Positions 1-35,061 of a DNA stretch of 35,061 bases are shown here, piece by piece. A program made the translations under genes and the position numbers. Position 1 is the first letter of the stretch. Each line of letters begins with the position of its first letter. This DNA is from Chryseobacterium gleum. Its GTDB lineage: Bacteria > Bacteroidota > Bacteroidia > Flavobacteriales_D > UBA2798. The stretch spans positions 1-35,061 of the forward strand of contig CAMBFX010000011.1 of the NCBI GenBank assembly GCA_945865695.1, written 5' to 3'. The notes under the pieces are model-generated. The model did not search any database and was not told where the DNA came from. It saw only the letters and a list, made by a program, of their open reading frames with translations.

Positions 1-122
1 ATTTACTTCAAAAAAGATTTGAACATATTAACAGATATGAACAAAGAAAAAGAAGCAAAAAGAAATCTTACATTAATAATAAATGAATAATATATTTAAC
101 TTTGATAAATGCAGTCTAAGAA

Positions 123-617
123 ATGGGGTACACTACAGAATCTCATTTAGGAAACATATTTATAGCTGGAAGTAGTGGTGGTGGCCCTCCGCCATTTTCT
201 TGTATATATAAGACAAGCAATAATGGTTTAACATGGACTGCTTTACCAATAGGAATTGAAGATTGTGATTCTTTTAAATCATTATTATCACATAATGGAA
301 ACTTATTTGCGGGTAGAGGTTCTTGTAATCATCAACCAAATGGGGTATTTCGGTATACGGGTTTAGTATCCGTTGAAGAAATCCCTGAATCCAATCTCAA
401 TTTATATCCAAATCCTGCCAATGATAATTTAAATATTATTGGTATTACTGATAGAATAAACTCGATAGAAATTTATGATATCTCCGGTAAATTAGTTTCG
501 TCGGTTGCTAATCCAAATAATACCATTTCTATTTCTGATCTTTCCAATGGAACATATCTAATCAAGATTAAAACGGATGAGAATGAATTTTGGAAAAAGT
601 TTGAGGTGGTGCGTTGA
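123..617 (+). pseudogene. C-terminal remnant of a T9SS-secreted Asp-box/BNR protein
   Basis: The reading frame gives 164 residues. Residues about 29-41 (YKTSNNGLTWTAL) match an Asp-box/BNR motif of sialidase-like beta-propeller repeats. The last 75 residues form a type A T9SS sorting domain: NLYPNPANDNLNI, then IYDISGKLV, and an ending of the GTYLIKI...KKFEVVR type. Such domains carry proteins across the outer membrane through the T9SS. There is no signal peptide, and an in-frame stop lies directly upstream at 117-119, so the N-terminus needed for Sec export is missing. I read it as the 3' remnant of a larger surface protein. A frameshift, or a continuation in another frame left of the window, is possible. 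Confidence 0.6.
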
Positions 618-684
618 TGATGTGTTTCTTCTTTGTTAGCAACAAAGCAAGAATAACAAAACAAAGAAAATCGGCTGTAAAAAA

Positions 685-954
685 TCAGGTTTTATTTTTA
701 GGTAAAGGATTGCCCTGAATTAAAAACCAATCTACCCAAGCATCCATTTGTTTTACAGAATTAGGGCGCAATAAAATTTTTCTTTCATTGGAAAGTAAAA
801 AGAGCGTTGGTGTGCCAAAAACATAATAAGCCTGCACAATGGGGCTTTCCCATTTTTTAAAGTCGCAGGAGCAGAATTTCAATGGCATCTCTAAGCAAGC
901 CGCGGTATAATCGGTTTTTCTGAATGCTGAAATGAAAAACTTTAGCCTTTTTAT
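685..954 (-). pseudogene. Thioredoxin-like protein, C-terminal remnant
   Basis: From the stop at 685 the frame stays open to an in-frame stop at 955-957, about 89 codons. The only ATG (886-888) lies inside the fold. The protein shows the C-terminal half of a TlpA/thioredoxin-like domain: a YYVFGTPTLFLL segment with the cis-proline-type GTP, a following strand with ERKILLRP, and a final helix ending WVDWFL. The N-terminal half with the redox CxxC is missing. A CSC triplet near the start of the ATG-initiated part is not in the position of the catalytic motif. It is probably a truncated relic of an exported thiol-disulfide protein or of its C-terminal domain. It lies among other degraded sequence. 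Confidence 0.55.
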
Positions 955-993
955 TTACTTCAAGTTTTTAAAATCGAACATTTCTATAATTTA

Positions 994-1150
994 AGAGCGA
1001 GAAACAGCATGAGAATGAAGAAATATCAGATGGAGGAATTTCGCTCTCGCTTTTTTAATAACTTAATGTGTGAATCAGAGCGAGTGTGAGTGAACAGAGC
1101 GAAGAAAAAAGCAGAACTCCAAACTTCGCTCTCGCTCTGTTTCTCGCTCT
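994..1150. repeat. Cluster of AGAGCGA heptamers in both orientations
   Basis: AGAGCGA occurs at 994, 1077 and 1096. Its reverse complement TCGCTCT occurs at 1041, 1126, 1132 and 1144. Facing copies can pair: 994-1000 with 1041-1047, followed by six T, and 1094-1105 with 1123-1134. The first pair could act as a weak terminator for transcripts running rightward. No gene was found in 955-1158 apart from this cluster. Confidence 0.6.
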
Positions 1151-1158
1151 GCTTTTTG

Positions 1159-1240
1159 TACCCGGGAAGAGACTCGAACTCTCATACCTTACGGAATACG
1201 CCCCTCAAACGTACGTGTCTACCAATTTCACCACCCGGGT
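1159..1240 (-). tRNA. tRNA-Leu (anticodon GAG)
   Basis: Read on the minus strand, the 82-nt sequence starts ACCCGGG and ends CCCGGGT plus discriminator A, giving a seven-pair acceptor stem. The D arm contains TGGTAGACA. The anticodon stem TACGT/GCGTA encloses a seven-base loop with GAG (complement of 1204-1206). A long type II variable arm follows, then a T arm with TTCGAGT. The long variable arm and GAG anticodon identify a leucine tRNA reading CUC/CUU. The 3' CCA is not encoded (CAA follows), so it must be added by the CCA-adding enzyme. Confidence 0.94.
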
Positions 1241-1393
1241 TTTTAAAATCAATTCATTTTTAGAATAGGAAGGGATGCAAAAATAATGATTTTTTATTTA
1301 GTGTAAATTACTGACCTTCAGAAATTTTAACTAGGTGTTGTTTCGTGTCCATGCTCTATAATCTATTTTCTTTTGTCTTGTTTAAAATTACCC

Positions 1394-1822
1394 TTAATAA
1401 AATCGTTCAATCTTGCTTCTCATTTTATTCAACAATTTCTCGTCACGATTCCATTCTTTGTAAACATAAATATGACAATCACATTGAAATTTCATCAACG
1501 CTTTTTTATTACCGTTATCCCAAAACTCTTCTTGTTTAAAAAATAATTCAGCACATTCTTTTTCATCTGGACCTATTCTAGTTTCATACGTTAAACGATA
1601 CTGGATTTTTCCATTGGGGTAATAGCGAGTCACCACTTTTTTAGTGCTTTTTAAATAAGTATGTAGTTTAAATTCCTTCGATTCTTTGATTTTGATATCC
1701 ATCAATTCCCTTATTTTTCCATCAGAAAAAGTATCTCTTGTTATAGAATGAGTTTTTTTTAATTGACCAAAAAGGGTAGTGGTGAGGAAAAATGAAATAA
1801 GAAATGTAATTTTGCCCTTCAT
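1394..1822 (-). CDS. Small exported protein with MORN/YwqK-like repeats
   Basis: The protein has 142 residues from the start I chose (MKGKITFLISFF), which begins a clear Sec signal peptide ending around LFGQ. A start two codons upstream (1828) is equally possible. Longer versions would run into arfB on the other strand. The mature part has two stretches of the form YYPNGKIQYRLTYE and FWDNGNKKALMKF, resembling the short repeats of MORN/YwqK-type proteins, which often sit in the periplasm or on the surface. The function is unknown. It is divergent from arfB with 43 bp between the starts, so both promoters lie in or next to that gap. Confidence 0.65.
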   Translation of the reverse strand: MKGKITFLISFFLTTTLFGQLKKTHSITRDTFSDGKIRELMDIKIKESKEFKLHTYLKSTKKVVTRYYPNGKIQYRLTYETRIGPDEKECAELFFKQEEFWDNGNKKALMKFQCDCHIYVYKEWNRDEKLLNKMRSKIERFY

Positions 1823-1865
1823 AATCATTAACTCAATATTCTCTGATACAATATACGCAGTAAAA

Positions 1866-2261
1866 ATGATCCAGAAAATAATTAGCAGCGAATTAACTTT
1901 TAATACCTCGAGAAGTGGAGGCAAAGGTGGTCAGCATGTAAACAAAACCGAGTCAAAAGTGGAATTAGTTTTTGACTTAGAAAATTCAGAAGGTTTATCA
2001 GACGACGAAAAAGAATGGTTGAGAGTAAAACTAGAATCGAAATTAAAAGACGGTAAAATTCATATTGTTGCTCAAACCGATCGTTCTCAAATAAAAAATA
2101 AGGCTGAAGCTATTCAAAAATTTTATGTTTTATTGACAAAATCTTTAGTCAAACCGAAGAAAAGAAAACCAACTAAAATTTCTAAAGCCGTAAAAGAAAA
2201 AAGATTAAATGCGAAAAAAATCCGAAAAGAAGTAAAACAAACCAGACGAAAAATTTACTAA
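1866..2261 (+). CDS. arfB: Peptidyl-tRNA hydrolase ArfB (ribosome rescue)
   Basis: The 131-residue protein has the RF1-type catalytic domain with GGQ at residues 21-23 in the context SRSGGKGGQHVNKTESKV. It has a very basic C-terminal tail from about residue 95 (KPKKRKPTKISKAVKEKR...). ArfB (YaeJ) enters ribosomes stalled on mRNAs without a stop codon: the tail lies in the empty mRNA channel and GGQ hydrolyses the peptidyl-tRNA. The start at 1866 (MIQKIISSELTFNTSRSGG) gives the usual family length; the longer upstream frame overlaps the divergent neighbour and is not needed. It appears to be a single-gene transcription unit. Confidence 0.93.
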   Translation: MIQKIISSELTFNTSRSGGKGGQHVNKTESKVELVFDLENSEGLSDDEKEWLRVKLESKLKDGKIHIVAQTDRSQIKNKAEAIQKFYVLLTKSLVKPKKRKPTKISKAVKEKRLNAKKIRKEVKQTRRKIY

Positions 2262-2279
2262 TAAAAAGTCGTGAATTAA

Positions 2280-2825
2280 TTATTGAGTTTTTGCTTTCTT
2301 AATTTTATTGGTAAAAGTAGAATCATCGAATGGATCTACTTCAATTTTTTCCTTAATCAAGGTCATTTCTCCAAAACCACACATCGTATCCAGAACAAAA
2401 ATAGCCGAAACAGTATCTGATCCATCAAAGAAGGTATGTAAAAATGTATAACCAACCACGCGCTTATGAAATGAGCTCAATTCAGCTATTAAGGAATCCA
2501 TTTTGTGATGATATGGAGATGGATCAGCTAAATCTTTTGCACTTAATATTTTCTTTAGGCTTTCTAATTCTTTTTCCAGGGCAATGGCTTCTGGCTCTAT
2601 GTATTCTTCAAGCTCATGAAAATAAAGGGTTGAAATGCTATCGTATTTTTCAACTGTCGAATGATGATTAAAGATGGTTCGTTTCGTGCATTCAGTCAAG
2701 CTAACTTTTCTAAATTTAACCGGATCTTCTTTGTGTTTTTCCTCAGAATTTGTGTCGGTGTAACCACAGGAACTGATTAAAAAAGGAATAATTAAAGTTA
2801 ATATGCTTATTTTCAATAGCTTCAT
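2280..2825 (-). CDS. Hypothetical lipoprotein
   Basis: The 181-residue protein starts with a type II signal peptide, MKLLKISILTLIIPFLISSC, with the lipobox cysteine at residue 20, so it should be lipidated and membrane-anchored. The middle part (about residues 65-120) is helical and rich in Glu and Leu. The C-terminal part has a small Asp/Cys-containing beta region. No family was recognised. A canonical promoter lies just upstream with its -7 box ending four bases before the ATG, so the mRNA may have almost no leader. It is divergent from rpmB, and the two promoters overlap. Confidence 0.75.
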   Translation of the reverse strand: MKLLKISILTLIIPFLISSCGYTDTNSEEKHKEDPVKFRKVSLTECTKRTIFNHHSTVEKYDSISTLYFHELEEYIEPEAIALEKELESLKKILSAKDLADPSPYHHKMDSLIAELSSFHKRVVGYTFLHTFFDGSDTVSAIFVLDTMCGFGEMTLIKEKIEVDPFDDSTFTNKIKKAKTQ

Positions 2826-2829
2826 AAAA

Positions 2830-2861
2830 CAAACTTAATCATATTTGCATAATTATCAAAA
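2830..2861 (-). promoter_or_regulatory. Promoter of the lipoprotein gene
   Basis: On the minus strand TTTTG is followed by exactly 19 bases and then TAAGTTTG, matching the Bacteroidota -33 TTTG / -7 TAnnTTTG pattern. The start codon follows after four bases. Confidence 0.6.
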
Positions 2862-2875
2862 TATTATTTCCTTTG
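2844..2875 (+). promoter_or_regulatory. Probable rpmB promoter
   Basis: TTTG at 2844-2847, 20 bases, then TTCCTTTG at 2868-2875, a one-base deviation from TAnnTTTG. The rpmB ATG is at 2897. The element overlaps the divergent promoter of the lipoprotein gene. Confidence 0.45.
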
Positions 2876-2896
2876 CAATCCTTAAAAAAATGAATT

Positions 2897-3133
2897 ATGT
2901 CACGTGTTTGTCAAATAACTGGTAAGAAAATGATGGTAGGAAACAGTGTATCACACTCTAACGCCAAAACTAAACGTAGATTTTTACCGAATCTTCAAGT
3001 TAAAAAATTCTATGTTCCTGAAGAAGATAAGTGGATTACTTTAAAAGTATCTGCTGCAGGAATCAAAACAATTAACAAAAAAGGACTTTCTGTTTGCTTG
3101 AAAGAAGCAAAAGAAAAAGGTTTCCTTAATTAA
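2897..3133 (+). CDS. rpmB: 50S ribosomal protein L28 (bL28)
   Basis: The 78-residue protein begins [21 protein letters not shown], the conserved N-terminus of bL28, followed by the typical [13 protein letters not shown] segment and a Lys-rich C-terminus. The length is normal for the family. In Bacteroidota rpmB is usually close to rpmG; here the two are separated by an aminopeptidase gene. A strong hairpin terminator follows directly, so rpmB seems to be transcribed alone. The protein has CQITG near the start but not the paired cysteines of a zinc-binding L28. Confidence 0.97.
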
Positions 3134-3155
3134 ATAAGATGTTAACATTGGTACG

Positions 3156-3187
3156 AACGTTGCTGTAAATACGGCAACGTTTTTTTA
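3156..3187 (+). terminator. Rho-independent terminator after rpmB
   Basis: The stem AACGTTGC/GCAACGTT (3156-3163 with 3174-3181) has a ten-base loop and is followed by a T-rich run. Confidence 0.85.
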
Positions 3188-3211
3188 TTTTTATACCTTG
3201 ATAACTTCTAA

Positions 3212-4666
3212 ATGAAATATCTTTTACTTTCAACTACGTTGCTTTGTCTTGTTTTAAATTCAAGGGCGCAAAACGACCATAGTCACCAACATGACCATAC
3301 TTCTATCACTGTAAAAGGTACGGAATATGATAATGATTTATTGCCAGCCAGCTTTCATAAACAACGCAGAGAAGCACTGCGCGCATTAATGCCAGATAGT
3401 TCGGTTGCCGTATTTTTTGCTAATCCTATTCGTAATTATTCTAATGATGTGGATTTTGAATTTCACCAAGATCCCAATTTTTATTACCTCACCGGGTTGA
3501 ATGAAACCAATGCTGTTCTATACATTTTTAAAGAAATGAATGCTATTGGTGAAATTATCACTAACGAATTAATTTTTGTAGAACCGAGAAACGAAGCCAA
3601 TGAAGTTTGGACTGGAAAAGTTATGGGCTTAGAAGGAACTAAAGAAAAATTGGGTTTCGAATACGTTTTCTCCAATAAAGATTTTGCCCAATTTAAATTA
3701 GAATATAAATCATTCAAAAAAGTTTTAGGATTTTCTATCCCCGATGATATCCATGATGACAAATTAAATAAAGGCGATTTACATAGTATGCTTTCTGTAT
3801 TTTCAACTGATATGGAAACGATTGGTAAATCATTTAATAAAGTTAAATTAGTGCAGTTAATGGCTGAATTGCGCCAAACGAAAACTAACGAAGAAGTTTT
3901 ATTGATGAGAAAGGCCATTGATATCACTTGTTTGGGAATAGATCAGTTGATGAAATCATTGAAACCGGACATGACCGAATATCAAAGTGAGGCAGTGGTT
4001 GAATTTATTTTCAAATCAAATGGTGCCGAATCGGTTGGTTATCCTTCCATTTTAGGAGGAGGAGAAAATTCTTGTATTCTTCATTATAATTCCAACCGAA
4101 AAGAATTGAAAGGCAAAGAACTTTTAGTTTGCGATGTAGGTGCGGAATATCATGGTTATACTGCCGATGTTACTCGCACCCTTCCTGTGGATGGAAAATT
4201 TTCTACAGAAGAAAAAACCATATATGATTTAGTTTTGAAAGCTCAAAATAACGCTATTGCTGAATGCAAGCCTGGAAATAAATTTTTCGACCCGCATGAT
4301 AAAGCAGTGTCCACTATTTCTAAAGGATTGATGGATTTGGGAATTATTAAAAAGTTGGATGAAGTTTATCTTTATTTCATTCACGGAACCTCTCATTATT
4401 TGGGATTGGATGTGCATGATGCAGGATTAAATGGCTCACTTCAAGCAGGCATGGTTATTACCGTTGAACCGGGTATTTATATACCTGAAGGTTCTGATTG
4501 CGATCCAAAATGGTGGAATATTGGAGTTAGAATTGAAGATGATATTCTGATTACAAAAACAGGCTATGAAAATCTATCTGACTGTGTTCCAAGAGAAACA
4601 TTTGAAATTGAACGAATTATGGCAGGCGCAGGTTTATTAGATGCAGCAATTCCTGAGAAAAAGTAA
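3212..4666 (+). CDS. Secreted Xaa-Pro aminopeptidase (M24B family)
   Basis: The 484-residue protein has a Sec signal peptide (MKYLLLSTTLLCLVLNSRAQ), a His-rich stretch after it (HSHQHDH), an aminopeptidase P N-terminal domain (about 45-190) with the NPNFYYLTG-type motif, and a C-terminal pita-bread metallopeptidase domain. The five expected metal ligands are present: D308 and D319 eleven residues apart, H395 in GTSHYLGLDVHD, E419 in VEPGIYI and E442 in RIEDD. It removes an N-terminal residue from peptides with proline in second position, using a two-metal (usually Mn) centre. The signal peptide places it in the periplasm or outside the cell, so a role in peptide nutrition or processing is likely. 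Confidence 0.9.
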   Translation: MKYLLLSTTLLCLVLNSRAQNDHSHQHDHTSITVKGTEYDNDLLPASFHKQRREALRALMPDSSVAVFFANPIRNYSNDVDFEFHQDPNFYYLTGLNETNAVLYIFKEMNAIGEIITNELIFVEPRNEANEVWTGKVMGLEGTKEKLGFEYVFSNKDFAQFKLEYKSFKKVLGFSIPDDIHDDKLNKGDLHSMLSVFSTDMETIGKSFNKVKLVQLMAELRQTKTNEEVLLMRKAIDITCLGIDQLMKSLKPDMTEYQSEAVVEFIFKSNGAESVGYPSILGGGENSCILHYNSNRKELKGKELLVCDVGAEYHGYTADVTRTLPVDGKFSTEEKTIYDLVLKAQNNAIAECKPGNKFFDPHDKAVSTISKGLMDLGIIKKLDEVYLYFIHGTSHYLGLDVHDAGLNGSLQAGMVITVEPGIYIPEGSDCDPKWWNIGVRIEDDILITKTGYENLSDCVPRETFEIERIMAGAGLLDAAIPEKK

Positions 4667-4673
4667 ACTTCTT

Positions 4674-4703
4674 TTTGTAAATCATTTCTAATCGTTATCT
4701 TTG
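4674..4703 (+). promoter_or_regulatory. rpmG promoter
   Basis: TTTG at 4674-4677, an 18-base spacer, then TATCTTTG at 4696-4703 followed by CAGCCC. This is a near-consensus Bacteroidota promoter with a leader of about 15-20 nt before the rpmG ATG at 4725. Confidence 0.7.
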
Positions 4704-4724
4704 CAGCCCTAAAAACATCGAAAA

Positions 4725-4907
4725 ATGGCTAAGAAAGGCAATAGAATTCAGGTTATACTAGAGTGCACAGAGCACAAAGCAACAGGACAAGCTGGAACTT
4801 CACGTTACGTGACTACTAAAAACCGTAAAAACACTCCAGATCGTATTGAATTGAAAAAATACAATCCGATTTTGAGAAAAATGACTACTCACAAAGAGAT
4901 TAAGTAA
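4725..4907 (+). CDS. rpmG: 50S ribosomal protein L33 (bL33)
   Basis: The 60-residue protein begins [17 protein letters not shown] and continues with the conserved [24 protein letters not shown] segment of bL33, ending KEIK. The single Cys in ECTEH replaces the four-Cys zinc ribbon, so this is the zinc-independent form. The DUF4295 gene follows after 18 bases and shares the transcript. The group ends at a strong terminator before ftsY. Confidence 0.96.
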
Positions 4908-4925
4908 TTTTTAAAATAAAAGACA

Positions 4926-5078
4926 ATGGCTAAGAAAGTTGTAGCAACATTACAAAAAGGTGGTAAAAACTTTACCAAAGTGATCAAAATGATCAAATCA
5001 CCAAAAACGGGATCTTATTCTTTCAGAGAAGAAGTAGTTCCTAATGAAGAAGTAAAAAACTTCCTCGCTAAGAAATAA
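4926..5078 (+). CDS. DUF4295 small basic protein, probable ribosomal component
   Basis: The 50-residue, Lys-rich protein (MAKKVVATLQKGGKNFTKV..., ending FLAKK) fits the DUF4295 family, which I know only from Bacteroidota, always near rpmG and ftsY. A cryo-EM study of a Flavobacterium johnsoniae ribosome reported an extra large-subunit protein named bL38; size, charge and gene position make this a good candidate, but I cannot confirm from memory that bL38 and DUF4295 are the same. Its start sequence MAKK also resembles that of rpmG next to it. It is transcribed with rpmG and ends before a terminator. Confidence 0.88.
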   Translation: MAKKVVATLQKGGKNFTKVIKMIKSPKTGSYSFREEVVPNEEVKNFLAKK

Positions 5079-5099
5079 TTTTTATCATTTGATAATACA

Positions 5100-5132
5100 A
5101 AGGCTTCTTCCGTTCGGCAGAAGCCTTTTTTA
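5100..5132 (+). terminator. Strong intrinsic terminator between DUF4295 and ftsY
   Basis: The stem AAGGCTTCT/AGAAGCCTT (5100-5108 with 5119-5127) is extended inside by CC...GG around GTTC and followed by six T. The ftsY ATG lies only about 10 bases beyond, leaving no room for a separate full promoter after it. Confidence 0.88.
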
Positions 5133-5142
5133 TACATAGAAA

Positions 5143-6102
5143 ATGGGTTTATTCAATTTCTTCTCTCGCGAAAAAAAAGAAAGTCTTGACAAAGGAATGT
5201 TTCGCACGCGCGAAGGTTTTTTTAGTAAACTGGGAAGAATTATTACTGGTCGCCCAAAGATTGATGATACCGTTTTAGGTGAACTGGAAGAAGCATTAAT
5301 CACTTCTGATGTGGGGGTTGAAACCACACTTAAAATCATCAAAAAATTAGAAGAAAGAGTTAAACTCGATAAAAATATCGGTACGGAACATCTTAACGCT
5401 ATTTTAAGAGAAGAAATTTCACTTTTATTAACCGAAACGAACAACGAAAATCCGAAAGAAATTTCTATTCCAAAAACCAATGGCCCCTACGTTATCATGG
5501 TGGTTGGTGTAAATGGTGTGGGAAAAACTACTACTATTGGAAAATTAGCTTACCAATTAAAACAACAAGGGTATAAAGTGATGTTAGGTGCAGCAGATAC
5601 ATTTCGTGCGGCTGCTGTTGATCAATTAAGAATTTGGTCAGAAAGAGCTGGAGTTCCTATTGTGCAACAAGGAATGGGTGCTGATCCTGCTTCTGTTGCT
5701 TTTGATACTTTACAATCGGCAAAAGCGCAAAATATCGATGTGGTTTTGATTGATACAGCCGGACGTTTGCACAACAAAGTGAATTTAATGAACGAGCTCG
5801 GAAAAGTGAAGAAAGTGATGGAGAAAGTAATTCCAGAAGCACCTCATGAAATTTTATTGGTTTTGGATGCATCTACGGGCCAAAATGCGATTGAACAATG
5901 TCGTCAATTTACCGCTGTAACAGATGTTAATGCATTAGCCTTAACTAAACTTGATGGAACAGCTAAAGGTGGGGTAGTGATTGGTATTTCAGATCAATTT
6001 AAAATTCCTGTGAAATATATTGGAGTAGGTGAGAAGATTGACGATTTACAAGTGTTCAATAAGCATGAATTCATCGATTCATTGTTTAAATTCGAAGGAT
6101 AA
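5143..6102 (+). CDS. ftsY: Signal recognition particle receptor FtsY
   Basis: The 319-residue GTPase has the N domain (about 20-105) and G domain (about 110-319). Visible motifs are G1 GVNGVGKTTT at about 121-130, the insertion-box DTFRAAAVDQL, DTAGR, and TKLDG. FtsY docks the SRP-ribosome complex at the inner membrane for co-translational insertion of membrane proteins. The acidic A domain of the E. coli protein is missing; instead a short basic, amphipathic start (MGLFNFFSREKK) probably gives membrane contact, as in other short FtsY proteins. It sits right after a terminator hairpin, so read-through from rpmG/DUF4295 or a promoter overlapping the hairpin must drive it. Confidence 0.97.
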   Translation: MGLFNFFSREKKESLDKGMFRTREGFFSKLGRIITGRPKIDDTVLGELEEALITSDVGVETTLKIIKKLEERVKLDKNIGTEHLNAILREEISLLLTETNNENPKEISIPKTNGPYVIMVVGVNGVGKTTTIGKLAYQLKQQGYKVMLGAADTFRAAAVDQLRIWSERAGVPIVQQGMGADPASVAFDTLQSAKAQNIDVVLIDTAGRLHNKVNLMNELGKVKKVMEKVIPEAPHEILLVLDASTGQNAIEQCRQFTAVTDVNALALTKLDGTAKGGVVIGISDQFKIPVKYIGVGEKIDDLQVFNKHEFIDSLFKFEG

Positions 6103-6172
6103 TTCACTTTTTTATCATTGAATTAATCGGATTTTACTAAATTTCTGAAAATAATATTCAATTCTATCCTTT

Positions 6173-7264
6173 ATGGAAGATATCTCAAGAAGAAAATTCA
6201 TTCCATATTTTGCAGCTGGCGTAGGAGGATTAATGTTGACTTGCACCAATGGGATGAGTGAGCAAAATGAGAGCGAAAATCAGAGCGAGAAAGAGAGTGA
6301 GAGCGAAAAAAAACGAACAAGCGATAAGCCACTAACCGAAATAATTCCTATTCTTCCAAATGCTCTTAAAAAAGGAGATAAAGTAGGAATCATCGCTCCT
6401 GCAGGTCCATTGCGAGACACCAAACAAGCCGAAGAATTTGAAAAAAAATTACTCGAATTAGGATTTATTCCAGTGATGGGCGAGAACGTAAAATCACGAA
6501 ATGGTTTTTTTACTGCTTCTGACGAAAAAAGAAAACAAGAACTAGAAAAGTTTTTTGCTGATACAGAAATAAAAGCCATCATTGGTATAAAAGGTGGTTG
6601 GGGATGCGCGCGATTACTTCCCATTTTAGATTATGATTTAATTAAAGCAAATCCTAAAATACTAATGGGATTTAGTGATATCACTTCTTTGCTAAATGGA
6701 ATTACTTTAAAAACTGGTCTTATCACTTTTCATGGTCCTGTGGGCACAGCCACATGGTATGATTATTCATTAAACTTTATTAAAAGTGTGTTGATAAAAG
6801 GAGAAAAAACAGTTTTTAAACCTACCACCGATTTTAAAACATTGACTAAAGGAACTGCAGAAGGAATACTTTTTGGTGGAAATTTAAGTGTTTTATCTGG
6901 TTTGGTTGGAACAGAATATTTTCCAGATCCTTCAGGTAAAATTCTCTTTTTAGAAGATGTAGAAGAAGAGCCTTTTCGAATAGATCGAATGTTGACGCAT
7001 ATGAAATTGGCAGGAGTATTTTCGAAATTAAACGGAATTATTATTGGTAAATATCGTGATTGTATTGCCGAAGAACCCGATTTTTCATTTACTGTTGAAG
7101 AAGTTTTTGATGACCATTTTACCAATTTTCATATTCCTGTTTATCGAGGAGCGAACATCGGACATATCCGTGATAAATACACTGTTCCTATTGGGATAAA
7201 TGCAAAAATGGATGCCGATAATTGCATGTTTGAATTGACGGAGGCAGCCGTAAAATTGGATTAA
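6173..7264 (+). CDS. LD-carboxypeptidase (peptidase S66) with twin-arginine signal
   Basis: The 363-residue protein starts with a twin-arginine motif (SRRKF) and a hydrophobic stretch ending near LMLTC, which could be a weak lipobox. A Ser/Glu-rich linker (about residues 30-52) follows. The S66 domain from about 62 carries nucleophile S168 in GFSDIT, the Glu-rich EDVEEEPFRIDRM segment that supplies the catalytic Glu, and H331 in NIGHIRDK. S66 enzymes cleave the L-Lys/DAP-D-Ala bond of muropeptides during cell-wall recycling; most are cytoplasmic (LdcA), while a Tat signal suggests a periplasmic form here. The aminotransferase gene follows 11 bp downstream. The linker DNA is made of AGAGCGA-type repeats (6270-6306). 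Confidence 0.9.
   Translation: MEDISRRKFIPYFAAGVGGLMLTCTNGMSEQNESENQSEKESESEKKRTSDKPLTEIIPILPNALKKGDKVGIIAPAGPLRDTKQAEEFEKKLLELGFIPVMGENVKSRNGFFTASDEKRKQELEKFFADTEIKAIIGIKGGWGCARLLPILDYDLIKANPKILMGFSDITSLLNGITLKTGLITFHGPVGTATWYDYSLNFIKSVLIKGEKTVFKPTTDFKTLTKGTAEGILFGGNLSVLSGLVGTEYFPDPSGKILFLEDVEEEPFRIDRMLTHMKLAGVFSKLNGIIIGKYRDCIAEEPDFSFTVEEVFDDHFTNFHIPVYRGANIGHIRDKYTVPIGINAKMDADNCMFELTEAAVKLD
6270..6306 (+). repeat. AGAGCGA heptamers within the ldcA linker
   Basis: The heptamer AGAGCGA occurs at 6270, 6282 and 6300 and codes for the Glu/Ser-rich linker of the LD-carboxypeptidase. The same heptamer makes up the cluster at 994-1150. Confidence 0.55.
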
Positions 7265-7275
7265 ATTTTTTAAAA

Positions 7276-8454
7276 ATGAGTACTTTAAGATCACAATTTT
7301 ATAATCATCTTGCTCAAACCAGCGATATGCCCATGGAATTAGAAATCGTTTCGGCAGATGGAAATTACCAATACGATTCGAATGGAAAAAAATATTTGGA
7401 TTTGATTTCTGGAATTGCGGTTAGTAATCTCGGACATAATCATCCAGCCATAAAAAAAGCAATTGCTACACAATTAGATGCTCATTTGCACTTGATGGTT
7501 TATGGTGAATTTATTCAAGCACCACAAGTAAAATTAGCCAACGCATTAGCTGAATTACTTCCAAAAAATTTATCTTCTGTTTTTTTTACTAATTCAGGAA
7601 GTGAAGCTGTAGAGGGGGCATTAAAATTGGCCAAACGTTTTACGGGTAGAACAGAAATGATTTCTTGCCAAAATGCCTATCATGGCAGCACACATGGTGC
7701 GCTAAGTATAAATGGAAGTGAAGAATGGAAAAATAGTTTTAGACCGTTATTGCCTGATGTAAGACAAATACTTTTTAATCATTGGGAAGATTTAAGTTTA
7801 ATTACGGATAAAACGGCTTGCGTGATTATTGAACCCGTGCAAGGAGAAGCTGGGGTGAGAATCGGAAATGTATATTACCTCGAAGCATTGCGAAAAAAAT
7901 GTGATGAAACAGGAACACTTTTAATATTTGATGAAATTCAATCGGGTTTTGGCCGAACGGGTAAGTTTTTTGCGTTCGAACATTTTAATGTTATTCCAGA
8001 TATTTTAATTTTAGGAAAAGCTTTAGGAGGAGGATTGCCATTAGGCGCTTTTATTTCTTCTAAGGAAATGATGGATTCATTGCAATCTAATCCTGTTTTA
8101 GGGCATATCACCACCTTTGGCGGGCATCCACTTTCATGTGCTGCATCATTGGCTGCATTAGAAGTTTTGAAAAACGAAAAATGGATTTCCGAAGTCGAAG
8201 AAAAAGAGCTTTTATTCAAAGAATTATTAAATCATCCCGAAATTATTGAAGTGCGCGGAATAGGTTTAATGTTTGCTGTTGAACTTCGAGATTTTGAATT
8301 CATACAAAAAGTAATTAAAAAATGCATTGAAGGAGGATTAATTACTGATTGGTTTTTGTTCTCTGATAAGAGTTTAAGAATTGCTCCTCCATTAACGATT
8401 ACGAAAGAAGAAATCAAATTCGCTTGTGAAATAATTCTGCAAGCTTTAAACTAA
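7276..8454 (+). CDS. Class III PLP-dependent aminotransferase
   Basis: The 392-residue protein has the class III (ornithine/acetylornithine type) fold: GIAVSNLGHNHP near the start, NSGSEAVEGALKLAKRFTGR, the cofactor Asp in FDEIQSGFGRTGKFFA, and the Schiff-base lysine K248 in ILGKALGGG. These enzymes move an amino group from an omega-amine (ornithine, acetylornithine, lysine, GABA-like) to 2-oxoglutarate using pyridoxal phosphate. The substrate cannot be fixed from sequence. It forms a pair with the LD-carboxypeptidase gene (11-bp gap), as in other Bacteroidota, but I infer no shared pathway. It is not argD with certainty, since no arginine genes are near. Confidence 0.88.
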   Translation: MSTLRSQFYNHLAQTSDMPMELEIVSADGNYQYDSNGKKYLDLISGIAVSNLGHNHPAIKKAIATQLDAHLHLMVYGEFIQAPQVKLANALAELLPKNLSSVFFTNSGSEAVEGALKLAKRFTGRTEMISCQNAYHGSTHGALSINGSEEWKNSFRPLLPDVRQILFNHWEDLSLITDKTACVIIEPVQGEAGVRIGNVYYLEALRKKCDETGTLLIFDEIQSGFGRTGKFFAFEHFNVIPDILILGKALGGGLPLGAFISSKEMMDSLQSNPVLGHITTFGGHPLSCAASLAALEVLKNEKWISEVEEKELLFKELLNHPEIIEVRGIGLMFAVELRDFEFIQKVIKKCIEGGLITDWFLFSDKSLRIAPPLTITKEEIKFACEIILQALN

Positions 8455-8587
8455 TCTACACGAATAATCACATATTTAAGAATTTTATTTGCGATAATAG
8501 CAAATCTGTCAGCATTTTACGATAAAATAATAAAAACACACAAGAATTTACTTAAACCAAAATTAAGTTTTTCTCGTTTAAGCTATC

Positions 8588-9178
8588 GTGCGAAAACACT
8601 CGATAATATTAATTTTCATTTTCTTTCCTTTTTGGATTCAATCCGAAAAGATTGAGTCGGTAATTTATTATCAATCAAAAAATGAATTTGCTATTTCTCT
8701 TTGCTTTGGCGCCAATAATTCCTATTTAAATTATGCCGTAGTTGTGAAAAGCGGTAATAAAATTATTAAATCTCAACAATTAACAGAGCAATCTTTTATG
8801 ATGCAAATGACCGGCAAAATGAATTCAAACGCTAACCCTAAACTGAAAAATCTTTTAAAGGAAAATGTGCTCGATACTTGTGATTGTGTTATTGATAATT
8901 TATACAAGAAATACGTAGGTTATAATTGCGAACCATTTCGTCTGTTGTGGAAAGTAAGGTATAAATATGACCCTAAAAATCAACATTTAAAAAACAGCGA
9001 AGATTACAAAGGTTGGGCGTATGAAAATTATTCTCCTGGTGTAAACCAAAGTATTTATTTGAAAGAAAGATATGGAATTCAAAATTTGAATGATTTTATA
9101 GCTGGAGAAAAATTATATTTACTTCTCAATGATGTGCAAGATTCGACTTGGGTAAATGATTATTATTATAAGGATTAA
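8588..9178 (+). CDS. Hypothetical exported protein (GTG start)
   Basis: The 196-residue protein begins at GTG; an in-frame stop at 8579-8581 leaves almost no alternative. Residues 1-19 form a signal peptide (RKHSIILIFIFFPFWIQS). The rest is rich in Tyr, Asn and Lys, with a CDC pair near residue 98 and Tyr-rich ending NDYYYKD, suggesting a small soluble periplasmic or surface protein. No family was recognised. It lies 17 bp before meaB and may be co-transcribed with it, although a TATCTTTA box just before meaB could be a separate promoter. Confidence 0.7.
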   Translation: MRKHSIILIFIFFPFWIQSEKIESVIYYQSKNEFAISLCFGANNSYLNYAVVVKSGNKIIKSQQLTEQSFMMQMTGKMNSNANPKLKNLLKENVLDTCDCVIDNLYKKYVGYNCEPFRLLWKVRYKYDPKNQHLKNSEDYKGWAYENYSPGVNQSIYLKERYGIQNLNDFIAGEKLYLLLNDVQDSTWVNDYYYKD

Positions 9179-9195
9179 TTTATCTTTACAAAAGA

Positions 9196-10221
9196 ATGGA
9201 TCAAAGTATAAATCCCGATTTTAAGCCTGCTGCGCGAAAAATAGCTAGTGCCGAACAACTTTTTGCTGAATTGCGACAAGGAAATAAAACCGCTCTAAGT
9301 AAATCCATTACTTTAATCGAAAGCAATGACGCTTCTCAACAAAAAATCGGAAAAGAAATATTGAAATTAGCCTTTCCTTATTCTGGCAAAAGTAAACGAA
9401 TAGGAATAACAGGTGTTCCTGGGGCAGGAAAAAGCACCTTCATTGAGTCTGTTGGAAAAAACATTATAGCGAACGGTGGTAAATTAGCTGTTCTTGCCAT
9501 CGATCCTTCTAGCTCAATTCACAAGGGAAGTATTTTAGGGGATAAGACGAGAATGCAAGAGTTATCTGTTTTACCTAATGCCTTTATTCGTCCAACGCCT
9601 TCTGGCAATGAATTGGGCGGTGTGGCTCGAAATACATTTGAAACAATAATTCTATGTGAAGCGGCAGGGTACAATTATATTTTTATTGAAACCGTTGGTG
9701 TGGGTCAGAGTGAAACGGAAGTAAAATTTCTAACTGATTTTTTTATTTTATTAATGATTACAGGCGCTGGTGATGAGTTACAAGGAATCAAACGGGGAAT
9801 TATGGAAATGGCTGATTTGATCATTGTGAATAAAGCGGATGGAAATAATTTAGAAAAAGCGAAAAAGGCTGCTTTAGAAATACAAAATGCATTGATGATT
9901 TTAGGGATGAATATCCCGGGAAAAACTACGAAAGTTCAAATTTATTCCTCTACCGAACATAGTTCCGATAGCTATCTGAATCAAAATGAAGTGATGGCAT
10001 TAACAAATGAATATTTTGAATTGAATGCTGGAAATAAATTAGATGAAATCAGAGCGAATCAACAATTGCATCTTTTTAGAAAATCTTTAAAGAATTCTCT
10101 CTTAGAGCGCATCATTGAATCTAAAAATCTCAATGATTTGATCCATCAAAAGGAATTGGATATTCTCAAAAATCAGCAATCAGCATTCGAAGCTGTTGAT
10201 GAAATCATTAAAAATATTTGA
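9196..10221 (+). CDS. meaB: Methylmalonyl-CoA mutase-associated GTPase MeaB
   Basis: The 341-residue protein is a G3E-type GTPase: Walker A GVPGAGKS at 73-80, AIDPSSS, the DKTRM segment, the switch region ETVGVGQSETEV, and NKADG for guanine recognition. MeaB loads and protects adenosylcobalamin on methylmalonyl-CoA mutase, which links propionate and branched-chain degradation to succinyl-CoA. The mutase genes are not in the window. The length and N-terminal helical region (about 1-60) are normal for the family. Downstream a hairpin (10223-10252) may end transcription. Confidence 0.95.
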   Translation: MDQSINPDFKPAARKIASAEQLFAELRQGNKTALSKSITLIESNDASQQKIGKEILKLAFPYSGKSKRIGITGVPGAGKSTFIESVGKNIIANGGKLAVLAIDPSSSIHKGSILGDKTRMQELSVLPNAFIRPTPSGNELGGVARNTFETIILCEAAGYNYIFIETVGVGQSETEVKFLTDFFILLMITGAGDELQGIKRGIMEMADLIIVNKADGNNLEKAKKAALEIQNALMILGMNIPGKTTKVQIYSSTEHSSDSYLNQNEVMALTNEYFELNAGNKLDEIRANQQLHLFRKSLKNSLLERIIESKNLNDLIHQKELDILKNQQSAFEAVDEIIKNI

Positions 10222-10222
10222 T

Positions 10223-10252
10223 TTTAACTTTACTGAATTCCAGTAGTTAAGG
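10223..10252 (+). terminator. Possible terminator after meaB
   Basis: TTAAC...TACTG pairs with CAGTA...TTAA around AATTC, forming an interrupted hairpin directly after the meaB stop. The following T-run is poor, so efficiency is doubtful. Confidence 0.4.
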
Positions 10253-10354
10253 TTATTTTCCCTCTAATTTTAGTCATTTTTAACAGTATATCAGCATGTT
10301 TTACGGCATTTTTAGGTATTTTCAGGCTCCTTAAAAAAACGGGGGCGTTTTAAA

Positions 10355-11428
10355 ATGGTGGTAAAAAATCTCATAATTTGGTTGATCTTTTTTGTCGGAA
10401 TGGCTTCTATTTCCTTTGCACAAGGCGGGGCAACTTATGGCGCAAAAGAAATTATTGATAGCATGGATACCGGCCGAAATAAAATTCTACTTTTTGCAGA
10501 TAAAACATGGGCCTTTGTGGAAGAAGATCATGCGTTTAATGGAATTCTAAATGAGCAAGTACATGGTTTAGTTTCCGATAGTTCTATGAATTTTAAAGCA
10601 ACTTGGTATACCGAAATTCCATTTACCTACGAAAACGATATCCAAAAATTACAAGATACTCTTTGGCTTTGCACAGTAGATAAGAGTTATAATGAGTTTT
10701 GTGTGCCAGTAAAAGGTGTAATTGTTTCAAAATTTAAATATCGAGGTTCTCGTTTTCATCACGGATTAGATATTGATTTGGATGTGGGTGATACCGTTCG
10801 TTCTGCTTTTGCAGGAAGAGTTCGTTACTCTCAATACAATAAAGGTGGTTTTGGGAATTTAGTAATCATTCGACACTATAATGGTTTAGAAACTTATTAT
10901 GCTCATCTTTCTAAATTATCTGTATCGGTAGATGATGAAGTTTTTGCAGGTGATGTGATTGGTTTAGGTGGAAAAACTGGGCGTGCTTATGGACCACACT
11001 TGCATTTTGAAACGCGATTTTATGATCATGCTTTTGACCCTTATGAAATAATCGACTTTGATAATTATTGTTTGAAAGATTCCAATCTTTTGATTCACCC
11101 AGGAATGTTCGACTATAAAGCTGTTTCAAAGAAAAATACTCAGAAAATTATTCCTGCAGTTTCCGATGATTATTTTGAAGGAATCGATAATCATGACCAT
11201 TCAAATGAAAATAAAACGACCAATGTAACTAACCAAACTAACGCAACTAAAACAACTAATAGCAATACAAATACTTCTGGAACAAAGAAATATCACGCTG
11301 TGAAAAGTGGCGATACACTTTCTGGAATAGCTTCAAAATACGGAACAACAATCTCTAAGCTTTGTGATTTAAACGGAATATCCAGAAATGTAACCATTCA
11401 AATTGGACAAAAGATTCGGTATAAGTAG
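10355..11428 (+). CDS. M23 metallopeptidase with C-terminal LysM domain
   Basis: The 357-residue protein has a signal peptide (ending SISFAQ), a central M23/LytM zinc peptidase domain (about 125-230) and a C-terminal LysM domain (about 311-357; YHAVKSGDTLSGIASKYGTT). Zinc ligands are visible: His and Asp in HHGLDID, and the second His pair in GPHLHFE. A linker rich in Asn and Thr (about 282-308) separates the two domains. It should bind peptidoglycan through LysM and cut cross-links between stem peptides, acting as a cell-wall hydrolase in growth or division. All metal ligands are intact, so it is probably active rather than an EnvC/NlpD-like activator. Confidence 0.92.
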   Translation: MVVKNLIIWLIFFVGMASISFAQGGATYGAKEIIDSMDTGRNKILLFADKTWAFVEEDHAFNGILNEQVHGLVSDSSMNFKATWYTEIPFTYENDIQKLQDTLWLCTVDKSYNEFCVPVKGVIVSKFKYRGSRFHHGLDIDLDVGDTVRSAFAGRVRYSQYNKGGFGNLVIIRHYNGLETYYAHLSKLSVSVDDEVFAGDVIGLGGKTGRAYGPHLHFETRFYDHAFDPYEIIDFDNYCLKDSNLLIHPGMFDYKAVSKKNTQKIIPAVSDDYFEGIDNHDHSNENKTTNVTNQTNATKTTNSNTNTSGTKKYHAVKSGDTLSGIASKYGTTISKLCDLNGISRNVTIQIGQKIRYK

Positions 11429-11510
11429 GCAAAGTAAAATTGACAAGCCAAAAGATTGTGATTTCCATTCAATAAATTATCGCAGAAATTTTCTTCCTCT
11501 TCTCCCTACC

Positions 11511-11672
11511 TTATTTCATCCCCTTTTCGCTTGTGGCTTTTCGCTTTTCCCTTCTTAATTCATCCCTTGTGGCTTGTGGCTTTTCCCTTTTCCTTTCTTA
11601 ATTCTTCTCTCGTGGCTGCTGGCTTTTCCCTTCTTATTTCCTCCCTTGTGACATTTCGCTTTTCGCTTTTCC
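11511..11672 (+). repeat. Degenerate pyrimidine-rich tandem repeat before pfkA
   Basis: Four imperfect units start with TTAATT/TTATTT at 11511, 11555, 11598 and 11634 (spacing 44, 43 and 36 bases). They are built of phrases such as CTTGTGGCTTTTCCC and CGCTTTTCC. The plus strand is strongly depleted of A and G. A further TTATCTTTA at 11673 leads directly into pfkA. Function is unknown: it could be a Rho-loading region ending the M23 transcript or a leader of pfkA. Confidence 0.65.
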
Positions 11673-11685
11673 TTATCTTTAACCC

Positions 11686-12654
11686 ATGAAACGTATCGCT
11701 GTTTTTACCTCTGGTGGTGATTCTCCCGGAATGAATGCTTGTATTCGCGCAGTGGTGCGTACAGCTTTGCATCATCAAATTGAAGTTATCGGGATCAAAC
11801 AAGGTTATGAAGGAATGATTGATGGTGATTTTACAGTAATGAATGCGTCATCTGTAGCCAATATCATTCAACGAGGAGGAACTATTCTTAAAACGGCTCG
11901 AAGTGAGCGTTTTTTTAATCTTGAAGGAAGACAATTAGCGAAAGAAAATCTCGAGAAAAATAAAATTGATGGTGTAGTGGTTATTGGCGGTGATGGATCG
12001 TTCAAAGGAGCACTAGAATTTGCTAAAATTTGTGCTATTCCATTTGTGGGTTGTCCAGGAACCATCGACAATGATTTGATAGGAACTGATTTTACTATTG
12101 GTTACGATACAGCGATAAATACGGTTGTAGAAGCTGTAGATAGAATTCGTGATACTGCCGAAAGCCATAACCGTTTATTTTTTATTGAAGTAATGGGGCG
12201 TGATGCAGGATTAATTGCTCTTAGAAGCGGAATTGCTGTTGGAGCAGAAGCGATTTTTATTCCCGAAACACATTCGGATATTGAGGGATTGATTGAAAAA
12301 TTAGCCAACAGTCGTAAATCAAAATCATCGAAAATAATTTTGGTTTCAGAGGGAGATGAAGCAGGTGGTGCATTTGCTATTGCAGAAAAAGTGAAAAAAG
12401 CATTACCCGATTACGATACTCGCGTTTCGATTTTAGGTCATTTACAAAGAGGTGGGGCGCCAACTTGTATGGAAAGAGTGAATGCAAGTAGAATGGGATA
12501 TGGCGCTGTGGAAGCTTTGATGCAAGGAAAAAAGAGCATTATGATTGGTGTGGTGGATAAAAAAATTGCGCATACACCCTTCGAAAAAGCAGTGAAACAT
12601 ATTGAGAATTTAGATATAGATATTTTAAAAATGATGGAAATTTTAGCATTATGA
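11686..12654 (+). CDS. pfkA: 6-phosphofructokinase
   Basis: The 322-residue protein is an ATP-dependent phosphofructokinase: TSGGDSPGMNA at 8-18, GGDGS, the substrate segment GTIDNDL with catalytic Asp, MGRDAG, and LGHLQRGG near the C-terminus. It phosphorylates fructose 6-phosphate, the committed step of glycolysis. GGDG(S) rather than GGDD favours ATP over pyrophosphate as donor. The stop overlaps the osmC start in ATGA (12651-12654), so translation is coupled. A TATCTTTA box five bases before the ATG may act as a promoter with almost no leader. Confidence 0.97.
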   Translation: MKRIAVFTSGGDSPGMNACIRAVVRTALHHQIEVIGIKQGYEGMIDGDFTVMNASSVANIIQRGGTILKTARSERFFNLEGRQLAKENLEKNKIDGVVVIGGDGSFKGALEFAKICAIPFVGCPGTIDNDLIGTDFTIGYDTAINTVVEAVDRIRDTAESHNRLFFIEVMGRDAGLIALRSGIAVGAEAIFIPETHSDIEGLIEKLANSRKSKSSKIILVSEGDEAGGAFAIAEKVKKALPDYDTRVSILGHLQRGGAPTCMERVNASRMGYGAVEALMQGKKSIMIGVVDKKIAHTPFEKAVKHIENLDIDILKMMEILAL

Positions 12655-13082
12655 TCTCAAAAGTAAGTATGGAAAGAGTGAGTGGAAAATTCCACCTCGA
12701 AGCAAAAAATGAGATCGGAAACACTATAGAAATGGATGGAAGTCCAAAAATTGGTGGAGAAAATAAAGGTGTTCGTCCAATGGAATTAATGCTAATGGCA
12801 TTAGGTGGATGTAGCTCTATTGATGTAATAATGATTCTGAATAAACAGAAATTAGATCCAACTTCTTTCAAGGTAGAAATTGATGGAGAGCGTGAAGAAG
12901 GAGTGGAACCTTCATTGTATAGAAATATTAAAGTGCGATTTATTTTTACGGGTGATTTACCCGAAGACAAATTGTATCGTGCAGTTGAATTAAGCATGAC
13001 AAAATATTGTTCAGTAGCTAAAACCATGGAGTCAACTGCTAAAATCTCTTCTGAAATTGAGTTAAACGGAAAAATAATATGA
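12651..13082 (+). CDS. OsmC family peroxide-reducing protein
   Basis: The 143-residue protein has the OsmC/Ohr fold with both redox cysteines: C54 in LGGCSSIDV and C120 in MTKYCSVAKTM. The helix before the first Cys has the typical RPMELMLMALGG. Family members reduce organic or fatty-acid hydroperoxides with thiols. The gene overlaps pfkA upstream and metZ downstream by four bases each (ATGA at both joints), so it is translated as part of one transcript. It may protect or accompany sulfur metabolism through metZ, but this is inference. Confidence 0.92.
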   Translation: MISKVSMERVSGKFHLEAKNEIGNTIEMDGSPKIGGENKGVRPMELMLMALGGCSSIDVIMILNKQKLDPTSFKVEIDGEREEGVEPSLYRNIKVRFIFTGDLPEDKLYRAVELSMTKYCSVAKTMESTAKISSEIELNGKII

Positions 13083-14248
13083 GTCGTAAATTTCATCCCG
13101 AAACTATTGCCATAAGAACACAAACTGAACGTAGTTCTCAAAACGAACATTCGGTTCCGTTATATTTAACTTCGAGTTTTGTTTTTGGGAATGCAGAAAC
13201 TATGCGTGCTGCTTTTGCAGATGAGAATGATGAAAATATTTATTCTCGTTTTTCTAATCCCAACGCAGATGAATTAGCCGAAAAAGTTAGATTATTAGAG
13301 GGAGCAGAAGCTGGATTTGCTACTGCATCAGGAATGGCTGCTGTGTATTCAACCTTCGCTGCATTGAGTAAATCTGGCGACGAAATCATTTCTGCACGAC
13401 AAGTTTTTGGTAGCACACATACCGTTTTTACTAAAATTTTACCCAAATTCGGAATTGTTACCAAATATGTGAATGGAACAAAACCGGAAACTTGGCAAGA
13501 GGTTATAAATCCAAAATCAAAATTATTTTATCTCGAAACGCCTACTAATCCGGGAATAGAATTAGTAGATTTAGAAAAAGCATCCGTCTTCGCAAAAAAG
13601 AATAATTTAATTCTGGTGGTAGATAATTGTTTTGCTACGCCATTCGGACAATTACCAATAGAATTTGGAGCCGATATCAGTTTACATTCAGCCACCAAAT
13701 ACATAGATGGACAAGGTCGTGTTTTGGGTGGAGTAGTAACTGGAAAAAAAGAATTGATTCACGAAATATATTTATTCTGCAGAAGTACAGGCCCTGCACT
13801 TTCTCCATTCAATGCATGGGTACTTTCAAAAAGTTTAGAAACACTCGCCTTGCGAATGGAAAAACATGCGGATAATGCCATTAAAATTGCTTCCCATTTT
13901 CAAAATCATTCATCCATACAATGGTTAAAATATCCTTTCCTTCCTTCACACCCTCAATATGAATTAGCAAAAAAACAAATGAAATCGGGAGGTGGTTTAT
14001 TTTGTTTCGAATTGAAAGGTGGAGTAGAAGCAGGAAGAAAATTGATTGATAAATTACAATTATGTAGTATCACTGCAAACCTCGGAGATTCAAGAACCAT
14101 TGTTACACATCCCGCAAGTACAACCCATGCACGAATGAACGAAGAGGAACGATTATCCGCAGGTGTTACACCTGGAATGATTCGTGTTTCTGTTGGATTG
14201 GAACATTATGAAGATGTGATTTGGGATTTGGATGAGGCTTTGAAATGA
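13079..14248 (+). CDS. metZ: O-succinylhomoserine sulfhydrylase (Cys/Met metabolism PLP enzyme)
   Basis: The 389-residue protein belongs to the gamma family of PLP enzymes. It shows IYSRFSNPN, EGAEAGFATASGMAA, the cofactor Asp in LVVDNCFATP, and the Schiff-base K207 in HSATKYIDGQGR. It ends with the family motif GMIRVSVGLEHYEDVIWDL. The closest named activity is direct sulfhydrylation of O-succinyl- or O-acetylhomoserine to homocysteine in methionine biosynthesis; cystathionine gamma-synthase or lyase activity cannot be excluded. Translation is coupled to osmC by a four-base overlap. Confidence 0.85.
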   Translation: MSRKFHPETIAIRTQTERSSQNEHSVPLYLTSSFVFGNAETMRAAFADENDENIYSRFSNPNADELAEKVRLLEGAEAGFATASGMAAVYSTFAALSKSGDEIISARQVFGSTHTVFTKILPKFGIVTKYVNGTKPETWQEVINPKSKLFYLETPTNPGIELVDLEKASVFAKKNNLILVVDNCFATPFGQLPIEFGADISLHSATKYIDGQGRVLGGVVTGKKELIHEIYLFCRSTGPALSPFNAWVLSKSLETLALRMEKHADNAIKIASHFQNHSSIQWLKYPFLPSHPQYELAKKQMKSGGGLFCFELKGGVEAGRKLIDKLQLCSITANLGDSRTIVTHPASTTHARMNEEERLSAGVTPGMIRVSVGLEHYEDVIWDLDEALK

Positions 14249-14305
14249 TTCTCTTTAGAAATTTCTAGATGAATCTTTTATTGGGAAATTCTGTATAAAG
14301 TCTTA

Positions 14306-14662
14306 ATGAAAATCTCTCCCAAAAAAATATATTCCGTCTACGTTATCGAATTATCCAAAAAGGTATTTACTGAAGACGCTAAATTTCGTGCAGCCAATCC
14401 GCAATTTAATGGTGTTTTAGAATGTTTATATGTAGGAATGACGAGTAAAAATCCAAAAGAAAGATTAATCCAACATAAAACAGGTTATGTCAATAAAAAA
14501 GGACATAAATTATCTTCGAATATCGTTCAGAAATACGGAAAAATTCTTCGTCCTAGTTTGTACAATCACCTTGACTTAATGACTCAAGAAGAAGCATTAA
14601 AAATGGAAGAACAATTAGCCTTGGAATTAAGAAGAAGAAAATATGCAGTTTGGTTTAATTGA
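14306..14662 (+). CDS. GIY-YIG-like nuclease domain protein
   Basis: The 118-residue protein has a divergent GIY-YIG core: YSVYVIEL as first strand, then CLYVGMTSKNPKERLIQHKTG with the conserved Tyr-Val-Gly and downstream Arg. A Glu-rich C-terminal helix (about 90-110, EEALKMEEQLALELRR) could provide the metal-binding Glu. Such small proteins resemble UvrC N-terminal or SLX1-type nucleases, but roles are mostly unknown. It lies 57 bp after metZ in the same direction and could be read through. The 109-bp repeat array starts right behind it. Confidence 0.72.
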   Translation: MKISPKKIYSVYVIELSKKVFTEDAKFRAANPQFNGVLECLYVGMTSKNPKERLIQHKTGYVNKKGHKLSSNIVQKYGKILRPSLYNHLDLMTQEEALKMEEQLALELRRRKYAVWFN

Positions 14663-14689
14663 CCCACCCCTCCGTCTCGAAGACTCGAC

Positions 14690-15040
14690 ACCTCCCCTGG
14701 GACAGGGGAGGATGAAAGACAAGATTGCTTAAAGTCTAAATTTAATTAGTAAAGTTTTGTAAATAATTTAAAGTTTATTTTCGGAGATATCTAAATCTTC
14801 CCCTTTCCAAGGGGAGGAATAAAGACAAGCGCGCTTAAAAATTCAGCAATGATTTAAAAGGTATTTTGTAATTATTGTAAAATTCAGATTCGGAGACATC
14901 CAACTCTTCCCCTTATCAAGGGGAGGAATAAAGACAAGCGCGCTTAAAAATTCATCAATTATTTAAAAGGCATTTTGTAATTATTGCAAAATTCAGATTC
15001 GGAGATATCCAAATCTTCCCCTTTCCAAGGGGAAGTACCG
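14690..15040. repeat. Tandem array of about 109-bp units with a CCCCTT/AAGGGG hairpin
   Basis: Hairpin cores begin at 14690, 14796, 14905 and 15014, spaced 106, 109 and 109 bases. Units 2 and 3 differ at only about eight positions; unit 1 is more diverged, and the fourth is cut off. Each core is a short perfect or near-perfect palindrome (for example CCTCCCCTG/CAGGGGAGG, 14691-14711). Between cores lie AAGACAAGCGCGCTTAAAAA and CAGATTCGGAGAYAT. No coding frame was found in 14663-15092. Confidence 0.85.
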
Positions 15041-15090
15041 CGCATCGCCTTCGCGAAGCGCTTTGGCGGAGCGAGGAATGCGGGGAAGGG
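15041..15090. repeat. GC-rich palindromic insert at the end of the array
   Basis: After the last hairpin core the sequence switches to a GC-rich block containing CTTCGCGAAG (a perfect ten-base palindrome) within CGCCTTCGCGAAGCG, followed by GGAGCGAGGAATGCGGGG. Its base composition is unlike the surroundings, suggesting a separate short repeat element inserted into the array. It ends directly at the stop codon of the FAD oxidoreductase on the other strand. Confidence 0.5.
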
Positions 15091-15092
15091 GT

Positions 15093-16631
15093 TCAACATT
15101 TCTCCGCGCATCTCATCCCATCAATCGCGGCACTCACAATTCCTCCTGCATAACCTGCCCCCTCACCACAAGGATAAAATCCTTTTATTTGAGGATGTTC
15201 TAATGTTTCATTATCACGAGGAATTCTAACAGGAGAAGAAGTTCTAGATTCAACTCCAACAACAACGGCTTCATTGGTAAAATATCCCTTCATTGATTTA
15301 TCAAATTCTTTAAATGCTTTTTGTAATCGCAAATGAATTTCTATGGGTAAAACATTTTTTAATGATGCAGCAACTATTCCTGGTTTATAGGAGCAGTCGG
15401 GTAGAGTAGAACTCACTTTATTTTCAAAAAAATCAACCATCCTTAAAGCTGGTGCATGCAAATTATTTCCTCCAGCAACAAATGCTTTTTGTTCTACCGA
15501 AGATTGAAAATACATTCCAGCTAATGGTCCGAATTTTTTAAAAGGAGCAGTCATTTCAGGAGTAACCGTTACCACAATTCCTGAATTGGCAAATGGATTA
15601 TTTCGTTTGGATGGTGACCATCCATTGGTTACCACTTCGCCAGGAACCGTTGAACAAGGTGCAATAATTCCACCTGGGCACATACAAAAAGAATAAACGC
15701 CCAAACCATTTATTTGTTCCACCACAGAATAGGATGCGGGTGGAATGTTTTCGGGGCGAGTATCACATCGATAACGAAATTTGTCAATTGATTCCTGTGG
15801 ATGCTCTGCACGAACACCTAATGCGAATGGTTTTTCCTCTAGGAGAATATTTTTTTTATGCAATAATTCAAAAATATCACGAGCCGAATGACCAGTAGCG
15901 AGAATCAATTTTTGAACTTTTATTTTTTGATTTTCATTTATCGTAATACTTTTTAATCCTTTCGAATCGTATTCAATATCTGTCATCTTCGAGTCAAAAT
16001 GAACTTCTCCTCCATGTTCTTCAATACATTCACGCATTGTTGTGATGATATCCGGCAATTTATTGGTTCCAATATGAGGATGAGCATCTATTAAAATATC
16101 CGGTGACGCACCAAAATGTACCAAAATCTGCAAAATTTCATTTACATCTCCTCGTTTTGTAGAACGAGTATATAATTTTCCATCCGAATAGGTTCCTGCA
16201 CCACCTTCACCAAAGCAATAATTAGATTCGGCATTTACTTTTCCTTCTCTGGTCAATAAAACCAAATCTCTTCGTCTTGCACGAACATCTTTACCTCTAT
16301 CAAATAAAACTGGTTTAATTCCTTTTTGCAATAGTTTTAATGCTGCAAAATAACCTGCTGGCCCAGCACCAATAATATGAACTTCAGAGGCGTTTTTTAC
16401 ATTTTTATAATCAGGATTGAATTCAGTTTCGGTAATTATTTCATCCGTAGAAAATTTAATCTTTACTCGATACTTTAATTCTTTACTTCTTGCATCCAAC
16501 GATCTTTTGAAAACCGAAAAATACTTCACTTCATTCTCTCGAATATAATGTTGTAGAAGAAATTGTCTGAATAAAATGGAATGGTCAAAAGCCTCTTCGG
16601 GCCTCACTACTATTTCTACCTCACGAATCAT
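15093..16631 (-). CDS. FAD-dependent oxidoreductase (COG2509-type)
   Basis: The 512-residue protein starts MIREVEIVVRPEEAF; this ATG overlaps the porT stop in ATGA (16628-16631), which decides the start. A small N-terminal alpha/beta domain (about 1-80) precedes the FAD-binding Rossmann motif VHIIGAGPAGYFAALKLLQKG. Later motifs are CFGEGGAGTYSDGKLYTR, the ATGHSARD signature and the C-terminal FYPCGEGAGYAGGIVSAA. Homologues are annotated as uncharacterised FAD-dependent dehydrogenases; the substrate is unknown. The gene is translationally coupled to porT. Its stop codon abuts the repeat array, so the last few residues (RCAEKC) may have been changed by repeat insertion. Confidence 0.88.
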   Translation of the reverse strand: MIREVEIVVRPEEAFDHSILFRQFLLQHYIRENEVKYFSVFKRSLDARSKELKYRVKIKFSTDEIITETEFNPDYKNVKNASEVHIIGAGPAGYFAALKLLQKGIKPVLFDRGKDVRARRRDLVLLTREGKVNAESNYCFGEGGAGTYSDGKLYTRSTKRGDVNEILQILVHFGASPDILIDAHPHIGTNKLPDIITTMRECIEEHGGEVHFDSKMTDIEYDSKGLKSITINENQKIKVQKLILATGHSARDIFELLHKKNILLEEKPFALGVRAEHPQESIDKFRYRCDTRPENIPPASYSVVEQINGLGVYSFCMCPGGIIAPCSTVPGEVVTNGWSPSKRNNPFANSGIVVTVTPEMTAPFKKFGPLAGMYFQSSVEQKAFVAGGNNLHAPALRMVDFFENKVSSTLPDCSYKPGIVAASLKNVLPIEIHLRLQKAFKEFDKSMKGYFTNEAVVVGVESRTSSPVRIPRDNETLEHPQIKGFYPCGEGAGYAGGIVSAAIDGMRCAEKC

Positions 16632-17347
16632 CCCTCGAAGGTAAAGGAGAGAATCCACATTTTTGTACGTAATACATCCAATGGGGAGACATATTTAGTT
16701 TCGTCTTGAATCAATAAGTTTTTCATTCCTTTACTCAACTTTAATTCAATTCCAAATTTGAAATAGGGAAGAAAAAAATCGATACCTCCACCAATTTGAA
16801 GCGATTGATCTAATCGTTTTATTTTTACGATAGCATTTTCTCCAGCATTATTTACATCTTTCTGTGATGCCATATCAATTCCAAATTGATAACCACCAAT
16901 CATATAAAGAGCTAGATTGTTAATTCGGTCAGTTCTTAATTTCAAATTAAGAGGGAAATTAAAAAAAGTGGATTCCACTCTTCGTCTTTCTGTTTTAAAT
17001 GTGGTGTCATTTTTTTGAATCACATACTCAATGGCACGATCCTGAAAAGAAAGATCAGGCATTAATCTAAGGGAAATATTTTTATTTATATTCCAACTTC
17101 CGATAATTCCTAAATTAAACCCAGGTTGACGAAAGTTTTGAATGGATACAATAGAATCAGTAAAAGTATAATCTGGTTTTATTTCCATCATAAAATCAGA
17201 AGAGTTATAAGCTAGTAAAAACCCAAAATGTATATGATTATTATCAAAATCACGAAGATTCATCGCCTTTTGTTTTTGTCCATATACGGTGATTATCGTT
17301 GCAAATAAAATAATCAACAAACTATATTTCTTCAATTTATTTATCAT
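16628..17347 (-). CDS. porT: Type IX secretion system outer-membrane protein PorT
   Basis: The 239-residue protein has a signal peptide (ending ITVYGQ) and an eight-stranded-type outer-membrane beta-barrel sequence with alternating hydrophobic strands. The opening HIHFGFLLAYNSSDFMMEIKPDY, the central ESTFFNFPLNLKLR and the ending MWILSFTFEG fit PorT/SprT. PorT is needed for T9SS export and gliding in Bacteroidota. The position directly after menG is the arrangement known in many members of the phylum. Thirty-three bases separate it from menG and include a small hairpin ACGTT-ATTG-AACGT (17354-17367). Confidence 0.88.
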   Translation of the reverse strand: MINKLKKYSLLIILFATIITVYGQKQKAMNLRDFDNNHIHFGFLLAYNSSDFMMEIKPDYTFTDSIVSIQNFRQPGFNLGIIGSWNINKNISLRLMPDLSFQDRAIEYVIQKNDTTFKTERRRVESTFFNFPLNLKLRTDRINNLALYMIGGYQFGIDMASQKDVNNAGENAIVKIKRLDQSLQIGGGIDFFLPYFKFGIELKLSKGMKNLLIQDETKYVSPLDVLRTKMWILSFTFEG

Positions 17348-17380
17348 TCTATCACGTTCAATAACGTTTGTTTTGCTTTT

Positions 17381-18106
17381 TTATTTTTGAGCAACATAAA
17401 TAGTTGCAATTCCGCCTGCCATTGGCTCTAGTTCAACGGAAGTAAATCCACATTGTTTTAAAATGATAGCAAAATTAATTCCTTCAGGAAAAGCGGCAAC
17501 ACTTTCGGGTAAGTAGGTATAGGCTGCATCATCCTTCGAAATAGCTTTACCAATTAATGGGATTCCATATTTGGAATATAAACCAAAAATAGTTTTAATT
17601 GGGAATTTGTTGGGCTTAGAAAATTCCAAAATAACCGCCTTTTTCCCAGGTTTAAGCACACGATGTATTTCTTTCAATCCCTTTGTGAGGTTTTCAAAAT
17701 TTCTCACACCAAATCCAACCGTTATCGCATCAAATGTTTCATCTGGAAAATTAATTGATTCAGAATCTCCTTCTAGTAATTCTATTTTATTCGATAAATT
17801 CTTCTTTTCAATTTTTATTCTTCCCATTTCCAGCATTCCAGTTGAAATATCAATACCCGTCACTTTATCTGGAGATATTTCCATGGATGCAATGGCAAAA
17901 TCTGCCGTTCCGGTGGCGATATCTAAAATCACCTTAGGCTTATCTTTTTTAATAATGGAAATCGCTCGTTTTCTCCATAAATGATCTATTCCTAACGATA
18001 ATAAATGATTCAATAAATCATACCGCTTAGAAATATTATTAAACATTACGGCAACCTGTTCCTTTTTGCTGCCCTCCTCATTATATGGTTTTACTTCTTT
18101 CTGCAT
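17381..18106 (-). CDS. menG: Demethylmenaquinone methyltransferase
   Basis: The 241-residue class I SAM-dependent methyltransferase has the family signature MFNNISKRYDLLNHLLSLGIDHLWR, the SAM site DIATGTADFAI, GIDISTGML, and the downstream VGFGVRNFENLTKGLKEIHRVLKPG. It methylates demethylmenaquinone to menaquinone, the respiratory quinone of Bacteroidota (also named UbiE where ubiquinone is made). It is the first gene of menG-porT-FAD oxidoreductase. A TATTTTTG -7 box lies 18 bases upstream (18125-18132). It is divergent from surE, with both promoters in the 92-bp gap. Confidence 0.95.
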   Translation of the reverse strand: MQKEVKPYNEEGSKKEQVAVMFNNISKRYDLLNHLLSLGIDHLWRKRAISIIKKDKPKVILDIATGTADFAIASMEISPDKVTGIDISTGMLEMGRIKIEKKNLSNKIELLEGDSESINFPDETFDAITVGFGVRNFENLTKGLKEIHRVLKPGKKAVILEFSKPNKFPIKTIFGLYSKYGIPLIGKAISKDDAAYTYLPESVAAFPEGINFAIILKQCGFTSVELEPMAGGIATIYVAQK

Positions 18107-18124
18107 GGATTTATTTCGTGTCTA

Positions 18125-18132
18125 CAAAAATA
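18125..18132 (-). promoter_or_regulatory. menG -7 box
   Basis: TATTTTTG on the minus strand, followed by TAGACACGAAA and then the ATG 18 bases after the box. The initial transcript sequence resembles those of ispH and trxB. No clear -33 element is visible. Confidence 0.45.
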
Positions 18133-18162
18133 GTTTAAAAACACTTCTCTGTTAAGAATATG

Positions 18163-18194
18163 TTTTCATAATAAACGGTTAAAAACTAACTTTG
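18163..18194 (+). promoter_or_regulatory. surE promoter
   Basis: TTTTC at 18163-18167, exactly 19 bases, then TAACTTTG at 18187-18194. The ATG follows after four bases, implying a transcript with no or almost no leader. Confidence 0.55.
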
Positions 18195-18198
18195 TGCT

Positions 18199-18975
18199 AT
18201 GGCAACAAAGAAAAAACGACCTTTAATACTGGTAACCAATGATGATGATATCACAGCCCCAGGCCTAAAAGTGCTGATAGAATGTGTAAAATCGTTTGGT
18301 GATTTGCTGATTATCGCTCCTGATCGACCACAATCGGGAATGGGACATGCTATTACAGTTAATTCTCCATTAAGAATGTATCCTTCGGATCACCATAAAG
18401 GACACAGCGCTTTTGCTACTTCAGGAACACCTGTTGATTGTGTGAAACTGGGTATTTATGAAATTTTGAAAAAAAGTCCCGATTTAATTGTTTCTGGAAT
18501 TAATCATGGCTCTAATGTGAGCACGAATGTGCTTTATTCAGGAACCATGTCGGCAGCGGTAGAAGGTGCTTTAGAAGGAATTCCTTCTATTGGATTTTCA
18601 CTCTGTGATTTTAGTTATGATGCCGATTTTACTGGAGCAAAAACAATAGTAAAACAAGTAGTAAAACAAGTTTTAGCCAATAAAATGCCAGAGGGAATTT
18701 GTTTTAATGTAAATATTCCTGCTATACCAGCTAAAAAATTAAAAGGAATTAAAGTTTGTAGAATGGCAAAAGCTTTTTGGGATGATAAATTTGATAAGAG
18801 AAACGATCCTTTGGGCAAACCTTATTATTGGTTAACAGGTAAATTTCAAAATTTTGATTCGGGAGAAGATACCGATATGTGGGCATTGCAAAATAATTAT
18901 GCTTCATTAGTGCCTATTCAATTTGATATGACCGCTCACCATGCAATAGCTTCACTCAATAATTGGAAATTTTAA
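18199..18975 (+). CDS. surE: 5'/3'-nucleotidase SurE
   Basis: The 258-residue protein has the SurE fold: metal site TNDDD at 13-17, IIAPDRPQSGMGHAIT, SGTPVDCVKLGI, SGINHGSN with the metal-binding Asn, and YSGTMSAAVEGA. SurE is a metal-dependent phosphatase of nucleoside monophosphates linked to stationary-phase survival. In most family members the metal site reads NDDG; here Gly is replaced by Asp (residue 17). The two ligand Asp are kept. The next gene in the same direction (the membrane protein) starts 235 bp later, after a repeat array. Confidence 0.93.
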   Translation: MATKKKRPLILVTNDDDITAPGLKVLIECVKSFGDLLIIAPDRPQSGMGHAITVNSPLRMYPSDHHKGHSAFATSGTPVDCVKLGIYEILKKSPDLIVSGINHGSNVSTNVLYSGTMSAAVEGALEGIPSIGFSLCDFSYDADFTGAKTIVKQVVKQVLANKMPEGICFNVNIPAIPAKKLKGIKVCRMAKAFWDDKFDKRNDPLGKPYYWLTGKFQNFDSGEDTDMWALQNNYASLVPIQFDMTAHHAIASLNNWKF

Positions 18976-18976
18976 A

Positions 18977-19209
18977 TATGAAATATTCATGATTCCTAAA
19001 ACACCAACACACATGAATATGCCATATGACCGATAAATATCAAATTATATAAATATGAAATATTCATGATTCCTAAAACACCAACACACATGAATATTCC
19101 ATATGAACGATAAATATCAAATTATATACTTATGAAATATTCATATTTTTTAAAAAAACATGAACACATGAATAAAACATTTGACAATTGAAATATTAAA
19201 TTATATACT
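18977..19209 (+). repeat. 77-bp tandem repeat array ending at a start codon
   Basis: Units begin with TATGAAATATTCAT at 18977, 19054 and 19131 (spacing 77 and 77), and the next TATGAAA, at 19210 (spacing 79), is the start codon of the membrane protein gene. Units 1 and 2 are nearly identical; unit 3 is diverged and T/A-richer. Within a unit ATATTCATG and CATGAATAT can pair across about 20 bases, and ATGAA-ATA-TTCAT forms a small hairpin. The ATG in each unit opens a short frame (MKYS stop in units 1 and 2). Confidence 0.85.
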
Positions 19210-19210
19210 T

Positions 19211-19519
19211 ATGAAAACTTGGCAAGATAAATACGATACAGCAAAGCACGGAATGATTTTCTTTCTTATTTTATTTTTTATAGGATTGATTTTAGCCTAT
19301 TTCTCATTTGTTTATCCTTCTAGTTTAAAAGCCTTTTTTGGGATTATGATCAATGGAAGAAATGATATTCAAACACAATTATTCACTTTAACCATGTTGC
19401 CTGCACTTTTTGCATTTTACTTTGTTCAGTTTCGCTGGCAGATGCATCGCGCTTCAAATGTTTTTGTAGGAATGATGTTGTTCATCGCTACTTTTATGAT
19501 GGCCGCTAAATTCTTATAA
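19211..19519 (+). CDS. Small membrane protein, three predicted helices
   Basis: The 102-residue protein begins MKTWQDKYDTAKHGM; the TTG at 19181 is a less likely start because it lies inside the repeat array. Hydrophobic segments at about 15-37, 55-73 and 83-101 suggest three transmembrane helices. No family was recognised. The lpxB gene starts three bases after its stop, so the two are co-transcribed and the protein may have an envelope role. The unusual leader made of 77-bp repeats belongs to this gene pair. Confidence 0.75.
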   Translation: MKTWQDKYDTAKHGMIFFLILFFIGLILAYFSFVYPSSLKAFFGIMINGRNDIQTQLFTLTMLPALFAFYFVQFRWQMHRASNVFVGMMLFIATFMMAAKFL

Positions 19520-19522
19520 AGA

Positions 19523-20638
19523 ATGAAATATTATCTAATTGCTGGAGAGGCATCGGGAGATTTACACGGTTCAAATTTGATGAAACAAATCAATTTGAAA
19601 GATGCGAATGCTCAATTTCGTTTCTGGGGCGGTGATAAAATGGCAGAAACAGGAGGAAAACCAGTAAAGCATATTCGAGATTTAGCGTTCATGGGATTTA
19701 CGGAAGTGTTGGCCAATTTGAAAACTATTCTCAATAATATTTCATTATGTGAAAATGATATTTTGGAATTCAATCCGGATGCCTTAATTCTCATTGATTA
19801 TCCAGGATTCAATCTACGTATCGCTAAAAAAATTAAACCTTCGGGAATAAAAATTTTCTATTATATCTCTCCACAAGTTTGGGCTTGGAAACAATCACGC
19901 GTTCATACCATCAAAAAAGTAGTAAATAAAATGATGGTGATTCTTCCTTTTGAGCAGGAATTCTATCAAAAATTTGATTTTGCAGTTGATTTTGTTGGAC
20001 ATCCTTTACTTGATGCTATCGAATTAAAATCAGACGAAGAAAAAAAATCTCTTCGAAGCGAATGGAAAGTAGAAAATAAAAAAGTGGTGGCATTACTTCC
20101 CGGAAGTCGCAAACAAGAAATTAGTAAAATGCTTCCTATTATGCTTCAAATGAAAAAGCATTTTTCTAATATTCATTTTATGATTGCGGGCGCACCAGCC
20201 ATTGATGCGTCATTTTATGCACCATTTTTAGATAAAAACACTGAAATTCTATATGGACGCACCTATGATATTTTATCGGTTGCTGATGCAGCTTTAGTAA
20301 CTTCTGGTACTGCCACATTAGAAACCGCCCTTTTTGGCGTTCCAGAAGTAGTATGTTATAAAGGTGGAAAAATTTCGTATCAAATTGCAAAAAAACTGAT
20401 TAAAGTCAAGTATATTTCATTGGTGAATTTAATAATGGATGAACCAGTCATTAAAGAATTAATACAAGATGATTTGAATGAAGCTAACCTTAAAAATGAA
20501 TTAGATTTATTATTGAATGATTCTAAATATATTCAAAAAATAAAAACCGATTTCGAAAAACTACGTACAAAATTAGGTGGCGGGGGAGCTTCAGAGGTTA
20601 CTGCAAATCTCGTGTTGAAAACTCTCCAACAAGGCTAA
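19523..20638 (+). CDS. lpxB: Lipid-A-disaccharide synthase
   Basis: The 371-residue protein opens with MKYYLIAGEASGDLHGSNLM, the LpxB signature. Further motifs are DLAFMGFTEVL, LIDYPGFNLRIAKK, YYISPQVWAWK, LPGSRKQEI and TSGTATLETALFGVPEVV. It joins UDP-diacylglucosamine and lipid X to form the disaccharide backbone of lipid A at the cytoplasmic face of the inner membrane. The length is normal. It is three bases behind the membrane protein gene and 34 bases before the SpoIID-like gene, all in the same direction. Confidence 0.96.
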   Translation: MKYYLIAGEASGDLHGSNLMKQINLKDANAQFRFWGGDKMAETGGKPVKHIRDLAFMGFTEVLANLKTILNNISLCENDILEFNPDALILIDYPGFNLRIAKKIKPSGIKIFYYISPQVWAWKQSRVHTIKKVVNKMMVILPFEQEFYQKFDFAVDFVGHPLLDAIELKSDEEKKSLRSEWKVENKKVVALLPGSRKQEISKMLPIMLQMKKHFSNIHFMIAGAPAIDASFYAPFLDKNTEILYGRTYDILSVADAALVTSGTATLETALFGVPEVVCYKGGKISYQIAKKLIKVKYISLVNLIMDEPVIKELIQDDLNEANLKNELDLLLNDSKYIQKIKTDFEKLRTKLGGGGASEVTANLVLKTLQQG

Positions 20639-20672
20639 ATTTAAAAAGTAGTTGTGAGTTATTTTTGTCCTT

Positions 20673-21845
20673 ATGAGAAATCTGTTTTTATCATTTCTAT
20701 TTCTAGTACTAACTATTCCAGTTTTTAGTCAGGATTCGTTATTCGATATAGGTATTTTACGAACTCAAAATTTAAAATCAATTACCATCACTGTGCAAAC
20801 TGATGGTTATTCAATTTACTCCAATGACAGTATTAATTTAGGCTCGCTAAAAAAGGGAGATCAAGTAAATTTCACCATCAAAAACGATTCCGTTCAGGTA
20901 GCGTCTTTAAGTGGAGTTTCAGGTGTTTTTTTGCAAATTTCATTGGTGGCACAAGACACTTCGGCTTGGTTCAAATTAAAATCACATATTCCAGTATTAG
21001 CTAAAGAATATGATTATCCCTCCAATGTTAAAGTTCGAATTTTGGCTGGAACATTATTGGTATTAAACAATATTTATATCCAACATTATTTACCCGGTGT
21101 GGTTTATGCCGAAGCGGGTGGGGGACATTTACGCGAGTATTATAAAGTTCAAGCCATCATTAGTAGAACCTATGCCCGTAGTAATGGATTTAAACACGAA
21201 GGAGAAGGATTTAATTTATGTGATGGAGTACATTGTCAGGCCTACAAAGGGAAAATCACCGGAAAAAAGGAAATCCCCGAAGCCGTTTTAGAAACCAATG
21301 ATATAGTAGTTATTGATTCAGAACTTAATCTTATTTCTGCCACGTTTAGTTCAAATTGTGGTGGACAAACAGCCAACTCAGAACAAGTTTGGTCAAAATC
21401 GGTTCCCTATTTAAGAAGTGTTAAAGATTCTTATTGTACCACACAACCGAGTGCTTATTGGAAAAAAGAGATTTCACAAGAATCATGGTTATCTTATTTG
21501 AAAAAATACAAATTGCCCGTTGAAGATTCTTCTTGTTTGAATTATTGTATCAATTTTCAACAACCTTTTCGCCAAGCATGCATCACCAGTTGTGATCAAA
21601 GTGCTTCTTTGAAAAACCTTAGAACGGACATGAAATTAAAATCAACTTTTTTCAGTGTTACCCCTGGAGAATCGAATACCGTTATTTTATCCGGTCGTGG
21701 TTTTGGTCATGGAGTCGGATTATGTCAAGAAGGAGCGATGAAAATGTCGAAATTAGGATTTACCTATGAACAAATATTGAACCATTACTTCACAGGAATA
21801 ACGGTAGTAAAATACAACGATATCAAAGTTTTTACAGAAGAATAA
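20673..21845 (+). CDS. SpoIID/LytB-domain secreted protein
   Basis: The 390-residue protein has a signal peptide (ending IPVFSQ) and a SpoIID/LytB domain from about residue 110: YLPGVVYAEAGGGHLREYYKVQAIISRTYA, then CSSNCGG-type FSSNCGGQTANSEQVWS, and the C-terminal GRGFGHGVGLCQEGAMKMS. SpoIID is a lytic transglycosylase acting on denuded glycan strands, so this is probably a cell-wall glycan enzyme; the Glu in YAEAGG matches the catalytic Glu position. A CxxC-like set (CLNYC...CITSC) in the middle may form disulfides. It follows lpxB closely and may belong to the same transcript, although TATTTTTG at 20660-20667 could be its own -7 box. Confidence 0.88.
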   Translation: MRNLFLSFLFLVLTIPVFSQDSLFDIGILRTQNLKSITITVQTDGYSIYSNDSINLGSLKKGDQVNFTIKNDSVQVASLSGVSGVFLQISLVAQDTSAWFKLKSHIPVLAKEYDYPSNVKVRILAGTLLVLNNIYIQHYLPGVVYAEAGGGHLREYYKVQAIISRTYARSNGFKHEGEGFNLCDGVHCQAYKGKITGKKEIPEAVLETNDIVVIDSELNLISATFSSNCGGQTANSEQVWSKSVPYLRSVKDSYCTTQPSAYWKKEISQESWLSYLKKYKLPVEDSSCLNYCINFQQPFRQACITSCDQSASLKNLRTDMKLKSTFFSVTPGESNTVILSGRGFGHGVGLCQEGAMKMSKLGFTYEQILNHYFTGITVVKYNDIKVFTEE

Positions 21846-21875
21846 AAGGGTAGTAGAGGGTTCGTGAAAAAAGAA

Positions 21876-21926
21876 GCGAGCCACAGTTTGAAACACTACT
21901 TGCTATGAAAAAGTTTCGTGGCCCGC
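21876..21926. repeat. Inverted repeat downstream of the SpoIID-like gene
   Basis: GCGAGCCAC (21876-21884) pairs with GTGGCCCGC (21918-21926) with one mismatch, and GAAAC further inside with GTTTC. There is no T-run, so this is not a typical terminator. Apart from it and the rho promoter/leader I see no gene in 21846-22265. Confidence 0.5.
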
Positions 21927-22122
21927 TATGTAAAGAACAATCTTCAATCTAGTTAATTAAAACAAAAATAACGAATAAATCTAGCTTAGTAATCAAATAT
22001 TTATAAAAGTTTTCAAAATATTGGAATTCTACCGATTTAGCCAAGTCTTACATTTTTTACGGCGCAAATAATGAAATGTTAGGGCATGTTAACAAATTTT
22101 ACCAATTATTAAATAATTCGAT

Positions 22123-22130
22123 TATATTTG
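22123..22130 (+). promoter_or_regulatory. rho promoter -7 box
   Basis: TATATTTG fits TAnnTTTG exactly. The -33 region (TTTTACC around 22097-22103) is weak. It implies a leader of about 130 nt before the rho ATG. Confidence 0.5.
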
Positions 22131-22142
22131 TCGCGCCTAAAG

Positions 22143-22265
22143 GTTGATCGATTCATGATCAACATCATTTTAATCGTTCAAACTTACTTACAGTAAATAT
22201 TCAACCAAGGGCTCTCAATTTCATTTTTCATTAAATCCATTCAATTTTTAACAAATTACCCTTTC
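22143..22265 (+). promoter_or_regulatory. rho 5' leader with hairpin and G-poor stretch
   Basis: GTTGATC (22143-22149) and GATCAAC (22157-22163) form a perfect seven-pair hairpin with a seven-base loop just after the predicted transcript start. The next 100 bases contain only about six G and many C and T, giving unstructured RNA of the kind Rho binds. This would suit autoregulation of rho by premature termination, known from other bacteria; here it is inference. Confidence 0.4.
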
Positions 22266-23999
22266 ATGAGCGAAAACAATGATGATAAACAGAAACGCAA
22301 ACGCGTTCCTAAAAGCGTTAAGGTAGAAATAACATCCAAAAAGAAATCGGTAAAGCCCGATTCTGATACCAAAGCACCTTCAAAAGGCGATAGTTTATTC
22401 AAAAAACAACCACCAAAATCTGCAGATGTTCCAATGGATGATTTTGCAGATGATGATGCAGAACATAGTTCAAAATCATTTCAACTTTTTGACGATGAAT
22501 TTGAAGATTCAGATGAGATAGCTGCTGAAACAACTATAGAAACTGAACGTGAAAATGAAATTGCGAGTGAAATTCATTTAGAAGAAAACGAAAGTGAAGA
22601 TGAAGCTGAAAATGAAGATGAAGATGAATCTAAAGTAGAAACACCTATAGAAAATTCTAAAGTAGAAACGAAAGAACAAACTAATTCTTATAAATCAGAT
22701 AAACCATTTGTAAATCCATTTGCCAAACAAGAACAGCAGCCTCAAAATCAAAATCCTCCTTCACAAGCACAACAACCGCAACAACAAAATCAGCAAGGAA
22801 ATACGCAGCAAAACTTTCTAAACCGACAAGATTTTAAGAAGCCGTATACTGAAAAACAACCCGCAGAACCTTTATTTAATTTTGATGGAATTGTATTTAC
22901 AGAAGGTGTTTTAGAAATCATGCAAGATGGTTATGGTTTTTTACGTTCTTCCGATTACAATTATTTAGCTTCTCCAGATGATGTTTATGTTTCTCAATCA
23001 CAAATTAAACTTTTTGGATTAAAAACAGGTGATACGGTTAGAGGAGGAATTCGTCCTCCGAGAGAAGGAGAGAAATATTTTCCGTTGACAAAAATTGAAA
23101 GTATTAACGGTCGTGATCCAGGTTTTATTCGTGATCGTGTTACTTTTGAATATTTAACTCCATTATTTCCATTCGAGAAAATTAAATTAACTGGGCATAA
23201 AAAAGATAATCTTTCTACACGAGTTTTAGATTTATTTTCACCAATAGGAAAAGGTCAACGTGGAATGATTGTGGCGCAACCTAAAACAGGTAAAACCATG
23301 CTCTTGAAAGATGTCGCGAATGCAATTGCCGAAAATCACCCTGAAATTTATTTGATTGTTCTTTTGATTGACGAACGTCCAGAAGAGGTAACTGATATGG
23401 CTCGTAGCGTAAAAGCAGAAGTAGTTGCTTCTACTTTTGATGAGCCAGCCGATCGTCATGTTAAAATTGCCAATATTGTTCTTGAAAAAGCAAAAAGATT
23501 AGTAGAATGCGGACACGATGTTTGTATTCTATTGGATTCAATTACTCGTTTAGCTCGTGCTTATAATACGGTTCAGCCGGCATCAGGAAAAGTATTATCT
23601 GGTGGTGTAGATGCAAATGCATTGCACAAACCAAAAAGATTCTTTGGTGCAGCACGTAAAATTGAAAATGGTGGTTCATTAACTATTTTAGCTACCGCAT
23701 TAACAGAAACGGGTTCTAAAATGGATGAAGTAATTTTTGAGGAATTCAAGGGAACAGGAAATATGGAACTTCAATTAGATCGTAAGATTTCCAACAGACG
23801 TATTTTCCCTGCCATTGATATTATTTCGTCAGGAACTAGACGCGATGACTTGTTAGTTGACAAAGAAACGATGCAACGTATCTGGATATTACGTAAACAT
23901 TTAGCTGATATGAACCCTGTTGAAGCAATGGAATTCATGAAAGATAGATTAAGTAATACCCTAAGCAATGAAGAGTTTTTGGCCTCGATGAACGGCTAA
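22266..23999 (+). CDS. rho: Transcription termination factor Rho with N-terminal disordered region
   Basis: The 577-residue protein has a primary RNA-binding cold-shock-like domain (about 204-285; [29 protein letters not shown]) and the complete RecA-type ATPase: Walker A QPKTGKT at about 338-344, [13 protein letters not shown] with the catalytic Glu, [13 protein letters not shown], and the secondary RNA-binding region [17 protein letters not shown]. The first 200 residues are low complexity: Lys-rich (1-50), acidic (about 55-135), then Gln/Asn/Pro-rich (about 150-195). The helical Rho_N domain normally found before the cold-shock domain is absent from this frame and from the upstream DNA. 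The Bacteroides Rho carries a comparable disordered insert that drives phase separation. Confidence 0.95.
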
Positions 24000-24058
24000 A
24001 ATTATTTCTCAACATTTCCTTTTTATAAAAATTAGTCTCCGTTTAACATTCTTATTTT

Positions 24059-24086
24059 TTTGAACGAGATAGAATATTTATATTCG
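24059..24086 (+). promoter_or_regulatory. Probable ilvE promoter
   Basis: TTTG at 24059-24062, 16 bases, then TATATTCG at 24079-24086, one base off TAnnTTTG. The ilvE ATG is at 24109. Confidence 0.4.
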
Positions 24087-24108
24087 TAAACATTCAAAAA
24101 CACAAATT

Positions 24109-25185
24109 ATGCAAGCAGAAAAAACGGGTTTAGGAATTGAGGTGAATAGAACAAAAAAATCTCGACTTCGTGAACATGATTTAAAAAATCTGGTTTTCGG
24201 TAGAGTATTTTCTGATCATATGTTTATGTGTGATTACAAAGATGGCCAATGGACAAAACCAATTATTCAACCATACGGACCAATAGATTTTAATCCTTCT
24301 ATGCACGCAATTCATTATGGGCAATCCATTTTTGAAGGAATGAAAGCTTATAAGAATGAAAAAGGAGAAATCTTTTTATTTCGTCCAGAGGAAAATTGGA
24401 AACGTTTGAATAGCTCTGCAGAAAGAATGTGTATGCCACAATTTCCAAAAGAATTATTCATGGAAGCCTTAAAAGAATTATTATTCTTAGATCAAGATTG
24501 GATTCCTCCATTTGATAGATCTGCATTATACATTCGTCCGTTTATGTTTGCCACTGATGAATATATCGGTGTGAAACCTTCAGAAACTTATCGATTCATG
24601 ATATTTACTTGTCCGGTGAATACTTATTATACCGAGCCAGTAAAAGTAAAAATTGAAACGGTTTATTCGCGCGCAGTAGAGGGAGGCGCTGGAGGAGTGA
24701 AAGCGGCAGGAAATTATGGAGCTGCTTTATATCCTGCTCGACTCAATCAGATGGAAGGATATCATCAAAATATTTGGACAGATGCAAAAGAGCATAAATA
24801 CATTGAAGAATCTGGAACAATGAATGTGATGTTTATCATTGGAGATAAATTAATTACTCCTTATACTAGTGGAACCATTTTACCAGGTGTTACTCGAAGT
24901 TCTGTATTGGCTATAGCACGTGATTGGGGTATGAATGTTGAAGAAACAAGTGTGCATGTGGATGAAATTATTAATGCACTGAAAAAAGGAACTTTAAAAG
25001 AAGCATTTGGAACGGGAACAGCGGCCACTGTAGCTAGAATAAAATTAATTGGGTATCGCAATAAAAAATATGAATTAGCAGATCCAACACCCGAAGATTT
25101 CTCCGTTAGAGTGGGTGAATATTTAGATAAAATGAAACGCGGTGATGTAGAAGATAAATTTAATTGGGTGTATAAAGTACTTTAA
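24109..25185 (+). CDS. ilvE: Branched-chain amino acid aminotransferase
   Basis: The 358-residue protein is a class IV PLP aminotransferase. It shows HYGQSIFEGMKAYK, the substrate segment ALYIRPFMFATDEYIGV, the Schiff-base lysine K198 in GGVKAAGNYGAALYPA, the cofactor Glu in YIEESGTMNVMFII and the phosphate-binding LPGVTRSSVL. It catalyses the last step of Val, Leu and Ile synthesis and the first of their breakdown, with 2-oxoglutarate/glutamate as partner. Length and start (MQAEKTGLGIEVNRTKKS) match the longer IlvE type. Its stop overlaps that of the convergent neighbour in TTAA (25182-25185). Confidence 0.96.
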   Translation: MQAEKTGLGIEVNRTKKSRLREHDLKNLVFGRVFSDHMFMCDYKDGQWTKPIIQPYGPIDFNPSMHAIHYGQSIFEGMKAYKNEKGEIFLFRPEENWKRLNSSAERMCMPQFPKELFMEALKELLFLDQDWIPPFDRSALYIRPFMFATDEYIGVKPSETYRFMIFTCPVNTYYTEPVKVKIETVYSRAVEGGAGGVKAAGNYGAALYPARLNQMEGYHQNIWTDAKEHKYIEESGTMNVMFIIGDKLITPYTSGTILPGVTRSSVLAIARDWGMNVEETSVHVDEIINALKKGTLKEAFGTGTAATVARIKLIGYRNKKYELADPTPEDFSVRVGEYLDKMKRGDVEDKFNWVYKVL

Positions 25186-25562
25186 TTATTCGGCATTTTT
25201 AGCCATTCAATTGCAAGGTTTTCATTAGTAAAAAGTCGGGTAGGAATACCTGGCTTTTTTACTTTTAAGTAAAAATTACCCATTATTTTTTGTGCTAAAG
25301 AGTTGACTACAAATGCATCCATTAGCGCAGAAACAGTGGCCTCTTTACTAAATATAAAATCCATGGCCTCTTTGCTTGCTTCTGTGTATTTTCCAATTAT
25401 TGTTAAAGTAGGAAATTTTTTTCCATTGGCAATTTCTAATTGAGCCTGATTTAATTCCAAAACATGTTCTAATTCATAATGAAAATCATCTTTACAACGA
25501 ATTTTCATTATCCCTTCTGAGGTAAGTTGAAGTTGGGTGTGCGGAAGATCGATAACTTTCAT
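25182..25562 (-). CDS. STAS-like small protein (DUF7793-type)
   Basis: The 126-residue protein resembles the STAS/SpoIIAA-like family found widely in Bacteroidota: a first beta region (LQLTSEGIMKIRC), a helix and strand with GKKFPTLTIIGKYTEASKEA, then FSKEATVSALMDAFVVNSLAQKIMGNFYLK, and an ending with RLFTNENLAIEWL. The role is unknown; a cytoplasmic protein-protein interaction domain is likely. The stop overlaps ilvE tail to tail, so both transcripts must end within, or run into, each other's 3' region. ispH lies upstream in the same direction across a 60-bp gap. Confidence 0.75.
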   Translation of the reverse strand: MKVIDLPHTQLQLTSEGIMKIRCKDDFHYELEHVLELNQAQLEIANGKKFPTLTIIGKYTEASKEAMDFIFSKEATVSALMDAFVVNSLAQKIMGNFYLKVKKPGIPTRLFTNENLAIEWLKMPNN

Positions 25563-25622
25563 TTCGATTGGAAATTATTTAATTTTATAAAAATAGTCAT
25601 TGAAAAATTAAAAATTAAGCGA

Positions 25623-26840
25623 TTAATTAATTTTTCTCAAAATATTTTCAAATGAGTTTACATTTGAATAATAACTTAGAATTTGAACGATGGTTTTTTC
25701 AACTAAACTATCTGGACAAGAAGCACCACTGGTGATAATAATTTCCAAAGGGTTTTTTAGAGGTAAAAAACCATCAGTTTTATCCATCTTTTTCTCAGGA
25801 TAATTAAAATGATGGATGGTGTCTTTATCAAATTCCTCTGGACCTTTGATAAAATACGTTGGAAATTTTTGTTCTAATAATTCAACTAAATGGGAGGTAT
25901 TGGAGCTATTATAACCACCTACGACTATGGCCAAATTAGCTTTTAGATTTAATAATTCTAAAGTGGATTGTTGATTATCGTTGGTAGCATAACACAAAGT
26001 GTCTCGAGTATCTGCAAAATGATCTTTTAATTGTTCTGCTCCATATTTTGAAGCCATTATATTTTTTAAATAATCAGCTATGGCTTGTGTTTCGGTTGCC
26101 AACATGGTAGTTTGATTCACTACACCAATTCTTTTTAAATCTTTTTCTGGATTAAAATGAGGAGAAAATTTATCTTTAAAAAGTGTGAAAAAATCATTTA
26201 ATGGCAAATCACCTGTGATAATTTTCCCTAATAAAATGGCTTCATTCATGTCACGAATAACCACACCAGAAGAATCTTTTTGACTATGAGAAAAAGTTGC
26301 GCGAGTCTCTTCATGCTGGTGTTTTCCATGAATAATGATCGAGTAATTTTCTTTTCCTAATTTTTCTGCTTTATTCCAAACACGTTCCACAAATGGACAT
26401 GTGGTATTGTATTTTTCTGTAGAAATATTTTTGTCTTTTAGAATTTTTTCGATTTCTAAAGTAGTGCCAAAAGCAGGAATAATAACAATATCTTCAGAAT
26501 GAATTTCATCCCACGAAATAAGTTGATTTCCCTCTGTATCCATAATAAATTTCAATCCCCGCGACTGTAAATCTTCATTCACTTGCGGGTTATGAATCAT
26601 CTGACTTAATAAATAAATTTTCTTGTCAGGATTTTCATCAATGGTTTTATAGGAAATTTCAATGGCATTTTCTACTCCATAACAAAATCCAAAATGCCGA
26701 GCTAAATGAATGATTATAGGGCCAAAATCTAATCGAGTAGGAGTGAAGGTTCGCTTTTTACCATCCTGTTCTTTGCGAATAGATTTTATCTGAGAAATAA
26801 ATCCCGATTGATAAAATGGAGGAATTTCGAATTTTTTCAT
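25623..26840 (-). CDS. ispH: 4-hydroxy-3-methylbut-2-enyl diphosphate reductase
   Basis: The 405-residue protein is IspH (LytB), the last enzyme of the MEP pathway, which reduces HMBPP to IPP and DMAPP with an iron-sulfur cluster. The three cluster cysteines are visible: C53 in HFGFCYGVENAIE, C148 in NTTCPFVERVW and C375 in TSGASCPDSLVEKT. Substrate-binding segments include SQMIHNPQVNEDL, HGKHQHEETRATFSHS and VVNQTTMLATETQAIADYL. It is longer than the E. coli enzyme, with an N-terminal extension of about 40 residues and inserts, as is usual in Bacteroidota. A TAACTTTG box lies 14 bases upstream (26855-26862). Confidence 0.95.
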   Translation of the reverse strand: MKKFEIPPFYQSGFISQIKSIRKEQDGKKRTFTPTRLDFGPIIIHLARHFGFCYGVENAIEISYKTIDENPDKKIYLLSQMIHNPQVNEDLQSRGLKFIMDTEGNQLISWDEIHSEDIVIIPAFGTTLEIEKILKDKNISTEKYNTTCPFVERVWNKAEKLGKENYSIIIHGKHQHEETRATFSHSQKDSSGVVIRDMNEAILLGKIITGDLPLNDFFTLFKDKFSPHFNPEKDLKRIGVVNQTTMLATETQAIADYLKNIMASKYGAEQLKDHFADTRDTLCYATNDNQQSTLELLNLKANLAIVVGGYNSSNTSHLVELLEQKFPTYFIKGPEEFDKDTIHHFNYPEKKMDKTDGFLPLKNPLEIIITSGASCPDSLVEKTIVQILSYYSNVNSFENILRKIN

Positions 26841-26854
26841 GTTTTTAGTGGCTA

Positions 26855-26862
26855 CAAAGTTA
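26855..26862 (-). promoter_or_regulatory. ispH -7 box
   Basis: TAACTTTG on the minus strand followed by TAGCCACTAAAAAC and the ATG. The initial transcript motif resembles menG and trxB. Confidence 0.5.
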
Positions 26863-26928
26863 AGTTTATCTTGCTAAAAAAAGAGGTTCATTATAAAAGA
26901 TTCGAAAATTCTAGCCTTACTTTGTTTT

Positions 26929-27361
26929 ATGCGTGTTTTTAAGCTATTGATTATTCTAGCATTTTTTTTGGGCGTGACCTATTTTGTCGATTTCGTTTAT
27001 AGAAGCCTGATTAAAGTTCACTGCACCAGAAATAAATACCCAATTAGGGCTTGGAATAGGTAGTATTGTCTTTGATACGTTTAATTAGGATAGAATGGGT
27101 TTTGGCAATTACCATTTTGATCAGTTTGGATTACGTCATGAAATTTAAAAGCTATTAACGTTATTTGGAGTAATCTTGTCCATACTTATTTATCAAACCT
27201 TTATTTTATTGCCCCAATTAGACGAACGAGCAGCAATTGTTTTAAGTGGAATTACACCGCCTGCTTCTTATCATCATTGGTTATCTATCATTATTGAAGC
27301 AATTAAGTTAATTTGTTTAGTGATTTTCGGTGTGTTATTCACCCATAAAAATTTAAAATAA
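26929..27361 (+). pseudogene. Frameshifted integral membrane protein gene
   Basis: A gene-like sequence is spread over three reading-frame changes. Frame 1 gives MRVFKLLIILAFFLGVTYFVDFVYR. From 27014 a second frame gives KFTAPEINTQLGLGIGSIVFDTFN. From about 27090 a third frame gives IEWVLAITILISLDYVMKFKSY. From about 27158 the fourth piece gives LFGVILSILIYQTF...LPQLDERAAIV, ending with IEAIKLICLVIFGVLFTHKNLK. Put together this looks like a membrane protein of about 140 residues with four hydrophobic segments, of an uncharacterised type common in Bacteroidota (FVDFV near the start, KLYxxIxxIKL-like ending). At least three indels and internal stops make it non-functional unless the assembly is faulty. 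Confidence 0.7.
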
Positions 27362-27483
27362 AATGATTCATCAAAAAGCTATTTCTATTTTCACCATTAG
27401 GCAATTGAAGATTTTACATTAAGTATCCATTAATCGCTCACAATTAATAATTCTAAATTACGTTTTTCATTTATAAAATTACT

Positions 27484-27491
27484 TATATTTG
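27484..27491 (+). promoter_or_regulatory. -7 box of the DUF4159 gene
   Basis: TATATTTG three bases before the ATG. A TTTTTC stretch at 27463-27468 may be the -33 region, with a short spacer. The transcript would have no leader. Confidence 0.45.
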
Positions 27492-27494
27492 ACT

Positions 27495-28154
27495 ATGAAA
27501 AAATGTTTTTTTATTCTTTTATGTTTTGCAAGTCAATGGGCAATGGCTCAAAATACCTATCAGTTGGCGGTTTTGAAATACAATGGTGGTGGAGATTGGT
27601 ATTCTAATCCTACCGCTCTTCCTAATTTGATTGAGTTTTGTAATAAAAATTTATCTACTAACATCAATAAAGATGTAGCTAATGTTGAAGTGGGAAGTTC
27701 TGAAATTTTTAATCATCCATTTATTCATATGACAGGACATGGAAATGTAGTTTTCTCTATTGCAGAATCCGAAAATTTAAGAAATTATTTAATGGGTGGT
27801 GGGTTTTTACATATTTCTGATAATTACGGAATGGATCAGTTTATTCGTAAAGAATTGGAAAAAGTTTTTCCGGATTTGAAATTAGAAGAGTTATCATCAT
27901 CACATCCTATCTATCATCAGAAATATGATTTCCCTTCTGGCTTACCAAAAATTCATGAGCACGATGGAAATAAACCAAAAGGGTATGGAATTGTTTTTGA
28001 AGGAAGAGTAGTAATTTATTATGATTTTGAATGTGATTTAGGGGATGGCTGGGAAGATACTTCAGTACATAAAGACTCGGAGGAGACTCGTGCAAAGGCA
28101 TTAAAAATGGGAGCCAATTTAGTTCAATATGCCTTGATGGGATCAGATGAATGA
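27495..28154 (+). CDS. DUF4159 domain-containing exported protein
   Basis: The 219-residue protein starts at ATG 27495 (MKKCFFILLCFASQWAMAQ, a signal peptide). A TTG two codons earlier is part of the -7 box and less likely. The mature protein fits DUF4159: LAVLKYNGGGDWYSNPTALPNLI, HPFIHMTGHGNVVFS, LRNYLMGGGFLHISDNYGMD, and the ending with GDGWEDTSVHKDS. The family has a class I glutamine amidotransferase-like (ThuA-like) fold and is found in Bacteroidota and other envelope-rich phyla; the function is not known. The convergent lipoprotein gene ends seven bases downstream. Confidence 0.85.
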   Translation: MKKCFFILLCFASQWAMAQNTYQLAVLKYNGGGDWYSNPTALPNLIEFCNKNLSTNINKDVANVEVGSSEIFNHPFIHMTGHGNVVFSIAESENLRNYLMGGGFLHISDNYGMDQFIRKELEKVFPDLKLEELSSSHPIYHQKYDFPSGLPKIHEHDGNKPKGYGIVFEGRVVIYYDFECDLGDGWEDTSVHKDSEETRAKALKMGANLVQYALMGSDE

Positions 28155-28161
28155 TTTTTTT

Positions 28162-28827
28162 TCAATAATTCAAATTATACACAACAGTATCACCAACGAT
28201 CGAACTTATTGAATTGCTAAAAGAATTGGTAGTGCCGTTTTTGGTGACAAACCAACTAAAAGAAATGGTTGGATTAGCTACTCGTTGACAAAGAAAAGAA
28301 GTATCAACGTTCATTCCATTTAAATTAATGGGTAAATTATTACAACATGAGCTACAACCGTTCGTTTCTGTTGTAGTTTGATACAAAATATTATCACCTG
28401 CATCAGTAGGATTAGTGTTTTTAATATTTATTTTAAACCATCCAATGGGATTGATGGCAAAATTGGTGACCGTATTAGATCCTGAAGTTACTACATCCGA
28501 AGAAATTTCTACTTCTTTTGCGTAGTATAAATTTTTCTCAACGATTACTTTATAAGTAATTGGATTTTCAGGCGTAAAAGTCACTGAATAATTTCCACTT
28601 CCATCAGTGGTAGTAGTGGCAACCGTATTAAATCCAGAATTAAAAACAGAGTTACTAGCCGACTGTTGCAATTTGATTTTCACCGTTGCATTTGCTACTG
28701 GAATTCCCTGAACGTTATCTGAAACATTGCCACTAAAAGTTACTGGCTCAGGCTCATTTTTTTTCTTACACTGAATAAAAAATATACTTACCAGAAGTAA
28801 AAACGATAGGTGTCGAAAAAATTTCAT
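28162..28827 (-). CDS. Lipoprotein with carboxypeptidase-regulatory-like domain
   Basis: The 221-residue protein has a type II signal peptide with lipobox FIQC (Cys at residue 20) followed by KKKNEPEP. Residues about 29-110 resemble a CarboxypepD_reg-like/Ig-type beta domain (FSGNVSDNVQGIPVANATVKIKL...TDGSGNYSVTF), common in Bacteroidota surface proteins. The C-terminal part has a Cys cluster (CSSCC near 153-157) and Ser/Asn-rich strands. It is probably anchored to the outer membrane; the function is unknown. A TAAATTAG element ten bases or so upstream may serve as promoter. Confidence 0.8.
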   Translation of the reverse strand: MKFFRHLSFLLLVSIFFIQCKKKNEPEPVTFSGNVSDNVQGIPVANATVKIKLQQSASNSVFNSGFNTVATTTTDGSGNYSVTFTPENPITYKVIVEKNLYYAKEVEISSDVVTSGSNTVTNFAINPIGWFKINIKNTNPTDAGDNILYQTTTETNGCSSCCNNLPINLNGMNVDTSFLCQRVANPTISFSWFVTKNGTTNSFSNSISSIVGDTVVYNLNY

Positions 28828-28965
28828 TATACTAATTTACGGAAATGAAATGTAAAATGCAAAATATTAAATGGATAATGTAAGAAAGCAGCCATAAGGT
28901 ATTTCATTTTACATTATTAATTACTCCTTTCAGTCGTGAAACTGTTTTTCATTTTTAATTCTTGT

Positions 28966-29907
28966 TCAGTGTCCTTTCGCGGCCAAATATCTTTCCGCAT
29001 CCAATGCCGCCATACAACCTGTTCCAGCAGAAGTTACCGCTTGACGATAAACTTTATCTGCACAATCACCGGCAGCAAAAACGCCTTCTACATTAGTTTG
29101 AGCGGTTCCTGGTTTTGAAATAATATATCCAGTTTCATCCATATCAAGCCATCCTTTGAAAACATCTGTATTAGGGTTATGACCAATCGCCACAAAAAAT
29201 CCGGTTACTTCTATTTTACGTTCCACTCCAGTTATAGAATCTTTTACCAAGACAGCATCTACACCTTTTTCTCCATCCACATCAACAGGTGTAGTGTTCC
29301 AATGAATTTTAATATTGGATGTATTCATTACTCGATGTTGCATTGCTTTTGAAGCGCGCATTTTGTCTGTACGAATAATCATATGAACTTCTTTGCACAG
29401 TTTAGAAAGATAATGAGCTTCTTCACAAGCTGTATCGCCAGCACCAACAACGGCTACAGTTTGTCCTCTGAAGAAAAAACCATCACAAACAGCACAGGCA
29501 CTAACGCCATAACCATTCAAACGTTGTTCATTGGGTAAGCCTAACCATTTTGCTGATGCACCAGTAGAAATAATTACCGTATTGGCATGAATTTCCTTGG
29601 TATCATCTACCCAAACCTTATGAGGAGTAGTGGAGAAATCAACTTTGGTAACCAAACCAAAACGAATATCCGTATCAAATCTCTTGGCTTGTTTTTCAAA
29701 ATCCATCATCATTTCGGGACCTTGAATTCCATTAGGGTATCCAGGGTAATTTTCTACTTCAGTGGTGGTGGTCAATTGTCCACCCGGTTGTAATCCTTGG
29801 TATAAAACCGGTTTCATATCTGCTCTTGCGGCATAAACTGCTGCCGAATATCCTGCTGGTCCTGATCCGATGATTAGGCAATTTACTTTCTCTATAGTTT
29901 CGCTCAT
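28966..29907 (-). CDS. trxB: Thioredoxin reductase
   Basis: The 313-residue flavoprotein has the FAD motif LIIGSGPAGYSAAVYAARA at 11-29, QPGGQLTTTTEVENYPG, the redox-active pair C138-AV-C141 in ACAVCDGFFF, the NADPH motif VVGAGDTACEEA, and the C-terminal GVFAAGDCADKVYRQAVTSAGTGCMAA. It reduces thioredoxin using NADPH. Length and motifs are normal. It seems to be a single-gene unit with a TAAATTTG box 20 bases upstream (29928-29935). Confidence 0.97.
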   Translation of the reverse strand: MSETIEKVNCLIIGSGPAGYSAAVYAARADMKPVLYQGLQPGGQLTTTTEVENYPGYPNGIQGPEMMMDFEKQAKRFDTDIRFGLVTKVDFSTTPHKVWVDDTKEIHANTVIISTGASAKWLGLPNEQRLNGYGVSACAVCDGFFFRGQTVAVVGAGDTACEEAHYLSKLCKEVHMIIRTDKMRASKAMQHRVMNTSNIKIHWNTTPVDVDGEKGVDAVLVKDSITGVERKIEVTGFFVAIGHNPNTDVFKGWLDMDETGYIISKPGTAQTNVEGVFAAGDCADKVYRQAVTSAGTGCMAALDAERYLAAKGH

Positions 29908-29927
29908 TTTTCGTGTTTTTGTGGATA

Positions 29928-29935
29928 CAAATTTA
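29928..29935 (-). promoter_or_regulatory. trxB -7 box
   Basis: TAAATTTG on the minus strand, followed by TATCCACAAAAACACG and the ATG. No convincing -33 element at the usual distance. Confidence 0.5.
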
Positions 29936-30126
29936 GAAGTAAACTGTTAGCAATTGAGTACTATTTATCACCAATTTTTAAATTCTTAAAAATATTAATC
30001 TAGGGCAAGTTTTTTCGAGATTCATATTTTACCTCTCGCTTTCAACTTCATAGGAATGACCTGGATGTAATTAGAATAAATACAGCATTTAATATAATTT
30101 CTATGTGTAAATGCTTCTTTCTCCGA

Positions 30127-30249
30127 CCTATTTTCAAGAGGTAATTTTTACGAAACAAACTGCGGGCACCTTTCAGGAAGTTCCGAGTGAGCGAGGAAAT
30201 CACCTGAAAGGTCGCAAGTTTGTGAGTAAAATTTGCCTCTTGAAAATGA
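30127..30249. repeat. Long imperfect palindrome (about 57-base arms)
   Basis: The left arm starts TATTTTCAAGAGG (30129) and includes ACAAACTGCGGGCACC and CCTTTCAGG. The right arm repeats these in reverse complement order, ending CCTCTTGAAAATG (30236-30248). The arms match at most positions with a few mismatches and a small bulge; the tip is GAGTGAGCGAG (30185-30195). No frame that looks like a gene covers it. The rest of 29908-30396 holds only the trxB promoter and the porQ upstream region. Confidence 0.8.
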
Positions 30250-30396
30250 GTCTTGACTTTTTGTTTCTTTTTTGTCAAGAAAAAAGAAAAGGGGAAATGT
30301 TTTTAATTGGGAATTGAAAGAAAAACTATGATTTGTTTATATTCGACTTAATATAAACATAATATCTTTTCGTATTTTGCGTTGATTTTCATACCC

Positions 30397-31440
30397 ATGC
30401 TACGCAAACATATAATTGTATTTTTTAGTTTATTAACTTTCAGTGGTTTCACTCAGGTTGGGGGAGATGATGTATATGATTTTTTGAATCTAACCTCTTC
30501 TTCTAGAATTGCTATGCATGGCTCATCGATGCTTTCTTTAAAAGAAAATGATCCTTCAATTGGTTTGGCAGCGCCATCTTTATTGAGTAAAAATAATCAT
30601 CAACAATTATCCTTAAATTATATCAATTACGTAAGTGATATTAATTACGGATTTGCCCAATATGTTCATCATGTGGATAGCCTTGCTACGTTTAGCGCAG
30701 CGATGCAATTTTTAAATTATGGAACCTTTCTAGAAACAGACGTTACAGGTGAACAATTAGGCGAATTTTCAGCTGGGGATTATGCTTTAGTTTTAGGAGC
30801 TGGTAGGGAATTGGATTCTAATTTTTCTATTGGTGCAAACATGAAATTGATTTATTCGGATATGCGCATCAACCAATCATTCGGAATTGCTTTTGATGCG
30901 TCTGCTTCCTATAATAAAATATCAAAAGGTTTTTGTGCAACCTTCTTATTGAAAAATATGGGTACGCAAATTAAACCTTATTACGAGGGAAATCGCGAAA
31001 AATTGCCCTTTGAAATTCAATTAGGAGTGACCAAAAAATTGAAATATGCACCTATTCGTTTTTCAGCATTATTAACCAACTTACAGCAGTGGAAATTGAC
31101 CTATATCGACCCCACTATTCAAACGCAAATTGACCCCACAACAGGCGAGGACATACTTCCAGAAGAACCAGGGTTTTTGAATAATGCTTTACGACATTTT
31201 GTATTTGGAGCTGAATTTTTATTAGGTAAAAATTTCTATTTTGGAGGATCTCTCAATTATAAAATGCGCCAAGAATTACGTTACCTCGACAAACCCGGAA
31301 TTGTTGGTTTTGGTTTTGGTGCAGGAATGAAAATTAAGAAATTTCAAATTGGCTACGCATTGAATAAATACCATTTGGCAGGAGCAGCAAATACGATCAC
31401 CATTGCTATGCGTTTGAGCGATTTTAAAAAGGTGAATTGA
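30397..31440 (+). CDS. porQ: Type IX secretion system protein PorQ
   Basis: The 347-residue protein begins at ATG 30397 (MLRKHIIVFFSLLTFSGFTQ, a signal peptide); a TTG five codons earlier is not needed. The mature start GGDDVYDFLNLTSSSRIAMHG is the PorQ signature, followed by an outer-membrane beta-barrel of the FadL/PorV-like kind with many aromatic-ended strands and an ending in IAMRLSDF. PorQ helps attach T9SS cargo to the surface with PorU, PorV and PorZ. The usual partner genes are not next to it; porT lies 13 kb away and a T9SS cargo remnant at the left end. Confidence 0.88.
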   Translation: MLRKHIIVFFSLLTFSGFTQVGGDDVYDFLNLTSSSRIAMHGSSMLSLKENDPSIGLAAPSLLSKNNHQQLSLNYINYVSDINYGFAQYVHHVDSLATFSAAMQFLNYGTFLETDVTGEQLGEFSAGDYALVLGAGRELDSNFSIGANMKLIYSDMRINQSFGIAFDASASYNKISKGFCATFLLKNMGTQIKPYYEGNREKLPFEIQLGVTKKLKYAPIRFSALLTNLQQWKLTYIDPTIQTQIDPTTGEDILPEEPGFLNNALRHFVFGAEFLLGKNFYFGGSLNYKMRQELRYLDKPGIVGFGFGAGMKIKKFQIGYALNKYHLAGAANTITIAMRLSDFKKVN

Positions 31441-31580
31441 GAAAATGTTTTTTGCCGCGGATTTCAAAGATTTTATCAGATTAATTCCTCAAATATTAGA
31501 TGACATTGATAAAATTAAGGCTAATGCAATTAAAATGAAAAAATTAACTTCATTAACAAAAAATCAATAAAGCATTTTGG

Positions 31581-31870
31581 ATGAACGCAGAACAACAGCT
31601 AGAAAAAGCGATTTTATTTCATGAGCGTGATCCCAAAAAAATGAAAACTCGAAAGAAATTTCAGAATCTTTTTCTAATTCTACACCCAAATTATTGGTAA
31701 AAAGAGTGGTAAAAGAAACCAATTTCTATATTTTGAATAATGTGGTATGCCCTGCTGTTTTATTGGAATTAGGTTTTTTATTACGTGCACAAGATCGTGA
31801 TTATTTTACCAGCTAATTGGAGCAACAATCAGTTGCTGAAATGATTCTTAAAAATATGGAGGCGAAATAA
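31581..31870 (+). pseudogene. Remnant of an N-acetylmuramoyl-L-alanine amidase (Amidase_3)
   Basis: The C-terminal signature of Amidase_3 enzymes is visible across frames: KETNFYILNNVVCPAVLLEL, followed by GFLLRAQDRDYFTS, then an in-frame stop (TAA), then LEQQSVAEMILKNME in the same frame. Upstream pieces (EQQLEKAILFHERDPKK in another frame, NENSKEISESFSNST in the amidase frame) may be the earlier part. The zinc-binding N-terminal half is absent. The region 31441-31580 before it holds no convincing gene. A degraded copy of a cell-wall hydrolase is the simplest reading. Confidence 0.6.
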
Positions 31871-31893
31871 AAAAGGGAGCCTCTCGACTCCCT
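31868..31893 (-). terminator. Terminator after clpC
   Basis: On the minus strand AGGGAG pairs with CTCCCT (31888-31893 with 31874-31879) around an eight-base loop, followed by a run of T. It lies 25 bases beyond the clpC stop. Confidence 0.75.
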
Positions 31894-31917
31894 ATTATTC
31901 AATATTCAATTCTCTAA

Positions 31918-34473
31918 TCACCCTTCCGCTCCCGGATTCTCTTCTTCTTTTTTCTTAGAGGATTTTTTCGCTTTTACCACTTTGATGATCAATTCTTGTT
32001 TCTCTTTTTCTAAAGAAACACTAATGGTATCTCCTTCACTCAGATTCGATTTAATAATCTCTTCCGCCAATGGATCTTCTAGGTATTTTTGAATCGCACG
32101 CTTCAACGGACGAGCACCAAATTTCTCGTCAAATCCTTTATCAGAAATAAAATCTTTCGCCTCTTCAGAAAGTTCAATTTTATATCCTAAATCATGTAAT
32201 CTAGAGTATAATTTTTTCAATTCAATATCAATGATTAAATGAATATCTTCTCTTTTTAAAGCATTAAACATCACCACATCATCAATACGATTCAAAAACT
32301 CTGGAGCAAATGCTTTTCTTAAAGCAGACTCAACAATTCCTTTTGTATCGCGTTCTTCATGATCTGTTTTCGATTTCGTACCAAAACCAACACCCGTTCC
32401 AAAATCAGATAGCTGACGCGCTCCAATATTAGAAGTCATAATGATTATCGCATTACGGAAATCAATCTTTCTTCCCATTGAATCGGTCATTTGTCCATCA
32501 TCTAATGCTTGCAATAATAAGTTGAAAACATCTGGATGAGCTTTTTCAATTTCATCTAATAAAACAATAGAATAGGGACGTCTTCTTACTTTTTCAGTCA
32601 ACTGTCCACCTTCTTCATAACCCACATATCCTGGAGGCGCTCCAATCAATCGAGATACTGCGAATTTCTCCATGTATTCACTCATGTCAATTCTCACCAA
32701 TGCTTCTTCACTATCGAAAAGATATTTTGCTAATTCTTTTGCCAATTGTGTTTTTCCAACACCAGTAGGTCCTAAGAAAATAAACGAACCAATGGGTTTA
32801 TTCGGATCTTTCAATCCTGCACGGTTACGTTGAATAGCTTTCACCACTTTTTGCACCGCTTCTTGTTGTCCGATAACCGCATTTTTCAATTGGTCACCCA
32901 TCACCATTAAACGTCCGCTTTCTTTTTGTGCAATACGCTGAACAGGAATTCCTGTCATTTGTGCCACCACCTCAGCCACATTGTCTTCTGTAACGGTTAC
33001 GCGATGAGATTTTGATTCTTCTTCCCATTTACGCTTTGCCGCTTCTAATTGTTCCTGCAATTGACGCTCAGTATCTCTTAATTTCGCTGCTTCTTCATAT
33101 TTCTGAGAGCGAACAACATTATTTTTTTCTTCTTTAATGTCTTCAATTTTCTTTTCAATTTCTAAAATCGCAGGTGGCACATTTATATTGGATAAATGCA
33201 CTTTTGAACCTACCTCATCCAAAGCATCAATTGCTTTATCTGGAAGGTGACGATCGGTGATATAACGAGCGGTTAATTTCACACAAGCATCAACCGCTTC
33301 TTTTGTATACGTTACATTGTGATGATCTTCGTATTTTTCTTTGATATTTTGAAGAATCTGAATAGTTTCATCAACGGTGGTTGGCTCAACAATTACTTTT
33401 TGAAATCTTCTTTCCAATGCACCATCTTTCTCGATGTATTGACGATATTCATCTAAAGTGGTAGCACCAATACATTGAATTTCTCCTCTGGCCAATGCAG
33501 GCTTGAACATATTCGATGCGTCCAGTGAACCAGAAGCTCCACCAGCACCAATAATCGTATGAATTTCATCAATGAAAAGGATCACATCCGGAGATTTTTC
33601 CAATTCATTCATTACTGCTTTCATTCTTTCTTCAAATTGTCCACGATATTTGGTTCCTGCTACTAATGAAGCAAGATCCAAAGAAACTACGCGCTTATTA
33701 AAAAGTACACGAGAAACTTTACGTTGAACAATTCTTAGGGCCAAACCTTCGGCAATGGCAGATTTTCCAACACCAGGTTCTCCAATGAGAATAGGGTTGT
33801 TTTTCTTTCTACGCGAAAGGATTTGACAAACACGTTCAATTTCAGCTTCACGACCCACAATTGGGTCTAGCTTTCCATCTTCGGCAGATTTGGTTAAATC
33901 ACGACCGAAATTATCAAGAACAGGAGTTTTTGATTTTGAATCAGTTTTACGTTGGCTTTGTGAAAATGAATCACCAGCGGCTTCATCGTCATCGTCTGAC
34001 GGATTATTCGACATTTCCGAGCGAGGGAAGTTGTTTTCTTTGTGCATTTTTTCGAGTTCTTCTTTAACGGTTTCGTAGAAAATATTATTTTTTTGAAGAC
34101 TTTTTGTGGCCAAATTATCTTCGTCCTTCAAAATCGAAAGTAATAAATGTTCGGTTCCGATGATATTACTTTTGAAAAGTTTAGCTTCGAGATAAGTAAT
34201 CTTCAAAACTTTTTCGGCCTGACGAACCAATGGAATATCGCCCATATTCACCGCTTTTCCGGTTCCCACATTTAAATTACGCTCCATCGATTTGCGCAAT
34301 TCTTTGGTGTCAAGACCTAATGTTTTTAGTATTCTAATTGCTTTGCCTTCTCCTTCACGAATAAGACCCAGCATCAGGTGTTCTACTCCGATATAATCAT
34401 GTCCAAGTCTTAATGCCTCTTCGCGACTGAATGTAATCACATCTTTCACCCTAGGTGAAAATTTTGCTTCCAT
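31918..34473 (-). CDS. clpC: ATP-dependent Clp protease ATP-binding subunit ClpC
   Basis: The 851-residue protein has the double Clp_N repeat (1-145), a Ser/Asp/Lys-rich linker (about 150-185), AAA-1 with Walker A GEPGVGKS at 231-238, a UVR-type coiled middle region (SQKYEEAAKLRDTERQLQEQL), AAA-2 with GPTGVGKTQLAKELA and a C-terminal ClpB-D2-type domain. The short middle region separates it from ClpB. It unfolds proteins and feeds them to ClpP. The C-terminal tail is Lys/Glu-rich (KKSSKKKEEENPGAEG). It is divergent from gyrA. Confidence 0.96.
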   Translation of the reverse strand: MEAKFSPRVKDVITFSREEALRLGHDYIGVEHLMLGLIREGEGKAIRILKTLGLDTKELRKSMERNLNVGTGKAVNMGDIPLVRQAEKVLKITYLEAKLFKSNIIGTEHLLLSILKDEDNLATKSLQKNNIFYETVKEELEKMHKENNFPRSEMSNNPSDDDDEAAGDSFSQSQRKTDSKSKTPVLDNFGRDLTKSAEDGKLDPIVGREAEIERVCQILSRRKKNNPILIGEPGVGKSAIAEGLALRIVQRKVSRVLFNKRVVSLDLASLVAGTKYRGQFEERMKAVMNELEKSPDVILFIDEIHTIIGAGGASGSLDASNMFKPALARGEIQCIGATTLDEYRQYIEKDGALERRFQKVIVEPTTVDETIQILQNIKEKYEDHHNVTYTKEAVDACVKLTARYITDRHLPDKAIDALDEVGSKVHLSNINVPPAILEIEKKIEDIKEEKNNVVRSQKYEEAAKLRDTERQLQEQLEAAKRKWEEESKSHRVTVTEDNVAEVVAQMTGIPVQRIAQKESGRLMVMGDQLKNAVIGQQEAVQKVVKAIQRNRAGLKDPNKPIGSFIFLGPTGVGKTQLAKELAKYLFDSEEALVRIDMSEYMEKFAVSRLIGAPPGYVGYEEGGQLTEKVRRRPYSIVLLDEIEKAHPDVFNLLLQALDDGQMTDSMGRKIDFRNAIIIMTSNIGARQLSDFGTGVGFGTKSKTDHEERDTKGIVESALRKAFAPEFLNRIDDVVMFNALKREDIHLIIDIELKKLYSRLHDLGYKIELSEEAKDFISDKGFDEKFGARPLKRAIQKYLEDPLAEEIIKSNLSEGDTISVSLEKEKQELIIKVVKAKKSSKKKEEENPGAEG

Positions 34474-34528
34474 GTTGTTTGTTCTCCCTCTTTGTTTGTT
34501 GTGTAAATCAATCTCACAAGAATCATCC

Positions 34529-34536
34529 CAAATTTA
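34529..34536 (-). promoter_or_regulatory. Probable clpC -7 box
   Basis: TAAATTTG on the minus strand, about 55 bases before the clpC ATG. No clear -33 element at the standard distance. Confidence 0.4.
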
Positions 34537-34728
34537 CAAAATTCAGGTGTACCTTTTGTGTACGTTCCCTAAGTTGTTAACAGAGTCTTGATAACTTCCT
34601 TGTTTCAACAGATTTTTGTTTAAAAATGTGGATAAAAAATACCTCTTTCTCGAGAGAAAAAACTGTACTTTCGACCTCCTTTGAAAAAAGGAATAACAAT
34701 AATTATGCAAATTGATAACTAAGACTTT

Positions 34729-35061
34729 ATGGCAGAAGGAACTGGAGAACGGATAATCCCCGTTAGTATTGACGAAGAAATGAAATCAGCCTACATTGAT
34801 TATTCAATGTCGGTAATTGTATCACGTGCCTTACCGGATGTTCGTGACGGACTCAAGCCAGTACACAGACGTGTGCTTTTCGGTATGCAGGAATTAGGTG
34901 TAATGTCGAACAAGGCTTACAAGAAATCTGCAAGAATTGTCGGGGAAGTGCTCGGAAAGTATCATCCGCATGGGGATACTTCTGTTTATGACACCATGGT
35001 TCGTATGGCTCAACATTGGTCATTGCGTTATCCAATGGTTGACGGACAAGGAAACTTTGGT
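34729..35061 (+). CDS. gyrA: DNA gyrase subunit A, N-terminal part (cut by window end)
   Basis: The first 111 residues are present. [20 protein letters not shown] is followed by the conserved [33 protein letters not shown]-type segment, and later [26 protein letters not shown], the quinolone-resistance-determining region. In E. coli numbering the positions of Ser83 and Asp87 are occupied by the Ser and Tyr-Asp of DTSVYD. The catalytic Tyr lies beyond the window. It introduces negative supercoils together with GyrB. A TACTTTCG box at 34666-34673 may be the -7 element. Confidence 0.96.

What the first reader, a model, noticed from the sequence alone, without database searches (positions are those of the whole stretch)
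18977..19213. 77-bp tandem repeats run exactly into a start codon
Seen: three units starting TATGAAA at 18977, 19054 and 19131, with the fourth TATGAAA being the real start of the small membrane protein coupled to lpxB. Each unit carries its own ATG, which opens a four-codon frame in units 1 and 2, plus hairpins. Copy number could change by slippage and set expression of the membrane protein-lpxB pair, or the array may be duplicated start regions.
Basis: partly seen in the sequence, partly recalled or inferred. Interest (0 to 1): 0.55.

Follow-up and report, generated by a model that had tools for sequence, protein, structure and literature searches.

The report
Mobile element that lands on start codons
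The three repeats in front of this gene are tandem copies of a tiny non-coding element, scattered through this and related bacterial genomes, that inserts itself exactly at gene start codons and supplies a replacement start codon.

Summary
The array is real: three units (77, 77, 79 bp; 75-95% identical) fill the space between surE and the small membrane gene coupled to lpxB. It is not a local minisatellite. The same unit occurs at ten other loci in this genome (13 copies at 11 loci) and in many genomes of another family of the order. Copies stand in front of unrelated genes (rpmJ, atpH, carA, gatC, hemH, purQ...) and end exactly at the ATG: 60 of 61 catalogued loci. Six recent copies in one genome are 96% identical inside the unit and random outside it, with ATGAA at both edges. 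Five ortholog pairs, one with and one without the element, show clean insertion at the native start codon. Insertion turns the native start into a short decoy ORF (often ATG-AAA-stop) and brings a new ATG. A hairpin covaries, and its 3' foot CAUnnn covaries with the new start nnnAUG. No Rfam match; no copy near a Y1 transposase. So this is probably a non-autonomous mobile element targeted to start codons; the array is repeated landing on one start, possibly plus one duplication. How it moves, and any effect on lpxB, is untested.

The parts
18199..18975 (+). surE; stop codon 18973-18975. In relatives whose junction could be read the next ORF starts within a few nt of, or overlaps, the surE stop
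18978..19054 (+). element copy 1 (77 nt), from ATGAA to just before the next ATG
   Evidence: model R2 80.5 bits
19055..19131 (+). element copy 2 (77 nt), 95% identical to copy 1
   Evidence: R2 77.7 bits
19132..19210 (+). element copy 3 (79 nt), the most diverged (75-78%), directly before the gene ATG
   Evidence: R2 52.3 bits
18978..18991 (+). copy 1 hairpin, 5' arm ATGAAATATTCATG (probable native start codon plus element start)
19012..19025 (+). copy 1 hairpin, 3' arm CATGAATATGCCAT
19055..19068 (+). copy 2 hairpin, 5' arm
19089..19102 (+). copy 2 hairpin, 3' arm
19132..19144 (+). copy 3 hairpin, 5' arm (decayed)
19167..19180 (+). copy 3 hairpin, 3' arm (decayed)
19023..19028 (+). copy 1 guide hexamer CATATG, able to pair with nnnATG of a start
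   Evidence: sequence; family covariation
19100..19105 (+). copy 2 guide hexamer CATATG
   Evidence: sequence; family covariation
18978..18992 (+). decoy uORF of copy 1, M-K-Y-S-stop
   Evidence: sequence
19055..19069 (+). decoy uORF of copy 2, M-K-Y-S-stop
   Evidence: sequence
19132..19191 (+). decoy ORF of copy 3 (19 codons)
   Evidence: sequence
19211..19519 (+). small membrane protein (102 aa, no Pfam match); start ATGAAA right after copy 3
19523..20638 (+). lpxB, 3 nt after the small membrane ORF

Best explanation
The array is three tandem copies of a small (usually 75-95 nt) non-coding mobile element whose target is a gene start codon in the context ATGAA. Shown: copies are dispersed before unrelated genes; both edges fall at ATGAA; orthologs without the element end their 5' flank at the native ATG; the hairpin and its CAU-to-start pairing covary. 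Inferred: the element is moved in trans by an unidentified enzyme that recognises the folded hairpin, with the CAUnnn foot acting as guide for ATG at either end; insertion duplicates ATGAA (or the element brings its own), so the old start becomes a decoy (ATG-AAA-stop in most copies) and the element's A/T-rich end provides a new start site, leaving the protein intact. At surE/lpxB a first copy (copy 3) landed 2 nt after the surE stop, and copies 1 and 2 came later by renewed landing or by duplication. Any effect on lpxB would come from breaking the tight surE junction and replacing the translation start; this is not shown.
For: Own-genome DNA search: three further places, all ending at ATGAAA starts. 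Covariance models R1-R3: more copies in the genome; 16 of 399 genomes of the order including own, the other 15 all in family f9; 13 of 40 f9 genomes, up to 7 copies. R2 and R3 exclude the tail before the ATG, yet 60 of 61 catalogued loci open an ORF of at least 36 codons there. A pattern with neither tail nor left arm gave 32 places in 12 genomes: 30 directly at ORF starts, one the inner copy of the G154 tandem, one (L122) before a 13-codon ORF. Six G395 copies: 96% identity inside, 32% in the 40 nt on either side. Target ATGAA in 59 of 60 against 116 of 301 starts in a sample of the own genome. Only 116 of 505 start-or-noncoding ATGAA sites in that sample are starts, so random landing with loss of coding hits would not give this. 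Five filled/empty ortholog pairs. Tandem pair of two subtypes in G154. Hairpin covariation. Guide/new-start pairing 127 of 150 cells against 110 shuffled, 0 of 5000 as high.
Against: No mobilising enzyme or autonomous copy was found. Start specificity could partly reflect selection rather than targeting. Old copies keep the pairing (rpmJ in the own genome and in G117), which hints at a function in place. Shuffle tests ignore relatedness. One copy (L122/L360) precedes only a 13-codon ORF. Some own-genome copies are weak by model score (carA E 0.15 and the sigma-factor copy E 3.4; the TonB copy was not listed there, E 0.21).
Confidence: 0.8

Rival explanations
1. A cis-acting RNA switch: the hairpin 3' foot CAU pairs either with the upstream decoy AUG or with the real start AUG, so it opens or closes translation; copies spread because they regulate.
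For: Covariation of CAUnnn with the new start nnnAUG (127/150 cells against 110 shuffled); perfect pairs in unrelated loci: rpmJ CAUUUG/CAAAUG, carA CAUAUG/CAUAUG, L049 CAUAAU/AUUAUG, L229 CAUCUG/CAGAUG; folds in which inner hairpin and start hairpin coexist (L125, L229, L044).
Against: Downstream genes share no function; near-identical young copies at unrelated genes and clean empty sites show mobility first; copy 3, next to the lpxB partner, has lost the pairing (guide CATTTG against start context CTT).
Confidence: 0.25
2. A REP/RAYT-type or IS200/IS605-derived element moved by a Y1 (HUH) transposase.
For: A single imperfect hairpin with unpaired bases and a short guide that pairs the cleavage-like site are features I recall of those systems; Y1 transposases occur in 15 of 18 genomes searched.
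Against: No copy in 30 Y1 loci; G174 has 7 copies and no Y1 match; genomes without detected copies (G087, G099, G267) have Y1 genes too.
Confidence: 0.12
3. Local slippage minisatellite that sets lpxB expression by copy number.
For: Copies 1 and 2 are 95% identical and in tandem.
Against: Dispersed copies at ten other loci in the genome and in other genera; a two-subtype tandem in G154.
Confidence: 0.05
4. Insertion through an RNA intermediate: a leader RNA joined to mRNAs at the start codon and copied back into the genome, like relic spliced leaders of dinoflagellates.
For: Start codons, a feature of mRNA, are hit rather than promoters: the distance from a perfect TAnnTTTG box to the native ATG runs from 4 to 49 nt, and many copies follow close behind another gene on the same strand; relic spliced leaders in dinoflagellates are seen in a search listing only.
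Against: No splicing, ligase or reverse transcriptase link was tested; no leader gene was found.
Confidence: 0.07

Closest known systems
Small non-autonomous mobile repeats (MITE, RU, REP/REPIN)
   Same: Short, non-coding, hairpin-forming, dispersed, near-identical young copies with clean edges
   Different: Those are described as intergenic or intragenic repeats (abstract starts seen); here the edges are start codons and the element supplies a new ATG. No linked transposase
Putative mobile promoters ('promoter propagation')
   Same: Similar sequence moved upstream of non-homologous genes (recalled; seen only as mentions in a search listing)
   Different: Here promoter-like boxes lie upstream of the insertion; the element enters at the start codon, downstream of the promoter or inside an operon
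TAACTGA direct repeats next to start codons (PMC4679880; outline, abstract and passages read)
   Same: Tandem repeats within a few nt of start codons, unrelated downstream genes including ribosomal proteins, also in some Bacteroidetes, possible post-transcriptional role
   Different: Heptamer repeats, not a hairpin unit of this kind; no insertion at the start codon with empty sites in the passages read; sequence unrelated
IS200/IS605 ssDNA elements
   Same: Hairpin plus short guide pairing with both end sites (works-like comparison, recalled)
   Different: No transposase linked; start-codon targeting; ATGAA repeated at both edges
Relic spliced leaders of dinoflagellates (search listing only)
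   Same: Leader-like units at gene starts
   Different: No trans-splicing known here; bacteria; hairpin unit

Membership tests
Local minisatellite / VNTR | Unit confined to one locus | tested here: not met
   Same unit at ten other loci of the genome and in family f9
MITE | Short, non-coding, dispersed, young copies identical to sharp edges | tested here: met
MITE | Target-site duplication | tested here: inconclusive
   ATGAA at the left edge in 52 of 58 and at the right in 59 of 60, but the left ATGAA may belong to the element
MITE | Terminal inverted repeats shared with an autonomous transposon | not tested
   The 3' arm is subterminal; no autonomous relative was found, terminal repeats were not scored
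REP/REPIN-RAYT | Linked Y1 (RAYT) gene | tested here: not met
   0 copies in 30 Y1 loci; G174 has 7 copies and no PF01797 match
REP/REPIN-RAYT | GTAG-type foot at the hairpin (recalled) | tested here: not met
   The foot is ATGAA (alignment)
IS200/IS605 | Insertion 3' of a fixed short target recognised by an internal guide (recalled) | tested here: inconclusive
   CAUnnn can pair ATG at both ends; beyond ATG only the right end covaries
Known Rfam RNA family | Match to a curated model | tested here: not met
   No gathering match in the window; no match at the element in 12 loci up to E 5
Riboswitch / translational switch | Alternative pairing that frees or hides the start codon | tested here: inconclusive
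   Covarying CAU/start pairing and folds; no expression data
TAACTGA repeats | Tandem TAACTGA heptamers | tested here: not met
   Absent from the array sequence

The most novel reading that the evidence does not exclude
A new class of mobile element whose target is the translation start codon itself: it reads ATG through an internal CAU guide, turns the old start into a two-codon decoy and installs a new start, so it can land in essential operons without damage. If start codons are recognised as such, rather than by sequence alone, the intermediate may be mRNA.
Probability: 0.4. Interest if true: 0.9.

Novelty: new variant of a known kind. Interest (0 to 1): 0.75.

Why it matters
A selfish element that spreads without breaking genes by landing on start codons would be a new solution to the safe-site problem, comparable in logic to introns or tRNA-targeting elements. 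It would also put a standard hairpin leader and a decoy start in front of many unrelated genes, including rpmJ, atpH and a sigma factor, so it could rewire translation on a genome scale. It makes testable how a mobile element could recognise a translation start.

Tried and rejected
Local minisatellite as the origin: rejected, because the unit is dispersed. RAYT/Y1 link: not supported. Rfam: nothing. Phage or plasmid carriage: blastn with one f9 copy found nothing in the plasmid and phage collections; two viral contigs hold the 17-mer without the element's left arm or a start codon after it. lpxB loci from named genomes: 48 loci searched with R2 (42 of those 80, plus 6 loci), no copy. Pattern TCCATNNNACCNNTNAAA in the own genome: 59 matches against 34 for its control; 30 were read, of which five are copies already seen and one is the sigma-factor copy, also in the list. 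Longer, gene-bearing versions were looked for through the right-arm pattern; none seen. Left-arm pairing beyond ATG: not significant (74/150 against 70). Rows dropped before the pairing count (50 of 61 used): 7 without a CAT foot, and L122, L304, L322, L324, which lacked an assigned edge; left-edge counts use 58 of 61 rows for the same reason. Paper searches for a described start-codon-targeting element listed nothing that I recognised as such; only titles and abstract starts of those listings were seen.

Full report
Observation. The tandem array is as described: copies at 18978-19054, 19055-19131 and 19132-19210, the gene ATG at 19211. surE ends at 18975, so without the array (233 nt) the small membrane gene would start 2 nt after the surE stop. 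In the relatives whose junction I could read (L006, L007, L008, L010, L011, L013) this ORF begins within a few nt of the surE stop or overlaps it, which fits an insertion here.

The unit is dispersed. A DNA search of the own genome found three further copies; each again ends at an ATGAAA start: a small lipoprotein-like gene, an S46 peptidase and a short, probably broken ORF. A covariance model from six copies (R1) and then a model without the tail in front of the ATG (R2) brought the total to 13 copies at 11 loci. Other downstream genes by Pfam: atpH (OSCP), rpmJ (L36), carA, a PAD-type deiminase, a TonB plug protein, a LytTR regulator and a sigma-70 factor. In a 434,538-base sample (window plus 20 stretches) R2 separates true copies (52 bits and more) from noise (18.5 and less), apart from reverse-strand matches of the array itself (23 bits and less). 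The weaker copies (carA, TonB, sigma factor) rest on structure and position as well as score.

Other genomes. R2 found nothing in 39 close relatives but hit 16 of 399 genomes of the order, own included; the other 15 are all in family f9. R3, built from 33 copies and again without the tail, hit 13 of 40 f9 genomes with up to 7 copies. These are lower bounds: the tool scores only part of its candidates. f9 is probably Crocinitomicaceae, since LpxB of one f9 genome is 69% identical to that of Crocinitomix; this is inference. Two genomes of the window's own family had no match.

Always at start codons. Of 61 catalogued loci, 60 have an ATG opening an ORF of at least 36 codons at the right edge; the exception, L122, precedes 13 codons. 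The catalogue leaves out the window array itself, the first copy of the G154 tandem (whose right edge is the next copy), one degraded copy (L308) and three copies read later; the last four also end at ORF starts. Two loci carry about 50 extra nt in the tail and still end at the ATG. Of the right-edge starts 59 of 60 are ATGAA, against 116 of 301 starts in the own-genome sample; in that sample only 116 of 505 start-or-noncoding ATGAA sites are starts (simple ORF calling). Some loci are shared by descent (same gene in two genomes of a genus), so the 60 are not all independent.

Edges and empty sites. Six copies in G395 average 96% identity over the 90-nt unit and 32% in the 40 nt to either side; similarity begins at the A of the left ATGAA and ends one A after the right ATGAAA. 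In five ortholog pairs (gatC, a TlpA-like protein, a VPS10-type protein and a rhodanese: G395 filled, G400 empty; a sodium symporter-like protein: G400 filled, G388 empty) the upstream flank aligns at 67-78% up to the native ATG, and the coding sequence continues from it. In a sixth pair (the L239 gene) the flank in G395 holds what looks like the tail of an older copy, so I do not count it. In G154 two copies of different subtypes stand in tandem at one start. The names TlpA-like, VPS10-type and symporter-like are my reading of the sequences; rhodanese and GatC are Pfam matches.

Anatomy. The 5' arm starts at the native ATG: AUG-AA-AU.. with a variable stem; the 3' arm ends ..AU-UC-CAU, followed by nnnACC-nnU-AAAA and an A/T-rich stretch of about 15 nt to the new ATG. 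43 of 54 left ATGs have a stop as third codon, using all three stop codons; since the internal loop there is purine-rich, this may be a by-product of structure. In one own-genome copy (L045) the left ATG is in frame with the gene. The foot CAUnnn pairs with the new start nnnAUG in 127 of 150 cells against 110 in shuffles (0 of 5000 as high), with the left flank only in 74 of 150 against 70 (50 of 61 rows usable). Perfect promoter-like TAnnTTTG boxes upstream of the left ATG are enriched (21% against 4% in shuffles) at 4 to 49 nt, and 36 of 58 copies follow a same-strand ORF within 300 nt. So the site is set by the start codon, not by the promoter.

Interpretation. Mobility with start-codon edges is shown by comparison; the mover, the intermediate and any benefit are not. 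Selection against copies elsewhere is a weak alternative for young copies, since noncoding landing would usually be harmless. The covarying CAU/start pairing can be a guide used in movement, a translation switch used afterwards, or both; its persistence at rpmJ in two families favours some use in place. At the window locus the copy nearest the gene has decayed pairing (guide CATTTG, start context CTT), so a working switch there is doubtful.

Known kinds. It resembles small non-autonomous repeats and works somewhat like guide-bearing ssDNA elements, but fails the tests for RAYT linkage and Rfam families. The nearest published parallel that I read is the TAACTGA repeats near start codons (PMC4679880: outline, abstract and passages). 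I found no description of a start-codon-targeted element in the searches made, which cover open-licence papers only.

Noticed in passing
window 14755-15033: Another intergenic tandem array, period 109, 2.6 copies, with a CCCCTT..AAGGGG inverted repeat in the unit
   Followed up: no
window 11510-11672: Third array, period 36-43, unit rich in CTTTTCGCTTTTCCCTT, between two genes
   Followed up: no
L228 about 1443-1533, and L129 reverse strand: Both copies carry an extra ~50 nt tail segment with a GCTC-TCAT-GAGC hairpin, 83% alike over 93 nt in two genera, before a purQ-like gene and a universal-stress-like gene
   Followed up: partly
L003 1-420, reverse strand: The short ORF behind this copy looks like a broken remnant; the downstream peptide resembles the C-terminus of a restriction enzyme (recalled resemblance, not searched)
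   Followed up: no
L004 81-500: 141-bp tandem repeat, three copies at 95% match
   Followed up: no
L143 (CALPVI020000157.1): Record titled Actinomyces viscosus encodes a Bacteroidota-type LpxB; probably a mislabelled bin
   Followed up: no
L102, G000:C20 near 6343-6418: Copy in front of a sigma-70 family gene with the ATG only 23 nt after the start of the right-foot pattern instead of 34-35
   Followed up: partly
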